Assembly (NCBI RefSeq): GCF_025685625.1 | Contig: NZ_JAGSYI010000002.1 | Coordinates: 62,001 to 126,000, forward strand | DNA length: 64,000 bases | Direction: 5' to 3' | From: Acidicapsa acidisoli | GTDB lineage: Bacteria > Acidobacteriota > Terriglobia > Terriglobales > Acidobacteriaceae | Shown here: piece after piece, positions 1-64,000 of the stretch | Layout of the letters: each line of letters begins with the position of its first letter | Numbering within the stretch: position 1 is the first letter of the stretch | Position numbers and translations under genes: made by a program | Notes under the pieces: model-generated | What the model was told of the DNA's origin: nothing | The model's database searches: none | The model's input: only the letters and a program-made list of their open reading frames with translations

Positions 1-2619
1 GGCGCTCGCCGCTCGCACCTGCGCCAGATGCGCAGCCAACTTGACGCGCTGGGCCTCGCCGCCGGAGAGCGTGGTTGCCGACTGCCCGAGCCGCAGATAG
101 CCGAGCCCTACTTCGTCCAGCACTGTCAGGCGGTCGAGCAGGCGCGGCAGGCCGACGAAGAAGCGAAGCGCTTCCTTCACGGTGAGGTTCAGCACCTCAT
201 GGATGTTCTTGCCCTTGTATTGAACGCTCAGAATTTTGGGCTGGAAGCGGGTTCCGTTGCAGTCCTCGCAGGGCAGTTCGACATCGGCGAGGAACTGCAT
301 TTCGACCGTGACGGTGCCGTCGCCTTCGCAGGTCTTGCAGCGGCCGCCGGGAATATTGAAGGAGAAATGGCCTGGGGTCAGCGATTGCTTCTTTGCCTCC
401 GGCTGGGAGGCAAACAGTTCGCGTATCAGATCAAAGGCTTTGATGTAAGTGACTGGATTGGAACGAGGTGTGCGCCCGATCGGGGTCTGATCTACGAGCA
501 CCACGTCGTTCAGTCGCTCCGCGCCTTTGAGGTCACGGAAGAGTCCAGACGGATCTGCGCCGTCTGACTGGCCAAGGGCGCGCGCGACGGCGCGATACAG
601 AACCTGATGGACCAGCGATGATTTTCCCGAGCCGGAGACGCCTGTGATCGCGACCAGCATGCCGAGAGGGATTTCGATGTCGATGTTCTTCAGATTGTTG
701 GCACGCGCTCCGCGCAGAAGCAGCATTTCCCGTCCGGGCTCGCGGCGCCGAGTGGGAACGGGAATCGTAAGTTGGCCGGAGAGATAGCGGCCAGTGAGGG
801 AGTTGGGGTTGGCGAGAATTTCTTCGACTGTTCCTTCGGCGAGCAGTTTGCCGCCGAATTCGCCGGCTCCGGGGCCAAGGTCGAGGAGATGATCGGCGGC
901 GCGCAGGACATCCGGATCGTGTTCGACGACGAGGATGGTGTTGCCGAGGTCGCGCAGATTTTTAAGGATACGGATCAGGCGGTCGGTGTCGCGGGTATGG
1001 AGGCCGATGGACGGCTCATCGAGAACATAAAGCGCGCCTACGAGACGCGATCCGAGCGAGGTCGCCAGTTGGATGCGCTGGGCTTCGCCACCGGAGAGCG
1101 TGCTGGCGAGCCGGTCCAGCGTGAGGTAATCTAGACCGACGGCGTCGAGGAAAGTGATTCGTTCGCGGACTTCGTCTAGGATGGGGCCTGCGATCTCCTG
1201 TTGCATTTGGCCGAGGGTCAGTGCTCCGAAGAACTCCTTGGCTGCGGAAATAGTGAGCGCGGAGGCCTCGCAGATATTGCGGCCGCTGATGCGGACGGAG
1301 CGGGCTTCGGCGCGCAGACGCTGGCCGCGGCACTCAGGGCAGGTAGCGTAGCCCCGGTATTTCGAGAGCATAACGCGGACATGCAGCTTGTACTTCTTGC
1401 GCTCCATTTCGGCGAAGAAGCCGTAGATTCCGAGGAATCCGGTGCCGCCGGGACGCTTGTCGCCGTAAAGCAGCACCTCCTGCTGGAGCGGCGTGAGGTC
1501 TTGCCAGGGAACGTCCATAGGCACCGTCAGAGCCTTGGCCTGGCGCTTGAGGTCGGTGAACCAGGAACGGTATTTCGGGCGATTCCAGGGGTCGATTGCG
1601 CCGTCGTTGAGGCTCAGGGACTTATCGGGGATGACCAGGTTGAGATCGAAATCGATGGTGTTGCCAAAGCCCTGGCAGCGGGGACATGCGCCGAAGGGAT
1701 TGTTGAAGGAGAACAGGCGCGGCTCAGGTTCGCGACCGGGTTTGTGGCAATTGCGACACTCGTAAGCTGTTGAAAATCGGTGCCTTGGACGCTGGCTTCC
1801 GTCGGCCAATTCTTCTCGCGGCACTTCTTCGAAGAGGACTTCGCCTGCCTCGCGATAGGCGATTTCGACGGCGTCGACGATGCGGGCGCGATTTTCCGGC
1901 GAAACTACGATGCGGTCAATGAGCACGAATACTGGAAGCGAGAAATCCAAGTCCAGGAGCGATTCGGGGCTTGAGAACTCGAAGATTTGTTCGTGCTGGT
2001 ATAAACGATTGAATCCATTGGCTCTTAGCTCGACCAAGCGGGATTTCATCGCTTCCGACAAGGGCGATGGATCGGCTGCCGGCTTGGTGGTGGGCTTGCG
2101 GCTTCGCTTGACTGGAGTGGCTGTATCTTCCTGTTTTTCAATGGCTTGCGTACGGACGGGGAAGATTGCGTGCAGGCGCGTGCCGTCGCCGAGCGCGAGG
2201 ATGGATTCTGCGATTTCGTCCACGGAATCGCGGCCGACCAGTCCGTCGCAATGGATGCAATGGACGGTGCCGCAACGGGCATACAGAAGTCGCATGTAAT
2301 CATAGATTTCCGTTGCGGTTGCGACGGTCGAGCGGGGATTTCTGGTGGTGTTTTTCTGTTTGATTGCGATGGCTGGGGCGAGGCCGTCGATCAGGTCTAC
2401 GTCGGGTTTTTCAATTCGTTCCAGGAATTGGCGGGCGTAGGCGGAGAGCGACTCTACGTAGCGGCGCTGGCCCTCGGCATAGACGGTGTCGAAGGCGAGG
2501 GAACTCTTGCCGGAACCGGAAACTCCCGAGACCACGGTGAGTTTTCCGTGGGGAATATCGCAGCTTATGTTCTTTAGATTGTGTGTCCGCGCGCCGCGGA
2601 TCTGGATCGAATCGTTCAA
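1..2619 (-). CDS. uvrA: UvrA, excinuclease ABC subunit A (partial, 3' end outside window)
   Basis: Damage-recognition ATPase of nucleotide excision repair; it acts as a dimer and loads UvrB on damaged DNA. The minus-strand frame is open for 873 codons and leaves the window at base 1, so about the last tenth of the protein is missing. Visible in order: first Walker A ([13 protein letters not shown]) about 30 residues from the start, the Zn module CRNC...CPRC, first ABC signature (LSGGEAQR) with the following DEPSIGLH, a second Walker A ([10 protein letters not shown]), a second Zn module (CKTC...CEDC) and the second signature [12 protein letters not shown] at the window edge. The start is TTG at 2619: an in-frame TGA lies 15 codons upstream, no other start codon lies between, and AGGA sits about 8 bases before it. 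Transcribed away from the neighbouring plus-strand gene. Confidence 0.96.
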
Positions 2620-2649
2620 AACTGGTGTCCTGACTGGGCCGCTTGGCCT

Positions 2650-2872
2650 GTGTTCGGTTCAGGGTTTGGGGCGCAAAAGTCCAATCCTGATTATAGGCTG
2701 AGCGGCATGAAAAGGTCCGATTTTGGCCTGCCGCACTGTCGCGATGAGCAACATAAAAGGTTCGATTTCTAAGACAGGTTCGCGGATTTCTTACGTAGAA
2801 CAACGGATTGCGTAGAATAAGCGCCGGATTTTTTACGATGGAAATCAGTTTGGGCGAAACAGGAGGCGAAGT
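2650..2872. repeat. Intergenic region with degenerate short direct repeats
   Basis: Between divergent uvrA and the next gene, the stretch 2670-2845 contains several imperfect copies of AAAAGGTYCGATT and GGATTnnnTACGTAGAA-like words (for example near 2709, 2757, 2778 and 2805). The promoters of both flanking genes should lie here. I see no open frame of interest and no clear sigma-70 promoter pair. Confidence 0.35.
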
Positions 2873-3487
2873 ATGAGCAAAGCTGGGGATCGAGCACGAA
2901 AACTGAATCGCGAATGGGCCAGAAAGGAGGGGTATAAGGAGCAGCCGGGGGAGTTGGTTTTTCAGCCGCATACTCCGGAGGATTTCTTGATGGATGCGCG
3001 GAAGCTCAAGCTGAATGTGCATGAGTTTCGTGCGGCGTTCCGGGCTGGAGCGTTCAAGTCGATTTTGCTAAAGGGTGGGGGAGGACATTTTGAGATATTT
3101 GGAGAACCGCGAACTCCCCGGCGCAATCTTGCTTCGAACGGAGGATGGCTGATATTGGCGACGACGAGGGGAAAGAAGGACCGCACGTTTCGAAATCCGG
3201 AGACAGCGCTCGAATTGCTTTGCACCATGGGAGTGACCGAAGTGCGGGTAGAGTTGGAACACTGGCATCCGACACGGGTGAAGGAGTGGGCAAGAAAGCG
3301 GCCGGATATGGCGGAGCGGCTGCGATTCGCGCACGTGTGTGCGAGGGCTGGCGATCTCAAGAACCCGAACGAGGGCGGGGATACCACGCTTGACCAGCCA
3401 GATAAGGGCGAAGGTGCTTCCATGTTTTTGGCGGACGACGATCATGGGTTGACGAGGGAAGGGGATTTTGACTGGCCGGAGGAGTGA
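2873..3487 (+). CDS. Hypothetical protein, 204 aa
   Basis: I do not recognise this family. The start ATG at 2873 has a strong ribosome binding site (AGGAGG, 7 bases upstream). The N-terminal 40 residues are basic (MSKAGDRARKLNREWARKEG), the centre is mixed alpha/beta with a motif VTEVRVELEHWHP, and the C-terminus is acidic and ends in DFDWPEE. There is no signal peptide or membrane segment, so it is probably cytoplasmic; the basic start could bind nucleic acid, but that is only a guess. Its stop codon directly abuts an IS1-type transposase remnant, so the native C-terminus may have been changed by that insertion. Confidence 0.7.
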   Translation: MSKAGDRARKLNREWARKEGYKEQPGELVFQPHTPEDFLMDARKLKLNVHEFRAAFRAGAFKSILLKGGGGHFEIFGEPRTPRRNLASNGGWLILATTRGKKDRTFRNPETALELLCTMGVTEVRVELEHWHPTRVKEWARKRPDMAERLRFAHVCARAGDLKNPNEGGDTTLDQPDKGEGASMFLADDDHGLTREGDFDWPEE

Positions 3488-3489
3488 CG

Positions 3490-3671
3490 GCCATGCGGTC
3501 GCGCTCTACTTCGCCTTTTACAACTTCTGCATGGTCCATCAAACTCTGCGCGTGACGCCTGCGATGGAAGCTGGCCTGTCCGATCACGTCTGGAGCGTTG
3601 AAGAATTGGTATCCCTGATACCAGAGCCAGAAGCCAAAAAGCGCGGACCTTATAAGAAAAGGGCTGAGTAG
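3490..3671 (+). pseudogene. C-terminal remnant of an IS1-family transposase
   Basis: The translation from about 3490 gives GHAVALYFAFYNFCMVHQTL, then RVTPAMEAGLSDHVWSVEEL and a KKRGPYKKR tail. This is the typical end of IS1-family transposases of the HAVALHFMHYNF...TPAMAAGV type. Only about 60 of the roughly 300 family residues remain; the catalytic part is missing. Homology begins almost exactly at the stop codon of the preceding 204-aa gene, in a different frame. No left terminal inverted repeat was seen. This is a decayed insertion and is not expected to be functional. Confidence 0.75.
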
Positions 3672-3688
3672 TAGGGCAGTTTGATAGA

Positions 3689-3710
3689 AGCCCTCCTCGG
3701 AGGGCTTTTC
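3689..3710 (+). terminator. Intrinsic terminator
   Basis: AGCCCTC-CTCG-GAGGGCT followed by TTTTCT. This GC-rich stem and T run sits 18 bases after the transposase remnant and ahead of the small gene at 3741. It argues that the small gene starts at its inner ATG. Confidence 0.8.
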
Positions 3711-3740
3711 TCTTGCTCTTGGACTGGAGATCAAGAGATC

Positions 3741-3938
3741 ATGTACGGCATGAACAGTTTCATTGCTGCTATACCGTGGCAGGTTTACCCGTTGCTCATG
3801 ATTGCATTCGTGATCTTGATATTCATCAGGAACACGAAGAAGTACCGCCGTGAATTCGGTGATTCTCCAACGATAGAGGACATTCGCGCTCGCTATCCTC
3901 GCGCTAAGGTCATTCGCTTATGGAAGAAGCGTGGTTAA
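3741..3938 (+). CDS. Small membrane protein, 65 aa
   Basis: One hydrophobic segment (about residues 6-29, IPWQVYPLLMIAFVILIFI) is followed by a basic, soluble tail with SPTIEDIRARYPRAKVIRLW. Predicted topology is a single-pass inner-membrane protein with a cytoplasmic C-terminus. The ATG at 3741 was chosen over an upstream TTG because the intrinsic terminator at 3689-3710 would fall inside the longer version. The family is unknown to me. Confidence 0.5.
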   Translation: MYGMNSFIAAIPWQVYPLLMIAFVILIFIRNTKKYRREFGDSPTIEDIRARYPRAKVIRLWKKRG

Positions 3939-4000
3939 TTCAAATTTCAAACTGACCCACTACCAAAAAATTCCCGAAAAATAAAATTCTCCCGACGGCT

Positions 4001-4027
4001 TGTAGAATTCCAACCTGGCCGTTCGTC
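4001..4027 (+). promoter_or_regulatory. Putative ECF-type promoter of the first YCII gene
   Basis: TGTAGA, 17 bases, CGTC. The same arrangement and spacing recurs at 4956-4982 ahead of the paralogous gene. ECF42 promoters are reported with TGTCGA (-35) and CGA/TC (-10), so this is one base away from that -35. The assignment is inferred from resemblance and from the ECF42 gene downstream. Confidence 0.45.
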
Positions 4028-4082
4028 GTTGTAGTGAAGGCCGGGCAAGCAAGCCCACCTGAAGACCATGACAGGAGAAAAT

Positions 4083-4460
4083 ATGCCGCAATTTCTGGTT
4101 GCTATTCAACACCCTGAGAACTATGAACTGCCCGATGCTGAAGCAATGATTCGCGACATCCGCGCACTGAACCGAGAGATGATCGCTGCCGGGGTGAGAG
4201 ATTTTGCCGGTGGGCTGCAACCGGCGGGGAAGGCAAAATCGGTGCGTCAGCAGGCTGGCGGAGAGGTCGTTGTCAGCGATGGGCCGTATCTGGAGACGAA
4301 GGAGCATGTGGGCGGTCTGTGGCTGCTGAAGTGTGCCGACATGGACGAGGCGGTGGAGTGGGCGCGCAAGGCCGCCGTCGCTTGCAGGGTGCCGGTGGAG
4401 GTGAGAGAGTTCCTCGAAATACCAAAGGAATGGAAAGCCGAACCGGAGAGGTCTAACTAA
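4083..4460 (+). CDS. YCII-related (DGPF-domain) protein, 125 aa
   Basis: Small ferredoxin-like-fold protein of the YCII/DGPF family. The motif DGPYLETKEHVGGLWLLKC and the following DMDEAVEWARKA are diagnostic. The family's biochemical role is not well defined; members cluster with ECF42 sigma factors, as here. The start at 4083 is preceded by AGGAGA 6 bases upstream; an ATG 15 bases earlier lacks this. It is closest to the YCII gene at 5041: both begin MPQ[FY]L, and their 85-base upstream regions are duplicates of each other. Probably cytoplasmic. Confidence 0.88.
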   Translation: MPQFLVAIQHPENYELPDAEAMIRDIRALNREMIAAGVRDFAGGLQPAGKAKSVRQQAGGEVVVSDGPYLETKEHVGGLWLLKCADMDEAVEWARKAAVACRVPVEVREFLEIPKEWKAEPERSN

Positions 4461-4490
4461 GTCAGGAATTAACGAGAAGGAGCAGACCAA

Positions 4491-4895
4491 ATGCGTTTCA
4501 TGATGATCGTGATTCCGAAAGGATATGAATCGGCCGCGCCGGATGCAGTTCCCAGCGCGGAGGCGGTGGCGAAAATGCAGGAGTACAACCAGAGTCTGCA
4601 AAAAGCGGGTGTTCTGCTCGCGCTCGATGGACTTTTTCCGCCTTCGACCGGGGCGCGCATTTCGTACCTGGACGGCAAAGCTACGGTGACAGACGGACCA
4701 TTTCCCGACGCCAAAGAAGTGATCGGCGGCTACTGGATCATTCAGGCGAGTTCGCGCGAAGAGGCAATCGAATGGGCCAGACGCGCGCCGATGTCCAACA
4801 ACGAAATCATCGAAGTTCGACGCATCTTCGAGATGGGCGATTTCCCGCAAGATGTTCAGGTGGCAGCCGAGGGCTACGAGAAGCTGCCGCATTAG
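4491..4895 (+). CDS. YCII-related (DGPF-domain) protein, 134 aa
   Basis: Second YCII family member, of the MRFM[MA]I subtype also found at 6450. It shows LDGLFPPSTGARISY, then VTDGPFPDAKEVIGGYWII and EEAIEWARRAP, the family's conserved core. AGAAGGAG precedes the ATG. It follows the previous gene by 30 bases on the same strand, so it is probably co-transcribed with it. No signal peptide or membrane segment. Confidence 0.9.
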   Translation: MRFMMIVIPKGYESAAPDAVPSAEAVAKMQEYNQSLQKAGVLLALDGLFPPSTGARISYLDGKATVTDGPFPDAKEVIGGYWIIQASSREEAIEWARRAPMSNNEIIEVRRIFEMGDFPQDVQVAAEGYEKLPH

Positions 4896-4955
4896 GGCAA
4901 TTCTCTTTCCGCGATACGCCGAAGCGACAGCGAGAACAAAAAAATCTGGGCGGCT

Positions 4956-4982
4956 TGTAGAATTCCGGTCTGGCCGTTCGTC
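4956..4982 (+). promoter_or_regulatory. Putative ECF-type promoter of the third YCII gene
   Basis: TGTAGA, 17 bases, CGTC, inside a block (4951-5040) that is a diverged copy of 3996-4082. Conservation of GGCTTGTAGAATTCC and TGGCCGTTCGTCGTT between copies marks the likely control element. Confidence 0.45.
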
Positions 4983-5040
4983 GTTCCAGTGAAGGGCAGG
5001 ATAAGCAATCCGCCTGGAAGATCATTTCGAGGAGAAGACA

Positions 5041-5394
5041 ATGCCGCAATATCTGATTGCTGGTTACATCCCCGACGATTTCGACCCGTCCCAAATGGAC
5101 GAAGCTGCGGGTCGCGCCATCCACGAGCTCAATGCAGAGATGGAGGCCGCAGGCGTCCTGAAGTTCGCTTGCGGTCTGGGGTCTACGAAATCGCTGCGGG
5201 GGCAGTCCGATGGCGGAGCCCTCATCACCGACGGGCCATACCTTGAAGCCAAGGAACACGTAGGAGGTTTCTTGATATTGGAATGCGCTGACATGGACGA
5301 GGCGATGACATGGGCGCGCAAAGGCGTTGTCGGCCCCCAGGGGGGGATGGAAGTGCGGGAGATTTTCTTCGTGCCGGACCCCGCACAGGACTGA
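5041..5394 (+). CDS. YCII-related (DGPF-domain) protein, 117 aa
   Basis: Third YCII protein, a paralogue of the one at 4083. It carries ITDGPYLEAKEHVGGFLILE and CADMDEAMTWARKG. The start is preceded by CGAGGAGAAGACA. Gene and upstream region together appear to have been duplicated, with the 4491 gene now lying between the copies. It probably belongs to the ECF42-linked group. Confidence 0.88.
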   Translation: MPQYLIAGYIPDDFDPSQMDEAAGRAIHELNAEMEAAGVLKFACGLGSTKSLRGQSDGGALITDGPYLEAKEHVGGFLILECADMDEAMTWARKGVVGPQGGMEVREIFFVPDPAQD

Positions 5395-5557
5395 GCGGTA
5401 GGGCAACAGCGAAGTGGTGCTGCGCAGCGGCGTCTTCGGAACCCGGCTGGCGACAGACTCTAATCAACGAAGAAAGACACGTGGGCGGTGGTGACAGGCC
5501 ACTGCACGCTGCAGGACGGCCTTGTTCGTGAAAAGGCCGATTCTCAGGAGGAGATCA

Positions 5558-6310
5558 ATGTTGAAAAATAAGGTTGCCGCAATCACAGGCTTCGCACTAC
5601 TCGCTGTGCTCGGTGCCGCGAATCACGCTATGGCGCAGGATGCGGCCACGCAGGATGCTACGACGCCCTATCCGAAGATGGCCCCGATCGAACAGTATTT
5701 GATGGATCGCGACGCGGAGATTGGGCTGGCGCGCAGCGCTGCTCCGGACGCCATCTCGCACGACGCCTCCATTGTCGTTCTGACCCGCCACGGCTACGAA
5801 ACCGCAGTCGAAGGAAAAAACGGCTGGGTCTGCTGGGTGGGACGCGGCTGGCTGGCGATGTTTGATCATCCCGAATTCTGGAACCCGAAAGTTCGCGCCG
5901 CAGAATGCATCAATCCGCCCGCGGCCCGCTCCGTCCTTCCGTACGCCTACAAACGCACCGAACTCATCCTGGCTGGCCATTCGAAGCAGGAAGTCATCGC
6001 CGCTATCAAAGCCGCCATCGACAAGAAAGAATTGCCACCGCTTGAGCAGGGCACCGTCTCATACATGATGTCCAAGTCCTCTTACCTGACCGACGGCGGC
6101 GGCCACAATATGCCTCACATGATGTTCTACGAGGCCGAGAAAGACGGCACAGCCTGGGGCGCCAACCTGACCAACTCGCCGGTCATGGCGGTGAATTATT
6201 GGTACCTCTCCGGCGAAGACTACCCACAACTCAAAGCCTTCCCACCCCTGTCGGTTTTCTTGATAGCAGCAGAAAAATGGTCCGACGGCACTCCCGCGCC
6301 ACCCATGTAG
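5558..6310 (+). CDS. Exported hypothetical protein, 250 aa
   Basis: A clear Sec signal peptide (MLKNKVAAITGFALLAVLGA, cleavage after HAMA-Q) is followed by a soluble domain of about 220 residues with GYETAVEGKNGWVCWVGRGW, two Cys, a PxAxRSVLPYAYKRTELILAG stretch and a HNMPHMMFY motif. I do not recognise a named family. The ATG at 5558 has CAGGAGGAG just upstream, so the longer TTG-initiated frame was not used. It lies between YCII genes on the same strand, which suggests co-regulation with the ECF42 group; its periplasmic site would then be the only exported member of that group. Confidence 0.8.
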   Translation: MLKNKVAAITGFALLAVLGAANHAMAQDAATQDATTPYPKMAPIEQYLMDRDAEIGLARSAAPDAISHDASIVVLTRHGYETAVEGKNGWVCWVGRGWLAMFDHPEFWNPKVRAAECINPPAARSVLPYAYKRTELILAGHSKQEVIAAIKAAIDKKELPPLEQGTVSYMMSKSSYLTDGGGHNMPHMMFYEAEKDGTAWGANLTNSPVMAVNYWYLSGEDYPQLKAFPPLSVFLIAAEKWSDGTPAPPM

Positions 6311-6449
6311 CTCCGCAAGCATAGAAACTTCAACCCCGTTCGACGTGTCAGCAGAGAGCCAGTACGATAGCGAGCAACGGCGATCCAACTGCGCTCTCAA
6401 TCTGAGTTCAAGGCATCCAAGCATCGCTCAACCCAAAGGAGATTTCGCA

Positions 6450-6887
6450 ATGCGATTCATGGCCATAATCAAAGCAAACCCAGAGACAGAAAAAGAAGGC
6501 TTCCACCCCGATCCACAGATGCTGCAGGATATGGGCAAGTTCAACGAAGAGCTCATGAAGGCCGGCGTCGTGCTCGCCATGGATGGCCTCCATCCAAGCT
6601 CTAAAGGCGCGCGCGTCAAATTCTCCGGCAACTCTCGTATCGTCGTCGACGGCCCTTTCACCGAGACCAAGGAGCTCATCGCCGGCTTCTGGATCCTGAA
6701 GGTCAAGTCGCTCGAAGAGGCCATCGAGTGGGTCAAGCGTGCCCCCAGCGGCGGCCCGGACGACTACGAAATAGAAATCCGCCAGATCGGAGAGATGGAA
6801 GACTTCGCATCCATCCTGACGGAAGAGGAGATCCAGTACAAAAAAGCGAAACGGGCTGAGCTCCCGAATCAGACCTTCAACAATTAG
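6450..6887 (+). CDS. YCII-related (DGPF-domain) protein, 145 aa
   Basis: Fourth YCII protein, of the MRFMAII subtype most like the one at 4491. Conserved core: MDGLHPSSKGARVKF, VVDGPFTETKELIAGFWIL and EEAIEWVKRAP. It has a C-terminal extension (EDFASILTEEEIQYKKAKRA) that the other copies lack. AAGGAGAT precedes the ATG at 6450. It lies 57 bases ahead of the ECF42 sigma gene, the usual neighbour pairing for this family. Confidence 0.9.
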   Translation: MRFMAIIKANPETEKEGFHPDPQMLQDMGKFNEELMKAGVVLAMDGLHPSSKGARVKFSGNSRIVVDGPFTETKELIAGFWILKVKSLEEAIEWVKRAPSGGPDDYEIEIRQIGEMEDFASILTEEEIQYKKAKRAELPNQTFNN

Positions 6888-6927
6888 GCCGCACTTACAT
6901 CCCCACTTGCATCCATGAATCGAAAGA

Positions 6928-6967
6928 TGATGTGATCGGTAGCAGTGTCCGCTACCGATCCACATCA
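6928..6967 (+). promoter_or_regulatory. Inverted repeat enclosing the ECF42 start codon
   Basis: Arms TGATGTGATCGGTAGC (6928-6943) and GCTACCGATCCACATCA (6951-6967) pair over 16 base pairs with a single bulged C (6960). The 7-base loop AGTGTCC holds the GTG start at 6945. The structure could hide the translation start or be a two-fold operator; the sequence cannot tell which. Confidence 0.6.
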
Positions 6968-8261
6968 CGTCCCACATCAAGCCCTGCATCGCACCATCGA
7001 AGCCGTCTGGCGCATCGAGTCCGCGCGCGTCATCGCCGGACTCACCCGCCTCACTCATGACGTCGGCCTAGCCGAGGACCTTGCACAGGAGGCGCTTCTC
7101 GCCGCACTCGAAACGTGGCCGCAATCTGGCGTCCCCGACAATCCCGGCGCTTGGCTGATGACAGCGGCCAAACGGCGCGCGATCGATTCGTTGCGTCGCG
7201 GAAGCATGCTCGTACAAAAGCATGAAGAGATTGCCCGCGAGTTGGAGTGGCAACAGGAGCGGCTTGGAGACGCTTTGGAGCACTCGCTTGATCAGGTGAT
7301 CGATGATGACGTGCTGCGGCTCATCTTTACCGCGTGTCATCCCGTGCTTGCGATGGAAGGACGCATCGCGCTCACGTTGCGCCTGATCGGCGGCCTCACC
7401 ACTGCGGAAATCGCTCGTGCGTTTCTTGTACCGGAAAAGACGCTGGGCCAACGCGTCTCTCGCGCCAAGAAGACCCTCTCGGAGGCACACGTTCCCTTTG
7501 AGACGCCTAGTGGGGACGAGTTGCGTAGCAGGGTTGAATCTGTGCTCATGGTGGTCTACCTGATTTTCAATGAGGGCTACACCGCGACCTCAGGCGATGA
7601 ATGGATGCGGGCGGCTCTCTCTGAAGAGGCGCTGCGCCTCGGACGCATGCTGGCGCAGCTTCTCCCCGGCGAATCGGAAGTTCATGCACTTGTGGCATTG
7701 ATGGAGTTGCAGGCATCGCGCAGCACAGCACGCCGCGGCAAAAACGGCGAGGCTATTTTACTGATGGATCAGGACCGCTCCTTGTGGGACCACGCGCAGA
7801 TCCAACGAGGAATGACCGCGCTCGAACACGCGCAAAGGCTGGGCGGTGGCGCGAAACCCTACGCGTTGCAGGCAGCCATTGCCGCATGTCACATGCGCGC
7901 GCGTATCGCCGAAGAGACAGACTGGGACCGTATCGTTCTTCTCTACGACGCGTTGCTGCAAATCAATCCATCGCCAATCGTGGCACTCAATCGCGCAGTC
8001 GCCGTCGGCATGGCACAAGGCCCAGCCTCAGGACTCGATGCCCTCGACGCACTCGACGCAGCCGCCACCCTTGCCGGTGACTCTGCGCTAGCCGGGTACC
8101 ATCTCTTTCCCAGCGTTCGCGGAGACCTGCTCATGAAGCTGGGCAGGCTCTCTGAAGCACGCGAAGAAATCCAACGCGCGATCGCAATGACCAAGAACCT
8201 GCGGGAACAGGAATTGCTCGCAAACAGGTTGAAGCAGTTGGAGAAGGCGGCCTCCGTATAG
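6945..8261 (+). CDS. ECF42-type RNA polymerase sigma factor, 438 aa
   Basis: Extracytoplasmic-function sigma factor with a long C-terminal extension. Residues 15-100 form region 2 (HRTIEAVWRIESARVIAGL, DVGLAEDLAQEALLAALETW, PDNPGAWLMTAAKRRAIDSL). Region 4 follows (LTLRLIGGLTTAEIARAF, then PEKTLGQRVSRAKKTL). The rest (from about VYLIFNEGYTATSGDEWMR to the end) is the helical, TPR-like tail that defines ECF42 and replaces a dedicated anti-sigma factor. GTG at 6945 is the only usable start after an in-frame stop, and leaves the expected short leader before region 2. It has no obvious ribosome binding site and sits in a hairpin loop. ECF42 factors are known to lie next to YCII genes, four of which precede it here. 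Confidence 0.93.
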   Translation: MSATDPHHVPHQALHRTIEAVWRIESARVIAGLTRLTHDVGLAEDLAQEALLAALETWPQSGVPDNPGAWLMTAAKRRAIDSLRRGSMLVQKHEEIARELEWQQERLGDALEHSLDQVIDDDVLRLIFTACHPVLAMEGRIALTLRLIGGLTTAEIARAFLVPEKTLGQRVSRAKKTLSEAHVPFETPSGDELRSRVESVLMVVYLIFNEGYTATSGDEWMRAALSEEALRLGRMLAQLLPGESEVHALVALMELQASRSTARRGKNGEAILLMDQDRSLWDHAQIQRGMTALEHAQRLGGGAKPYALQAAIAACHMRARIAEETDWDRIVLLYDALLQINPSPIVALNRAVAVGMAQGPASGLDALDALDAAATLAGDSALAGYHLFPSVRGDLLMKLGRLSEAREEIQRAIAMTKNLREQELLANRLKQLEKAASV

Positions 8262-8730
8262 GTGCGGTTCTCTCCGTTGAAACGGGCATGTCGTCGCGGA
8301 CATTTCTGGATTTACGTGAAATCGCCGATGTGCCCGTCACTACCGGTCTTCGGAGATGTCCAGAAGGTTTTGGATTCCAGATTTGCCGCAGAGGATGGGC
8401 CGATCTGGAATATTTCCTTCTTAACTTAGCGCCTATGAGTTAGTGGTCGGGGCTGGGATTGCGACGCGCCATTGGGGCGGGAATCGGCGCGGGTTGCTAC
8501 TTGGCCTTGCCGCCTTTGCCGACTGCGCTCCAGCCGGTGGCGGCGCTGGGGACGGACTTTGTTCCTGCGGTCGCGGTTTTCACTCCGAGGGATGCGACGC
8601 CGATTGTGCCGCTGCCACCTTACCGGCAGTTGGTATCCCTTCGACGGATGAATTTTGTCGGACGATTCTTCCGCCCGATTCTCTATCGGGCGGTTCAGAG
8701 AACCGGCCGGGAGGGGCGCGGCGCGCAAGT
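8262..8730. other. Intergenic region without a supported gene
   Basis: This 469-base gap separates the sigma gene from the minus-strand gene that ends at 8731. It holds the hairpin at 8671-8693. A minus-strand frame ending at 8498 reads like a Lys/Ala-rich protein C-terminus (TKSVPSAATGWSAVGKGGKA) but is closed by an in-frame stop about 45 codons upstream; it may be a decayed gene end. Confidence 0.4.
8671..8693 (-). terminator. Probable terminator hairpin
   Basis: Perfect 9-bp stem CCGCCCGAT-tctct-ATCGGGCGG, 38 bases past the stop of the minus-strand gene at 8731. There is no long T run, so termination is inferred from position. Confidence 0.5.
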
Positions 8731-9309
8731 TCAGGAAGTGACTCTTGGTCCGTCCGCGACCTGGACCTGAACGAGTTCATCGACGAGGGTGCGATAGTTG
8801 ATCATCGCAGACCGCAGTTCCTCGGTGCTGGCTTCGGCCTTTCCGGGGCGGACGGCGACTCCGTGGGCTGAACGATAGTACTCCATCATGCGGGGATAGT
8901 TGACGGAGACGTCTTCGGCGCTTTGTTCGAAGCCGGCTACAGGATAGCCTCGTGCCAGGAGAAGCGCATTTACGAGTTCGTCGGCTTCTGTAACTGCGCC
9001 CTTGGGGTGATCGAGGAAGCGGGCTTCGACGGTGTGCCAGTCGGAGACGAAGCGCTCGCGCTGGGATGCGCCGAGTTCGCGGATTTTAAGCTTTTCGACG
9101 CGGGATTCGCGAGCTGCGAGGCCGGCTTCGGCTTTGCGTTGGGAGCCATGCTCCTCAACGGCGCGGTCGTATTCGGAGCCGAAGTGCTTGCGCAGTTTGA
9201 CGGTGTTCCGCTTGCGCTGGACGAGATAGACGGCAACGCAGACTGCGATGACACAGACGGCGACGATCAGGATGGAAATTAAAGTGGGACTGGAAAAGTT
9301 TAGCGGCAT
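8731..9309 (-). CDS. Membrane-anchored hypothetical protein, 192 aa
   Basis: An N-terminal transmembrane segment (about residues 10-32, ISILIVAVCVIAVCVAVYLV) is followed by QRKRN and a soluble, helical, charged domain with KHFGSEYDRAVEEHGSQRKA, RERFVSDWHTVEARFLDHP and YRSAHGVAVRP. The soluble part probably faces the cytoplasm. Similar proteins are common in acidobacteria and other soil bacteria without a known function. The ATG at 9309 has AAGGAGAACGCG directly upstream; an ATG 33 bases earlier does not. Confidence 0.82.
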   Translation of the reverse strand: MPLNFSSPTLISILIVAVCVIAVCVAVYLVQRKRNTVKLRKHFGSEYDRAVEEHGSQRKAEAGLAARESRVEKLKIRELGASQRERFVSDWHTVEARFLDHPKGAVTEADELVNALLLARGYPVAGFEQSAEDVSVNYPRMMEYYRSAHGVAVRPGKAEASTEELRSAMINYRTLVDELVQVQVADGPRVTS

Positions 9310-9675
9310 CGCGTTCTCCTTCAGGAGCGGTGGACTGTCCACGGGGTCATGATATGAATCCCTCGTGGGAAGGCCGTTTGGGTTGAGTCCGCCCGGCTCT
9401 ATCTGACAGCGAATGTTCTACGAGTCAGTGCTTTTCAGGGACTGACTGTGGATGTTTCCTCTCCATTGCCGGAGCAAAGATCGATCTGCTCCGACGTCCT
9501 TCACCGTAGCGGTGTGGATGGTCTACGTCTGAGCACTATGGACCGTTGAGAGGAATAGGGATTTGACTGCGGACAATTGCGAGGCGAGTGCTGGCGCTCA
9601 GGCCATTGGAGACGCGTGGTGTAGCCCATCTCCACACATTGAGGATGTGTGGAGATGGGTGCCCGAGAGGTTGGA
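9310..9675. other. Intergenic region with two inverted repeats
   Basis: The gap holds AGTCAGT...ACTGACT (9423-9447) and the 14-bp perfect hairpin at 9625-9659. No coding frame is supported. The promoter of the minus-strand gene starting at 9309 should be in its first part. Confidence 0.4.
9625..9663. repeat. Family C hairpin (CCCA...TGGGTGCCC)
   Basis: Perfect 14-bp stem CCCATCTCCACACA-ttgagga-TGTGTGGAGATGGG followed by TGCCC. It lies 16 bases past the stop of the ompA-family gene and may end its transcript. It shares flanks with hairpins at 25176, 26290, 61616, 61712 and 62582. Confidence 0.7.
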
Positions 9676-11319
9676 TTAGTTCTGGGGAGTTGCTGGTTGC
9701 TGAGTGGAAGCTCGATTGTCAACAGGTTGAGGGGCTGGGGCTGGCGCGACTTGCGACTGTGCGCCGGGAGCGGCTTGCTGGATGCCGATGGCGTCGCCAG
9801 AGACTACGAGCTGGACGCGTCTGTTCTGGGCGCGGCCTGCATTGGATGAGTTATCGGCGATCGGGTCGCTCTTGCCGAAGCCGGCTGCGGTGACGTTTCC
9901 GTTCTGCACGCTTTGCGATACGAGATAATCGCGTACGCCATCGGCGCGCTGCTCGGAGAGCTTCTGGTTGTATTCATCGGAGCCGATGTTGTCGGTGTAG
10001 CCTTCGACTTGCAGCTTGAGGTTGGGGTATGCGAGGAGGATTCCAGAAACCTTGGCGAGTTTTTCGCGGGCTTCCGGTTTCAGCGTGTACTTGTTGAAGT
10101 CGAAGAGCACGTCGGACATGTTTACGATCAGTCCGCGGGCTGTTTCTTTGGTTTGCAGTACTGCATTCAACTGCTCTTTGAGGCGTTCGCGCATCTGCTC
10201 GGTTTGCGCGGTGGCTTGCTGCGCGCTGGCTTCGGCTGCCTTTTGCGCGTCGCGCGCCTTTTGTGCTCGCGCTTCTGCTTCAGCAGCAGCGGCTTCGGCT
10301 TGCGCGCGATGGGCTGCTTCCTGCTCGGCTGCTAACTGCGACTTCTGGGCGTCCGCTTGCGAATTCTGCGCGGATTGTTCGGCGTCTTGCTTTGCTTTTA
10401 GCTGGGCGGCTTCGTCTTCCGCTTTCAATTTGCGGATGGTGATGATGCGCGCGTCTTCGGCGGATTGGACGGCCTCGCGGGCGAAGGTTATGGTTTCTTT
10501 GCGGTTGTCCTTGTGAAGATCGAGATCCTGGGCGTTCTTGAGCGCTGTCTTGGCGGTCTTCAGGGTGTCGTCGGCGTACTGGGCTGCTCCGGCGGCCTCT
10601 GCTATCTGTACTGCATTGACGGCTTCGTAGAGTTCCAGAGGGGAACGCTCGTCGCGGGTGATGGGATTGAGGACAGCGTGGCGTCCCGCTGTTTCGGCGT
10701 ATGCTCCGCGGGGCAGGAGGGAGTAATGCGCATTTACATGCTCGATTACGCCCTGGGTCTTGTCTTCGATGACGACGTTCTGCACCACGACGATATCGCT
10801 GGGCATGGTGACGGCGAAGTAGGGTTCAGCGGTAATGATCAATCCAAACGTTTGCAGGTTCGAGGTTACGGTGATCTGGTTCTTGTCTTTGGAGCCGGTG
10901 GGGAGCACTTCGCCGAGGTTTACGGGGCGGCCTTCTGGCGTGATTGCCCACAGAACGTACGTCAGGTACTCGTTGCCGAAACCGTTGGCTGGGGTCAAGC
11001 CTTCGAGGTTGGCCTCGATGGAGGTACGGCCTGCTCGAGCCTCAACTTTGGCGGTGCCTTTGGCGTTCGGTAGAAGGCTTGTGCCTTCGAAGGCGATCTT
11101 AGTCGAGCTTCTGCGATGGAAATAGTTGATGGCTGGGATGTCGCGGCCTACGACCTGCACCTTGTAGACCGGAATGCCGTCGCGCATCTCGGCCTGACTG
11201 AGTGGTCCGGAGCCTTGTTGATTTGGCGTAGTCGTCGGATTTGATTCCTGCGCATTCAACGCTCCGCACATAACCATGGCTAAGATGAGTACACTCGAGT
11301 TTCTGAAGTTATTGATCAT
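9676..11319 (-). CDS. OmpA-family protein with coiled coil, 547 aa
   Basis: Outer-membrane-associated protein with a peptidoglycan-binding C-terminus. Residues 1-23 are a signal peptide (SSVLILAMVMCGALNAQ-E). Residues of roughly 50-230 form an unrecognised beta-rich domain. An Ala/Lys/Gln-rich coiled coil spans about 235-390 (repeats such as AEAAAAEAEARAQKARDAQK). The OmpA/MotB domain follows (about 395-510) with LFDFNKYTLKPEAREKLAKV, EGYTDNIGSDEYNQKLSEQR and NRRVQLVV, carrying the conserved Asp and Arg that bind diaminopimelate. A Pro/Gln-rich tail ends it. Single gene, transcribed from the 11320-11586 gap. Confidence 0.9.
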   Translation of the reverse strand: MINNFRNSSVLILAMVMCGALNAQESNPTTTPNQQGSGPLSQAEMRDGIPVYKVQVVGRDIPAINYFHRRSSTKIAFEGTSLLPNAKGTAKVEARAGRTSIEANLEGLTPANGFGNEYLTYVLWAITPEGRPVNLGEVLPTGSKDKNQITVTSNLQTFGLIITAEPYFAVTMPSDIVVVQNVVIEDKTQGVIEHVNAHYSLLPRGAYAETAGRHAVLNPITRDERSPLELYEAVNAVQIAEAAGAAQYADDTLKTAKTALKNAQDLDLHKDNRKETITFAREAVQSAEDARIITIRKLKAEDEAAQLKAKQDAEQSAQNSQADAQKSQLAAEQEAAHRAQAEAAAAEAEARAQKARDAQKAAEASAQQATAQTEQMRERLKEQLNAVLQTKETARGLIVNMSDVLFDFNKYTLKPEAREKLAKVSGILLAYPNLKLQVEGYTDNIGSDEYNQKLSEQRADGVRDYLVSQSVQNGNVTAAGFGKSDPIADNSSNAGRAQNRRVQLVVSGDAIGIQQAAPGAQSQVAPAPAPQPVDNRASTQQPATPQN

Positions 11320-11586
11320 TTCGGTGTTACTCCTTCATTTGGCGTGTCGCATCCGGATTGGGATGTACAAAGTGTTTGCTTTAGAGACGTGATATCTCCT
11401 GCGCTGCCAATTGGTTCGAATGTTAGTCTTTTTACTGCGAAAGTTCTGGGCAATATAGGACAGTGCTTATTTCTATCTATGTTCGATTGTGCTCAGTAAC
11501 ATTGCGGGATTTGGTAATAAATACGTTGGCTAACAAAGCGCTGCACATCTGTATCAAGGGTATTCACCCAAGATTCGAGGTGGGTT

Positions 11587-11778
11587 TTATTGTGAATTGA
11601 CTGGGTAAAGCATTCTGGACAAGCTGAACCCTCGGCAATCGTGGATCTTTTCCAACGCTTCCAGATCGGCTTTCAATTTCTCGCGGGCAATTATGAGGAA
11701 GCATTTGGGGCAGATTGATTCAATAAATCCGCCTGCAATCGGCCTGTGCGGGAAAGGCTGCTCGTTTCGATCGGCCAT
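11587..11778 (-). CDS. Small Cys/His protein, 63 aa (paralogue of the one at 12184)
   Basis: No named family recognised. Potential metal ligands are His11, Cys23, Cys26, His46 and Cys48 (CPKCF and HDC). The protein at 12184-12378 has the same residues with the same spacings, plus a shared ES-x-CPxCF and a DL-x-x-x-E-x-x-H core. That conservation between two neighbours supports both as real genes. The size and CPxC motif suggest a small zinc-binding protein; the helix between the ligand pairs is amphipathic. Confidence 0.6.
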   Translation of the reverse strand: MADRNEQPFPHRPIAGGFIESICPKCFLIIAREKLKADLEALEKIHDCRGFSLSRMLYPVNSQ

Positions 11779-12183
11779 GGCTGGCCTCAGTTCTGTGGCT
11801 CTAATCCTATTCTAGAGCTGCAGGCTTCAGGATACTCTCGAATCCCAATATTCGGTGATGTTTAATTTTGGCATAAATATACTTCGTCCAGCACTCTCCT
11901 GTACGTTGGAAGCTTATTCGCAATTCGCGTGAAAAGATATCAATGGACGCGGGCATTAGGCTCGAACTTGTTTACCGTTCGTCCGATGTATGCCTTTGTC
12001 GCAAGGCTCTTAAGCGCAGGACGGATAGCAGCCCGGAGTGTGACCGTTCTCCACAGAGGACGCAACGAACCGGGAATCTAAATATCAGGCAGTGGGAAAT
12101 ATCCGAGAGACGCAAAGTCGAAGGGCGCATATGCCTACTGCCGCAGGAGGAACATTTCAAGAAGTCACCCCATCTCGATGATT
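11779..12183. other. Intergenic region, AT-richer than the surroundings
   Basis: The 405-base gap between the two small Cys/His genes holds no frame I can support. Its lower GC content near 11820-11945 fits promoter DNA for the 11587 gene, read on the minus strand. Confidence 0.35.
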
Positions 12184-12378
12184 TCACTCTTGGATGAATT
12201 TTCTAGAACCCCACAGTCTATCGAGGATCTCTAACCGGCAGATGTGGAGTTCTTCTCCGTGCTTCAAATCGCATTCAAGGACTTCCAACGCAACTGTCTG
12301 AAAGCAATCGGGGCATAGGGACTCTTGGTCTCCGTCTTCATTTGTACGGTGAAAAAATATGCGTGTAGTGTAGGTCAA
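12184..12378 (-). CDS. Small Cys/His protein, 64 aa (paralogue of the one at 11587)
   Basis: Partner of the 63-aa protein. Potential ligands: His10, Cys22, Cys25, His45 and Cys47, plus an extra Cys36. The pattern H-x11-CPxCF-x18-HxC is the same in both. The sequence between is acidic (LEVLECDLKHGEEL). Both genes are on the minus strand, 405 bases apart. The function is unknown; zinc binding is an inference from the ligands. Confidence 0.6.
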   Translation of the reverse strand: MTYTTRIFFHRTNEDGDQESLCPDCFQTVALEVLECDLKHGEELHICRLEILDRLWGSRKFIQE

Positions 12379-12414
12379 CGCCAGCCTCTTTTCGTAAAGA
12401 ACCCTTGGTTAGAT

Positions 12415-12576
12415 GCTCAACTCCAACCAAAAGCCTGTACAGTACAAGAAATCATTCTCAGAGGCTGGACGATCAGCGAAGGCGACCTTCCAAAAGCAAC
12501 GGTCACGAATGAGGCCGCGCTAGAAATGTGGGAGAGGCTCAAACATTCGTTCAGTTGGGTTAGTCAGCGTAGTTAA
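12415..12576 (+). CDS. Possible small protein (weak)
   Basis: A plus-strand frame ends with GWTISEGDLPKATVTNEAAL followed by EMWERLKHSFSWVSQRS, which has protein-like composition. The true start is unclear: the frame is open from 12325, but its first part is antisense to the 12184 gene. ATG at 12415 is out of this frame, so the start would be internal and non-ATG. Kept only as a weak candidate. Confidence 0.2.
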   Translation, partial: AQLQPKACTVQEIILRGWTISEGDLPKATVTNEAALEMWERLKHSFSWVSQRS

Positions 12577-12612
12577 TACCCGGAATTTAGTAGTGTCTTA
12601 ATTTTGGTGTAA

Positions 12613-12683
12613 GTATTCCCTCGTCGGCTAAAGCCGCATACAAGTGTGGCGTTTCAGGAGTAGCTGAAGCTGCACCCCTTTCA
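12613..12683. repeat. Degenerate family A repeat
   Basis: CCCTCGTCGGCTAAAGCCG, about 30 bases, then GTAGCTGAAGCTGCACCCCTTTCAAAGC. It has the same two-part layout as the full copies (GGCTaaAGCC, then a GCTgaAGC palindrome and a CCTTTCAAA end) but different arm sequences. Confidence 0.6.
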
Positions 12684-12943
12684 AAGCAAAGGCAAATCAG
12701 GACCTTAGCCGGGCTTGAGATGATTTGACAATTGCGGTTTGGGGCAGAATACTGATTGAGATGTTGAATCAGAGTCCGATTGTCGCGATTTCCTCTGCCA
12801 TGTGCTGCTGTATGTGCATGTGTGGCGGGCCCGTGGCTGCGGTTCTGAGACGGCGAATGCGATAAGCGCATAGCAGTTTCAAGCAAAGCGGCCCGGGTCC
12901 ACAAGGATTCGGGCCGTTTTGCAGTTTGCGGTGGGGAAGAAAA

Positions 12944-12974
12944 GCAGATCCTTCGCTTTGCTCAGGATGACAAA
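12944..12974. repeat. Family B repeat
   Basis: The 31-base word GCAGATCCTTCGCTTTGC + TCAGGATGACAAA is identical at 61656-61686 and 62529-62559. On the minus strand it reads CHPEQSEGSAF, which creates spurious open frames. Confidence 0.85.
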
Positions 12975-12993
12975 GTTTGTCCGTCATTCATGA

Positions 12994-15614
<2,621 letters not shown>

Positions 15615-15795
15615 TTCGCCGCTTGTCACTTCCGGCCTGTGTTTCTATAATCCCCACATCACCGCATGGAAGGCAGGACCCGAATATCGGCTACCCTGGG
15701 ATCCAGCATCTAATTCTGTTTGGCAGTTGTTGGCAAATCGTTCCCTTGCGCGTGTTGCATCGATTATGATCTTTTTGATCTCCCAGGAGCATTGA

Positions 15796-17133
15796 ATGAA
15801 GAAGTTTCTCCTCGCGTCCGTCTTCGCGTCTGCGTCCGCCTCTGTGCTTGCGCTGGCAGGGCTCACACTGGCTACTGCGCCCGCCCTTCTGGCGCAGGCC
15901 CCGGCTCCGGCTGCCGGCGACCAGCTCACCATCAAAGATCCTGCGGAGTTCAACGCCTATCAGAATTGCACGACGCAAACCACGCCTCAGGCAAAAGCTT
16001 CCGCCTGTGAAGGGTTTCTGACGCAGTATCCGCAGAGCATTGTGAAGAAAGCGGTGCTGAACGATCTGGTCGATGCTTATGCGGCAACTGATCCTGTCAA
16101 GACCATTGACACGGCGAAGAAGCTGCTGCAGATTGATCCGAATAACCTGAAGGCGATGTATCTGGTCGCTGCTCTCGAGAAGCAGCAGGCTGCGACCACG
16201 CCGGCCCAGGCCCCACAGTTGCTGGACGATGCGGCGGCGATGGCCACCAAGGGCTTGGCGGCGACCAAGCCGGCCGACGTGAAGGACGATGACTTTACGA
16301 AGCAGAAGGCTGCCACGGACCCCGTCTTCTATTCGATTCTGTCCAATGATCTGCTGGTTTCGAAGAAAGATCTCCCGGGTGCGGTTGCGGCGTTCCGCAC
16401 TGAGCTCGAGTACCTGGCGAAGAATAACCCGGACGGCACCACAAAGGCTCCAGGGTTGAACGACACCCTGCTGCTCGGCCAGACGTATACGCAGCTGACC
16501 CCTCCGGATTTTGTCAACGGAGTATGGTTCCTGGCGCGTGCCGAGAATTTTGCTCCTGCCAACTACAAACCGGTCATCGATAAGCAGGCCAAGTACTATT
16601 ACAAGCGCTTCCACGGAAAAGAGGACGGCTTCGACAAGGTTCTCGCTCTTGCCGCGACGACGATCTTCCCTCCGCCGGATTTCAAAATCGACCCCGCCCC
16701 GACATCGAAGGACATTGCTGACGGCGTCGTAGCGAGCACGCCGGATCTCTCTACGCTGGCGCTGGCTGACAAGGAATACATTCTTGCCAATGCCTCGAAG
16801 GAGAATGCGGAGAAGCTCTGGGCGCTGCTGAAGGACCAGGTCACGCAGATTCCGGGAACGGTGCTGGTCGCCACCGCGAGCCAGATTCAGCTTGCAGTGA
16901 CCGACGACGCGAAGGCGGACAAGAAGCCCGACTTCACGATCAACATGAAAACGCCGCTGACGGACAAGGAAATTCCGGCAGTGGGCACGGATATCACCAA
17001 CCTGATCGGAACGTTCGACTCTTACACGCAGAGCCCGGCTCAGATTATTCTGCGCGATGGAGAGCTCCAGACCGCGAAGAAGCCGGCAGCACCTCACAAG
17101 CCTTCAGCGGCGCACAAGAAGGCAGCTAGCTAA
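15796..17133 (+). CDS. Secreted TPR-like protein, 445 aa
   Basis: Signal peptide MKKFLLASVFASASASVLAL...LLAQ-A. The mature part begins with a helical repeat region reminiscent of TPRs (NAYQNCTTQTTPQAKASACE, FLTQYPQSIVKKAVLNDL, LLQIDPNNLKAMYLVAALEK), then a less clear region ending in a Lys/Ala/Pro-rich tail (PAAPHKPSAAHKKAAS). Probably periplasmic. Proteins of this layout are frequent in acidobacteria; no function is established. A terminator hairpin follows at 17171. Confidence 0.8.
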   Translation: MKKFLLASVFASASASVLALAGLTLATAPALLAQAPAPAAGDQLTIKDPAEFNAYQNCTTQTTPQAKASACEGFLTQYPQSIVKKAVLNDLVDAYAATDPVKTIDTAKKLLQIDPNNLKAMYLVAALEKQQAATTPAQAPQLLDDAAAMATKGLAATKPADVKDDDFTKQKAATDPVFYSILSNDLLVSKKDLPGAVAAFRTELEYLAKNNPDGTTKAPGLNDTLLLGQTYTQLTPPDFVNGVWFLARAENFAPANYKPVIDKQAKYYYKRFHGKEDGFDKVLALAATTIFPPPDFKIDPAPTSKDIADGVVASTPDLSTLALADKEYILANASKENAEKLWALLKDQVTQIPGTVLVATASQIQLAVTDDAKADKKPDFTINMKTPLTDKEIPAVGTDITNLIGTFDSYTQSPAQIILRDGELQTAKKPAAPHKPSAAHKKAAS

Positions 17134-17170
17134 TAGATGGATGGGTTTTGAATCGAACAAATGGGCATGG

Positions 17171-17202
17171 CGGGGCATCTCTTGCGGATGCCCCGTTTGC
17201 TT
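17171..17202 (+). terminator. Intrinsic terminator after the 445-aa secreted protein gene
   Basis: Perfect 9-bp stem CGGGGCATC-tcttgcg-GATGCCCCG followed by TTTGCTT, 37 bases past the stop at 17133. It also argues against a start of the next gene at 17148. Confidence 0.75.
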
Positions 17203-17258
17203 CTGGGTCCACTCGTTACGGCGACCTCTTTGGGTGGATGGTAAGCTTTAATCCAGAT

Positions 17259-18182
17259 ATGAAGGCTTGTTTATTTCAGATTTGGCTTATTCTTGTCGTG
17301 TTGGCTGGCCTAGGTTCGTGCTGGCGGGTGCAGGCTCAGACGGCTGCCGGGGCCAATCCCGGGTCTGATCTCGGGACTAATCACGGGTCTAATCACGGGA
17401 CTGGGGATACACACGGTCTGACTGTAGGAGTGATTCACCCCAGGGAGACGCCTTCGCCGTTTCCACTGGATGCCAGGACTGGGCACGGACAGGCTGGGCA
17501 GGCTCTGGAGTTTCGTTCGCCGGAGCGGATGTCGGCGACGGACAGGGAACTGGCAGACGCCAACCAGGCGGAGATCGTCCGGCGAGCGGGCTTGCTGGGC
17601 TTCGATCTCCGGAATGATGGCAAAGAACAGGGAAGCTGGGGCTACGAGCAGGCAGTCTGCCCCGTGTTTCCGCAGCACGTGATTCTGGAGTATAGCCGCA
17701 ACAATGGGCCAGGGGACGTGACGCTGTTCTCGGCTGTGATTCCGCGCGGCGAGGGTCATGTGCGGGTGATTCCGGTGCGGCGGCGCAGCTATTCGCTGTT
17801 TACGCCCGCTCCGTCGAATGCGCTCACTATAAACGACTTCAACCACATAGTTCTGGAGGGGCATGACGGTCTCTCGCCTGACTGGCTGACCCTGGGGCTT
17901 TGCTACACGGCGTTGGCTGGCGGACATGTACGGGCTGCCCTGCTTGCGCAGACGCCCGGGGCGGAGGTTTATCCGCTGTTGGCTCCTGCGATACTGATCG
18001 TTTCCGCCAAAGGGGGCGCAGAGGTCCGCTTTGACGATGAGACTCCGCATACGAAGGCGATGCAATGGAATCTGACATTTGCGCAGAATGGACATCTGCT
18101 TAAAGTACAGCACACCGCTTCCCGAGAACTGGTTGAGCGGCCGGTGCCGGGGAGTGCGGTGGAGGTCAAAGGCGCACCGTAA
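17259..18182 (+). CDS. Secreted hypothetical protein, 307 aa
   Basis: The start at 17259 gives a good signal peptide (MKACLFQIWLILVVLAGLGS, ending VQA-Q). The frame is open from 17148, but that version lacks a signal at its N-terminus and would span the terminator at 17171. After the signal comes a low-complexity Gly/Asn/His/Thr stretch (GSDLGTNHGSNHGTGDTHG) from short tandem DNA repeats, then a beta-rich domain of about 230 residues with CPVFPQHVILEYSRNNGPGD and HVRVIPVRRRSYSLFTPAP. Family unknown. Probably exported. Confidence 0.72.
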   Translation: MKACLFQIWLILVVLAGLGSCWRVQAQTAAGANPGSDLGTNHGSNHGTGDTHGLTVGVIHPRETPSPFPLDARTGHGQAGQALEFRSPERMSATDRELADANQAEIVRRAGLLGFDLRNDGKEQGSWGYEQAVCPVFPQHVILEYSRNNGPGDVTLFSAVIPRGEGHVRVIPVRRRSYSLFTPAPSNALTINDFNHIVLEGHDGLSPDWLTLGLCYTALAGGHVRAALLAQTPGAEVYPLLAPAILIVSAKGGAEVRFDDETPHTKAMQWNLTFAQNGHLLKVQHTASRELVERPVPGSAVEVKGAP

Positions 18183-18298
18183 GGGGGCAGGTGGTTGATC
18201 TGAGCAGGCCTTGAACAAGCACTGAACAAGCCGGTCAATTAGGAAGATTCACATTCTCTGCTTGTATGGAGCAGCTTGAATAAAGGCAAAGGAGGGGC

Positions 18299-18323
18299 CT
18301 GCAGCAATGGTGGGGTGCTGCAG
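18299..18323. terminator. Possible terminator between convergent genes
   Basis: CTGCAGCA-atggtgggg-TGCTGCAG, an 8-bp perfect stem, lies between the convergent genes ending at 18182 and 18358. It has no T run. Confidence 0.35.
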
Positions 18324-18357
18324 TGCTGCGCGCAGTCGCGCCGCTGTCCTCGCTTAT

Positions 18358-18951
18358 TTACACTGCCGTCAATGCAGGAATATCCCGCAACACCTCGGTC
18401 AACTTGCCGGAATTGATCTCGTAGAAGAAGCCGTAGAGCTTGACATGCTTCGGCACTGCCGGGCTCGCGCGAAGCAGCTCAAGATCGTACTGGAGCGACT
18501 TCTCGAAATCCGGAATGGCCAGGCTATCGCGATCAAACAACGTCGAGATATCAGCGTGATAATCATCGTGGAACTTCCTGAAGACGCGCTCTGGAATGAA
18601 CGAAGAAGTGCCGCAAAACGAGTGGTGAACCACAACGACATTTTGGACGTGGAACAAGTAATCCATCTCCGCTACCGTCATCAGGGCAGATGCGGCACGG
18701 CCGCCTGCGTTCGTCACGGTGAATAGGGTCCGCGTGGAACCAACCCGGTTTCCGGCTTCGTCGAGAATGACCTCGCCCGGGTAGACCTCGTCCCCAAAAT
18801 GCCCGGCGACCGCCTGCGGGATGTCGGATGCGCGCGGATCAACGCAATAGATCACCATGGTCTTCATCGGGATGGCAAAGTTGAAGCCGTTGAAATTGGA
18901 CTCATCGAACCAGGGTTGTCTCCTAGTTTCGAATTCGCTGTACTTTCCCAT
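18358..18951 (-). CDS. Beta-carbonic-anhydrase-like protein, 197 aa
   Basis: The zinc-site pattern of beta carbonic anhydrases is present: Cys36-x-Asp38-x-Arg40 in YCVDPRASD, and His110-x-x-Cys113 in HHSFCG, with NAGGRA between. The usual CxDSR is CVDPR here. Expected reaction: CO2 hydration. However, the N-terminal segment (SEFETRRQPWFDESNFNGFN) and the long insertion after HxxC (FRKFHDDYHADISTLFDRDS) differ from typical enzymes, so the substrate is not certain. Start at 18951 chosen because AAGGAGTCAGAAG precedes it; the frame continues upstream without support. Cytoplasmic. Confidence 0.78.
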   Translation of the reverse strand: MGKYSEFETRRQPWFDESNFNGFNFAIPMKTMVIYCVDPRASDIPQAVAGHFGDEVYPGEVILDEAGNRVGSTRTLFTVTNAGGRAASALMTVAEMDYLFHVQNVVVVHHSFCGTSSFIPERVFRKFHDDYHADISTLFDRDSLAIPDFEKSLQYDLELLRASPAVPKHVKLYGFFYEINSGKLTEVLRDIPALTAV

Positions 18952-19333
18952 CTTCTGACTCCTTCTGCGGTTGACTGTAAGAAAGAGGTGTAGCTGCCGC
19001 CAGCCGCCTCCGAATCTAGACATCTTCGGCCACTCGAGAACAGCCGTGAAGCCGATGTGTTGATTAAGTCAGAGAAAATAAGGGGCGGCCATTGGACGAA
19101 GGTATCGATCGATACTTTCGTATCAGCGAACATTAAGCTCCGACTACTGCGGGGATATATGAGATCTAACGCCCTCCGTGGTCGGACCGGTCGCATAGAC
19201 CGCTCCGGTTCCTTAGAGTGCGATTTTAGACGTTTGGTGTGGCGCCCTCCCCCATCCCTTCTCGCAGTTTATGTACGGGCTGAGGCCTGCGTCCTTCAAA
19301 CGGACCCGTTACCTATTGCAGCTACTTATCGCG
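18952..19333. other. Intergenic region with a partial family A repeat
   Basis: The 382-base gap contains a decayed family A half (19271-19309, TGTACGGGCTGAGGCCTGCG then TCCTTCAAACGGACCC). GTATCGATCGATAC near 19101 is a 14-base palindrome with neighbouring GTATC words and could be an operator. No gene seen. Confidence 0.45.
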
Positions 19334-20362
19334 CTACCGGATGTAGTGCAGGATGGATGTGCCGGGAAATGGAGCGGCGGAGAATGTTAGCGCCAGGACG
19401 CACAAGGCGGCGGCGCTGAGCAGGATTCGCTTACGGTCCAGGGGTTCGTCGGTGGGCACTCGCGGATGGCGCATGGCGGGAATGAACAAGAGCAGGCCCC
19501 AGAGAACCCAGCCGATCCAGAAGAAGATTCCAGCGAGGATGAGTGCGATCGGCAAGATGAATCTCAGGCCGCGATGCAGGCGGGGAGAGATGGCGTAGAG
19601 GATGTGTCCGCCGTCTAGCTGGCCGCCGGGAATCAGGTTCAGGGACGTAATGAAGAGGCCGACCCATCCTGCGACGAGGACAGGGTGACGTAGCGCCAGT
19701 TCAAAGGACGGCGTGGCCGGGTAGAACCGGGCCAATGCGCTGTGCACGACGTTCAAGGTAAGCGAGTTGCCGAATCCGATGATCGGGGCGGCCTGGGCTG
19801 ACGGAGGCATTGGTGCCGTTCGCGAGAGCAGGAAGCCGATGGCGATTACGACGAGCGAGGCGCAGTAGCCGATCAAGGGGCCGGAAACTCCGACATCCAT
19901 GAGCGCCCGGCGGTTGGGAATGCGGCTGCGGATTTGGATGACTGCGCCGGCGGTGCCGCTGAGGGTGGGTGCCGGCAAGACCCACGGGAGGGTCGCACGA
20001 ATGCCGTGTGCCCGGCAGGCGAAGTAATGGCCGAATTCGTGGGCGAGAAGAATGGCCAGCAGCGCTGACGAAAAGGGCCAGCCGAGCAGGAATCGGCTGG
20101 GATGCTCGATCAGCCAGGGCCAGGGCCAGAGATCACCCTCGTTGACTACCGTGGGCAGGCCGTCCAGGAAGTTCTGCATGAATCGGGCGCCGATGGCTGT
20201 GGTCGTGACCACACTGACGGCGAGCAGCACGGCAGGAAGACCGTACTCGCGCCAGCAGGAGGTAATGGGAATCCGCACATTGTGTACTAACGGGTTTGTC
20301 TCAGCCAAGACCTTCGGGCCTGAGCTTGAGTCCCGGGAAGTTTCCCACAATGAATTGCTCAA
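19334..20362 (-). CDS. Site-2-protease-type membrane metalloprotease (M50), 342 aa
   Basis: Multi-pass membrane zinc protease. The zinc motif HEFGH is at 108-112 in a hydrophobic segment (LLAILLAHEFGHYFACRAHG), and the third ligand motif NLIPGGQLDGGH is at 242-253. About six to seven hydrophobic segments are visible. There is no PDZ domain; the layout resembles the EGY/S2P-like group rather than RseP. It probably cuts membrane substrates or is an orphan family member. The start is TTG at 20362; a GTG 28 codons later is an alternative. It follows the HU gene by 80 bases on the same strand, so they may share a transcript. Confidence 0.85.
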   Translation of the reverse strand: MSNSLWETSRDSSSGPKVLAETNPLVHNVRIPITSCWREYGLPAVLLAVSVVTTTAIGARFMQNFLDGLPTVVNEGDLWPWPWLIEHPSRFLLGWPFSSALLAILLAHEFGHYFACRAHGIRATLPWVLPAPTLSGTAGAVIQIRSRIPNRRALMDVGVSGPLIGYCASLVVIAIGFLLSRTAPMPPSAQAAPIIGFGNSLTLNVVHSALARFYPATPSFELALRHPVLVAGWVGLFITSLNLIPGGQLDGGHILYAISPRLHRGLRFILPIALILAGIFFWIGWVLWGLLLFIPAMRHPRVPTDEPLDRKRILLSAAALCVLALTFSAAPFPGTSILHYIR

Positions 20363-20442
20363 CTTGCGTCTTCCCGCTTTGGAGCCATAGGTAGATCAGG
20401 ATCATCCGAGTGCCGCCAGACGCCGGCAAATGGCGGGGACGG

Positions 20443-20730
20443 TCAACCCTGACTGGAGGAAGAATCCAGCGCATGAAGTTCCTTGCCTGGCTTGAAACGA
20501 ACTGCTTTACCAGGCGCAATGCTGACTTCGGTGCCGGTTCTGGGATTGCGGCCAATGCCGGTCTTGCGAGGACGAACGCTGAAGACGCCGAATCCGCGCA
20601 ACTCGATGCGGTCACCGGCGGCCAACGCCTGTTTGAGCCCCTCAAATACAGTGTCTACGGCCGCTTCCGCTTTGGCCCGCGGCAAGCCGGTCCGCTCAAT
20701 AACGTGGTGCACTATATCCTGCTTGATCAA
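20443..20730 (-). CDS. HU/IHF-family DNA-binding protein, 95 aa
   Basis: Nucleoid-associated architectural protein. MIKQDIVHHVIERTGLPRAK, GDRIELRGFGVFSVRPRKTG and GRNPRTGTEVSIAPGKAVRF match the HU/IHF signature, including the Arg-rich arm with its Pro (RNPRTG). A Ser-rich tail (DSSSSQG) extends beyond the usual 90 residues. Whether it works as HU or an IHF-like subunit cannot be told. It lies upstream of the membrane protease gene. Confidence 0.93.
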   Translation of the reverse strand: MIKQDIVHHVIERTGLPRAKAEAAVDTVFEGLKQALAAGDRIELRGFGVFSVRPRKTGIGRNPRTGTEVSIAPGKAVRFKPGKELHALDSSSSQG

Positions 20731-20900
20731 TGTCCTAGCCCCTCAATCGAAGAGAATTTGGCGCCCTTGTGCTGTGGCCCGCAGGAGTGTCCTACTGGCG
20801 AGATGCTATTGGGAGTTGGCTCCGTTGTCAATCTTCGCGTACTCCAATACCATAAACAACTTAGGGACTTCGCGTCAGCATAAACGACACGAGGGGCTGG

Positions 20901-21000
20901 GTAGTTTGAAAAAAAGGCAAACCCTCAGGGGCTAAAGCCCCCGGATATTGCAAGATTCAATGTACGGGCTGAAGCCCGTACCCTTCAAACTGATCCACTA
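20901..21000. repeat. Family A repeat, full copy 1
   Basis: Two palindromes: AGGGGCT-aa-AGCCCCC (20927-20942) and TACGGGCT-ga-AGCCCGTA (20963-20980), then CCCTTCAAACTGATCCACTA. It ends 29 bases before the dcd start, so it probably lies in that gene's leader or promoter region. Confidence 0.85.
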
Positions 21001-21029
21001 CAAGCGCGGGACGAGAGGAAATTGTCAGA

Positions 21030-21584
21030 ATGTCTATTCAAAGTGATCGCTGGATTCGGGAACAGGCGCTCCAGCACGGAATGATTGAGCCCTTCAGCGA
21101 AAAACAGGTTCGAGAGGGTGTGATTTCGTATGGCCTTTCGTCTTATGGCTATGATCTGCGTGTCTCCGATGAGTTCAAGATCTTTACCAATGTCAACAGC
21201 GCGATCATCGACCCCAAGGCTTTCGATGAGCGATCGTTTGTGAGCGTACAAGCGGAATCGGTGATTGTTCCACCCAATTCTTTTGCGCTGGCCCGGTCGG
21301 TGGAGTATTTTCGCATTCCCCGGGATGTGATCAGCATCTGCGTAGGGAAGTCGACGTACGCGCGATGCGGAATTATTGTCAATGTCACTCCCTTTGAGCC
21401 GGAGTGGGAGGGGTACGTGACGCTGGAAATCTCCAATACGACGCCGTTGCCTGCGCGTGTCTATGCCAACGAGGGGCTGTGTCAGATTCTTTTCTTCCGT
21501 GGCTCTGAGCCATGCGAAGTGAGTTACGCAGACCGTAAAGGCAAGTACCAGAAACAACAAGGGATTGTTCTGCCTCGTTTGTAA
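21030..21584 (+). CDS. dcd: dCTP deaminase, 184 aa
   Basis: Converts dCTP to dUTP (or directly to dUMP in bifunctional members) for thymidylate synthesis. [53 protein letters not shown] and [20 protein letters not shown] match the family core, including the catalytic Glu of the VTLEISN segment. The length is normal (about 190). It follows a family A repeat and is closed by a terminator hairpin at 21632. The sequence does not settle whether it is mono- or bifunctional. Confidence 0.96.
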
Positions 21585-21631
21585 TGCGCAGGGTTAAAGA
21601 TTTCTAATTCACGACAGTAACAGGATGTAAT

Positions 21632-21673
21632 CGGCAGGCTTTTCTCAGCTCAGGAAAATGCTTGCCGCTTTTA
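21632..21673 (+). terminator. Intrinsic terminator of dcd
   Basis: CGGCAGGCTTTTC-tcagctcag-GAAAATGCTTGCCG pairs along most of its length and is followed by CTTTTATT. It begins 48 bases past the dcd stop. Confidence 0.65.
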
Positions 21674-21840
21674 TTGCTTCAGAGTTAAAATCTCGTCAAT
21701 GTTACCTTCATGAGTGCAAGCCATGTGACCAACATGACATGGTGCGTCGCCTTATTGTGCCTGCTTCTTTAGAGGCGCGAGTTGGACGCTAGTGTGCTGG
21801 AATGACCGGTTCATGAAAAAAGACTTTGGCAAGGCGGGCT

Positions 21841-22506
21841 ATGCAGGCTGTGCGCAGTTATCAACCCACCAGAGTGGGTCTATTTTCAAATGAACCGATT
21901 AGACGAACGGGAGTTCATAGCGCATTCGAGGATCATCCGACCATAGAGATTGTGGCCGGCGAGATCGAGACGCTTCTCGGCGACACTTCTCTTGCGTACC
22001 TGATCCTGGATGTGGGAAGCGATCCTGGGTGGATGGAAACGCAGGGGATGGTGCGCCGAATACGTCCGGATATTCGGCAGGCTTTGCTTGGCCCGTCTGG
22101 AGCTGAGGAATTCATTTTGCGAGCGATTACGGCAGGCGCACGCGCGTATCTCGACCCAAGCTGCGGGCCGCAGGTTGTCCGGCAGGCGATGGAGGTTGTC
22201 ATTGAGGGATCTATCTGGGCGCCGCGCCGGCTGATCTCAAAACTCCTGGACGGGTTCATGAGTCAGAGCGTCCCAATGATGGAGCCCGCGGCTCCCACTT
22301 TTAGTCCGCGGGAACGGCAGGTGCTGGATCTTATTATGAATGCGTGTTCGAATCGAGAGATCGCAGATGAACTTGGCATAGAAGAGCGGACTGTCAAGGC
22401 ATACGTCGCCAGCCTGATGCGAAAGACGGGAGTGGACAATCGCGTGTCCCTCTCTGTGCGCGTGACGCAGGGTTCACTGCGAGAACAGCGGAGTCTGGCG
22501 ATATGA
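21841..22506 (+). CDS. LuxR-type response-regulator-like protein, 221 aa
   Basis: Transcription factor with a C-terminal LuxR/NarL helix-turn-helix: FSPRERQVLDLIMNACSNRE, IADELGIEERTVKAYVASLM, RKTGVDNRVSLSV. The N-terminal 120 residues fold like a receiver domain, but the paired acidic residues after strand 1 are missing (VGLFSNEPIRRTG), so normal phosphorylation is doubtful; an Asp remains in LILDVGSDPG. The start is ATG at 21841 (AAGGCGG upstream) or TTG at 21826. No sensor kinase gene is adjacent. Its target is unknown. Confidence 0.87.
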   Translation: MQAVRSYQPTRVGLFSNEPIRRTGVHSAFEDHPTIEIVAGEIETLLGDTSLAYLILDVGSDPGWMETQGMVRRIRPDIRQALLGPSGAEEFILRAITAGARAYLDPSCGPQVVRQAMEVVIEGSIWAPRRLISKLLDGFMSQSVPMMEPAAPTFSPRERQVLDLIMNACSNREIADELGIEERTVKAYVASLMRKTGVDNRVSLSVRVTQGSLREQRSLAI

Positions 22507-22648
22507 GCCGCTTGTGATGCCATTGCCTAAGTTGGTAAGGGGGTTGGTTCGAAGAGTGGGGCGACCCCCAGAGGCTTAAGCCCGGTGATGTAACCGGACG
22601 CAAGAGTCCTTGTCGAAGTTCCATAACTTGAAATTGCGATCGTCAAAA

Positions 22649-22722
22649 CATTCCCTCGGCGGCTAAAGCCGGTTGAGTGGTTTGACTCCAAGACGTAGCT
22701 GAAGCCACGCCCTTTCAAAGCA
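22649..22722. repeat. Degenerate family A repeat
   Basis: CATTCCCTCGGCGGCTAAAG CCGG, then GTAGCTGAAGCCACGCCCTT TCAAAGC. It is most like the degenerate copy at 12613 and the GC-rich copy at 49070. Confidence 0.6.
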
Positions 22723-23032
22723 GCCTGAACCCGGGATTGTTCGGAGGTTCCTTAGTGTGCGAACTGACGTTCGAACCCTTCATGCTGACCCACAACATGG
22801 GGTGGCTTCCGCATTCATGATTAGAAACTTTTAATGACGATTCTTATTAGAAGGAATTTGTGCGGAGCCAAGATAATCATGCTACATGACGCGCGATTTA
22901 TGTTTCATGTTATTAGGTGAGTTTATTGGCGTGCAATAGCATAAGTTACTTCCAGACAGTGCCCGTTCGTCATGTTGTCTTATTTATTTGTGTACCGGAT
23001 TATACAGACGTAACAACGCAGATCTGGGGAAT

Positions 23033-23085
23033 GGACTTCAACGGGGAGATGGAAACCATCGTTCCGGTGAAGTCCTCTTTTTTTT
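23033..23085 (+). ncRNA. Long terminator-like hairpin, possible 3' end of a small RNA
   Basis: GGACTTCA-a-CGG-gga-GATGG-aaa-CCATC-gtt-CCG-g-TGAAGTCC folds into one long hairpin with symmetric small internal loops, followed by TCTTTTTTTT (23076-23085). No convincing gene ends before it: the nearest plus-strand stop is 530 bases upstream. It may therefore be the end of an independent small RNA starting in the AT-rich 22800-23000 stretch. The RNA's start is unknown. Confidence 0.5.
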
Positions 23086-23301
23086 GCGCGATTAGTTCGG
23101 CATGCTGTTAACGCATATTCGTATTCCTGTTCTGCTCCTTCCAACCTTTTTGGGGCGAATGGCGTCATACCAGTTGGGAATAGCTGGGCAATTGTCGAAG
23201 CGGGGTTAGTCCACGGTCGGGCCACTATTGCATTCGACACGGAATGGCATGTAGTTTTGACAGCGGAGCGCAATAAAGCTTCGCAAAACAGGAGAGAACG
23301 T

Positions 23302-24012
23302 ATGAAAAAGATCACTTCCCCATTTCTTGCACTTTGCCTGGGTCTTCTAATCCCAGGTTTGACGACCGGCACGGCACGGGCCGCCGCTTCGCATGAGGAT
23401 TTGCAGGATCGCGTTGATGCGGCCAAGGTGGTCGTGGATGAAATTGTGAACACACCGGACAACACCATTCCCCTGGGTATTCTGAAGCAGGCGACCTGCG
23501 TTGCCGTGATCCCCAGCCTTAAGAAGGGCGCTTTCATTGTAGGCGCCGAATACGGGCGGGGCGTCGTGACGTGCCGTACCGGCCATGGCTGGAGCGCTCC
23601 GGCATTTATTACGCTGGCAGGCGGCTCCTTTGGATTTCAAATTGGCGGCCAGGCAACGGATCTGGTGCTGGTTGCCGTGAATGATCATGGCTTTCAGGAT
23701 CTGTTGAAGAGCAAGTTCAAGATCGGCGGCGACGCTTCGGCCTCGGCTGGACCAGTTGGGCGCAACTCGCAGGCGTCCACGGACTGGAAAATGGGCGCGG
23801 AACTGCTGACTTATTCGCGCAGCAAGGGACTGTTTGCGGGAATCGATCTCAACGGCGCATCGGTATCGCAGAGCACCGATGATACGGAAGCGTATTACGG
23901 ACAGGCGCATGGATTCCGCACTATCCTCCATGGCGATATTGCGGTGCCGCCGGGAGCGGTGCCGTTTGTTCGAACTGTCGCCAAGGCGTTTGTGGATGCC
24001 AAGAATAACTAA
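23302..24012 (+). CDS. SYLF-domain (YSC84-like) exported protein, 236 aa
   Basis: Signal peptide MKKITSPFLALCLGLLIPGL, ending ARA-A. The mature domain matches SYLF/Ysc84 proteins: RVDAAKVVVDEIVNTPDNTI, ATCVAVIPSLKKGAFIVGAE, YGRGVVTCR, and GAELLTYSRSKGLFAGIDLN. Eukaryotic members bind phosphoinositides; bacterial members are predicted lipid-binding periplasmic or envelope proteins. ATG at 23302 has CAGGAGAGAACGT upstream; the longer frame from 23257 has not. Closed by a strong terminator at 24055. Confidence 0.92.
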   Translation: MKKITSPFLALCLGLLIPGLTTGTARAAASHEDLQDRVDAAKVVVDEIVNTPDNTIPLGILKQATCVAVIPSLKKGAFIVGAEYGRGVVTCRTGHGWSAPAFITLAGGSFGFQIGGQATDLVLVAVNDHGFQDLLKSKFKIGGDASASAGPVGRNSQASTDWKMGAELLTYSRSKGLFAGIDLNGASVSQSTDDTEAYYGQAHGFRTILHGDIAVPPGAVPFVRTVAKAFVDAKNN

Positions 24013-24054
24013 CGGCAGGGAATAGGCAACAGGGAACAGGGAATAGCGAGTCTC

Positions 24055-24108
24055 GGTCCAGATGCAGCAACTATTGCTGCATCTGGACCTGATGAACGCT
24101 GTTCCCTT
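24055..24108 (+). terminator. Strong terminator after the SYLF gene
   Basis: Perfect 16-bp stem GGTCCAGATGCAGCAA-cta-TTGCTGCATCTGGACC (24055-24089). Outer sequences CAGGGAACAG and CTGTTCCCTTTT add a second paired layer and a short T run. Confidence 0.75.
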
Positions 24109-24244
24109 TTCTATTTGGAAGTGCTTGCCTTCTATTGCTGTGTCCTTGTCCCTGTGTCCCAGCCCTCTGTCTGTCCTATTCTCTATTCCCTAGTCCCCGT
24201 TCTGAGGCGTTTACACTTGGGAAGGCAATTGCCTTGCGGACGGA

Positions 24245-25147
24245 ATGACGGAAACTATCGAGTATTGGCTAGTATGGTTCATTGCGCATGGTCTGGGCTG
24301 GCTTCCGCGCTCGGTGGCACGCCTGCTGGGGGCTGGGGTAGGACGGTTGGTGTATGCGGTTGCCGGCCGGTTGCGTCGCACAGGGTTGCGCAACCTTGAG
24401 CTCGCGATGCCCGAAATGTCTGACGATGAGCGGTGGCGGATACTCAAGAGACTCTATCGCAATCTCGGTTGGCAACTGGCGGAGTTTTGCCGCATGGAGC
24501 GGTATACGCCGGAGAATACGGCAGACTGGATTCGCTATGAGGGGCTGGAGCGATTTCTAGAGGCGGAGTCGCGCGGCAAGGGTGTTCTCATCCTGACGGG
24601 GCATCTTGGGGCCTGGGAGCTTTCGAGCTTTTATCACTCGTTGATGGGACATCCGATGGGAATGGTGATTCGGCGGCTGGATAACCGGCGGCTGGATGGA
24701 CTTGTGAATCGGATACGGTGCCTGCACGGCAACCGGGTGCTGCACAAAGATGACTTTGCGCGCGGGTTGATCACGGCGATGCGCCAGGGCGAGAGCGTCG
24801 GGATTCTCATGGATACGAATATGACTCCTCCGCAGGGAGTGTTTGTGGACTTCTTTGGAACGTCTGCTTGTACGGCTTCGGGGCTGGCGCGGGTGGCGCT
24901 GAAGACTGGCGCGGCAGTGGTACCGGGGTTTCTGGTGTGGGAGGCTGCGGAGCGGCGCTATGTGTTGCATTTTGGCGAGCGGATCGAGTTTGCGGCGACA
25001 GGCGATTCGGAATCGGATATTGTTGCTCTCACGCAGGCGTGCACTTCGGTGATTGAGTCCTGGGTGCGGCGCTATCCGGATCAGTGGCTGTGGATTCATC
25101 GGCGATGGAAGACGCGGCCGGCGGGGGATGATCCGGTTTATTTCTGA
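24245..25147 (+). CDS. Lysophospholipid/lipid A acyltransferase, LpxL (HtrB)-like, 300 aa
   Basis: Inner-membrane-associated acyltransferase that adds a secondary acyl chain, probably to lipid A. The HX4E catalytic motif is H120-LGAW-E125. Around it are KGVLILTGHLGAWELSSFY, MGMVIRRLDNRRLDGLVNRI, GILMDTNMTPPQGVFVDFFG and YPDQWLWIHRRWKTRP, the usual late motifs. An N-terminal hydrophobic segment anchors it. It lies 115 bases before lpxD on the same strand, fitting a lipid A role, although members acting on other acceptors exist. Confidence 0.9.
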   Translation: MTETIEYWLVWFIAHGLGWLPRSVARLLGAGVGRLVYAVAGRLRRTGLRNLELAMPEMSDDERWRILKRLYRNLGWQLAEFCRMERYTPENTADWIRYEGLERFLEAESRGKGVLILTGHLGAWELSSFYHSLMGHPMGMVIRRLDNRRLDGLVNRIRCLHGNRVLHKDDFARGLITAMRQGESVGILMDTNMTPPQGVFVDFFGTSACTASGLARVALKTGAAVVPGFLVWEAAERRYVLHFGERIEFAATGDSESDIVALTQACTSVIESWVRRYPDQWLWIHRRWKTRPAGDDPVYF

Positions 25148-25175
25148 TTGATTCGGACGCCGCTAATCGCTGGAG

Positions 25176-25210
25176 CCCACCCTTGCCACAAAAAGCGTGT
25201 CAAGAATGGG
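25176..25210. repeat. Family C hairpin, imperfect
   Basis: CCCACCCTTGCCAC-aaaaagc-GTGTCAAGAATGGG, with GATGGGACACCC shortly after. It lies between the LpxL-like gene and lpxD. Confidence 0.55.
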
Positions 25211-25262
25211 ATACCGATGGGACACCCAGATTTGGGACTGCTCAATTGAGGGGGGGATTTCT

Positions 25263-26261
25263 GTGACTGTTGGGGAACTGATCGATCGACTTGGCGGTGA
25301 TCTGGTGCAGGGTGATCGGGAGACGCTGCTGGCTGGCGTGGCCGATGTCGAACAGGCGAAGGAATTGGACCTTGTCTTCGGTGAGAATGAGGCTGCTGTC
25401 ACTCGGGCTTTGAGCGGATGGGCGAGCGCTGTGGTGGTTCCGGCGGATTACCGTCCTGACGAAACTGGCCGGGCAGCCGTGATTGCTACTGCGCAACCGC
25501 GGCTATGGTTTGCGAAGGCGGCGCGGCTGCTGGCTGAGCCGCTGCCGGCGATGGGATGGCATCCTGCGGCGACCATCTCCCCGGACGCGCATGTCGCTGA
25601 GACGGTTTCGATTGGTGCAGGTGCAGTCGTGGGGCATGGGGCGGTAATTGGCGAGTTTAGCCGTGTCGAGGCCGGGGCGGTGATTGGGAATGGAGTGCGG
25701 ATTGGCGAGCATTGCCGGATTTATCCGCGGGTGGTGTTGTATCCGGGAACTCAAGTTGGGGATCGCGTTGTGATTCATGCCGGAGCGGTGTTGGGAGCGG
25801 ATGGTTTTGGGTATGTTCGCGATCGGGAGACGGGTGCGTATACGCAGTTTCCGCAGCAAGGAACGCTGGTGATCGAGGATGACGTGGAGATTGGCGCGAA
25901 TAGCACAATCGATCGCGGGGCGCTGGCTGAGACGCGAATTCGACGCGGCGTGAAGCTGGACAACCTGGTGCACATCGGGCACAACTGCGATATCGGCGAG
26001 GATGTGGTGATTGCTTCGCAGACTGGGATTTCGGGGTCTTCGAGTGTGGGCAAAGGGGCGATTCTGGCGGGGCAGGTTGGGATCGGGGACCATGCGCATG
26101 TGGGGGATGGCGTGATTCTGGGCGGGCAGGCTGGTGTGCTTTCGGGGAAGACGCTTACGACGCGCGGGACGGTGCTTTGGGGGACTCCGGCGAAGCCGCT
26201 GCGGGAGTATCTGCGGGAGCTTGCTACTTTGACACGGCTGGCTCGGCGGAAGAAGGACTAA
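25263..26261 (+). CDS. lpxD: UDP-3-O-acylglucosamine N-acyltransferase, 332 aa
   Basis: Third step of lipid A synthesis: transfers a 3-hydroxyacyl chain from ACP to the 2-amine of UDP-3-O-acyl-GlcN. The N-terminal uridine-binding domain (about 1-100) is followed by left-handed beta-helix hexapeptide repeats from about 100 to 300 ([29 protein letters not shown]). The catalytic His lies in [20 protein letters not shown]. The chosen start is GTG at 25263, preceded by GAGGGGGGA; the frame is open upstream to 25197 but that part does not match the family and overlaps a family C hairpin. Other lpx genes are not in the window. Confidence 0.94.
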
Positions 26262-26289
26262 GAACCTTTCTGCATGGGGATTTGTTTAT

Positions 26290-26332
26290 CCCACCCTTGT
26301 CGCGATGAGGCTGCGACAAGAATGGGGCACCC
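26290..26332. repeat. Family C hairpin
   Basis: CCCACCCTTGTCGC-gatgaggct-GCGACAAGAATGGG then GCACCC. It lies between lpxD and the P-loop gene and differs from the 25176 copy by paired changes in the stem. Confidence 0.6.
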
Positions 26333-26359
26333 ACTTTTGTGGTCAGGACAGGAGTGCCT

Positions 26360-26923
26360 GTGGCGGTACTGGTGATTGCCGGGAGTGGGCGTGGGGCGGG
26401 GAAGACAGCGGTTGGATGTGCGCTGATTGCTGCTATGCCTGAGTTGCAGTGGATGGCGGTCAAGGTTACTCCGCATTTGCATGACGTGGGCGAGGAAGTT
26501 TGGGAAGAGCTTGATGAGGGTTCGGACAAAGATACGGGGAGGTATCTGGCGTCGGGAGCGCGACGGTCGTTTTTGATTAGTGGCGCTTCGGAATCACGGG
26601 CGGCTGCGTTGATTGGCGAGGTCAGGAACTGCGCGCCGGAGTGCGATGCGTTGCTGGTTGAGTCGAACCGGATTGCTGCTGGAGTTGTTGCGAGTCGAGG
26701 TGAGCGGGTGTGTTCGATTGCGGTGCTGGCGGGGACGGAATCGGAGTGGAAGCCTTCGCTGCGGGAGTGCGTGGGAGGCGTGGATGCGCTGGTACTCGCC
26801 AATGGTCTTTCGCCGGAGGAATTTGAATCGCCTTTTTTGCGGAAGCCTGTGTTCGGGTTGGTGGCGGGACAGTGGTTGGTGCCGGAGTTGGTCCGGTTTG
26901 TGCGTGCGCGGCTGTTGGATTGA
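26360..26923 (+). CDS. Small P-loop NTPase-like protein, 187 aa
   Basis: A Walker A motif (IAGSGRGAGKTAVGCALIAA) lies at the very N-terminus. Later segments fit a compact MobB/BioD-like fold: LQWMAVKVTPHLHDV, a likely Walker B strand CDALLVESNRI and VDALVLANGLSPEEFE. No named family can be assigned; it is shorter than BioD and lacks clear MobB features. GTG at 26360 is preceded by CAGGAGTGCCT; an upstream GTG at 26339 is possible. Same strand as lpxD and the cupin gene, 66 bases ahead of the latter. Confidence 0.65.
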   Translation: MAVLVIAGSGRGAGKTAVGCALIAAMPELQWMAVKVTPHLHDVGEEVWEELDEGSDKDTGRYLASGARRSFLISGASESRAAALIGEVRNCAPECDALLVESNRIAAGVVASRGERVCSIAVLAGTESEWKPSLRECVGGVDALVLANGLSPEEFESPFLRKPVFGLVAGQWLVPELVRFVRARLLD

Positions 26924-26988
26924 TCTCGCTTGCGGCCAGAATGGGGACTATAATTCCCGCCATTCTGTTCCCCTTCAGGAGGCACTGT

Positions 26989-27543
26989 TTGAAACGTCGA
27001 TCGTTTCTCAAGTCTGCTGCTGCGTTTATACCGACCGCTGGACTTCAAGCTCTTGCGCTGAGTCATGGCTCTGAATCTCCTTCTTCCGATCAGGTCCATG
27101 TGGTGACTGCCGGGCAGGACAGGCTGTGGGAGGCGCACTCGCGTGGATACAGCTCGATTCTCTTCAAAGTGCTGCCGCGCGAGACGAACGGCGGCATGTT
27201 CATCATTGAGCATGTCGGGCTGGTTAAGGGAGGGCCTCCGCTGCATCTTCATTTGCATCAGGAAGAGTGGTTTTATGTGATGGAGGGCGAGGTTTTGTTT
27301 CAGATTGGCGATGGCCGGAAGCAGTTGCGAGCGGGCGATTCCGTGCTGGGGCCGCGCGGTGTTCCGCACACGTTTTCGTCGGTGGGGGAAAAGCCGGGAC
27401 GGATGGTGATTGCGTTCAATCCGGCGGGGAAGATGGAGGATTTTCTGCGGGCGACTGCGATACCGAATCCTCCGGTGCAGGATGCTGCATTTTTTAGGCG
27501 ATATGAGATGGAATTGGTGGGACCGCCGATTTTTGCGAGTTAG
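26989..27543 (+). CDS. Tat-exported cupin protein, 184 aa
   Basis: A twin-arginine signal starts the protein (LKRRSFLKSAAAFIPTAGLQ). One cupin_2 barrel follows, with GGPPLHLHLHQEEWFYVMEG carrying the metal-binding HxHxxxxE pattern and VPHTFSSVGEKPGRM giving the second His. It is probably a metal-binding periplasmic protein; substrate unknown. Quercetinase-like and storage-type cupins share this pattern. The start is TTG at 26989 with AGGAGG 7 bases upstream; longer versions would bury the twin-arginine motif. A family A repeat follows its stop directly. Confidence 0.82.
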   Translation: MKRRSFLKSAAAFIPTAGLQALALSHGSESPSSDQVHVVTAGQDRLWEAHSRGYSSILFKVLPRETNGGMFIIEHVGLVKGGPPLHLHLHQEEWFYVMEGEVLFQIGDGRKQLRAGDSVLGPRGVPHTFSSVGEKPGRMVIAFNPAGKMEDFLRATAIPNPPVQDAAFFRRYEMELVGPPIFAS

Positions 27544-27658
27544 GTCAATTTGAAAAGGGCCAACCCTCAGGGGGTTAAAGCACGGTTTGAACTGATCGCC
27601 TTGTGCGCCGGGGTTAAAACCCCGGCCTACCAGCCCGTACCCTTCAAACTGACCCACC
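27544..27658. repeat. Family A repeat, full copy 2 (diverged)
   Basis: CAACCCTCAGGGGGTTAAAG, then an extra unit CGCCGGGGTTAAAACCCCGG and CCCGTACCCTTCAAACTGAC CCACC. It begins at the cupin stop, and its right end runs into the minus-strand EAL gene, giving that gene its last codons and TGA stop. Confidence 0.75.
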
Positions 27659-29224
27659 AGGTGAGTCCTCGTCCACATGCTCGAGGCAACCGTACCAGCA
27701 TAGGATCTTTCCGTCTTCGTCGAAACGGGCTGCTCCCCGTGCTCGAAGTCTTTTCCACTCCCCGCCCGGACGTCGAACGCGATATTCCAGATCGATGGGG
27801 TGGCCTGTTTGAAGCGAGGCGCGCATTATTTCCAGAGTCGGTTCGAGATCATCGGGATGGAGTGCGTCGAGCCAGCCGAACCCTCTCCACTGGTCGTCGG
27901 TCATTCCTGTGATGTCCAACCAACGCTGGCTGACGTCCAAGGCGCGGCCTTCAGCATCGATAATCCAGGGAATTTGTGGAAGAAGCTCCAGCATGTGGCG
28001 GAAGTGCTCTTCGGTTTCGCGGCGCGCTTTCTCGGATTGTCTGAGTTCGGTAACGTCTACGAGGGCGACCGAGACGCCAACCACTTCTCTTGCTTCGTCG
28101 CGCGCCGGTTCGTAGGACATGAGTATCGTTCGTTCTCCATTTGCGCCGGAAGCTGGGCGGGTTATCTCGACGCCGGGAATTGCCTCGCCTTTGAGCGCGC
28201 GCCGGATAAAGGGTTCAATGTGCGGGAAGATCTCTGGAATGATCTCTGCGACTGTCTTGCCGAGATGCTCTTCCATTGCAATTCCGTTCATGTCGGCGAG
28301 TCTCCGGTTGACGCTCAGGTGCCGAAGGTTGCAATCCAGGAATGCGAGACCAACGGGAGCGCCGTCGTAGATAGCCTGAAGTTGAGCGAGACGCTGGGTG
28401 GGCAGGGCTTCCAAACTACTCAGAGAGACACGGCCTTTCGCATCGGTCGAGAAATGCGGAGTCAGCGCATGCCGTGGGACCGAGACGGTGGTAGCAAGCT
28501 CCTCGACTGGCCTGGGACGTCCAAAGAACCAGCCCTGCCCGAGTTCGCAGCCCATCCAGAGAAGCATGTCGGCTTGCTCCTGAGTCTCGACGCCTTCGGC
28601 GACCGTGGTTAGCCCGAGTCCCTGGCCAAGACCTACCACGGCAGCGACGATCTTCCGGCTCTCTCGTTTTTGGGTCATGGAACTTACAAAACTGCGGTCC
28701 ACCTTCAGTTCGTCGAAGGGCAGGGACTGCAGATGCAAGAGACTGGAAGATCCCGTTCCAAAATCATCCAGCGCAAGCTTGCAGCCCATCGACTTGTATT
28801 CGTGCGTTACCGACCGCGCGTGCTCCATGTCATCCGCTAAAGCGTTCTCGGTAATTTCGATGATGAGCCGGTCCAGGGAAAAGCCCGCGGAGTGCGCCGC
28901 GCATTGGATCTGTCCTGGCAGAGTGAGACTGCGTAACTGACTGGGAGACATGTTGACTGCGAGCGTGAGCGAAGGGGGCAGTGTCGCGGCGGCGGATAAT
29001 GCCTTGCGCAGCAATTCTGCGGTTAACGCGTCAATCCAGCCGTCTCTTTCCGCTAAGGGGATAAATGCGTCTGGTTGAACCCATCCCCTCTGGGGATGCT
29101 TCCAGCGCGCCAGTATTTCGAAGCCTTGCAACTGGCCGGTGCGAAGGATGACGAGCGGCTGGAAATAGGGGTGAAACTCGCCATTCTCGATTGCCAGGAG
29201 CATTTCCTCGCGGTCGCTAGACAT
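27644..29224 (-). CDS. EAL-PAS-PAS protein, c-di-GMP phosphodiesterase candidate, 526 aa
   Basis: An EAL domain occupies about residues 5-245 and is followed by two PAS domains (about 280-400 and 410-515). EAL residues look intact: E36 in GFEILARWKHP, N in AVNMSPSQL, E in IIEITENAL, DDFGTG, K in ELKVDRSFV, E in AEGVETQEQA and Q in GQGWFFGRP. It should therefore be able to hydrolyse c-di-GMP. No GGDEF domain and no membrane segment. The order is unusual, since sensor domains usually come before EAL. The second PAS (MLELLPQIPWIIDAEGRAL, then WLDALHPDD) is a PAS_3-like type. The C-terminal residues GGSV and the stop derive from a family A repeat. Confidence 0.93.
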   Translation of the reverse strand: MSSDREEMLLAIENGEFHPYFQPLVILRTGQLQGFEILARWKHPQRGWVQPDAFIPLAERDGWIDALTAELLRKALSAAATLPPSLTLAVNMSPSQLRSLTLPGQIQCAAHSAGFSLDRLIIEITENALADDMEHARSVTHEYKSMGCKLALDDFGTGSSSLLHLQSLPFDELKVDRSFVSSMTQKRESRKIVAAVVGLGQGLGLTTVAEGVETQEQADMLLWMGCELGQGWFFGRPRPVEELATTVSVPRHALTPHFSTDAKGRVSLSSLEALPTQRLAQLQAIYDGAPVGLAFLDCNLRHLSVNRRLADMNGIAMEEHLGKTVAEIIPEIFPHIEPFIRRALKGEAIPGVEITRPASGANGERTILMSYEPARDEAREVVGVSVALVDVTELRQSEKARRETEEHFRHMLELLPQIPWIIDAEGRALDVSQRWLDITGMTDDQWRGFGWLDALHPDDLEPTLEIMRASLQTGHPIDLEYRVRRPGGEWKRLRARGAARFDEDGKILCWYGCLEHVDEDSPGGSV

Positions 29225-29319
29225 AGCGGTGACTATACTCCTTCACGAAATCGTTGCGCGAAAGGTAAGACGCTCAGCCTTTTTATTCCCGGTGCGAAGT
29301 GCGGTCAAGTGACTTTGGT

Positions 29320-30666
29320 CTAGCACCGGAGGATCTTAGGGCTGGTTATGCCTTTGGTGGCGTTGCGGGTATCGATGACTAACTTCGACTGCTCGACGAT
29401 TTCTTTGTAGTTGTAGGTGGAATGGTCGGTGACGATGACTACCGCGTCGTAACTGCCAAGGTTATCGAGCGGGGTGTTGATCATGTTGAGGGCGTAGTGG
29501 CGGCCATGGCCTACGGTGGGGAAATATGGATCGTTATAGGCTACGCTGGCTCCGCGATGGCGTAGGAGTTCAAGGATGGTCAGGGAGGGTGATTCGCGGA
29601 GGTCGTCTACGTCGCGTTTGTAGGCTAATCCTAAAACCAGGATATTTGAGCCTTTGATGGATTTGCTGTGTTCGTTGAGGCCGGCTGCGATCTGTTCCAA
29701 GACGAAGTAGGGCATGGCGGTGTTGACTTCGCCGGCCAGTTCGATGAAGCGGGTGTGGAAGTCGAACTGCTTGGCTTTCCACGAGAGATAGAACGGGTCG
29801 ATGGGAATGCAATGGCCGCCGAGGCCGGGGCCGGGATAGAAAGGCTGAAAACCGAAGGGTTTGGTCTTGGCGGCGTCGATGACTTCGTGGATGTCGATGT
29901 CCATCTTCATGCAGAGTTGCTTGAGTTCGTTGACGAGGGCGATGTTGACGCAGCGGTAGATGTTTTCGAGGAGCTTGGTCATCTCGGCTACGGAGGTTGA
30001 GCTGACCGGGACTACCTTGCGGAAGATGCTGCCGTACATGGCGGAGGCTAATTCGAGGGCGGCGGGGCCGCAGCCGCCGACGACTTTGGGGATATCGTGA
30101 CGGGCTACGGTGTCGTTGCCTGGGTCTTCGCGCTCTGGCGAGAAGGCAACATGGATGCCGGGTTCATCAGCGACGCGGGCGACTTTGAGGCCGGATGGAT
30201 TTCCCTTTTCGAGGCGCGGGACGACCAGTTCTTCGGTGGTGCCGGGGTAGGTTGTGCTTTCGAGGACGATGAGCTGGCCCTCGTTGACGTATGGGGCGAT
30301 GGATTCGACGGTTTCGCGGACGTAGCGCAGGTCTGGCTCGTGGTAGTCGTTGAGCGGAGTGGGAACGCAGATGATGACCGCGTCCATCTGGGCGACTTCG
30401 GAGTAGTCGGCGGTGGCGTGGAAGCCCTTTTTCTGCGCCTGCTGGATGGAGTCGGGCGGGATGCGGACGATGTAGGAGCCACCGCTGTTGAGGGTGGCGA
30501 CTTTGGCCGGCTCGATGTCGAAGCCGGTGACGCGGAAGCCTTCGTTGCTGAAGAGCAGAGTGAGGGGCAGGCCGACGTAGCCCATGCCAACGATACCGAT
30601 GCGGGCTTCGCGGGTTTCCATTTTGAGCTTGAGGGCTTGGAGTCTGGTGGGGGCGGCAGTGGTCAT
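29320..30666 (-). CDS. Nucleotide-sugar dehydrogenase (UDP-GlcNAc 6-dehydrogenase type), 448 aa
   Basis: NAD-dependent oxidation of a UDP-sugar C6 alcohol to a uronic acid, cytoplasmic. Rossmann start IGIVGMGYVGLPLTLLFSNE, PTPLNDYHEPDL, the catalytic Cys in GPGLGGHCIPIDPFYLSWK, and a C-terminal domain with LGLAYKRDVDDLRESPSL. The motifs resemble WbpA/TviB (UDP-GlcNAc or UDP-GalNAc) rather than UDP-glucose dehydrogenase, but the exact substrate is inferred. It is divergent from the epimerase gene 250 bases away, and the two could make UDP-GlcNAcA/GalNAcA for the polymer. Confidence 0.92.
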   Translation of the reverse strand: MTTAAPTRLQALKLKMETREARIGIVGMGYVGLPLTLLFSNEGFRVTGFDIEPAKVATLNSGGSYIVRIPPDSIQQAQKKGFHATADYSEVAQMDAVIICVPTPLNDYHEPDLRYVRETVESIAPYVNEGQLIVLESTTYPGTTEELVVPRLEKGNPSGLKVARVADEPGIHVAFSPEREDPGNDTVARHDIPKVVGGCGPAALELASAMYGSIFRKVVPVSSTSVAEMTKLLENIYRCVNIALVNELKQLCMKMDIDIHEVIDAAKTKPFGFQPFYPGPGLGGHCIPIDPFYLSWKAKQFDFHTRFIELAGEVNTAMPYFVLEQIAAGLNEHSKSIKGSNILVLGLAYKRDVDDLRESPSLTILELLRHRGASVAYNDPYFPTVGHGRHYALNMINTPLDNLGSYDAVVIVTDHSTYNYKEIVEQSKLVIDTRNATKGITSPKILRC

Positions 30667-30912
30667 GTCTTCTTGATTGTAAAGCGGTGCTTAGGGCTCG
30701 CGGGCTTTAGCGGGGCTCTCGCGGCGCGAGTATTGTGCGGATTCCCGAAGCGGGCAGAATGCAGTTTGGTTCCTGGCTGGCCCAGAGGCTAAAGGCCAGT
30801 TTGAGTTGATCGGCTTGGCAGTCCGTGCCCTTCGCACGGACCATGAGGCGATACCCGGATGCGCCGGATTCCTGGGTTGTATGCTGAGGTTTGTGTGTTG
30901 GAGGATGTTGGA

Positions 30913-31860
30913 GTGGCGAAGTATCTGGTGACTGGAGCGGCGGGGTTTATCGGGCGGTCGATTGCGGCGGCGTTGTTGGAGCGGGGCGAGGAGGTGCGCG
31001 GGGTCGATAATTTTGCCACGGGCAAGCGCGAGAATCTTGTAGGCCTGGAGAGGATGGAGTTTGTCCAGGGGGATCTGGCTGATCTGGACGTTTGCCGTGC
31101 GGTTTGCGCGGGCGTGGAGGTTGTCTTTCATGAGGCGGCGTTGCCTTCCGTGCCCCGGTCGGTGATGGACCCGATTGCTTCGAATGTGGCCTGCGTGGAT
31201 GCTACGGTGAATCTGCTTTGGGCTGCGAAGGAGGCCGGGGTGCGCAGGGTGGTGTATGCGGCTTCGTCGTCGGCGTATGGGGATACGCCGACGCTGCCGA
31301 AGCATGAGGAGATGCTGCCGAATCCGATCTCTCCGTATGCTGTGGCGAAGTTGACGGGCGAGCACTATATGCGTTCGTTTGCCAGGGTGTATGGGATGGA
31401 GACGGTTTCGCTGCGGTACTTCAATGTGTTTGGGCCGTATCAAGATCCAACTTCGCAGTATTCGGGAGTGCTCGCGGTGTTTTGCCGGAAGATGCTGGCG
31501 GGGGAAGAACCTACGATTTATGGCGACGGGGAGACTAGCCGGGATTTCACTTTCATTCAGAACACGGTGGAGGCGAATCTGCTGGCGGCGGATGCTCCTG
31601 CGGAGCGGGTATCGGGGCGGGTGATGAATGTGGCGACCGGGGTTCGGATTACATTGAACCAGGTTGCGGAGGTGCTGCGGGAAATCACCGGATATGCGGG
31701 AGCTGTGGCTTATGCCGCGGAGCGTGCGGGTGACATTCGGCATTCTCTGGCGGACATTTCGCTGGCTCAGGAACTGCTTGGATATCGGCCGAGTGTGGAC
31801 TTCCGCGAAGGGCTGGTGCGGACGGTGGAGTGGTATCGAAAGACAGGGAATAGGGATTAG
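30913..31860 (+). CDS. NAD-dependent epimerase, UDP-GlcNAc 4-epimerase-like, 315 aa
   Basis: Extended short-chain dehydrogenase. KYLVTGAAGFIGRSIAAALL is the NAD-binding GxxGxxG; the active Ser is in YAASSSAYGD and the YxxxK pair in YAVAKLTGEHY. RYFNVFGPYQDPTSQYSGVL and GDGETSRDFTFI are typical of WbpP/GalE-type 4-epimerases. GTG at 30913 has GGAGG 8 bases upstream and sets the Rossmann strand at the N-terminus. It probably interconverts UDP-GlcNAc/UDP-GalNAc (or their uronic acids). It heads the plus-strand exopolysaccharide genes. Confidence 0.9.
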   Translation: MAKYLVTGAAGFIGRSIAAALLERGEEVRGVDNFATGKRENLVGLERMEFVQGDLADLDVCRAVCAGVEVVFHEAALPSVPRSVMDPIASNVACVDATVNLLWAAKEAGVRRVVYAASSSAYGDTPTLPKHEEMLPNPISPYAVAKLTGEHYMRSFARVYGMETVSLRYFNVFGPYQDPTSQYSGVLAVFCRKMLAGEEPTIYGDGETSRDFTFIQNTVEANLLAADAPAERVSGRVMNVATGVRITLNQVAEVLREITGYAGAVAYAAERAGDIRHSLADISLAQELLGYRPSVDFREGLVRTVEWYRKTGNRD

Positions 31861-32192
31861 GGATCGAGTTGAGTCCGCATCAGTTTTGTGCCATCTGTGT
31901 TTCCTGGGATGTTGTTTAAGAAGAGTTTCAGAGACTTTGAGATTATGTCGTTGACGGATTGAGCGGAATGCTTGATGCTGCTCAAGAGCAGTGAGTAAGT
32001 TTGAAGAAAAGCCGACCCTCAGGGGCTAAAGCCCCCTGATATAGGAGGATTTAATGTACGGGCTGAAGCCCGTACCCTTCGAACTGACCCACGACGTGCT
32101 CAAGGCACCCCCTTGTAATACTTGTTTTCTTTTTCCCAATCTGTGCGTACTTACCCTGCTGGGTCGATTTTCCAGCTTCAGGATATTGGTGC
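31861..32192. other. Intergenic region with a full family A repeat
   Basis: Between the epimerase and the Wzz-Wza fusion. The repeat lies at 31995-32092; the last 100 bases should carry the promoter or leader of the export gene. No gene seen. Confidence 0.5.
31995..32092. repeat. Family A repeat, full copy 3
   Basis: CCGACCCTCAGGGGCTAAAG CCCCC ... AATGTACGGGCTGAAGCCCG TACCCTTCGAACTGACCCAC. Both palindromes are intact. Confidence 0.85.
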
Positions 32193-34733
32193 GTGGCGGA
32201 TTCTACATTACCGGATGTTGAAGGGAAGTCTCATTCAGCCTCGCAGAGGGGGCAGGGCGAGTTATCTTCCTATTCGATTCTTGAATTAATTAGCCTGTGT
32301 CGGCGACGGCGGCGTTTCCTGTTGGGAACGATCGTCGGATTGTTGCTGTTATGCCTGACTTATTGCGTGATAGCTTCCAATCAATATGAAGCTTCCGCGC
32401 GGGTTGCTTTGCGGATGCAGCCGACGTCGTCACTGACGGTGGATACGGCCGAAACGATTGCTCCTGCTTCGATCCTGAGTACTCCGCTCCAGCTTGAAAC
32501 ACTGGCCAATGTGCTGCGCAGCGAGCGGTTGACCTGGCGTGTGATCTGCGGGCTTAAGTTGTACGAATCGGCGGCTTTCAGCCGTGATTTCAAGCAGAGA
32601 TTTCCAGAATTTGATCCGGAGAAGCCGACGCCGGAAGCGCAGGGGTATCTGCTGGAAACCTTTGGAAAGCGGCTTCATGTTCGCTCGTTGCCGAGGACGC
32701 TTCTGCTTGAGATTCGGTTTCGGAGCAAAGATCCGGCGCTGGCGGCAAAGGTGGTGAATGCGCTGATCGGGGAGTTTCGTGCTCAGGAAGGCGAAAGCCG
32801 CGTGGATGCGACGCAGGAGGCTTCGAAGTGGCTGCAAGGGCAACTTAAGACCCTGACGGCGCAGGTGGAAGCGAAGGAACGGCAGCTTGCGGAATTTGAA
32901 CGCCGGAACGGATTTATGACCACCGAGGAGACTGTGCCGGGAGGGCAGCCGGTAGAGTCGCTGCGGGCGTCCGCGGTGCGTGAGGTAGACGAAGCGGAGC
33001 GCATGTGGGCGGCGGCAAATGGAGACCGGATTTTGCACGAGGCGCTTTATATGCAGGCCCAACAGGGCGATCCAGAGCAGATTTTGGCGGCGAATCCTGA
33101 GTTGCAGGCGGAGATGGGAGCGGGTGGAGCGGCTTTGGCGCAGCAGTTGCACGGGAAGTTGAGCGATGTGAATGTGGAACTGGCTCAACTTGAGGCGGAG
33201 CATGGGCCGAAGTTTCCGCGGGTGGTGGAGTTGCGGCGTGCTCAGCAGGAGGTTCAGGGCCAGATACAGGCTGAGGACGAGAACCTGGTGAAGGCTTTTG
33301 AGCAGAGCTGGAAAACGGCCGAGGCGCGGGAGCAGTTGTTGCGGAAGGAGCTGGACGCGCAGACGGAAGCGGGTTTGCGGCAGAATGACGCGACGATTGA
33401 GTACTCGGTGCTGCATGACGAGGTGCTGTCGGGCAGGGAGCTTTGTACGCGGCTGGCGCGCCGGATGGAAGAGGCGGAGTTGTCGGCGGGAGTGCGGGGT
33501 TCCAGCATCACGGTGGTGGATTATGCGCGGGTTCCATTCAAGCCTGTGACTCCGGACCCGGTGCTTTATCTGGCGATTACGCTGTTTTCGGGGGTGTGGG
33601 TGGCGTTGGGCGGGGCGCTTTTGCTGGATGCCTTGCGGCCTTCGGCGGGGCAGGTCACAAGTCAGGTTAAGGGCGTTGTTGTTTGTCTGATTTTTCTGAT
33701 GGCAGGGGTTGCGGCGGCCTATGGGCAGGCTCCTATTCCGAATACGCAGGGATTGCCGAGCGGTGTGGTCAAGCTGCCGGAGGATCAACCGGCGGGTTTG
33801 AGGCCGAATGCGAAGGAGGCGCCTCCGGTGTGGAATTCCACTGCTCCAGCGACGGGAGTTGCGGAGGTGTTGGATCGTCCGGCCGGGACTGCGATGGCGT
33901 TGCCTATTGCGGTGGGGGATTTTCTGGATGTGAGCGAGTTTCATATGCCGGAGTTTCGTTCGGCGGTGCGCGTGGCGAGTGACGGGACGGTGCTGCTGCC
34001 GCTGGTGGGGCAGGTGAAGCTGGCCGGAATGATGGAGCGGCAGGCTTCCGAGGCGATCGATAAGGCGCTGGTGGATGGGGGAATGCTGCTGCATCCGCAG
34101 GCTTCGGTGCTGGTGACGAATGCGGCTGGGCAGGACGTCAGCGTGATGGGAGAGGTGGCGCGGCCCGGAGTGTATTCGTATACGGCGCATCATCGGCTGC
34201 TGGATTTGATCGCGGCGGCGAGCGGGCTTTCGGCGAATGCGGGGCGGCTGGTAAGCGTGTTTCATCGGGAAGATGCGCATACCGGCCATCCGGTGATTTT
34301 GGATGGGGGCGGTATAGACGCCAAGGGCGATCACAATCCGGAGCTAGCGCCGGGAGACACGGTGATGGTAAGCCGCGCGGGACTGGTTTATGTGATCGGA
34401 GATGTGGTCCGTCCAGGGGGATTTGCCGTCGATCCGGCGCAGGGACTTACGGTCGTGCAGGCGCTTTCGCTGGCCTGGGGAGCGTCGGCCAATGCTGCGG
34501 CTTCCAAGGCGATTCTGATTCGGGATCAGACTGGCGGACGGACTTTGACGACGCTGAACCTGCGGCGCATGATTCGCGGGCAGGACCCGGATCAGCCGGT
34601 TCGAGATCGGGATATTCTCTTCGTTCCGGATAGCACTGCCAGGGATTTGATGAACAAGGGGCTTGAGTCCGCGATCCAGTCGGCTATCGGAGTTTCGATT
34701 TATGCGGGGCTGGTGTATTCGCAGAGGTTTTAA
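32193..34733 (+). CDS. Wzz-type chain-length/PCP protein fused to Wza-type export protein, 846 aa
   Basis: Two envelope proteins in one reading frame. Residues 1-480 are a polysaccharide co-polymerase: TM1 about 42-62, a periplasmic domain with coiled coils (about 205-260 and 310-420) and TM2 about 454-476 (LYLAITLFSGVWVALGGALL). Residues 491-512 then form a typical signal peptide (VKGVVVCLIFLMAGVAAAYG, QA). From 513 the protein is an OPX/Wza-like export protein: a Poly_export domain (about 567-645), then SLBB domains (GEVARPGVYSYTAHHRLLDL; GDVVRPGGFAVDPAQGLTVV) and a C-terminal hydrophobic helix. No tyrosine-kinase domain and no lipobox Cys. No in-frame start codon precedes the internal signal, so this is a fusion as sequenced. 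The GTG start at 32193 has no strong ribosome binding site. Confidence 0.88.
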   Translation: MADSTLPDVEGKSHSASQRGQGELSSYSILELISLCRRRRRFLLGTIVGLLLLCLTYCVIASNQYEASARVALRMQPTSSLTVDTAETIAPASILSTPLQLETLANVLRSERLTWRVICGLKLYESAAFSRDFKQRFPEFDPEKPTPEAQGYLLETFGKRLHVRSLPRTLLLEIRFRSKDPALAAKVVNALIGEFRAQEGESRVDATQEASKWLQGQLKTLTAQVEAKERQLAEFERRNGFMTTEETVPGGQPVESLRASAVREVDEAERMWAAANGDRILHEALYMQAQQGDPEQILAANPELQAEMGAGGAALAQQLHGKLSDVNVELAQLEAEHGPKFPRVVELRRAQQEVQGQIQAEDENLVKAFEQSWKTAEAREQLLRKELDAQTEAGLRQNDATIEYSVLHDEVLSGRELCTRLARRMEEAELSAGVRGSSITVVDYARVPFKPVTPDPVLYLAITLFSGVWVALGGALLLDALRPSAGQVTSQVKGVVVCLIFLMAGVAAAYGQAPIPNTQGLPSGVVKLPEDQPAGLRPNAKEAPPVWNSTAPATGVAEVLDRPAGTAMALPIAVGDFLDVSEFHMPEFRSAVRVASDGTVLLPLVGQVKLAGMMERQASEAIDKALVDGGMLLHPQASVLVTNAAGQDVSVMGEVARPGVYSYTAHHRLLDLIAAASGLSANAGRLVSVFHREDAHTGHPVILDGGGIDAKGDHNPELAPGDTVMVSRAGLVYVIGDVVRPGGFAVDPAQGLTVVQALSLAWGASANAAASKAILIRDQTGGRTLTTLNLRRMIRGQDPDQPVRDRDILFVPDSTARDLMNKGLESAIQSAIGVSIYAGLVYSQRF

Positions 34734-34766
34734 GGGCGAGGGACTAGGAAATAGGGGATAGATTTT

Positions 34767-36032
34767 GTGCTTTGCACGAGCTGGCACATGGCTTTTGGAG
34801 GTCTGGTGAGGCGGCTGACGGTTGCGTTGCTGATGCTGTATGCATTTGCGGTGCCGTGGGAGTATTCGCTGGATCTTGGCGAGCCATTTGGGAATGCGGC
34901 TCGCATTCTTGGTATTTTGCTGCTGGTTACGGTGGCGCCTCTTGTGTTGATGATGCGAGGCGCGCGCAGACCGGGAGTTGTGCAATGGCTGGTGCTAGCG
35001 CTTTATCTATATTTTGTTTGCAGCTATTTCTGGACTGTAGAGCAAGATGCCACTATGGACAAGATTCGGGCCTACTTCCAGGTGATGATGATTGTCTGGC
35101 TTGTCTGGGAGGTTGCAGAGGCTCCCGAGGACTTGCGGGGGCTCTTTCGCGCCTTTGTGGCTGGTTGCTGGGTGTTGGCGATTTTGACCTTCCTCAACTT
35201 TGCGTCTGCCAGTTCAGCGGTGGAGCAATTGGCGGGACAGGTGCGGTTTGTGGCGGAGGGGCAGGACCCGAATGATGTGGCGCGGTTCCTGGATCTGGGA
35301 TTTCCGCTGGCTGCGCTTTTGTTTGCGACGGAAAAGCAATGGCTGACGAGGTTTCTGGCCATCGGATATATTCCGGCGGGATTGCTGGCGGTGTTGTTGA
35401 CGGCGTCCCGAGGAGGGTTTTCGGGGGCTCTTGCGGCCTTGCTGGGGTCTGCGATTTTGCTGGTGATGTGGCGTCCGAGGGCGTCGTCGGTCGTATTCGT
35501 GGGGCTTGCCGTGACGGTCGTTGCGATCTTCCTGTTTGTGCCGGCCGGTTCGTTGGACAGGCTGGCGACGATTCCGGAAGAGGTCGGCGGCGGAGACCTC
35601 AACGACCGGCTGAATATCTGGGATGCCGGATGGCATGCGTTCACTCGGTCGCCGTGGTGGGGTTACGGGGCGGGGACGTTTACGACGGCTGCGGGTCTTG
35701 CGTCTGGCGATACTGCGCACAACACGGTGATGGCGGTACTGGTAACTGGGGGACTGGCAGGAACGGCGATCTTTGCGGGAATTCTAGCTGGTGTCGCGCG
35801 GGCCGTGTCTCGAACGGGCGGGTTGCTGCGAGTGGCTTTGGGTACGGGGATGGTGGTGTGGCTGATTACCTCCATGGTTGGGTCGGTGGAGGAGAATCGT
35901 GCCACCTGGTTGCTGTTTGCCATGGTGACCTTGGCTGGGCGGCTGGCGGAAGAGCGGCGCGGGGCGATGATGGAGCTGTTTTCCGGAGAAGGCGGCACGG
36001 AAGTGAAGATGCTCGTGTACGCCGGCAGGTAG
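34767..36032 (+). CDS. O-antigen ligase/polymerase-like membrane protein, 421 aa
   Basis: Wzy/WaaL-type protein with about ten to twelve hydrophobic segments (LYAFAVPWEYSLDLGE near the start, WLVLALYLYFVCSYFW, TVVAIFLFVPAG). The larger loop has SRGGFSGALAALLG and NDRLNIWDAGWHAFTRSPWW, then GYGAGTFTTAA and HNTVMAVLVTGGL, the usual Wzy_C motif. It probably polymerises lipid-linked repeat units in the periplasm; ligase activity is an alternative. GTG at 34767 or ATG at 34788 may be the start. It follows the export fusion by 33 bases. Confidence 0.85.
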   Translation: MLCTSWHMAFGGLVRRLTVALLMLYAFAVPWEYSLDLGEPFGNAARILGILLLVTVAPLVLMMRGARRPGVVQWLVLALYLYFVCSYFWTVEQDATMDKIRAYFQVMMIVWLVWEVAEAPEDLRGLFRAFVAGCWVLAILTFLNFASASSAVEQLAGQVRFVAEGQDPNDVARFLDLGFPLAALLFATEKQWLTRFLAIGYIPAGLLAVLLTASRGGFSGALAALLGSAILLVMWRPRASSVVFVGLAVTVVAIFLFVPAGSLDRLATIPEEVGGGDLNDRLNIWDAGWHAFTRSPWWGYGAGTFTTAAGLASGDTAHNTVMAVLVTGGLAGTAIFAGILAGVARAVSRTGGLLRVALGTGMVVWLITSMVGSVEENRATWLLFAMVTLAGRLAEERRGAMMELFSGEGGTEVKMLVYAGR

Positions 36033-36060
36033 ACTGACGGTAGCATCCGTCCTGTTGAGT

Positions 36061-36163
36061 AGTGGGTCAATATTAAGAAAGGCCAACCCTCAGGGGCTAA
36101 AGCCCCCAATATTGCAGGACTTAATGTACGGGCTGAAGCCCGTACCCTTCAAACTGACCTATT
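36061..36163. repeat. Family A repeat, full copy 4
   Basis: GGCCAACCCTCAGGGGCTAA AGCCCCC ... AATGTACGGGCTGAAGCCCG TACCCTTCAAACTGACC. It fills most of the gap before the flippase gene. An open frame that crosses it (36055-36669) is spurious. Confidence 0.85.
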
Positions 36164-36178
36164 ACGTCCTATGGCAAG

Positions 36179-37552
36179 ATGACTCAATCTCCCGTGATAT
36201 TGCCGAGTATCAATCGCCGTATCTTTCGTGCAGCGTTGATCGTCACGTTTGCCGGTGTGTTCGTGAAATTGGTTGCGACTGCGAAGGAATTTGTGGTGGC
36301 CGGTGCGTTTGGGCGCAGCGATGCGATGGATGCGTTCCTGATCGCGTATCTGGTGCCCGGGCTGCTGGTGAATCTGTTCTCGGAGTCGATGAACCAGGCG
36401 CTGATTCCGACGCTGGTGCGGGTACGGGAGACGGAGGGCCGGGCGAAGGCGCAGGAGCTGCTTTCCAGCGCGATGGGTTGGACGTGCCTTCTGCTGGCGG
36501 GCGGGTCAGTTGTGATGGGAGCGACGGCGCGGCTGTTCTTTCCTTTGGTGGTACCGCACTTCTCCGCGGGCAAGATGTTGCTTACGGAGGAGTTGTTCTA
36601 CGGGTTGCTGCCGGTCGTCCTGATTGCTGGAATTACCCAGAACTGCGCGGCTGTGCTGAATACCTTTGAGCGGTTCGCGTTGCCGGCTCTGGCTCCTGTG
36701 GTCTGGCCGCTGGCGATCATTCTGGGTGCGTGGTTTCTTGCGCCGCAGTTGGGGATCTGGGCGATGGTCTATTCGAATGTGGCCGGAGCGCTGGTGAATG
36801 CGGTGCTGGTGATTTGGATGATGCAGACGCATGGGTATCGCTTTGAACTTCACTGGTTTGGGGGCTGGAATCGAAGAACCGACGCGATGCGGGAGGTTGC
36901 TGGACAGTATGGGCCGATTCTGCTGAGCGGGCTGGTAGCGTCGAGCGGATTGCTGGTGGATCAGGGAATGGCGGCGATGCTGCCTTCCGGGAGTGTTTCG
37001 ACGCTGGTCTATGCCAATCGTTTTGTGAGCGTAGTGCTGAATCTGCTGGCAGGCGCAATTGCAACGGCGGTGACGCCGTACTTTTCGCAGATGGTGGCGC
37101 GCCGGGACTGGACGGGCTGCCGGCATACGATCAATACGTATGTTCGGGTCACGGCGCTGGTTTCGGTTCCGGTGGCTCTGGCGATGATCTTTGGGTCGCA
37201 TCTGCTGGTGCGCCTGACCTACCAGCATGGGGCGTTTGGAGCGCAGGATACGGCGGCGGTTGCTCCGGTGCAGGCGATGTATGCGATTCAACTGCCGTTT
37301 TATATCGTCAGCCGGGTGTTCTACCGGTATCTGGTTGCGATTCGACGGACTTCGCTGATTCTGTATTGCGGGATTATCAACCTGGTGCTGGATGTGGTGT
37401 TGAACATCCTTTGCATGCGGTGGTACGGCGTGGCGGGAATCGCGCTTGCCACCTCTCTGTGGACGGTGAGCACGTTTGTGTTTCTGTGCTTCTGGACGTA
37501 TCGGCTGCTGCCTGCGGCGGATTCGCCGAATAAGGACGCGCTGACGGCATGA
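36179..37552 (+). CDS. MurJ/MviN-like lipid-linked oligosaccharide flippase, 457 aa
   Basis: Member of the MOP superfamily with about 12-14 hydrophobic segments. FAGVFVKLVATAKEFVVAGA, FGRSDAMDAFLIAYLVPG and FSESMNQALIPTLVRVRETE match the MviN/MurJ start; GSHLLVRLTYQHGAFGAQDT matches its conserved LxYQHG segment. Within this gene set it probably flips the exopolysaccharide repeat unit, as Wzx does. Lipid II flipping cannot be excluded. Its stop overlaps the deacetylase start by 4 bases (ATGA). Confidence 0.88.
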   Translation: MTQSPVILPSINRRIFRAALIVTFAGVFVKLVATAKEFVVAGAFGRSDAMDAFLIAYLVPGLLVNLFSESMNQALIPTLVRVRETEGRAKAQELLSSAMGWTCLLLAGGSVVMGATARLFFPLVVPHFSAGKMLLTEELFYGLLPVVLIAGITQNCAAVLNTFERFALPALAPVVWPLAIILGAWFLAPQLGIWAMVYSNVAGALVNAVLVIWMMQTHGYRFELHWFGGWNRRTDAMREVAGQYGPILLSGLVASSGLLVDQGMAAMLPSGSVSTLVYANRFVSVVLNLLAGAIATAVTPYFSQMVARRDWTGCRHTINTYVRVTALVSVPVALAMIFGSHLLVRLTYQHGAFGAQDTAAVAPVQAMYAIQLPFYIVSRVFYRYLVAIRRTSLILYCGIINLVLDVVLNILCMRWYGVAGIALATSLWTVSTFVFLCFWTYRLLPAADSPNKDALTA

Positions 37553-38316
37553 GGAAATCTCCGGCGAAGGCGCAGTATTTGCTGCGGTTTGACGATTTGT
37601 GTCCGACGATGGATCGGGCGCGATGGGCACGGATGGCGGCGCTGGTGGCTCGATTTGGAATTCAGCCGATATTGGCGGTTGTGCCGGATAATCGTGATCC
37701 CGAGCTTGAGCACGACGCTGCCGATGAAGGGTTTTGGGAGCAGATGCGCGCGCTGCAGAATTCAGGAGCGACGATCGGGCTGCATGGTTACCGGCATGTT
37801 TGCGCGGCCGGTGGACGGAGTTTGATTCCGCTGCATCGCCGGACGGAGTTTGCGGGGGTGGCGCGGGAGTTGCAGCGGGAGTGGATCGGGCGTGGGCTGA
37901 CGATTCTCCGAGCGAATGGATTGCATCCGCGGATCTGGGTTGCGCCGCGACATGGGTTCGACCGCCGGACGCTCAGAGCTTTGCGCGCGGAAGGAATTGG
38001 GCTGGTTTCGGACGGATTTGCAATGGGACCGTTTCGGAGCGAGGGGGTGGTTTGGGTTCCGCAGCAGATATGGAGTCCGGTCGAGAAGTCTTCGGGACTA
38101 TGGACGATCTGTGTGCATGCGAATTCGGCGACCGATGAGACGGTTGGGGCATTGGAGGATTTTCTTGAGCGGCACTCTTTTCAATTTACTTCTGTGGATC
38201 GGGTGCTGGCAGAATGGCCGGTTTCCGGGCGCTCGCTTCGGGACAGATGGTTCCATGCGCGGATGATCTGGCGTCTCCGGTTGAGGAAGTTCCGGGGGCG
38301 ATTGCGGGTTTCTTAA
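37549..38316 (+). CDS. DUF2334-type polysaccharide deacetylase, 255 aa
   Basis: Deacetylase-fold protein. YLLRFDDLCPTMDRARWARM supplies the Asp-Asp pair, and IGLHGYRHV the His-x3-His metal ligands; APRHGFDRRTLRAL carries a later conserved Arg/His. No signal peptide, so it would act on cytoplasmic lipid-linked or nucleotide-linked sugars. It is translationally coupled to the flippase gene. Its stop overlaps the convergent glycosyltransferase stop in a TTAA palindrome. The substrate is not known. Confidence 0.85.
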   Translation: MRKSPAKAQYLLRFDDLCPTMDRARWARMAALVARFGIQPILAVVPDNRDPELEHDAADEGFWEQMRALQNSGATIGLHGYRHVCAAGGRSLIPLHRRTEFAGVARELQREWIGRGLTILRANGLHPRIWVAPRHGFDRRTLRALRAEGIGLVSDGFAMGPFRSEGVVWVPQQIWSPVEKSSGLWTICVHANSATDETVGALEDFLERHSFQFTSVDRVLAEWPVSGRSLRDRWFHARMIWRLRLRKFRGRLRVS

Positions 38317-39452
38317 CGCCGTCTTCGCTGTCTTGCTTGATGGGATGGGTTCGGATTCTCTTCGAGCAGTTGGCAATAGAGGGACTCCCATTGGTCGACG
38401 ATGGCGCGAAGCGAGAAGTGCTTTTCGACGAATTCGCGGCCGTTTTCACCCATTTTCAGGCGGTGATCGAGGGGCATGGTCATGACTTGCGTCATGGCCT
38501 CGGCTAGGGCCGCGACGTCGCCGACCGGGACGACGCGGCCGGTTTCGTTTGGGCGCATGGCCTCGCGGGTGCCGTGGCCGTCTGTGGCTACGACTGGAAG
38601 GCCGGCTGCGGCGGCTTCGAGAACGGCGATCGGCAGGCCTTCCCAGAGAGAGGACAAAACGAAGGCGTCGGCTGTGGCCAGAAAGGGCTTGACGTTGCGA
38701 TGGAAGCCGGCGAACTGGACTCGATCCTCGATTCCGAGTTTGCAGGCCAGGTTGCGGAGGGTGTGCTCTTCGGGTCCGCTGCCTACGATTTGGAGCGTGG
38801 GCGCACAAGTTAAGGTTGCGAAGGCTTGCAGCAGGGTTGGATAGTCTTTTACCGGGGCCAGGCGGCCCACTGCGATCCACCGGAATGGCTCTATTCCAGA
38901 TGGGCTGTGTTGGCTGGGACGGGGCGAGACGTCTGGTTGGGATATCTCTACGCCATTGAAGAGGATGGTCACGGATTTCTCTGGCGCGATGTTTGCGACT
39001 ATAGCTGCGGATGCAACGGAGGTGCTGACGGCTGTTACGTGGTTCGTGAGCCAATGGGTGAGGCGGTAGGTGTGCTGCCTCGCTTTGCTGCCTGTGCTGC
39101 TGGTGTGAATGGTGTCCACGAGGACGCGGACGGGAGCCAGCAGGCGCGCGCAGCGGGCGAACCAGGTGGCGTGCGGCAGGTGGGTATGGACGATTTCCGG
39201 CTGGTTGCGCCGGACCCAGGCAAGATAGCGGAGCCAGCCGTGGGGGTCGATCCATGCCTTGCGCATTTGGAGGGAGAGATAGTCGACTCCGGCTGTCCGG
39301 AGTTCCTCTGCCGAGCCGGCTCCTGTACCGGACAGGGCGATGACGGTGACTTGCCAGCCGCGATTTGCGTGTTCTTTTGCGAGGAGAAACACCTGCTTCT
39401 CGGCTCCGCCGATTCGATCGATGGTTGGGACAAGCATGGCGACCCTGGTCAT
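38313..39452 (-). CDS. Family 4 (group 1) glycosyltransferase, 379 aa
   Basis: GT-B retaining glycosyltransferase. MTRVAMLVPTIDRIGGAEKQ is the N-terminal fold with the GGAE loop; WIAVGRLAPVKDYPTLLQAF starts the second half, and SLWEGLPIAVLEAAAAGLPV carries the E-x7-E motif. Probably cytoplasmic or membrane-peripheral, adding one sugar to the polymer unit. Start at 39452 (4-base overlap with the upstream glycosyltransferase); the frame continues farther upstream but that part is antisense-like. Confidence 0.92.
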   Translation of the reverse strand: MTRVAMLVPTIDRIGGAEKQVFLLAKEHANRGWQVTVIALSGTGAGSAEELRTAGVDYLSLQMRKAWIDPHGWLRYLAWVRRNQPEIVHTHLPHATWFARCARLLAPVRVLVDTIHTSSTGSKARQHTYRLTHWLTNHVTAVSTSVASAAIVANIAPEKSVTILFNGVEISQPDVSPRPSQHSPSGIEPFRWIAVGRLAPVKDYPTLLQAFATLTCAPTLQIVGSGPEEHTLRNLACKLGIEDRVQFAGFHRNVKPFLATADAFVLSSLWEGLPIAVLEAAAAGLPVVATDGHGTREAMRPNETGRVVPVGDVAALAEAMTQVMTMPLDHRLKMGENGREFVEKHFSLRAIVDQWESLYCQLLEENPNPSHQARQRRRR

Positions 39453-40564
39453 GTTTTCTTTCGCGCGGCAGCTTGTTCGATGAAGGCTGCATAGGCTGCT
39501 ATAGCTGTGTCGAGTTCGAAGGGAGCGAGGAAGGCGTGGCGGAAACGGCGCGGCGTGGCGGGAGGGTGCGCGAGCTCGGGGAGGGAGGCGACGATGGTCT
39601 CGGCCAGGGAGTTGGCGGAGATGCTGGAGGTGAGCCATGTTCCCGGGGCGTCGCGGAGCAGATCGCTTACTCCATCCGAACAGGGAGTTGCGATGATGGG
39701 CAGGCCGGCGGCGGCGGCTTCGAGCATGGCGTTGGGCATTCCTTCGTAGCGGGACGGCAGGACGAAGAGCGTGGCGCTTGCATAGTATTGAGCCGGGTTT
39801 CTGTGGCCAGCGAAGGTTACTGCGGCTTCGAGATTGAGACTCCCGGTCAACTGCCTGAGAGCTTCTTCTTCCGGACCCGCGCCGAGGATCTGGAGATGAG
39901 CTTGAGGATATCGTTGCCGGACCACGTGCCGTGCTTGGAGGAGCATGTCCAGGCCCTTTTCTTTTGAAAGGCGGCCAACCGCAAGTATGCGTGGCCAGGT
40001 ATCGGGCGGCCAGTTTCCATGGTGCGAATCGTCTTCTGTGGGATGGGCGTCTAAGTCGACGGGATTTGCCAGCACTGCCAGCTTCGTTCGTGGCAGGCAG
40101 AAGTTGATTGCGAGGTCATTTGCCATGGCTTCGGACTGGCAGATGATGGCGTCGGCGCGCCGGTAAAGGTGGCGATATGGTTGCCGTGCGAGCCATGTTC
40201 TGGCAGATGAGGAGGCGGTTGTATTCTGCCGCACCAGGATGACGGTGCGGCGCGGCAGGAGTGGCTTGAGGAGCAGCACGAGGAAGTTGAGGTGAGCCAT
40301 GCCGGAGAGAATGACGTCGGGCTGACGAGCTCGAATGAGGCGGACGAGTTGCAGCCAGGCGTGGCGGACGCGTTTGACTTCGAAGCGCGTGACTCGTATC
40401 TGCGTGGGGACTGGCCCTACTAATGACCTATCTTTCGTGAATAATATGAGGTCTATCTCGAAGCGGGCTTGGCTTAGATGGCGAGTTAGAAGATGAGTTA
40501 CCCGCTCGGCACCACCTCCGCCAAGATGCGGGATAAGGAGCATTAACTTGATGCGCGGGGTCAT
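39449..40564 (-). CDS. Family 4 (group 1) glycosyltransferase, 371 aa
   Basis: GT-B glycosyltransferase: KLMLLIPHLGGGGAERVTHL at the start, ILAVGRLSKEKGLDMLLQAR, and SRYEGMPNAMLEAAAAGLPI with the E-x7-E motif. RRADAIICQSEAMANDL is the usual linker. It heads the two-gene minus-strand unit and is translationally coupled with the next transferase. The sugar and linkage are unknown. Divergent from the third transferase gene; the shared promoter region is 40565-40723. Confidence 0.93.
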   Translation of the reverse strand: MTPRIKLMLLIPHLGGGGAERVTHLLTRHLSQARFEIDLILFTKDRSLVGPVPTQIRVTRFEVKRVRHAWLQLVRLIRARQPDVILSGMAHLNFLVLLLKPLLPRRTVILVRQNTTASSSARTWLARQPYRHLYRRADAIICQSEAMANDLAINFCLPRTKLAVLANPVDLDAHPTEDDSHHGNWPPDTWPRILAVGRLSKEKGLDMLLQARHVVRQRYPQAHLQILGAGPEEEALRQLTGSLNLEAAVTFAGHRNPAQYYASATLFVLPSRYEGMPNAMLEAAAAGLPIIATPCSDGVSDLLRDAPGTWLTSSISANSLAETIVASLPELAHPPATPRRFRHAFLAPFELDTAIAAYAAFIEQAAARKKT

Positions 40565-40723
40565 TGGTATCTATCGATCTTATACTCGGAGAGAGACATA
40601 GACTCAGGATTCCCATTGCGGTAGTATTGCCATTCCGGGACATTGATTTCTTACTAAGTTCAAACTATTTGTGCCGTTTCTTCTTTTCCCTGGCTGCGTC
40701 GCGTATTCAGTAAGGATTCCGCG

Positions 40724-41935
40724 ATGATGGCAAGTACTTCTGACGATATTTTGGGATGTGATTCCGGCCTGGGTGTGGTCCATACTGGGGCCAGGAACGC
40801 TCCCAGGCTGGTGATGGGCGTTACGAGTGACCAGACTTGCCTGGTGCTCCGGGGACGCTTGCGCGCGCTGCGGCTGGCGGGGTTTGATGTCACGCTGATT
40901 TCCTCGCCTGGGGAGAATCTGACTCGACTTGTAATGGAGGAGGGTGTGACGGCGTGTCCGCTGCCCATGCGCCGGGGGATTGCGCCGCTTGCGGACCTGG
41001 TTTCGTTTGTCGCAATTTACCGGATTCTGCTGCGGCTGCGGCCTTCCATTACAGACTTCAGTACGCCGAAGGCGGGGTTGCTGGGGAATCTGGCGGCGTG
41101 GTGCTTGCGGGTGCCGCATCGCGTGTATACGCTGCGTGGGCTCAAACTCGAGGGTGCTCGGGGAGGGAAGAAACGGCTGTTGTTGTGGTCGGAACGCCTG
41201 GCTGCCTGGTGTTCGCATGTGGTGCTGTGCAACAGCGAAAGTTTGCGGGCTGCGGCGCTTGCGCTGAGAATCGCTCCGGCGGGGAAATTGCATTTGCTCG
41301 GAGATGGCAGCAGTAATGGTGTGGACTGTGTGCGGTTTTCGCCCGGTGCGAGCCAGGTACGGCTCAATCTGGAGATCGATGACGGGGATCTGGTTCTGGG
41401 GTTTGTGGGGCGGCTCACTGGGGACAAGGGTGTTCCGGAGCTTCTGGTGGCTTTTGAGGAGATTTTGCGCGCGGAACCGCGATGCTGGTTGCTGCTGGTG
41501 GGGTGGTTTGATCGATCAGAGGATGCGCTCGACCTGCGCTGGCCGGCGCACATTGCGGGGCATCCGCGAATCCATTGCACCGGGTTTGTTGCGGATACAG
41601 CGCCGTACTACAGGGCCATGGATTTGCTGGTATTGCCGACGCACCGGGAGGGATTTCCCAATGTTGTGCTGGAGGCTGCCGCGAGCGGGTTGGCGGTGAT
41701 TACGACGGAGTCGACCGGGGCGCGGGATGCGGTTGTGCCTGGGGTGACGGGGCTGCTGATTGAGCCGAAACGGTCGGAGGCGATTGCCGGGGCGGCGATT
41801 GAGCTTCTCAGGGATGAGGAGCGGCGGAAGCGATTTGGTGCTGCTGCGCGGGCCTGGGTACTGGATCGCTATACCAAGGATCGGGTACTGGGGCTGGCGG
41901 TGGAGTTTTATCAGCGATTGATTGAGGCGTCTTGA
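40724..41935 (+). CDS. Family 4 glycosyltransferase, 403 aa
   Basis: GT-B glycosyltransferase with a Glyco_trans_4-like N-terminus (LRGRLRALRLAGFDVTLISS, SITDFSTPKAGLLGNLAAWC, RVPHRVYTLRG) and a second half with LVLGFVGRLTGDKGVPELLV and THREGFPNVVLEAAASGLAV (E-x7-E). The layout resembles WbpY/WcaL-like and UDP-HexNAc transferases. The first 28 residues are an extra leader. Last gene of the exopolysaccharide region; a hairpin at 41941 separates it from nuoN. Confidence 0.92.
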   Translation: MMASTSDDILGCDSGLGVVHTGARNAPRLVMGVTSDQTCLVLRGRLRALRLAGFDVTLISSPGENLTRLVMEEGVTACPLPMRRGIAPLADLVSFVAIYRILLRLRPSITDFSTPKAGLLGNLAAWCLRVPHRVYTLRGLKLEGARGGKKRLLLWSERLAAWCSHVVLCNSESLRAAALALRIAPAGKLHLLGDGSSNGVDCVRFSPGASQVRLNLEIDDGDLVLGFVGRLTGDKGVPELLVAFEEILRAEPRCWLLLVGWFDRSEDALDLRWPAHIAGHPRIHCTGFVADTAPYYRAMDLLVLPTHREGFPNVVLEAAASGLAVITTESTGARDAVVPGVTGLLIEPKRSEAIAGAAIELLRDEERRKRFGAAARAWVLDRYTKDRVLGLAVEFYQRLIEAS

Positions 41936-41940
41936 TGAGG

Positions 41941-41967
41941 GATCGGGCCTCGGATTGAGACCCGATC
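41941..41967. terminator. Bidirectional terminator hairpin
   Basis: GATCGGG-c-CTC-ggatt-GAG-a-CCCGATC between the convergent stops at 41935 and 41974. There is no T run on either strand, so function is inferred from position. Confidence 0.5.
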
Positions 41968-41973
41968 ACGATC

Positions 41974-43503
41974 CTAGCGGACCCAGCGGACGTTCTCTGC
42001 GGCGGGTGGATTGGCAGATGCTGGAGCTTTGGAGAAACTGGCGGCTCCGGCCTGGGCTGCACCGAGGATGTGCTGAGGATGGATGCCAAGAATCAGCGTG
42101 GCGATGGCGGTGAAGACGAGCGCTGTTCCGACCGCGAGGCCTAGTCGCGGCGTTACGAGCTTTTGGGCTCCGGCGGCTGGGGGCTGAGCTACGGTGACGG
42201 CCAGCTTGAGGTAGTAGGCTGCGGCTAATCCAGAGTTGAGCAGGCCGATGAGACCGAGCCAGACCGCTCCACCCTGGAGCGCGGTGGAGAACGAGTAGAA
42301 CTTGCCGAAGAAGCCCGCGGTGAAGGGGATTCCGATGAGGGACGCCAGGAAGAAGATAAGCACACTGCCGAGGACCGGGGCGCGATAGATCAGTCCGCGG
42401 AAGTCGGCGATAAGGGGAAGGTCTTCGTTGTAGCCGCTGACTACGGTCACTACCGCAAAAATGCCGACTTGCATGGCGGAGTAGGCAGCGATGTAGAAGC
42501 TGGCGGCGGCGATTCCAGTAAAACCGACGCCGGCGAAGGCGGCCAGCAGGTAGCCTGCGTGGGCGATGGAGGAGTAAGCGAGCATCCGCTTGACGTTCTC
42601 CTGGCGCAGCGCGGCCAAGTTGCCGACAGTCATGGAGAGAATGGCGATGATCCACATCAGCGGCATCCACATGGGCTGGAGCATGGGGAAGCTCGAATAG
42701 AGGAGGCGGATCAGGAGCGCGAAGGCTGCGGCCTTCGGTGCGGTGGACATGAGAGCGACGACGGGCGAAGGTGCGCCTTCGTAGACGTCGGGGGTCCAGA
42801 CGTGGAATGGGGCGGCGGAGACTTTGAACAGGATGCCGACCATCAATAACGCGAAAGAGGCCAGAACCAGTGACGACGACCTGGCGTGGGGGATGAGGCC
42901 TGCGATTTGGTTGATCTGGGTGGTGCCGGTGGCTCCGAAGATCAGGGCTACGCCGTAGAGCAGGAATCCTGTGGCGAAGGAGCCGAGCAGGAAGTACTTG
43001 ATCGCTGCTTCGGGGCCTTTACCGGTGTGTTTGCGGAAGCCAGCGAGGATGTAGGTGGAGATGGAGGAGATTTCGAGGGCGATGAAGACGACGAGCAACT
43101 CGATGGCGGAGGTCATGAGGCACATGCCTACGGCCCCGAAGACCATGAGGGCGAAGTATTCGCCGCGATGATGCTGGACAGGACTGGAATCTGGTGGCAG
43201 CGCATCGAGCGAAATGAGCAGCGATACGAGGACGATTCCGCAGATGAGGACGTGGAAGAAGACGCTGAAGGCGTCGGTCTGTACGGTGTTGTAGAAGGCT
43301 GTTCCGGCGGGCAGGGAAAGCTGCCAGAGGCTGGCCCAAAGGGCGGCCATGACGCCGAATGCGCCGAGCCAACCGAGGCCGCGACGGCTGGAGGCGGCGG
43401 GCATTGCGGCGTCGATGAGCATGATGAGGACGCCGGTCAGGGTGAGGACGACTTCGGGCAGAATGCGGTAGATGTCGGGCACGGCTGCGGAGATCGAGTT
43501 CAT
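41974..43503 (-). CDS. nuoN: NADH-quinone oxidoreductase subunit N, 509 aa
   Basis: One of the three antiporter-like proton-pumping membrane subunits of complex I. About 14 hydrophobic segments; [20 protein letters not shown] holds the conserved Glu, and [16 protein letters not shown] and [20 protein letters not shown] (with the K/H pump residues) are typical of the proton-translocating domain. Last gene of the operon. Its start overlaps the nuoM stop by 4 bases. Confidence 0.97.
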
Positions 43504-45020
43504 TGCTGGCCTCCTGCGGAGGACGCCGAGTTCGAGATGGGGGCGCTGAGGGCGTTGGCGGCTCCTCTTATTCCGGTTTCAATTTCCGAAAGCCAGAGGT
43601 TGGGGAAGATTCCCATGACGAGCATCAGAGTGGCGAGGGGATAGAGCACGAACTTTTCGCGCAATTCGAGGTCGCTGGCCGGTTTGCTGAGAGAGAGCTG
43701 GGACTGTGGTCCGTAGAAGACGCGTTGAACAAGGGTGAGCATATAGGCGGCGCTGAGGATGACTCCGATGGTTCCCGCAGTCGCCCAACTACGGCTGACT
43801 TCGGTGAAAGTGCTTGAGAGGACGAGGAATTCGCCGATGAAGCCGTTGAGCATTGGAAGGCCGATCATTGCCAGGCTGGCGATGACGAAAACTGTCGCGA
43901 GTACGGGTGTCTTTTTGGTGAGACCTCCGTACTGGCTGATCTGGCTGGTGCCGTAGCGGTCGTACAGAACGCCGAAAAGGACGAATAGCGCGGCGCCAAT
44001 GACGCCCTCGTTGATGGTCTGGAAGACGCTGCCGTCGAGGCCCGCGAGGGTGAATCCGTAGATGCCGAGAGTGCAGAAGCTGAGGCTGCTGATGGTTCCG
44101 TAGGCGAGTAGCTTCCAGAAATCCTTTTGGACGAGCGCGAGCAGCGCGCCGTAGAGGATGCCGGCGGCAGCGAGGGCGATCATCCAGGGAGCAGCCTTGT
44201 GGGCCTGAACAGGGAAGAGGCCGACGTGGAAGCGGATGAGAGAGTAGAGACCGAGCTTTCCGGCGACGACCATGGCCATTGAGACGGGGGCTTCGGAAAA
44301 GGTATCCGGGAGCCAGCCATGCAGGCCGAGGACGGGGACTTTGACGGCGAAGGCGATCAGGAAGGCCAGCGCGGCCCAGCAGAGCGGTCCGGCGGGAATT
44401 GTGCCGCTGGCAATGGCGGATTGCAGGTCAGAAAATTGGAAGCTGCCGGTTTTCGCGTAAAGCCAGAGCAGGGCCACAAGGAGAGGCGCGGACGAGATAA
44501 AGGTGTAGAGGAAGAAGCGGGTTGCGGCTTTGGGGCCACCGTTTTCCGAGCTGCCTCTTCCGTACATCGCGATCAGGATGGCCATCGGGATGAGGGACAG
44601 TTCCCAGAAGCCGTAGTAGAGCATCAGGTCAAGCGAGACAAAGACGCCGACCATGGCGGTCTGTTGCAGAAGGAAGAAGGCGTAGAAGACCTTGCTGCGT
44701 TCCTTGACCGTCTTCCAACTGGCCAGGACGCCGATTGGAGCGAGCAGGCCGGTGAGGACTACGAGCCAGAGCGAGAGGCCGTCGACACCTACGTGGTAGC
44801 GGATGGCCGGGTTCGCGATCCAGGGAATGTCCTGGACGAATTGAAAGCCCTGCGCGCCGGGGTTGAAGTGCGCGGGCAGATGGAGCGTCAGCAGGAAGGT
44901 AACGAGTGCGGTTGCGAGGGCTGCCCAGGCGGGAAGTTTGCCGCGGTCGGGCAGCAGCAGTACAAGCAGCGCGCCAGCGAGGGGAGCGAGGAGAATCAGC
45001 GAGATGATGACGTTATCCAT
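43500..45020 (-). CDS. nuoM: NADH-quinone oxidoreductase subunit M, 506 aa
   Basis: Antiporter-like membrane subunit. [40 protein letters not shown] (conserved Glu), and [20 protein letters not shown] followed by [20 protein letters not shown] are the pump motifs. Start at 45020 is 2 bases after the nuoL stop; an ATG at 45038 would overlap nuoL and add six residues. Confidence 0.97.
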
Positions 45021-45022
45021 TT

Positions 45023-47047
45023 TTAGTGCCCCGCCCATATCATGCGAATGTCGACTCCACCGATTCCGTAGGCAACGACTCCGACGACGGTGAAGAACAA
45101 GATGGCTGCTGCGCCAGCGGCGAGCCAGCCGGAGTAGGAACGGAGATTTCCTGATTGCCAGCGGCGCAGCAACTCTCCGAGGAGGGTTGCTATGCCTGCA
45201 AGCAGCCAGGCCGAGCCGCGGATGATTGCGCCTTCACCGAGCCAGCCGAGGACGTAGCGCGAGGCGAGCGTTAGCGGCTTTACGACCGTGTTGGAGTACA
45301 GCTCGTCGATCCAGTATTTGTGTTCGAGAAGGTTGTAAACGCCGGGTGCGGAAGCGGCCAGTTTTGCGGCGCGGTCGTTCTTTCTGCTGTAGAAAAGATG
45401 TGCGACGTACCAGCCCAGGATAGCGACGACAACCGCGAGGACGCTCAAGCCGATATCGAGGCTCTTGCCACCGGATTCGAGTGCGGGGTCGACGACCGGG
45501 CCGACTACTGGAGCGAGGAAGTTGCCGAAGTGTTCGATGCCGATCCAGCCGCCGCAGAAGGAGAGGATGGCGAGGATGACTAGGGGGCCGAGCATCACCC
45601 AGGGACTCTCGTGGGGTGAATGGGCATGTTCGGATTCGAGAACGAGCGTGGTGTCGGAGCGGGAGTGGACTGCTGCGCCGTGCTCTTCAACGCTGCCTGC
45701 AAACCGGGATTCGCCCATGAAGGTGAGGTACCAGAGGCGGAACATGTAGAAGCTGGTGAGGAGCGCGGTTACGAGGCCGACAAAGTAGAGAGTCTTGCCG
45801 AGCGTGCCGTGCTGGAAGGCTTCGTAAAGGATTGCGTCTTTGGAGAAGAAGCCAGCGAATGGAAAGATACCGGCGATGGCGATGACGCCTGCGGTCATGG
45901 TCCAGAAGGTGACGGGAAGTTTCTTGCGCAGGCCGCCCATCTTGCGTAGGTCTTGCTCGCCGCCGAGGCCGTGGATGACCGAGCCCGCTGCGAGGAAGAG
46001 CAGGGCCTTGAAGAAGGCATGGGTCATCAGGTGGAAAACCGCTGCGGAGTACGCCGCGACGCCGCAGCCGAGGAACATGTAGCCGAGTTGCGAGATCGTC
46101 GAGTAGGCGAGGACGCGCTTGATGTCTGTCTGGACGAGCGCGATAGTAGCTGCGAAGAGCGCGGTTGCTGCGCCGATGATGGCGACGACTGCGAGCGCGA
46201 AGGGTGAGCGGTCGAAGAGGCCGTGGGTGCGGGAGATCATGTAGACGCCGGCGGTGACCATAGTGGCGGCGTGGATGAGCGCGGAGACTGGCGTGGGGCC
46301 TTCCATGGCGTCCGGGAGCCAGACGTAGAGCGGGATTTGTGCGGACTTGCCGCAAGCTCCGACTACGAGGCAGAGGGCGATTGCGGTGAGGATTCCGCCT
46401 TGCAGCGCGGGTTGGGCGGCGAGACTCGCCCCGATCTTGCCGAAGCTCAGAGTGCCGAACTGAGACAGCAGCAGGAACATCGCGATGAGGAAGCCGAAGT
46501 CGCCGATTCGGTTAACGACGAAGGCTTTGCGGCCTGCGTCGGCGGCGGATTTCTTATCGAAGTAGAAGCCGATGAGCAGATACGAGGCCAGACCGACGCC
46601 TTCCCAGCCGACAAACATCAGGAGGTAGTTTTCGGCGAGGACCAGGACGGTCATGAAGAAGAGGAAGAGGTTCAGATAGCTGAAGAAACGCCAGTAACCT
46701 TCTTCGTGGGCCATGTAGCCGACGGAGTAGAGGTGGATGAGGAAGCCTACTCCCGTGATGATCAGGAGCATGAGCAGCGTAAGTTGGTCGAGCTGAAAAG
46801 TGAAGTCGATGTGCAGAGCGCCTGCGGAGATCCAGCTTCCGGCGAAGTTTTCGTTGTAGGGCAGGGCGAGGGAATTCGAAAAGACGAACTGCGCCGCGCG
46901 GACGACTACTGCAAATGCCGCCAATGGGAACGCAAGGGCAACTGTCGAAACGAGCGCCTTGGGCAGACGGCTGCCGACGAGGCCGTTCACGAAGAAGCCG
47001 GCGAAGGGCAGGATGGGAATCAACCAGAGATAGAGATGTATGGTCAT
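45023..47047 (-). CDS. nuoL: NADH-quinone oxidoreductase subunit L, 674 aa
   Basis: Largest antiporter-like subunit, with the long lateral helix that ties the membrane arm together. Proton_antipo motifs are clear: NYLLMFVGWEGVGLASYLLI, CGKSAQIPLYVWLPDAMEGP, TPVSALIHAATMVTAGVYMI. The C-terminal part has a TM helix and the extended segment (about 560-640). Length is normal (610-680). Confidence 0.97.
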   Translation of the reverse strand: MTIHLYLWLIPILPFAGFFVNGLVGSRLPKALVSTVALAFPLAAFAVVVRAAQFVFSNSLALPYNENFAGSWISAGALHIDFTFQLDQLTLLMLLIITGVGFLIHLYSVGYMAHEEGYWRFFSYLNLFLFFMTVLVLAENYLLMFVGWEGVGLASYLLIGFYFDKKSAADAGRKAFVVNRIGDFGFLIAMFLLLSQFGTLSFGKIGASLAAQPALQGGILTAIALCLVVGACGKSAQIPLYVWLPDAMEGPTPVSALIHAATMVTAGVYMISRTHGLFDRSPFALAVVAIIGAATALFAATIALVQTDIKRVLAYSTISQLGYMFLGCGVAAYSAAVFHLMTHAFFKALLFLAAGSVIHGLGGEQDLRKMGGLRKKLPVTFWTMTAGVIAIAGIFPFAGFFSKDAILYEAFQHGTLGKTLYFVGLVTALLTSFYMFRLWYLTFMGESRFAGSVEEHGAAVHSRSDTTLVLESEHAHSPHESPWVMLGPLVILAILSFCGGWIGIEHFGNFLAPVVGPVVDPALESGGKSLDIGLSVLAVVVAILGWYVAHLFYSRKNDRAAKLAASAPGVYNLLEHKYWIDELYSNTVVKPLTLASRYVLGWLGEGAIIRGSAWLLAGIATLLGELLRRWQSGNLRSYSGWLAAGAAAILFFTVVGVVAYGIGGVDIRMIWAGH

Positions 47048-47054
47048 ATTTTCG

Positions 47055-47369
47055 TCAGAGCTTCATTAGATCGATCTGGTCGACGTTGAGGGTTTGACGG
47101 GAACGGAAGATGGCGATGATGATGGCGAGGCCCACGGCGGCTTCGGCAGCGGCAACCATCATGACGAAGAAGACGAAAATCTGTCCCTGGACAGCGTGCC
47201 ACTCGTGGGCGAAGGTCACGAAGGAAAGATTGACGGCGTTGAGCATCAGCTCAATGGACATGAAGACGGTGATCAGGCTGCGTTTGATGAGGAAGCCGAC
47301 GACGCCGAGTACGAACAAGAGCGCCGAGAGAATCAGGTACCAGGAGCTAGGGACTGAGTCGAAATGCAT
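47055..47369 (-). CDS. nuoK: NADH-quinone oxidoreductase subunit K, 104 aa
   Basis: Three-TM subunit. [20 protein letters not shown] holds the essential membrane Glu, and [18 protein letters not shown] the second one. One-base overlap with the nuoJ stop (TGATG), showing tight coupling. Normal family length. Confidence 0.97.
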
Positions 47370-47869
47370 CAGGAGTGGCCTTCCTTTCGTGCCAGCGCTA
47401 CTGCGCCGAGGATGGCAATGAGGACCAGGACTGAGGTGAGTTCAAAGGGCAGGAGCATATCGGTGAAAAGTACTTTGCTCAGTTCCTGGGTGGTGGTGAT
47501 GCCGTCGCTCAGTTTTACGCCGCCGAGACGGCGCTGGGCTTCGAGGATGACGGTGGTGATGACGGCGAAGAAGACGAAGATTGCGGGGAAGCCGATGGTC
47601 TTGGCTATCTTGCTGCCGTGGGTGCGTTCTTCTTCTCCGACATTAAGGAGCATGACGACGAAGGTGAAGAGAACCATGACAGCGCCGGCGTAGACGATGA
47701 TCTGTGCGATGGCGAGGAACTCAGCGCCGAGGAGCAGGTAGAGCACCGCGAGCGAACTCATGACAACGATCAGCGACAGGGCGCTGTTGATGGGGTGAGT
47801 CTGGAGGAGCAGATTGACCGCTCCGGCCAGACAGAAACCCGCGAAGATCAGAAATAAAATCAGATGCAT
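47369..47869 (-). CDS. nuoJ: NADH-quinone oxidoreductase subunit J, 166 aa
   Basis: Five-TM subunit. [40 protein letters not shown] and [11 protein letters not shown] are the conserved core, including the pi-bulge helix region with its Tyr and Gly. It follows nuoH after 96 bases, where nuoI would be expected in a standard operon. Confidence 0.96.
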
Positions 47870-47965
47870 TTTGCTTTCAATCCGTCAATTCGTGAATCCG
47901 TTCAGACTGGGCGCGGAAGCTTACGTGATAGCGGTCATTTTGCTTCGGCCAAACCCGATTGTAAC

Positions 47966-49015
47966 TTACGGAAAGACAGCCATTACGAGGCTGGTTCCCA
48001 CGATGTTGAGCATGGCTACGGGAAGAAGATACTTCCATCCGTAGCCCATGAGCTGGTCGTAACGGAAACGCGGCAAAGTGCCGCGCACCCAGACGTACAG
48101 GAACAGGAAAAAGAAGACTTTGACAACGAACCAGAGCAGCGGAATGATGGCCTGGAGAATGATGTTTTGTGGCTCTGGAAGCAGGTGTCCGAAGGGGCTG
48201 GTCCAACCGCCTAAAAAGAGCAGCGTGGCTACGCAACCTACGGTGATCATGTTTCCGTATTCGGCCATGAAGAACATGGCGAACTTCATCGAACTGTATT
48301 CGGTGTGGTAACCGCCAGTCAGTTCGGTCTCGGCCTCGGGAAGATCGAAGGGGGCGCGGTTGGTTTCGGCGTAAGCGGCGGTGAGGTAGATGAAGAAGGC
48401 GATGAACTGGCCTCCGCCGAAGAGGTTCCAGGAGAGGAAGCCGTGCGTGGATTGGACGCGGACGATTTCAGCGAGCGAGAACGAGCCGGTGCGAAGGACG
48501 ATGCCGACGAGTGAGAGGCCGAGCGCCAGCTCGTAGCTGACCATCTGGGCTGAGGAGCGCAGTGCGCCGAGCAGGGAGTATTTGTTGTTCGAGGACCAGC
48601 CGGCGAGTGCGATGCCGTAGACGCTGATCGAGGTGACTCCGAGGATGATGAGCAGGCCGATGTTGAGGTCGGCGATTTCAAAGATCTTGATGCCGCGATA
48701 GGTGATCGGCGCGCCGAAGGGAATGACAGCGATGGAGAGCAAAGCACAGCCGAGGGCGATCAGCGGCGCAAGCAAATAAAGCGGCTTGTAGACGCCAGCG
48801 GGAATCATGTCTTCCTTGAGGAAGAGCTTGAGACCGTCCATCATCGGTTGCCAGAGGCCGAAGGGGCCGACGCGGCTGGGCCCCCAGCGGTTCTGGATAC
48901 GGCCGACGAGCTTGCGCTCAAGCAGCACGGTATAGGCCACGGCGCCGAGGAAGATTGCCAGCACCACAACCACTTTCAAGATGCTTAACAACAAAAACAC
49001 CCAGAAGATACTCAA
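47966..49015 (-). CDS. nuoH: NADH-quinone oxidoreductase subunit H, 349 aa
   Basis: Membrane subunit that links the peripheral arm to the membrane arm and forms much of the quinone tunnel. RIQNRWGPSRVGPFGLWQPM, AETNRAPFDLPEAETELTGG, and YHTEYSSMKFAMFFMAEYGN with its acidic residues are diagnostic. The start appears to be TTG at 49015 (AAAGG about 10 bases upstream). A family A repeat lies between it and nuoG. Confidence 0.97.
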   Translation of the reverse strand: MSIFWVFLLLSILKVVVVLAIFLGAVAYTVLLERKLVGRIQNRWGPSRVGPFGLWQPMMDGLKLFLKEDMIPAGVYKPLYLLAPLIALGCALLSIAVIPFGAPITYRGIKIFEIADLNIGLLIILGVTSISVYGIALAGWSSNNKYSLLGALRSSAQMVSYELALGLSLVGIVLRTGSFSLAEIVRVQSTHGFLSWNLFGGGQFIAFFIYLTAAYAETNRAPFDLPEAETELTGGYHTEYSSMKFAMFFMAEYGNMITVGCVATLLFLGGWTSPFGHLLPEPQNIILQAIIPLLWFVVKVFFFLFLYVWVRGTLPRFRYDQLMGYGWKYLLPVAMLNIVGTSLVMAVFP

Positions 49016-49069
49016 GGAACTTAAACCTTTCTTTGTCCGGGGAGTTTCCGCTTTTGTGTTCTCATCGGA

Positions 49070-49142
49070 ACTCCCTCGGGGGCTAAAGCCCTATACATTT
49101 TGCTCTTCTTGTGGCGCGGCTGAAGCCGCGCCCTTTCAAAAC
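49070..49142. repeat. Degenerate family A repeat inside the nuo operon
   Basis: CTCGGGGGCTAAAGCCC, about 22 bases, then GGCGCGGCT-ga-AGCCGCGCC (49113-49132) and CTTTCAAAACG. It sits in the 147-base nuoG-nuoH gap. Its second hairpin is strong enough to affect transcript ends or stability. Confidence 0.7.
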
Positions 49143-49162
49143 GATGCTTCCTTGATTGGACC

Positions 49163-51511
49163 TTAGTCCGCGGCGGTTTGAACGACTTCGGAGCTTTGGT
49201 ACTGGTTGAGTTCGGTAAGTGCCGACGTGTGTTTGCCCAGCAGGCCGGAAGTGAAAAGTCCTTCGTGGGCAGGTAGGACGAGATCGGGACGGGTGGTCAG
49301 TTGGGTGACGGATACGAAGCCGGGTTCGGATTGCGTGTCGTTGCCGCCGAAGAGATTGAGCCTGTCCAGTTTATAGCTTGAGACGAGGCGCTCGATCTCG
49401 TCGAGGACGGCGAGTGGATCGAAGGGGCTGAGGCGTGGTTCGAGGCCGTTGGCGGTAAGCCAGACGGCGTGGCGGTCGGCTTCGCCGGATTGCGCGCCAC
49501 GGGATTGGCCCATGTCGGCGGAAACGCCATTTGTCTTGCCGAAGGGAACCAGTTTCTTGACGTCTGCACCCATTCCACCGGCTATGCGGACGAGAATTTC
49601 GAAGTCCGGCTTGATGCCCGCCTTGTCGGCTGCTTTCTTAGCCAACTGGACATCGCCGTAGCTGTTGGTGACGGTGCCGGTCTTTTCGTAAAGGCTGGCG
49701 GAAGGCAGGACTACGTCGGCGAGGGCTGCGGTTTCGGTGAGGAAGATGTCCTGGACGACGAGGAAGGTGTTCTTGAGAGCTGCGTGATCTGCTCCGTAGG
49801 AAGCGATCGGGTCGGAGCCTACGACGTAGAGAGCGCCGAGTTTGCCGTTTCCTGCGGCATCGAGCATTTGTACGGCGTCGAGTCCGGGTTGCGCGGGCAG
49901 GTTGGGGTATTCTTCGGCGAAGGCTCCGGGAGTTGCGACGGGAACGTAGCCGGGGAGCAGATCAGGGTAGAGGCCCATGTCGGCTGCGCCACGGGAGTTG
50001 GCGTAATCGCCGAGGTAAGCGAACTTTACGCCTTCTTTGCTCAGGCCCCATTTCACGAGTGCTTCAACGGCCTGGCCGCGGAATTCCTCGCCGAAGACGA
50101 CGAGCAGCGATTCCTCGGCGTGGAGGGCGTCGCGGAAGCCTGCTGCTCCTTCTACGCCAGCGAGGGCTGCGTCGTTTCCGGTGAGATAGTCGGTGAGGGC
50201 TTCGTAGCCTTCCAGAGGAAGGAGCAGGGATTGCCGAGCCTGTCGCTCTAGCTTGATAGGGCTGTCGGTGGCGATGTAGAGACGGACCTGGTGGTGGCGG
50301 AAGTTGGTGCGGATGTTCCATGCGAGGAGCGGATGCTCTTCGGTGGGATTGCCGCCGATGACCAGGATGGCTTTGGCAGACTCGGTGTCACGGAGGCTGG
50401 CTGCGCGGCCTTGCGAGCCGGCGAGGGCCTGGGCGAAGGCTGCGTAGTCAGTGGTGCGCACATGGTCGATGTTGTTGGTGGCGAGGACGGTGCGGGCGAA
50501 TTTCTGGAGGAGGTAGTTTTCCTCGTTGGTGGTGGTGTTGGAGCCGATGACTCCGATTGCGGAGCCGCCCTTGCTGTCGCGGACTTCCTTGAGCTTCGAC
50601 GCGACGAGGCGGATGGCTTGTTCCCAGGTTGCTGGTTCGAGCTTGCCTGCGGAGTTACGGATAAGGGGCTTGGTGATGCGGTCTTTCGACTCGACGAAGT
50701 CGAAGCCGAAGCGGCCTTTGGCGCAGAGGAACTCGCCGTTGATGCCGGATTTATCGCGGTTGTCGGCGCGGATGATCTCGGTCCCGTCGTTGGCCTGGCG
50801 GATGCCGAGGGTGACTTTGCAGCCGTCGCTGCAATGAGTGCAGACGGTGGAGACGTGGTTCATCTCCCAGGGACGGGTCTTGTAGCGATAGGTGCCGCTG
50901 GTGAGTGCGCCGACCGGACAGGCGTCGATGCACATGCCGCACTGTTCGCAGTCGAGATGGTCGCCGCCGTTGGGGGCGATAATGGAGGAGACGCCGCGGT
51001 TTTCGACACCGAGGGCCCAGACGTCCATGCCTTCGCCGCACATGCGGACGCAGCGGTAGCAGAGGATGCAGCGGGGCCGGTCGAAGTAGACGGCCGGGGA
51101 CCACTGCTGTTCTTCGCGATGCTGCTTGGCCTCGATGTAGAGGCTTTCTCCTGCGCCGTACTTGAAGGTCATGTCCTGCAGCTCGCATTCGCCACCAGCG
51201 TCGCAGACGGGGCAGTCGAGCGGGTGGTTGCCGAGGAGCAGTTCGATGGTGCCTTTGCGGGCCTGGATGATTTCGGGCGATTCGGTGGTGAAGGACTGGC
51301 CTTCCGCGACCTGCGTGGTGCAGGCGGTCTGAAGCTTGGGAACCTTTTCCTGGCGGACGACGCACATGCGGCATGCGCCGCAGAGGCTGAGGCCTGGGTA
51401 GTAACAAAAGGCTGGGATCTCGATGCCGGCCTTGCGGCATGCTTCGATGAGCAGGGTGCCTGCCGGGGCGGTGAGCTTTTTGCCATCGACTGTGAAGGTT
51501 ACGTCTGCCAT
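49163..51511 (-). CDS. nuoG: NADH-quinone oxidoreductase subunit G, 782 aa
   Basis: Iron-sulfur subunit of the NADH-oxidising arm. The N-terminal 2Fe-2S domain has Cys36, Cys47, Cys50 and Cys64; then NHPLDCPVCDAGGECELQD (His/Cys-ligated 4Fe-4S), CILCYRCVRMC and CEQCGMCIDACPVGAL. The molybdopterin-like domain starts with STVCTHCSDGCKVTLGI and retains a 4Fe-4S CxxC...C site, as in the N7-containing group. Length and order are normal. AGGACA precedes the ATG. hicB ends 8 bases upstream. Confidence 0.97.
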   Translation of the reverse strand: MADVTFTVDGKKLTAPAGTLLIEACRKAGIEIPAFCYYPGLSLCGACRMCVVRQEKVPKLQTACTTQVAEGQSFTTESPEIIQARKGTIELLLGNHPLDCPVCDAGGECELQDMTFKYGAGESLYIEAKQHREEQQWSPAVYFDRPRCILCYRCVRMCGEGMDVWALGVENRGVSSIIAPNGGDHLDCEQCGMCIDACPVGALTSGTYRYKTRPWEMNHVSTVCTHCSDGCKVTLGIRQANDGTEIIRADNRDKSGINGEFLCAKGRFGFDFVESKDRITKPLIRNSAGKLEPATWEQAIRLVASKLKEVRDSKGGSAIGVIGSNTTTNEENYLLQKFARTVLATNNIDHVRTTDYAAFAQALAGSQGRAASLRDTESAKAILVIGGNPTEEHPLLAWNIRTNFRHHQVRLYIATDSPIKLERQARQSLLLPLEGYEALTDYLTGNDAALAGVEGAAGFRDALHAEESLLVVFGEEFRGQAVEALVKWGLSKEGVKFAYLGDYANSRGAADMGLYPDLLPGYVPVATPGAFAEEYPNLPAQPGLDAVQMLDAAGNGKLGALYVVGSDPIASYGADHAALKNTFLVVQDIFLTETAALADVVLPSASLYEKTGTVTNSYGDVQLAKKAADKAGIKPDFEILVRIAGGMGADVKKLVPFGKTNGVSADMGQSRGAQSGEADRHAVWLTANGLEPRLSPFDPLAVLDEIERLVSSYKLDRLNLFGGNDTQSEPGFVSVTQLTTRPDLVLPAHEGLFTSGLLGKHTSALTELNQYQSSEVVQTAAD

Positions 51512-51519
51512 TCTATGTC

Positions 51520-51837
51520 CTATGCTGCCTGGTGGGCGTCGCGGTGCTTGTGAACAGCTTCGCGGGCCGGTACGTTGACCTCGAGCTGTTGGATTACGAA
51601 GTACTCGACGTCGTCGAAGTCGCCGGGCTTGAAATCGACCTTCTCTGTAACTGCTTCCGGAACCGCTTCGCCCCGCTGAACCATCGTTTCGAGATGAAAT
51701 TCCAGAGCTTCACGCATCATGGCTTTCATCTCTTCGAGCGTGTCGCCCGCAGAGACGCAACCCAAGACATCCGGCGCGTGGCCTGAGAAGTTGCTGCCTT
51801 TGCACTTTCCGAAGACAACCAGGTAGTTTTTTGTCAT
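51520..51837 (-). CDS. hicB: HicB-family antitoxin, 105 aa
   Basis: Partial-RNase-H-fold antitoxin. NYLVVFGKCKGSNFSGHAPD, VLGCVSAGDTLEEMKAMMRE and ALEFHLETM match HicB. The C-terminal extension (KVDFKPGDFDDVEYFVIQQL) may be a DNA-binding or oligomerisation tail; it is longer than minimal HicB. Its start overlaps the hicA stop by 4 bases. It should neutralise HicA and repress their promoter. The location inside the nuo operon is unusual. Confidence 0.85.
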   Translation of the reverse strand: MTKNYLVVFGKCKGSNFSGHAPDVLGCVSAGDTLEEMKAMMREALEFHLETMVQRGEAVPEAVTEKVDFKPGDFDDVEYFVIQQLEVNVPAREAVHKHRDAHQAA

Positions 51838-52019
51838 TTCAATCCCGCCTGCTTCAGGATACTTGCAAGATTCGCCTTGGAAATATCCTTACTGCCGTGA
51901 AATGGGACGGTTGTGATTCCCGGCTTGGTTGGGTGTTCGAATTGCATATGACTACCCTTTTGCCGAGTCAGTCTCCGGCCATCCTCTTCAAGAATCCGAA
52001 TGATCTCCCTAGCCTTCAC
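51834..52019 (-). CDS. hicA: HicA-family mRNA interferase toxin, 61 aa
   Basis: Small dsRBD-fold RNase. KAREIIRILEEDGRRLTRQK, then GSHMQFEHP with the catalytic His, and TTVPFHGSKDISKANLASIL are typical HicA. The GTG start at 52019 follows AACAGGAGAGTATCAGCG; the frame is open farther upstream without family match. The toxin-before-antitoxin order is the usual hicAB order. Their own promoter may lie in the 52020-52202 gap after nuoF. Confidence 0.88.
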   Translation of the reverse strand: MKAREIIRILEEDGRRLTRQKGSHMQFEHPTKPGITTVPFHGSKDISKANLASILKQAGLK

Positions 52020-52202
52020 CGCTGATACTCTCCTGTTCCCATTCACTTGCGAGTCGGGAGAGCGGCAATGAGCCGGGAAGAGCATAGCTCATCAAAAAAG
52101 CACTTCAAGTCCAGCAAAAATAATGCATCTCGTGGGACGATCTCGCGACGTTAGCCTGTCTGGCCCGAAATGTTCCGAGTCGTCCTCTTTGGTATCCAGA
52201 AG

Positions 52203-53513
52203 TTAAACAACGGCCAACTCTACATGCTTTGCGTAGGGGCAGGGTTTGCCGTCGAGGTGTTCTTCAAATTCCTTGCGGAATTTTTTGACGAAGCCGATTG
52301 TGGGCATTGCTGCTGCGTCGCCGAGCGGGCAGAAGGTGCGACCCAACATGTTTTCGGCGAGGTACTGAATGTTGTCGATGTCTTTCACGCTGCCAAATCC
52401 GGCATGGACGCGGGTCAGCGACTTCTTGAGCCAGTCGGTGCCTTCGCGGCAAGGGATGCACCAGCCGCAGCTTTCATGTTGATAGAAGCTGATGGTGCGG
52501 AGGGCGAACTCGACGATGCAGGTCTGGTCGTCGATGACGACTACTCCGCCGGAGCCGAGCATGGAGCCTGCTTTGCCTACCTGATCGAAGTCCATGCCGA
52601 GATTTACGATTTCTTCGGGGAGTAGAACCGGGGTCGATGAGCCGCCGGGAACAACGGCTTTGAGTTTGCGGCCGCCGCGAATTCCGCCTGCTACTTCGTA
52701 GATCATTTTGTGCAGGTTGTAGCCCATGGGCAGTTCGTAGATGCCGGGGCGTTCGACGTGGCCGCTTATTCCGAACAAACGGGTTCCGCCATTGCGCTCG
52801 GTGCCGAGAGCTGCGTAGGCAGGGCCGCCCATCTGAAGAATGTGGGGGACAGCGGCAATGGTTTCCGCGTTATTGATGACTGTGGGTCCGCCGTAAAGGC
52901 CGACTACGGCCGGGAACGGGGGTTTGATGCGGGGAACGCCGCGTTTGCCTTCGAGCGACTCCATGAGGGCGGATTCTTCGCCGACTTCGTAGGCTCCTGC
53001 GCCAGATTGCGTGATGACCTGAAACTCGGTTTCGGTGCCGAAGATGTTCTTGCCCAAGAAGCCTTTGGCGTAGGCATCGGCTACGGCCTTCTCCATGATC
53101 TCAAGGAGATAGCGATACTCGCCTCGGAGATAGATGAAGCCTGTTTTCGCGCCGATGGCGAGGCCGGCGATGATAGTTCCCTCGATGATGGAATGAGGGT
53201 CATGCAGGAAGATCAGGTGGTCTTTGCAGGTGCCGGGCTCGCTTTCGTCACCGTTGACGAGTACGTATTTGGGCTTGGCGGATTGCTTGGGGACGAAGGA
53301 CCACTTGAGGCCGGTCGGGAAGCCGGCGCCGCCGCGACCCCGCAGGCCGCTGGCTTTCATCTCGTTGATGATCCAGTCGGGACCCTGGGCGAGGGCTTTG
53401 CGGGTGGATTCATAGCCGCCCAGTTCGAGGTAGCGATCGATATTGGCTGCGCCCATGCCGAATCGCTTGGAGATGACTTTGACTTCGTCGGGATGGGAGA
53501 CGAGTTTAGGCAT
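52203..53513 (-). CDS. nuoF: NADH-quinone oxidoreductase subunit F, 436 aa
   Basis: Binds NADH and FMN. GLRGRGGAGFPTGLKWSFVP is the NADH/FMN site, VVNGDESEPGTCKD (here LVNGDESEPGTCKDH) is diagnostic, and ESCGWCIPCREGTDW with the later RTFCPLGD supplies the 4Fe-4S (N3) ligands. It starts 8 bases inside the nuoE end. The normal length is about 430. Confidence 0.97.
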   Translation of the reverse strand: MPKLVSHPDEVKVISKRFGMGAANIDRYLELGGYESTRKALAQGPDWIINEMKASGLRGRGGAGFPTGLKWSFVPKQSAKPKYVLVNGDESEPGTCKDHLIFLHDPHSIIEGTIIAGLAIGAKTGFIYLRGEYRYLLEIMEKAVADAYAKGFLGKNIFGTETEFQVITQSGAGAYEVGEESALMESLEGKRGVPRIKPPFPAVVGLYGGPTVINNAETIAAVPHILQMGGPAYAALGTERNGGTRLFGISGHVERPGIYELPMGYNLHKMIYEVAGGIRGGRKLKAVVPGGSSTPVLLPEEIVNLGMDFDQVGKAGSMLGSGGVVVIDDQTCIVEFALRTISFYQHESCGWCIPCREGTDWLKKSLTRVHAGFGSVKDIDNIQYLAENMLGRTFCPLGDAAAMPTIGFVKKFRKEFEEHLDGKPCPYAKHVELAVV

Positions 53514-54000
53514 TCTTCGAATCTCCCTTTGCTTTGTAGGTTGCCAATACAGCGTCTACCTTGTCGTTGGTTAGATCGTCGTGAAAGTCGTAGTTTACCT
53601 GAATGGCCGGGGCCCAGCAGCAGACGCCGATGCATTCGACTTCTTCGAGAGAGAACTGACCGTCTGCGGTGACGCCTTTGTGGCCGATGCCGAGCTTGTG
53701 CTGGAGGTGATCGAAGATTTCATAACCGCCGCGCAACATGCAGCTGATGTTAGTGCAGACCTGAATGTTGTACTTGCCTGCAGGCTTGAATCGCAGCATG
53801 GAGTAGTACGTGGCCACGTTGCGTACATCAAGCTGCGTGATGCCGATACGATCGGCCACCTCGGCGATCAGAGCGTCGGAGAGATAGCCGATCTCGTCCT
53901 GTGCGTAGAGGAGCATGGGAACAAGCGCGGAACGCTTGACCGGGTATTTCTGGACGAGAGCGTCTAACTTGGCCGCTAGCTGCGGCGAGAATATCGACAT
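53506..54000 (-). CDS. nuoE: NADH-quinone oxidoreductase subunit E, 164 aa
   Basis: Thioredoxin-like 2Fe-2S subunit. CTNISC (Cx4C) and CIGVC (Cx3C) are the cluster ligands of N1a, separated by the usual spacing; DEIGYLSDALIAEVADRIGI precedes. ATG at 54000 follows AAGGAGACG and is preferred over an ATG at 54030. The upstream neighbour ends 26 bases earlier. Confidence 0.96.
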   Translation of the reverse strand: MSIFSPQLAAKLDALVQKYPVKRSALVPMLLYAQDEIGYLSDALIAEVADRIGITQLDVRNVATYYSMLRFKPAGKYNIQVCTNISCMLRGGYEIFDHLQHKLGIGHKGVTADGQFSLEEVECIGVCCWAPAIQVNYDFHDDLTNDKVDAVLATYKAKGDSKNA

Positions 54001-54026
54001 CGTCTCCTTACTCGTTTCTTGGGGTG

Positions 54027-54362
54027 TCATTGCATCAGCTCCCGTGCCCAGGCTTCGGCTTGCATGTCCATCTCTTCCTCTATGTCTTCGTGTGGCTCGT
54101 GGTCCACTCGGGTTTGCAGCGTACCTTTGATAGTAAAACGCATCAGGCCGGTTGCACTATTTTCGCGGGCCCATTTGACTTCGGCTCCCGATCGATCGAG
54201 GCGGAGCCAGCGATCTCCGATTCGTACGATGATGCTTTCTTCGCCTAGTTCGACCGTGGCTTGCTCTTTGCGGTTGAGGCCGTGTGCTGCGGTATAACTG
54301 CGCAACAAGGATGCGAGTGATACCCATAACTCGGCGTACAAAGTGGAAGTTACTGCGCTCAA
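54027..54362 (-). CDS. Unknown protein encoded within the nuo operon, 111 aa
   Basis: No family recognised. The first 30 residues look helical (LYAELWVSLASLLRSYTAAH); a beta-rich middle follows (ATVELGEESIIVRIGDRWLR, then LRLDRSGAEVKWAREN) and the end is acidic and helical (HEPHEDIEEEMDMQAEAWAR). No Cys residues, signal peptide or membrane segment. Its start overlaps the previous gene's stop by 4 bases, so the two are coupled. Position between nuoD and nuoE suggests a soluble factor for complex I assembly or regulation, but that is inference from context only. Confidence 0.72.
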   Translation of the reverse strand: MSAVTSTLYAELWVSLASLLRSYTAAHGLNRKEQATVELGEESIIVRIGDRWLRLDRSGAEVKWARENSATGLMRFTIKGTLQTRVDHEPHEDIEEEMDMQAEAWARELMQ

Positions 54363-54793
54363 GGCGCCCCCGTGATCAGCTCTTCTACGAATGTCGCGGC
54401 AAGCTCGTTGGCGTCGACCTTCGGTTCAGTGTCCGGCGCAAGACTCAGCCTGCGCGCCCTCAAGGGTGATTCGTCCACAAGAATGAGAAACGTAACTGTT
54501 TTTTCCCCTGATTCCCCTACGATGGCGGCTCCGACTGAGGGAGCGCTGCGATCCTGCGATACATTGCAGCTAGCCTGGCCGCAGACGAGTTCGATTGTCG
54601 GTTCTCCCAGGGATGCCGGTTGGATTTCAACCTTGGGAGCGCCAGCCTTGCCCAGTTCAACATTGGCTACCGCGACTTCCTTCGTGAGGCCCGCTCGCAC
54701 ATCTTCGAAGAAGGCCGTGAGATCGAGTCTCCTCTTTACCTTTGCATCCAGCCTTGCTTTGAGCTCGGAGGCAGCTTTCGCGTAATCAGTCAT
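54359..54793 (-). CDS. Unknown protein encoded within the nuo operon, 144 aa
   Basis: No family recognised. An N-terminal helical region (YAKAASELKARLDAKVKRRL) leads into a beta-rich domain (APKVEIQPASLGEPTIELVC, VGAAIVGESGEKTVTFLILV) and a short C-terminal helix (DANELAATFVEELI). Two Cys lie close together (ELVCGQASCNVSQDR). Probably soluble and cytoplasmic. It starts 14 bases after the nuoD frame's upstream side and overlaps the next small gene by 4 bases. The constant coupling argues for a role with complex I. Confidence 0.72.
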   Translation of the reverse strand: MTDYAKAASELKARLDAKVKRRLDLTAFFEDVRAGLTKEVAVANVELGKAGAPKVEIQPASLGEPTIELVCGQASCNVSQDRSAPSVGAAIVGESGEKTVTFLILVDESPLRARRLSLAPDTEPKVDANELAATFVEELITGAP

Positions 54794-54807
54794 TCAGACC
54801 TCCGACC

Positions 54808-56028
54808 TTAGCGGTCAATCTCTCCCAAAACAACGTCGATGGACCCGATGACGGCAACTACATCAGCGAGCATGCGGCCCTGGCACATGGTTTCGAGGGC
54901 TTGTAGCGACGCGAACGAGGGGTTGCGCATATGAACGCGGTACGGCTTGGCGGTGCCATCGGAGACTATGTAGTAGCCCATCTGGCCTCGCGAGGACTCA
55001 ATGCCTTGATACACTTCGCCAGCAGGTACGGCGAAGCCTTCGGTGACGATTTTGAAGTGGTGGATGAGCGACTCCATTTGAGTCTTCATCTTTTCGCGGT
55101 CGGGCAGAACGATCTTGGGCGCGTCCGCTTTGACTGGCCCCTCGGGCATTCCGGCAAGCGCCTGATTGATGATGCGGACGGACTGGCGCATCTCTTCGAG
55201 GCGGACCTGGTAGCGTCCCCAGACGTCGCAGCGATTGGAAACCGGTACGTCGAATTGGAATTTCTCGTAGCTGGAGTATGGCATGTCACGGCGAAGATCG
55301 AAATCGACGCCGGAGGCGCGCAGCGGTGGTCCGGTTACGCCGAGAGCGATGGCGTCTTCGGCGGAGAGATGGCCTACATTCTGCAGGCGATTGACGAAGA
55401 TAGGATTGCCGGTGAGCAGATTCGAATACTCGTCGATCTTCTCCGGGAAAGTCTTAATGAATGCCTTTACACGATCGAAAAAGTCGATGGGCGGCTCCAT
55501 GGCCAGCCCGCCGATGCGGAAATAGCTGGTCATCATGCGCTGACCGGAGACGTGTTCGAAGATGCGGAGGATGTCTTCGCGTTCGCGGAAGGTGTATAGG
55601 AAGACGGTCAGCGCGCCGATGTCCATGGCGTGCGTACCGAGCCAGACGAGGTGCGAATTGAGGCGGGTGAGTTCGGAGAGAAGTACGCGAATCCACTGAG
55701 CCTTGTCTGGAATCGGAAGTTCCAAGAGCTTTTCTACGGCGAGACAGTAACAGAGATTATTGTGCATCGGGCTGAGATAGTCGATGCGATCGGTGAGAGG
55801 GACGACCTGCTGGTAGAACTTGGCTTCGCAGGTCTTTTCGATGCCGGTGTGGAGATAACCGATTTCAGGATAGAGGCGGTTGACGATTTCGCCGTCGATT
55901 TCGAGCACGAGGCGTAGAACGCCGTGGGTCGATGGGTGCTGCGGCCCCATATTCAGGACCATGGTCTGGTCTTTGGAGCCTTCGGCCACTGGTGCTTCCA
56001 GAATCGGAGTTCCTGCCACGTCGGTCAT
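54808..56028 (-). CDS. nuoD: NADH-quinone oxidoreductase subunit D, 406 aa
   Basis: 49-kDa-type subunit lining the quinone site. LNMGPQHPSTHGVLRLVLEI (with the quinone-binding His), GYLHTGIEKTCEAKFYQQVV, PLTDRIDYLSPMHNNLCYCL and GKADAPKIVLPD-like segments are present; it lacks NiFe-hydrogenase Cys pairs, as expected. GGGAGACAAGTTTCA precedes the ATG. It is a separate gene, not fused to nuoC. Confidence 0.97.
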   Translation of the reverse strand: MTDVAGTPILEAPVAEGSKDQTMVLNMGPQHPSTHGVLRLVLEIDGEIVNRLYPEIGYLHTGIEKTCEAKFYQQVVPLTDRIDYLSPMHNNLCYCLAVEKLLELPIPDKAQWIRVLLSELTRLNSHLVWLGTHAMDIGALTVFLYTFREREDILRIFEHVSGQRMMTSYFRIGGLAMEPPIDFFDRVKAFIKTFPEKIDEYSNLLTGNPIFVNRLQNVGHLSAEDAIALGVTGPPLRASGVDFDLRRDMPYSSYEKFQFDVPVSNRCDVWGRYQVRLEEMRQSVRIINQALAGMPEGPVKADAPKIVLPDREKMKTQMESLIHHFKIVTEGFAVPAGEVYQGIESSRGQMGYYIVSDGTAKPYRVHMRNPSFASLQALETMCQGRMLADVVAVIGSIDVVLGEIDR

Positions 56029-56160
56029 TGAAACTTGTCTCCCATTGCTTTGTGTCTCCTCAGATGCATCGGAGTCGGGGATTGATTCGTCGGATTTGAG
56101 AACGGCAACTTCTCAGGATACATCCGCTTTGCCGGACGACTCGCACGATGCGAGAGTGAA

Positions 56161-56184
56161 CCGGGGCCTGTGAACAGGCCCCGG
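56161..56184. terminator. GC-rich hairpin between nuoC and nuoD
   Basis: Perfect 10-bp stem CCGGGGCCTG-tgaa-CAGGCCCCGG, 13 bases past the nuoC stop inside the 168-base nuoC-nuoD gap. There is no T run, so partial termination, an RNase stop or processing are all possible. Confidence 0.5.
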
Positions 56185-56196
56185 ACGACTGGTGGT

Positions 56197-56691
56197 TTAG
56201 CGGTAGCCTTCGACTGGATAGTCCTTGCGCAAGGGATGGCCTGACCAATCCTCGGGCATCATGATGCGGCGCATGTTCGGATGGCCGTCGAAGCGAACGC
56301 CGAAGAGATCGAAGACTTCGCGCTCGTAGTAGTTGGCGGACGGCCAGACATTGGTGATGGTTTCGAGCGAGGGGGAAGCCTCGTCGACGAGAACACGCAG
56401 GCGAATACGCTCCTTGTGGGAGTGCGAAACGATGTGATAGCTGATCTGAAAACGCGGAATGGCGGGGAACCAGTCGACGGCGGTGACGTCTTCGAGGAAA
56501 TTGTAGCCGGCCTGCTGAACGGTGCGGGCGGCGGCGACGATCTCTTCCCGAGCAATGGTTAATGTAAGTTCGTTGCGGTCCCAGCGGGCGTCGGTGAGGG
56601 CTTCCGCGTTCCAGGCGGCGATTGCGCTGACGGCGGGATGATTGGCCATCTCACGCAGTACGGATTCTTTATCTGGCAGTGTCTCGCTCAT
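56197..56691 (-). CDS. nuoC: NADH-quinone oxidoreductase subunit C, 164 aa
   Basis: 30-kDa-type subunit of the peripheral arm. YNFLEDVTAVDWFPAIPRFQ, YHIVSHSHKERIRLRVLVDE and YYEREVFDLFGVRFDGHPNM followed by RRIMMPEDWSGHPLRKDYPV are diagnostic. It follows nuoA after 41 bases, where nuoB would normally lie. Start has AAGGAA upstream. Confidence 0.96.
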   Translation of the reverse strand: MSETLPDKESVLREMANHPAVSAIAAWNAEALTDARWDRNELTLTIAREEIVAAARTVQQAGYNFLEDVTAVDWFPAIPRFQISYHIVSHSHKERIRLRVLVDEASPSLETITNVWPSANYYEREVFDLFGVRFDGHPNMRRIMMPEDWSGHPLRKDYPVEGYR

Positions 56692-56732
56692 CCATTCCTT
56701 TCAAGATCCGTTGAAGGACCCTTCAAAAATCT

Positions 56733-57137
56733 TTAGAGGTCGCCCCGGTCCTTGGACCAGTCCAGGATGCCTTTTTTCACGATGTAGAAAAGGCCGACGG
56801 CGACGAAGCCCAGGTAGACCAGCATCTCCCAAAAGCCGAACCAGGCTGAGCCGGTGATGGCAGGGAGCTGCTTGAAGATGATTGCCCAGGGCATCATGAA
56901 GACGACTTCCACATCGAAGAGGATGAACAGCATGGCGACCATGTAGAAGCGGACGCTGAAGCGGCCACGAGCATCGCCCACGGCCTCAATACCGCACTCG
57001 TAGGTTGCAAGCTTGGTCTTGGTGTTGCGATGCCTGCCGATGAAGTACGAGGCCGTCGCCATGCCGATTCCCAAGCCGAAAGCGGCGAGGATCTGTAGCA
57101 GCAGTGGGAGATATTGCCAAAAATAGGGGATCTTCAT
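56733..57137 (-). CDS. nuoA: NADH-quinone oxidoreductase subunit A, 134 aa
   Basis: Three-TM subunit next to the quinone tunnel. KLATYECGIEAVGDARGRFS (with the loop Cys) and VRFYMVAMLFILFDVEVVFM are the signature. First gene of the operon; the promoter must lie in 57138-57477. Normal length. Confidence 0.97.
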   Translation of the reverse strand: MKIPYFWQYLPLLLQILAAFGLGIGMATASYFIGRHRNTKTKLATYECGIEAVGDARGRFSVRFYMVAMLFILFDVEVVFMMPWAIIFKQLPAITGSAWFGFWEMLVYLGFVAVGLFYIVKKGILDWSKDRGDL

Positions 57138-57477
57138 GAATGCTCTCGGCGGTGGCTATCCGCTTTCGGCTCTGCTGCCTGGCGGGATTGCCAGTCGAGG
57201 CTCGATGCGTTGCCGCTAGCTTTGAGATTAGGTTTTCACCCTCGCCGCGTCAAGTTCGAACCGGTGGAAGAATTCACTTGCATTGGCACGATGGAAGCGG
57301 GGTGATGAAGATCGCGGCGGACTTTTCGCAAAGACGGGAGGATCATTCCGGTGCATAATTCGACTCGAATTGACGGATTCCCTTGAAATATCAAAGCGAA
57401 TCGAGTCTGCGACGGTACCTTTGTTATCTGAATTTGAATAGAGGGTTCGCCGATTAAGGACTCAGGAAAGGTAAATC
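57138..57477. other. Divergent control region of the nuo operon and the 114-aa gene
   Basis: The 340-base gap between the nuoA start and the plus-strand gene at 57478 must hold both promoters. I see no clear -35/-10 pair and no repeat. Confidence 0.45.
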
Positions 57478-57822
57478 ATGTCCACGACGGTTACCGGCGA
57501 CAAGTTAATTTTCGCGACCCCCTCGGAATGTGTTGGCCACTGGACGCGCAGGGCGGTTGGGCAGCGTCGAAGAAGAGTCTCTCCGGAAGAGGGACGAGCG
57601 ATTGAGATTCTTGGCCATGCGATTGAGTATCTGGAGGATGAGTTTGCTCTGGAATGCATGAGCCGTCAGGCACATGTCGGAGTTGGTATGCACCCGAGAG
57701 TGGTTGCGATTGAAATCCTGAAGAAATGCAATCGGGTGGTCTACCTGAGTTGTCCGGAAATTCCTACTCTCGGCGATCGAATTCGGGGAGTGCTAGGTCG
57801 GCGGAGGGCTGGAGAACGATGA
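57478..57822 (+). CDS. Hypothetical protein, 114 aa
   Basis: ATG at 57478 follows CAGGAAAGGTAAATC. The protein is basic, with an Arg-rich patch (AVGQRRRRVSPEEGRAIEIL) followed by a helical region (GHAIEYLEDEFALECMSRQA) and a GVGMHPRVVAIEILKKCNRV segment. No signal or membrane segment. I do not recognise a family. Its position, divergent from nuoA and convergent with a heme-copper oxidase subunit gene, gives no clear hint. Confidence 0.65.
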   Translation: MSTTVTGDKLIFATPSECVGHWTRRAVGQRRRRVSPEEGRAIEILGHAIEYLEDEFALECMSRQAHVGVGMHPRVVAIEILKKCNRVVYLSCPEIPTLGDRIRGVLGRRRAGER

Positions 57823-57903
57823 TTTCGCGACTGCTCTGATCGATTCTGATTAATCGTCCAAAAATACTCACCGTTCAGAGCGCCGAGGGTTGCCAGGCTT
57901 TCT

Positions 57904-58668
57904 TTAGCCCATTGCTAGAAGGCTGAAGAGTAGTAGCCATGCCAATCCCATGGCGTGCCAGTACCAACTGAGACTGTCGATGGCGATTTGGCGGTATTCG
58001 ACTTTGCGCAGGAATCCCAGGGCTCCGAGGCTTACGGCGAGCGCTAGAATGCCCAAGCCCAAGTGGACGGCATGGATGCCGGTGATGATGTAGAAGAAGT
58101 AAATAGCCGGGGTCGCCCAGCGGTCGAAGGCGTATCCCTCGCCCGTGAGCTGGGTCCAGGCTGTCCACTGGCCAGCGATGAAGAAGCAGCCAAGGACGAA
58201 GGTCGCGGCCATCCAGGGAAGCGTGCGTTTGAGCGCGGGGCGGCCGAGGCCCAGCCATTCCTCGACGACGTCGAGTTCGTAGAAGATGTGGCGGCGGGCG
58301 ATCTCCATGGTCAGGCTGCTGAGGATGAGGACGGCAGTGTTGAGGAAGAGGATGGGCGGGAGTTGGACGGGGTGCCAGTCGCCGATGAATTCCTGGGTGC
58401 GGACGTCGAGGTGGCCGGTGCCCTGATGGGCGAAGAACATGACGGCCAGGGCCAGGAAGAACATCATGTCTCCGGCGAGGATGAAGAAGACGATCAGGCG
58501 GAAGCGCTTGAGGAGTTCTCTGGGGCCGCCGCGGCCGAGGCGCTTCCATTCATCGTCGTCGCCGCTGCCGCCTCCGCCGGTGGGCCTCCGGTCTACAGGC
58601 GGTTTGCCGCCGATGCCTGGGTCTTTTCGCTCGGTTTCAACCGGGTGTCGCGTAAAAGTGCTGGGCAT
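57904..58668 (-). CDS. Heme-copper oxidase subunit III, 254 aa
   Basis: Membrane subunit of a cytochrome c or quinol oxidase. A soluble N-terminal 50 residues rich in Gly, Asp and Pro precede five to six TM segments: FRLIVFFILAGDMMFFLALA, PILFLNTAVLILSSLTMEIA, FFYIITGIHAVHLGLGILAL and SLSWYWHAMGLAWLLLFSLL. These match the shorter, five-helix subunit III types. ATG at 58668 has GAGG upstream. No catalytic subunit I or II gene is in the window, so the oxidase type is open; the gene is alone between the nuo region and pdxT. Confidence 0.85.
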   Translation of the reverse strand: MPSTFTRHPVETERKDPGIGGKPPVDRRPTGGGGSGDDDEWKRLGRGGPRELLKRFRLIVFFILAGDMMFFLALAVMFFAHQGTGHLDVRTQEFIGDWHPVQLPPILFLNTAVLILSSLTMEIARRHIFYELDVVEEWLGLGRPALKRTLPWMAATFVLGCFFIAGQWTAWTQLTGEGYAFDRWATPAIYFFYIITGIHAVHLGLGILALAVSLGALGFLRKVEYRQIAIDSLSWYWHAMGLAWLLLFSLLAMG

Positions 58669-58810
58669 GGCTTCAAGCCTCAATGAAGCTCAGATTACAC
58701 CGACTCTTGGAAGGATGCACTGGTTTCCGCGCAGGTTGTTTTTTTCCTGTGGAAGCAGTCTCCAAATATGAGACTCGGTGAGGCTGCCGTTGGTTTTATG
58801 GATTTGAATT

Positions 58811-59461
58811 TTATTCGGGACGATGCCCGGCGTGGCTGTTTGCATGGACGAGATCGACGAAGAGCTGGTGGACACGGCGGTCGGCCGATAGCTCGGGATG
58901 GAAAGTGGCGGCAATGGTGTGGCCCTGGCGGACGAGGACCGGGAAGCCTTCGCGCTCTGCCAGGATTTCGACTTCGGGGGCGGCGGAAACGATGCGGGGG
59001 GCGCGGATGAAGACGGTTTCGAGCGGACCGCCTGGAAGTTTGGTGTCCAGGGTGAGGATGGCGGAGTCGCGCTGGGCGCCGTATGCGTTACGTTCGACGG
59101 CGATGTCGAGGATGCTGAGGCTGGACTGGCTGGGCTTGCGGACTTCTTTTGCCAGAAGGATTGCTCCGGCGCAGGTGCCGAAGACGGGTTTCTGCTGGGC
59201 GAAGACCTTCAACGCTTCGAAAAAATTGTTGCGATTGAGAAACTTGAGCATGGTGGTGGATTCACCGCCGGGTAGGATCAGGGCGTCGAGTTCTGCGAGG
59301 GCTTCGGGGGTCTTGACCAGGGATGGCTGCGCGCCGGATTCTTCGAGGGCGGCGGCGTGGCGTTCGTAGTCGCCCTGGATGGCTAGAACGCCGATGTGGG
59401 GCGCATTTCGATGGGCCAACTCGTCTCCTGTGTTCGATTGGGTGCTTTCAATGGGGATCAT
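58811..59461 (-). CDS. pdxT: Pyridoxal 5'-phosphate synthase glutaminase subunit, 216 aa
   Basis: Class I glutamine amidotransferase that feeds ammonia to PdxS. IGVLAIQGDYERHAAALEES, LILPGGESTTMLKFLNRNNF, the nucleophile Cys in FGTCAGAILLAKE and the His-Glu pair in ATFHPELSADRRVHQLF make the triad. The first 20 residues are extra compared with Bacillus PdxT. AGGAGGAC precedes the ATG. Partner pdxS is 3.3 kb away on the same strand, with plus-strand genes between. Confidence 0.95.
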   Translation of the reverse strand: MIPIESTQSNTGDELAHRNAPHIGVLAIQGDYERHAAALEESGAQPSLVKTPEALAELDALILPGGESTTMLKFLNRNNFFEALKVFAQQKPVFGTCAGAILLAKEVRKPSQSSLSILDIAVERNAYGAQRDSAILTLDTKLPGGPLETVFIRAPRIVSAAPEVEILAEREGFPVLVRQGHTIAATFHPELSADRRVHQLFVDLVHANSHAGHRPE

Positions 59462-59557
59462 GTCCTCCTATAGTGATAGCATCGGTGGTCTTGGCGATCC
59501 AAAAAAGCGGAGTCGCGGATTGTGAAAGCCTGTTCCTGGCAGTAGAGGTCGATCTCA

Positions 59558-60601
59558 GTGGTGGCAAGTCCTTCAGGTATATTTTCAGGTCAGTTTTGGG
59601 GCCAATTTTCGGGACAGGGTGTGGATTTCATCGCGCTTATAGCGCAGCATGGGTATGCGCTGACGGCGGCTGTCATGTTCTTTGCGGCACTCGGGCTGCC
59701 CCTGCCGATGGCGATTTCACTGCTGGCGGCAGGCGCGGCGGTGCACAACGGACTACGACCCGAGGTGGTGCTGGCACTGGCGTGGTCGGCGGCGATGGCT
59801 GGGGATTTACTGCTTTACCTGGGCGGACGATTTACGGGGTGGTGGCTGCTGACCGGAATTTGCTGGGTTTCAATCAATCCTGAGCAATGCATTTTTTCTT
59901 CAGCGGATTCGTTTTACAAGCGGGGACCGCAGACGCTGCTGTTTGCCAAGTTCATCCCCGGTCTTGGAACGGTGGCCGCGCCGCTGGCTGGAAGCCTGAA
60001 CATGCGGTTGCCACGGTTTCTGCGCCTGATGGCTGTGGGAGAGCTGTTGTATTGCGGAACGTGGCTGGTGGCCGGATATATTTTCTTTCGATTTGTGCGC
60101 GAAGTGGCTGCGTGGATGGAGAGCGCGGGTCATGTGGTTCTGCTGGCTTTGCTGCTGCTGGCGGCCGGTTACGGGGCGACGATTCTGTTTTTTGTGATTC
60201 GTTCCCGACGATACCGGCAGATTGAGAAGATTTCTGCGGAGCGGCTGCAGGAGCGGATCGATGCTTCGGGCGGGGACCGGCTGGTGGTAATTGCCGATGT
60301 GCGCAGCCATAACTACTACGACCCTGGAATGCACCGGATCAAGAATTCGATTCGCATAGAGCCGCACCGTTTGCAGGAAGAGCTAGAGGCGCTGAAGGAG
60401 TTCATGGCTCCTGATTGCGAGATTTATTTGTATTGCAGTTGTATTCGCGACACGACAAGCGTGCGGGTGGCCCACGCGATGAAGGAGGCGAATCTGAGGA
60501 CTATGGTGATTGAGGGAGGTATGAAGGCGTGGGCTCGGGCTGGGGGTGAGTTGGAGCCGGTGCCGGAGGAGGATTTACAGAGATTGCCTCGGTTTGATTG
60601 A
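59558..60601 (+). CDS. DedA-family membrane protein fused to a rhodanese domain, 347 aa
   Basis: Residues 20-215 are a DedA/SNARE-associated (VTT) domain: AVMFFAALGLPLPMAISLLA, GDLLLYLGGRFTG, LLFAKFIPGLGTVAAPLAGS and RFLRLMAVGELLYCGTWLVA; the family takes part in lipid or proton-linked membrane functions. Residues 225-335 are a cytoplasmic rhodanese-like domain (VVIADVRSHNYYDPGMHRIK, IYLYCSCIRDTTSVRVAHAM, VIEGGMKAWARAGGELEP) with an active-loop Cys. The join is in frame with no internal start signal. The GTG start at 59558 is one of several close possibilities. Confidence 0.88.
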   Translation: MVASPSGIFSGQFWGQFSGQGVDFIALIAQHGYALTAAVMFFAALGLPLPMAISLLAAGAAVHNGLRPEVVLALAWSAAMAGDLLLYLGGRFTGWWLLTGICWVSINPEQCIFSSADSFYKRGPQTLLFAKFIPGLGTVAAPLAGSLNMRLPRFLRLMAVGELLYCGTWLVAGYIFFRFVREVAAWMESAGHVVLLALLLLAAGYGATILFFVIRSRRYRQIEKISAERLQERIDASGGDRLVVIADVRSHNYYDPGMHRIKNSIRIEPHRLQEELEALKEFMAPDCEIYLYCSCIRDTTSVRVAHAMKEANLRTMVIEGGMKAWARAGGELEPVPEEDLQRLPRFD

Positions 60602-60677
60602 CCTCTTAGCTGGGGCATCTGGGATTAAAGATTCAGAGGTCTGGAGTGACTTATCTCTCTGGTACACTTGGCCAGCC

Positions 60678-61556
60678 ATGAAAACCTTTGCTTTTCGACT
60701 GCTCTGTATTGTGCTGTTGCTGGCTCCCATTGCATCGGCGCAGGATGTTATTCCGCTTTATCCCGGCGTTGCGTCTGGTTCGACTCAGGAGAGCTATCCG
60801 GAGAAGCAGTACTTTTCCAAAGTCTGGAATACGGATGTGGTCACGAATGTGACTCGGCCAACTCTCATGGTTTTCAAGCCTGCTCCGGAGTTGAAGATCA
60901 ATACCGCTGTCGTTATCTGCCCGGGCGGGGGATTTATGGCTTTGTCCATAGGCAGCGAAGGCACGGATGTCGCCAAATATCTGGCTGCCAGAGGTGTGAC
61001 TGCTTTCGTGTTGAAATATCGCCTTGCGCACACGGGTGAGGACGCCACGCAGGAGTTTGGGCCGTTGTTCGCAGACAGGCCGAAGTTCGACGCGATGATG
61101 AAAGACGAGGAACCGCTGGCTGTGGCGGACGGCTTAGCTGCGGTTGCTTACGTAAGGCAGCACGCTTCGGAGTTTGGAATCTCCCCGGATCGCGTGGGGA
61201 TTATTGGATTTTCCGCTGGTGGAGCGGTAACGGCGGAAGTTGCGTTGCACTACAAGCCTGAGGGGCGGCCTGCTTTTGTCGCTCCTATCTATGGCGGCGC
61301 GTTGTCGAAAGATGCTCCTGTGCCCTCGGATGCGCCTCCCATGTTTATTGCGGCGGCTACGGACGATTCGCTGGGGCTGGCGCCGGGGAGTATTGCGCTC
61401 TGGCAGAAATGGGCAGACGCTCACAAGTCGGTTGAGTTGCATATGTATGCGAAGGGCGGCCATGGCTTTGGAATGCATACGAATAACATTCCTACGGATC
61501 ACTGGATTGACCGGTTTGCGGATTGGTTGCAGTTGGAGGGGTTTGTGAATAAGTAG
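60678..61556 (+). CDS. Exported alpha/beta hydrolase (esterase-like), 292 aa
   Basis: Signal peptide MKTFAFRLLCIVLLLAPIAS-AQ. The hydrolase core has the oxyanion-hole strand VVICPGGGFMALS, the nucleophile elbow GIIGFSAGGAVTAEVAL, the acid in AATDDSLGLAP and the His in KGGHGFGMHTNN. This is the acetyl-esterase/BD-FAE-like layout seen in carbohydrate esterases. Substrate unknown; probably periplasmic. ATG at 60678 chosen for the signal peptide; the frame is open upstream into the DedA-rhodanese gene. Confidence 0.88.
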   Translation: MKTFAFRLLCIVLLLAPIASAQDVIPLYPGVASGSTQESYPEKQYFSKVWNTDVVTNVTRPTLMVFKPAPELKINTAVVICPGGGFMALSIGSEGTDVAKYLAARGVTAFVLKYRLAHTGEDATQEFGPLFADRPKFDAMMKDEEPLAVADGLAAVAYVRQHASEFGISPDRVGIIGFSAGGAVTAEVALHYKPEGRPAFVAPIYGGALSKDAPVPSDAPPMFIAAATDDSLGLAPGSIALWQKWADAHKSVELHMYAKGGHGFGMHTNNIPTDHWIDRFADWLQLEGFVNK

Positions 61557-61615
61557 GGCAATTTGCGCGGGAGTGAGGAAAGGGATGCAGGATTCGTGCT
61601 GCGCACGAATTTGGT

Positions 61616-61647
61616 CCCAGGTCTCAGAAGCGAGACCTGGGGCACCC
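61616..61647. repeat. Family C hairpin
   Basis: Perfect 10-bp stem CCCAGGTCTC-agaagc-GAGACCTGGG followed by GCACCC. It lies 60 bases past the hydrolase stop and may end that transcript. Confidence 0.65.
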
Positions 61648-61655
61648 GGCACCCG

Positions 61656-61754
61656 GCAGATCCTTCGCTTTGCTCAGGATGACAAATCGTTTGGTGCGGG
61701 CTTTTGTGGTACCCACCCTTTCCGCAAAAGCGGCAGAAAGGATGGGCACCCGGC
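61656..61754. repeat. Direct repeat, left copy (family B + C)
   Basis: GCAGATCCTTCGCTTTGCTC AGGATGACAAA (family B), then GGTGCGGGCTTTTGTGGT and a family C hairpin (CCCACCCTTTCCGC...GGATGGGCACCC, 61712-61753). The same composite recurs in the same orientation at 62529-62624. It ends at the stop of the minus-strand DUF1566 gene. Confidence 0.85.
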
Positions 61755-61756
61755 GT

Positions 61757-62269
61757 TTATTTTCCAGAATCGCGCACACACAAGGCGCGCATTCCCGAGA
61801 ATGGGTAAGGCCAGCCACTAGGATCTTTGTCTGGCCTGCCCTCATTGAAGTCAAAGTGATATTCATACGACTCTAGGGGCGTGCGGCCCGTCACTTGGTG
61901 ACCGCTCCATTGATCTCCGGTCAAGAACAGATTGCCCTTTACATGCCAAGTGAAAGCTCTGGGAGCCTTGGTGGGACCCGCCAGCCCGGGAGCTTCGACT
62001 GTCTTGTCGTATATGCCTTGAAGCTCAGCCATATTCGCCAACCTCCAGTCGGAATGACCATCTAAACGCAGACAGTAGCAGTACTTCATGGCCTTTCTCC
62101 AACTTATATCCTTACCGTTATCCTTCCCGGCCCACATCAGGCCGGTGGATGAATCAACCCAAACTGCTCGCATTTGGTTTTCCTGTGCGTCTGCGCGCTC
62201 CGGTGATCGAGCAGAGACAACCACGGCAGAAGTAAGGGCGATCAGTAGAAATGTGCATTTGATTTTCAT
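61757..62269 (-). CDS. Exported DUF1566-type (Lcl_C-like) protein, 170 aa
   Basis: Signal peptide MKIKCTFLLIALTSAVVVSA. The mature part matches DUF1566/Lcl C-terminal-like domains: WVDSSTGLMWAGKDNGKDIS, WRKAMKYCYCLRLDGHSDWR, LANMAELQGIYD, and a final SGMRALCVRD. These domains are found in secreted or surface proteins of uncertain, sometimes lectin-like, role. ATG at 62269 was chosen for the signal peptide. The gene sits between two ~100-base direct repeats, so it may be a gained or losable cassette. Confidence 0.8.
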   Translation of the reverse strand: MKIKCTFLLIALTSAVVVSARSPERADAQENQMRAVWVDSSTGLMWAGKDNGKDISWRKAMKYCYCLRLDGHSDWRLANMAELQGIYDKTVEAPGLAGPTKAPRAFTWHVKGNLFLTGDQWSGHQVTGRTPLESYEYHFDFNEGRPDKDPSGWPYPFSGMRALCVRDSGK

Positions 62270-62766
62270 TGCGACGATTTTACTTCTGCCGGTTGCGTCT
62301 GTGCTTGCAGGAGAAATCAAGGTCATGTCGTGGCCTGCTCCCGCAGTCACCTTGTGCCCAATACTCCAAAACCTTTTACAGACGATGGTGTCCCCCGGCG
62401 CGTCTCACAAAAGGTAAGTTTTGGGACGATCTGCGGAGTTGCTTAAAACGAGGGCTTGCGGGTCCCGAAAGTCTATCCCCAAAAGCAGATTCCCTTCGGG
62501 AATGACAGATAGAAAGGCAAGAGCAAAAGCAGATCCTTCGCTTTGCTCAGGATGACAAATCATTCGGTGCGGGCTTTTGTGGTGCCCCATCCTTTCCGCA
62601 AAGGCGGCGGAAAGGATGGGGCACTTAGCTTCGGTTCGCTCAGAGATAACAGTCTGATTTATTGCGGGACCTAAAGGTCATATGAGGAAGCCGGAGGTGC
62701 GTGGTATCTCCGGCTGAGTTATTTCTTGCTTTTGCGCCTGAAGGGCGCGGCTGCCTTGATGGCAAA
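62270..62766. other. Intergenic region with the right-hand direct repeat
   Basis: The 497-base gap between pdxS and the DUF1566 gene contains the second composite repeat (62529-62624) and nothing I can call a gene. Confidence 0.5.
62529..62624. repeat. Direct repeat, right copy (family B + C)
   Basis: Family B word at 62529-62559, the shared GGTGCGGGCTTTTGTGGT, then a perfect 18-bp hairpin GTGCCCCATCCTTTCCGC-aaaggcg-GCGGAAAGGATGGGGCAC (62582-62624). It may also serve as the pdxS terminator, 143 bases past its stop. Confidence 0.85.
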
Positions 62767-63720
62767 TCACCAGCCGCGGGTTTGGAGGAGGTGTTGCTCT
62801 TCTATGGCTGCTGCGGCAAGGCCCTTCATGGTGCCGGTGACTTGTTCGCTTACTTCTGCGAGGATTTTGGGGTCGTTGAAGTGGGTGGTGGCGATTACGA
62901 TGGCTTTGGCGCGGGAGACGGCTTCTTCGCGCTCCTTCTGGTTGTGCTCTACGTCCAGAGGGGTGGCGCGTTCTTTCATGAAGATTCCGCTGCCTACGAA
63001 TACCGTTTCTGCGCCTAGCTGCATCATCAGGGCTGCATCGGCGGGGGTAGCGATGCCGCCGGCAGAGAAATTCGGGACGGGGAGCTTGCCGTTCTTGGCG
63101 ACCATGCGGATCAGTTCGTAGGGCGCGCCGTGCTCTTTGGCGAGATTGTAGAGCTCTTCTTCACGGGCGACGGTGAGCTGGCGGAGTTCGCGGGTGATCT
63201 GGCGCATGTGCTGGACGGCGTGGACTACGTCGCCGGTGCCTGCTTCGCCCTTGGTGCGGATCATGGCTGCGCCTTCGGCGATGCGACGCAGGGCTTCGCC
63301 GAGGTTGCGCGCTCCGCAGACGAAGGGGATGGTGAAGGCGTGCTTGTCGATGTGATGAGCTTCGTCGGCGGGGGTGAGGACTTCGCTCTCGTCGATGAAG
63401 TCGACGCCGATGGCTTCGAGGATCTGGGCTTCGGCGAAGTGACCGATGCGGGCCTTGGCCATGACCGGGATAGAGACGACGGCTTTGATCTCTTTAATGA
63501 GCTTCGGATTGGCCATGCGGGCTACGCCGCCCTCGGCGCGGATCATGGCGGGAACGCGTTCCAGGGCCATGACGGCGACTGCGCCGGATTCTTCGGCGAT
63601 GCGGGCCTGCTCGACGTTCATGACGTCCATGATGACGCCGCCCTTGAGCATCTCGGCCAAACCTACCTTGAGACGCAGGCTGGTGCTTGTAAGGCTTCCA
63701 TTATGATTCGCTTCTGCCAT
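62767..63720 (-). CDS. pdxS: Pyridoxal 5'-phosphate synthase subunit PdxS, 317 aa
   Basis: Makes PLP from ribose 5-phosphate, glyceraldehyde 3-phosphate and ammonia from Pdx[61 protein letters not shown] (catalytic Lys), [20 protein letters not shown] and [20 protein letters not shown] are near-invariant PdxS segments. Length and motifs are normal. Minus strand; start codon ATG at 63720. Confidence 0.97.
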
Positions 63721-64000
63721 TAAACTACCTCGCTTCCTTCAAAAACCTCGGCAGCCCCGGCTCGTTTTGGGCCGGATGCCGACAATTCTCATCTTTAGTC
63801 TTCAACTATCAAGTGTAGCAGCGATGTGGATGCGACGTTTGCTTTGCCGGGTTGTGGTTTTGGTGGAGCGAATGCAAGGCTTGTCTGACAAGATTCGCAG
63901 GAAAAGGATCAAGCCGAATTTGCAGCATTCGGGAAGGATTTTTTTGCGAGCTTTGCTGGCGGGTGGGTTAGAGCTACATTACTGATTCTAAGCAAGTAAA
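63721..64000. other. Upstream region of pdxS, no supported gene
   Basis: It should contain the pdxS promoter on the minus strand. A 72-codon plus-strand frame (63767-63985) is Arg/Leu-rich without family features and is not called. Confidence 0.4.

Follow-up and report, generated by a model that had tools for sequence, protein, structure and literature searches.

The window analysed here, a 64,000-nucleotide stretch of contig NZ_JAGSYI010000002.1 from Acidicapsa acidisoli, carries what is, by its predicted gene content, a chromosomal Wzx/Wzy-type polysaccharide locus (Table 1). Within it lies a genuine, conserved fusion gene that joins a polysaccharide co-polymerase (PCP), an inner-membrane protein governing polysaccharide assembly, to its outer-envelope export protein (OPX). 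The two are normally separate proteins, a textbook pair that makes contact across the periplasm. A sugar dehydrogenase, an epimerase, the fusion, Wzy, a MurJ-like flippase, a deacetylase and glycosyltransferases form a block that is syntenic across the orthologues, and in several genomes this is flanked by lpxD/lpxL and nuoN. The polysaccharide probably contains an acidic sugar, as suggested by the TviB/TviC-like enzymes.

Two further features were observed in the window. Near the polysaccharide genes there is an EAL and PAS domain protein resembling a c-di-GMP phosphodiesterase (27644-29224, minus strand), a possible regulator. In addition, the palindrome GGGCTAAAGCCC is followed ~36-37 bases later by GGGCTGAAGCCC in three places, one of them directly upstream of the fusion gene, with sites at 20929-20977, 32023-32071, 36094-36141 and 49080-49091 (seven matches against none expected).

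Table 1. Features of the polysaccharide locus and of the fusion gene, in window positions
Feature	Position	Strand	Basis
Nucleotide-sugar 6-dehydrogenase	29320..30666	-	TIGR03026; synteny
TviC/GalE-like nucleotide-sugar epimerase	30859..31860	+	profile match; synteny
Probable ribosome-binding site (AGGA), 9 nt upstream of the fusion gene's GTG	32180..32183	+	sequence
PCP-OPX fusion gene, 846 aa, GTG start, TAA stop	32193..34733	+	frame and orthologues
Wzz domain (residues 29-118); TM1 at residues ~42-62	32277..32546	+	Pfam PF02706
GNVR domain (residues 407-477), extending into TM2 (residues ~456-480)	33411..33623	+	Pfam PF13807
TM2 codons (GGCGGGGCGCTTTTG); GGAGG with ATG/GTG/TTG start in 26/56 orthologues, TTG without GGAGG in the window	33609..33623	+	codon comparison
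Short cytoplasmic loop and internal signal peptide (residues 481-511)	33633..33725	+	alignment of 56 orthologues
Predicted signal-peptidase I site G511/Q512	33723..33728	+	(-3,-1) rule in 56/56
Proline-rich linker, ~60 aa (residues 512-571)	33726..33905	+	similar linkers in stand-alone OPX proteins
Poly_export domain (residues 572-641)	33906..34115	+	Pfam PF02563; Wza structures matched
First SLBB domain (residues 647-725)	34131..34367	+	Pfam PF22461/PF10531
Second SLBB stretch (residues ~731-800), boundary read by eye	follows first SLBB	+	Pfam PF22461/PF10531
Conserved C-terminal tail (residues 811-846, ending ...GVSIYAGLVYSQRF), candidate for the outer-membrane step	34623..34730	+	conservation
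Wzy polymerase/O-antigen ligase family protein, next gene after the fusion	34767..36032	+	Pfam PF04932; synteny
MurJ/MATE-type flippase, likely Wzx	36179..37552	+	Pfam; synteny
DUF2334 polysaccharide deacetylase-like protein	37549..38316	+	Pfam; synteny
Glycosyltransferase	38313..39638	-	synteny; profile match
Glycosyltransferase	39449..40564	-	synteny; profile match
Glycosyltransferase	40724..41935	+	synteny; profile match

Domain content of the fusion protein

The frame is continuous, and Pfam and NCBIfam place a Wzz-type half before a half with Poly_export and SLBB domains, which bears out the preliminary description of this sequence. Using Pfam and hydrophobic segments, the first half was found to have the two transmembrane (TM) helices around periplasmic coiled coils and the Wzz and GNVR motifs of a PCP; the Wzz score was 24.8 bits on the full chain (just below the cut-off) and 27.0 bits on the PCP half alone (above it), and this half gave no match to any solved structure at E 0.01. 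In the second half Poly_export and then SLBB domains scored over the Pfam cut-offs, as in OPX proteins, and structures of Wza and other OPX proteins were matched by sequence. The best family matches of the two halves in NCBIfam were EpsF (TIGR03017; residues 31-479) followed by EpsE (TIGR03028; residues 571-796), although both fell far below the equivalog cut-offs and EpsE and EpsF are encoded by separate genes. A full-length structure model predicted from two sequences had a mean pLDDT of 39 and was too poor for use.

The export half had been called a complete OPX protein, which holds for the Poly_export and SLBB domains but is otherwise only partly supported, as Pfam detected no Wza_C domain in the fusion protein. 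Class 1 OPX proteins possess an outer-membrane helix (Wza_C) and those of Class 3 are paired with a β-barrel (PMC9603273, PMC9601211). No β-barrel was recognised among the named neighbour genes at the locus, and the C-terminal tail is conserved with only weak amphipathicity.

Pfam and NCBIfam searches of the 846-residue chain found no kinase domain, and the protein does not have the cytoplasmic tyrosine kinase of a PCP-2a protein, with the internal signal ending within ~30 residues of TM2. Likewise, the window's protein has no lipobox cysteine of the type seen in the lipoprotein Wza, and its site is instead of the signal-peptidase I type; other OPX proteins with Sec/SPI signals have been described (PMC9603273). 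Domain and signal-site analysis thus upheld both absences that had been reported from the sequence. No partner kinase of the PCP-2b type was recognised at the locus, and genome-wide only two kinase-family matches scored over the cut-off, both within PCP-kinase genes elsewhere. PCP-type proteins paired with a pseudokinase have been described, and in the HfsA/HfsB model contact is made via the last C-terminal cytoplasmic residues (PMC12004946), whereas in the fusion the loop and signal occupy the place of this contact tail. A lone weaker kinase-like match was also observed at G000:C2 1878268 (L065 1462-2469, minus strand); an ExeA-like ATPase gene precedes it and a phosphoglycosyl transferase lies nearby. 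The protein has an altered Walker A motif, GIDHGNGCS, with no Lys, and is possibly a pseudokinase of another polysaccharide locus.

Distribution and origin of the fusion

Sampling 250 genomes from the family Acidobacteriaceae, we found that only 3 of 79 genera carry the fusion. Orthologues were present in 80 genomes (15/15 of the window's genus, 62/80 in a second genus and 3/3 in a third), mostly with 47-69% identity to the window's protein; one MAG record (JASHOY010000297.1, L031) seems identical to G328. In the second genus, which is that of G022, 18 of the 80 genomes have no orthologue at the threshold used, for example G179 and G258, and some of these genomes are nearly complete. Plasmid records contained no place covering 80% of the query, and the best annotated rows name two genes. 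Unfused synteny, traced via the Wzy gene, was not found outside the three genera in the genomes sampled.

It had been proposed that a stop or frameshift near 33640-33700, or homologues that all have two separate genes, would overturn the fusion. Neither was found: the window has no such lesion, the frame is open in the orthologues and these have the same fused domain order, with no intact orthologue split into two genes among those in the 80 genomes. An ordinary two-gene operon that appears fused through sequencing or assembly error is accordingly ruled out for practical purposes. This reading could draw on G286 and G320, in which breaks lie close to the junction or in the linker, but the break in G286 is an assembly gap (NN) and G320 has both a linker frameshift and an in-frame TAG elsewhere, indicating a broken or mis-assembled copy, and we rejected a natural split in each. 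Moreover, the junction is read through in the large majority of the 80 assemblies, including the single-contig genomes G247 and G266. Among the remaining imperfect copies, that of G014, in the window's genus, is in two pieces on separate contigs, that of G291 is broken further down and several are truncated by contig ends; the breaks include one frameshift near a contig end.

In trees of each half the fused proteins form one clade (support of 100/100 for both halves), and by this phylogeny the fusion is of single origin. Their closest unfused neighbours are for the most part PCP-kinase>OPX pairs (moderate support, 97/75 for the OPX half and 91/82 for the PCP half), and the source was likely an operon of this kind minus its kinase domain. 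Operons of other Acidobacteriaceae, such as those in G031, G025 and G554, share with the fusion their gene order, relatives of both halves and an OPX signal site of [A/G]↓Q, but they consist of two genes, and a kinase domain separates TM2 from the OPX. The OPX gene in several such pairs begins 14 nt inside the PCP end; overlapping genes of this type might be expected to fuse readily, and an in-frame deletion of the kinase would yield the present gene.

We also observed in G664 a frame of 1097 residues (L183 2096-5386, plus strand; G664:C1 ~126.1-129.4 kb) that contains a co-polymerase, a tyrosine kinase and an OPX; its internal signal ends in FG↓Q. Among the rows listed, this three-part frame is unique in the 62 genomes of its genus, and it lies outside the window's clade. 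Like the window's gene it is a single frame with the PCP first, the OPX last and an internal signal peptide, but unlike it the tyrosine kinase is kept, and this is a second, independent fusion.

The internal signal peptide and the fate of the long chain

The junction was analysed in an alignment of 56 orthologues, with cleavage judged by the (-3,-1) rule and hydrophobicity on a flat scale. All have TM2, a short loop (in most cases containing Arg or Lys), a variable hydrophobic stretch and a conserved [A/G/C]↓Q(A/P/G) site. Cleavage before Q satisfies the (-3,-1) rule in 56/56, with no proline from -3 to +1, although L, I or M occupies -3 in about a quarter, which is permitted but less than ideal. 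Among rival offsets, the nearest upstream reach at most 44/56, and offset +9 in the linker reaches 55/56 but lies outside a signal context. The hydrophobic core has a median length of 12 residues and its sequence varies, while the c-region is conserved. The N-terminus that cleavage would leave, QAPTPxTxGLP, is also conserved, and part of this conservation could serve purposes other than cleavage; no unusual synonymous conservation was detected around the junction.

In stand-alone OPX proteins of the family, the N-terminal signal likewise ends in [A/G/C]↓Q, and the rule with Q at +1 holds in 14/14 of these and in the internal signal of G664. The best 19-residue Hessa sum, for which a larger value is less membrane-like, was 3.2 for both the internal signal and stand-alone OPX signals, compared with -0.4 for TM2 and -1.8 for TM1. 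A P/A/T-rich linker similar to that of the fusion also follows the signal in stand-alone proteins, and we therefore rejected a linker created specially by the fusion. Because site, linker and hydrophobicity are all shared, the internal stretch is, on this comparison, the OPX's own signal peptide. This agrees with the preliminary description, which had the second half keeping its own signal, but the end assigned there, AAAYGQA, would place at +1 a proline, which signal peptidase I does not tolerate, and conservation places the site after residue 511, at AAAYG↓QAP.

The preliminary description had left open whether this signal is processed or forms a tether. Since a legal site is retained in 56/56 orthologues and the core, which resembles that of stand-alone signals, falls short of a typical third TM helix in both length and hydrophobicity, cleavage is favoured over a permanent tether. 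We consider the product to be, with fair confidence, a co-translated polyprotein that belongs to a Wzx/Wzy-type exopolysaccharide pathway and is cut by signal peptidase I. It has the form expected of such a polyprotein, namely a conserved cleavage site after an internal in-to-out signal in 56/56. The ribosome would first make a kinase-less co-polymerase, with TM1, the periplasmic coiled coils and TM2, which leads the chain back into the cytoplasm; a short loop later, the OPX signal peptide would re-open translocation and carry the export half to the periplasm, where signal peptidase I most likely cuts after G511, freeing the OPX to assemble atop the co-polymerase. Ring assembly and an equal supply of both partners are what we infer for this system. 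A comparable arrangement is the cytochrome b/c1 precursor (fbcH) of Bradyrhizobium, in which a membrane protein precedes an internal signal peptide and the periplasmic partner and the chain is cut by signal peptidase, although its proteins and function are unrelated.

In E. coli, Wza-Wzc likewise comprises an inner-membrane co-polymerase and an OPX, and the fusion's OPX half matches Wza structures by sequence; unlike the fusion, with its one frame and neither kinase nor lipobox, these are two genes, Wzc has a tyrosine kinase and Wza is a lipoprotein. Octameric Wza docked on octameric Wzc provides the structural model of an export complex (PMC12881504), making a 1:1 link geometrically conceivable. 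The hydrophobic stretch could remain uncut as a third membrane anchor, with each export subunit permanently joined to its co-polymerase subunit, and nearly all orthologues have a linker of ~60-65 residues before the Poly_export fold, as a tether might have. Stand-alone OPX linkers are similar, however, so this is not peculiar to the fusion, and the universally retained site and weak core also argue against an anchor, making this reading improbable. Were the chain uncut in at least part of the population, which we likewise think unlikely, it would be a covalent single-chain trans-envelope machine of fixed 1:1 geometry.

A candidate second start within TM2

A further pattern, noticed post hoc in data already examined, lies in the TM2 codons. 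The codon for Gly473 is GGA in 33 of the 48 orthologues with Gly there (0.69), compared with 0.18 gene-wide and at most 0.38 at the other 33 of 34 conserved Gly columns. All 26 orthologues with GGAGG have a start codon after it, either ATG/GTG/TTG at 477 or ATG at 478, compared with 11/30 of those without GGAGG (Fisher p 2e-7, uncorrected for kinship), and where ATG478 is absent Leu477 is TTG in 9/9 with GGAGG but 5/19 without. Among orthologues fetched after the pattern was spotted, a manual count gave a start in 10/10 intact copies with GGAGG and 2/8 without, and the broken G320 copy has GGAGG but no start. The SD state changes at least eight times on the orthologue tree, and the OPX gene of unfused relatives begins within the end of the PCP gene, often with 14 nt of overlap.

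All of these could reflect one gene with two starts, in which the TM2 site also yields a separate OPX with a normal N-terminal signal, and the OPX may then outnumber the co-polymerase; this can operate alongside cleavage of the long chain. We regard it as a tentative reading, somewhat against the balance of evidence. Apart from its post hoc nature, SD-like codons might act by pausing the ribosome for membrane insertion, the window's own gene (GGCGGGGCGCTTTTG) has no GGAGG, as is the case in most of its genus, and five of the 56 orthologues have no usable start codon. A conserved internal start in all orthologues was rejected, as these five have none able to give an intact signal, and with no start codon at -18 to -40 their OPX must derive from the long chain. 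Separate OPX translation is therefore plausible in part of the clade, judging by codon patterns, but cannot be the general mechanism. The earlier claim of 1:1 synthesis would accordingly hold exactly only for genes whose OPX is not also translated from a start of its own inside the frame.

In the literature searched we found no PCP-OPX fusion described, a search that did not include a 2009 review of both families, leaving priority uncertain. This kinase-less, single-gene lineage of soil Acidobacteriaceae, with its small and conserved junction, offers a natural test of a fixed 1:1 pairing of PCP and OPX, and bears on whether kinase-driven assembly cycles are dispensable and on how an inner-membrane protein can carry the signal peptide of its partner.
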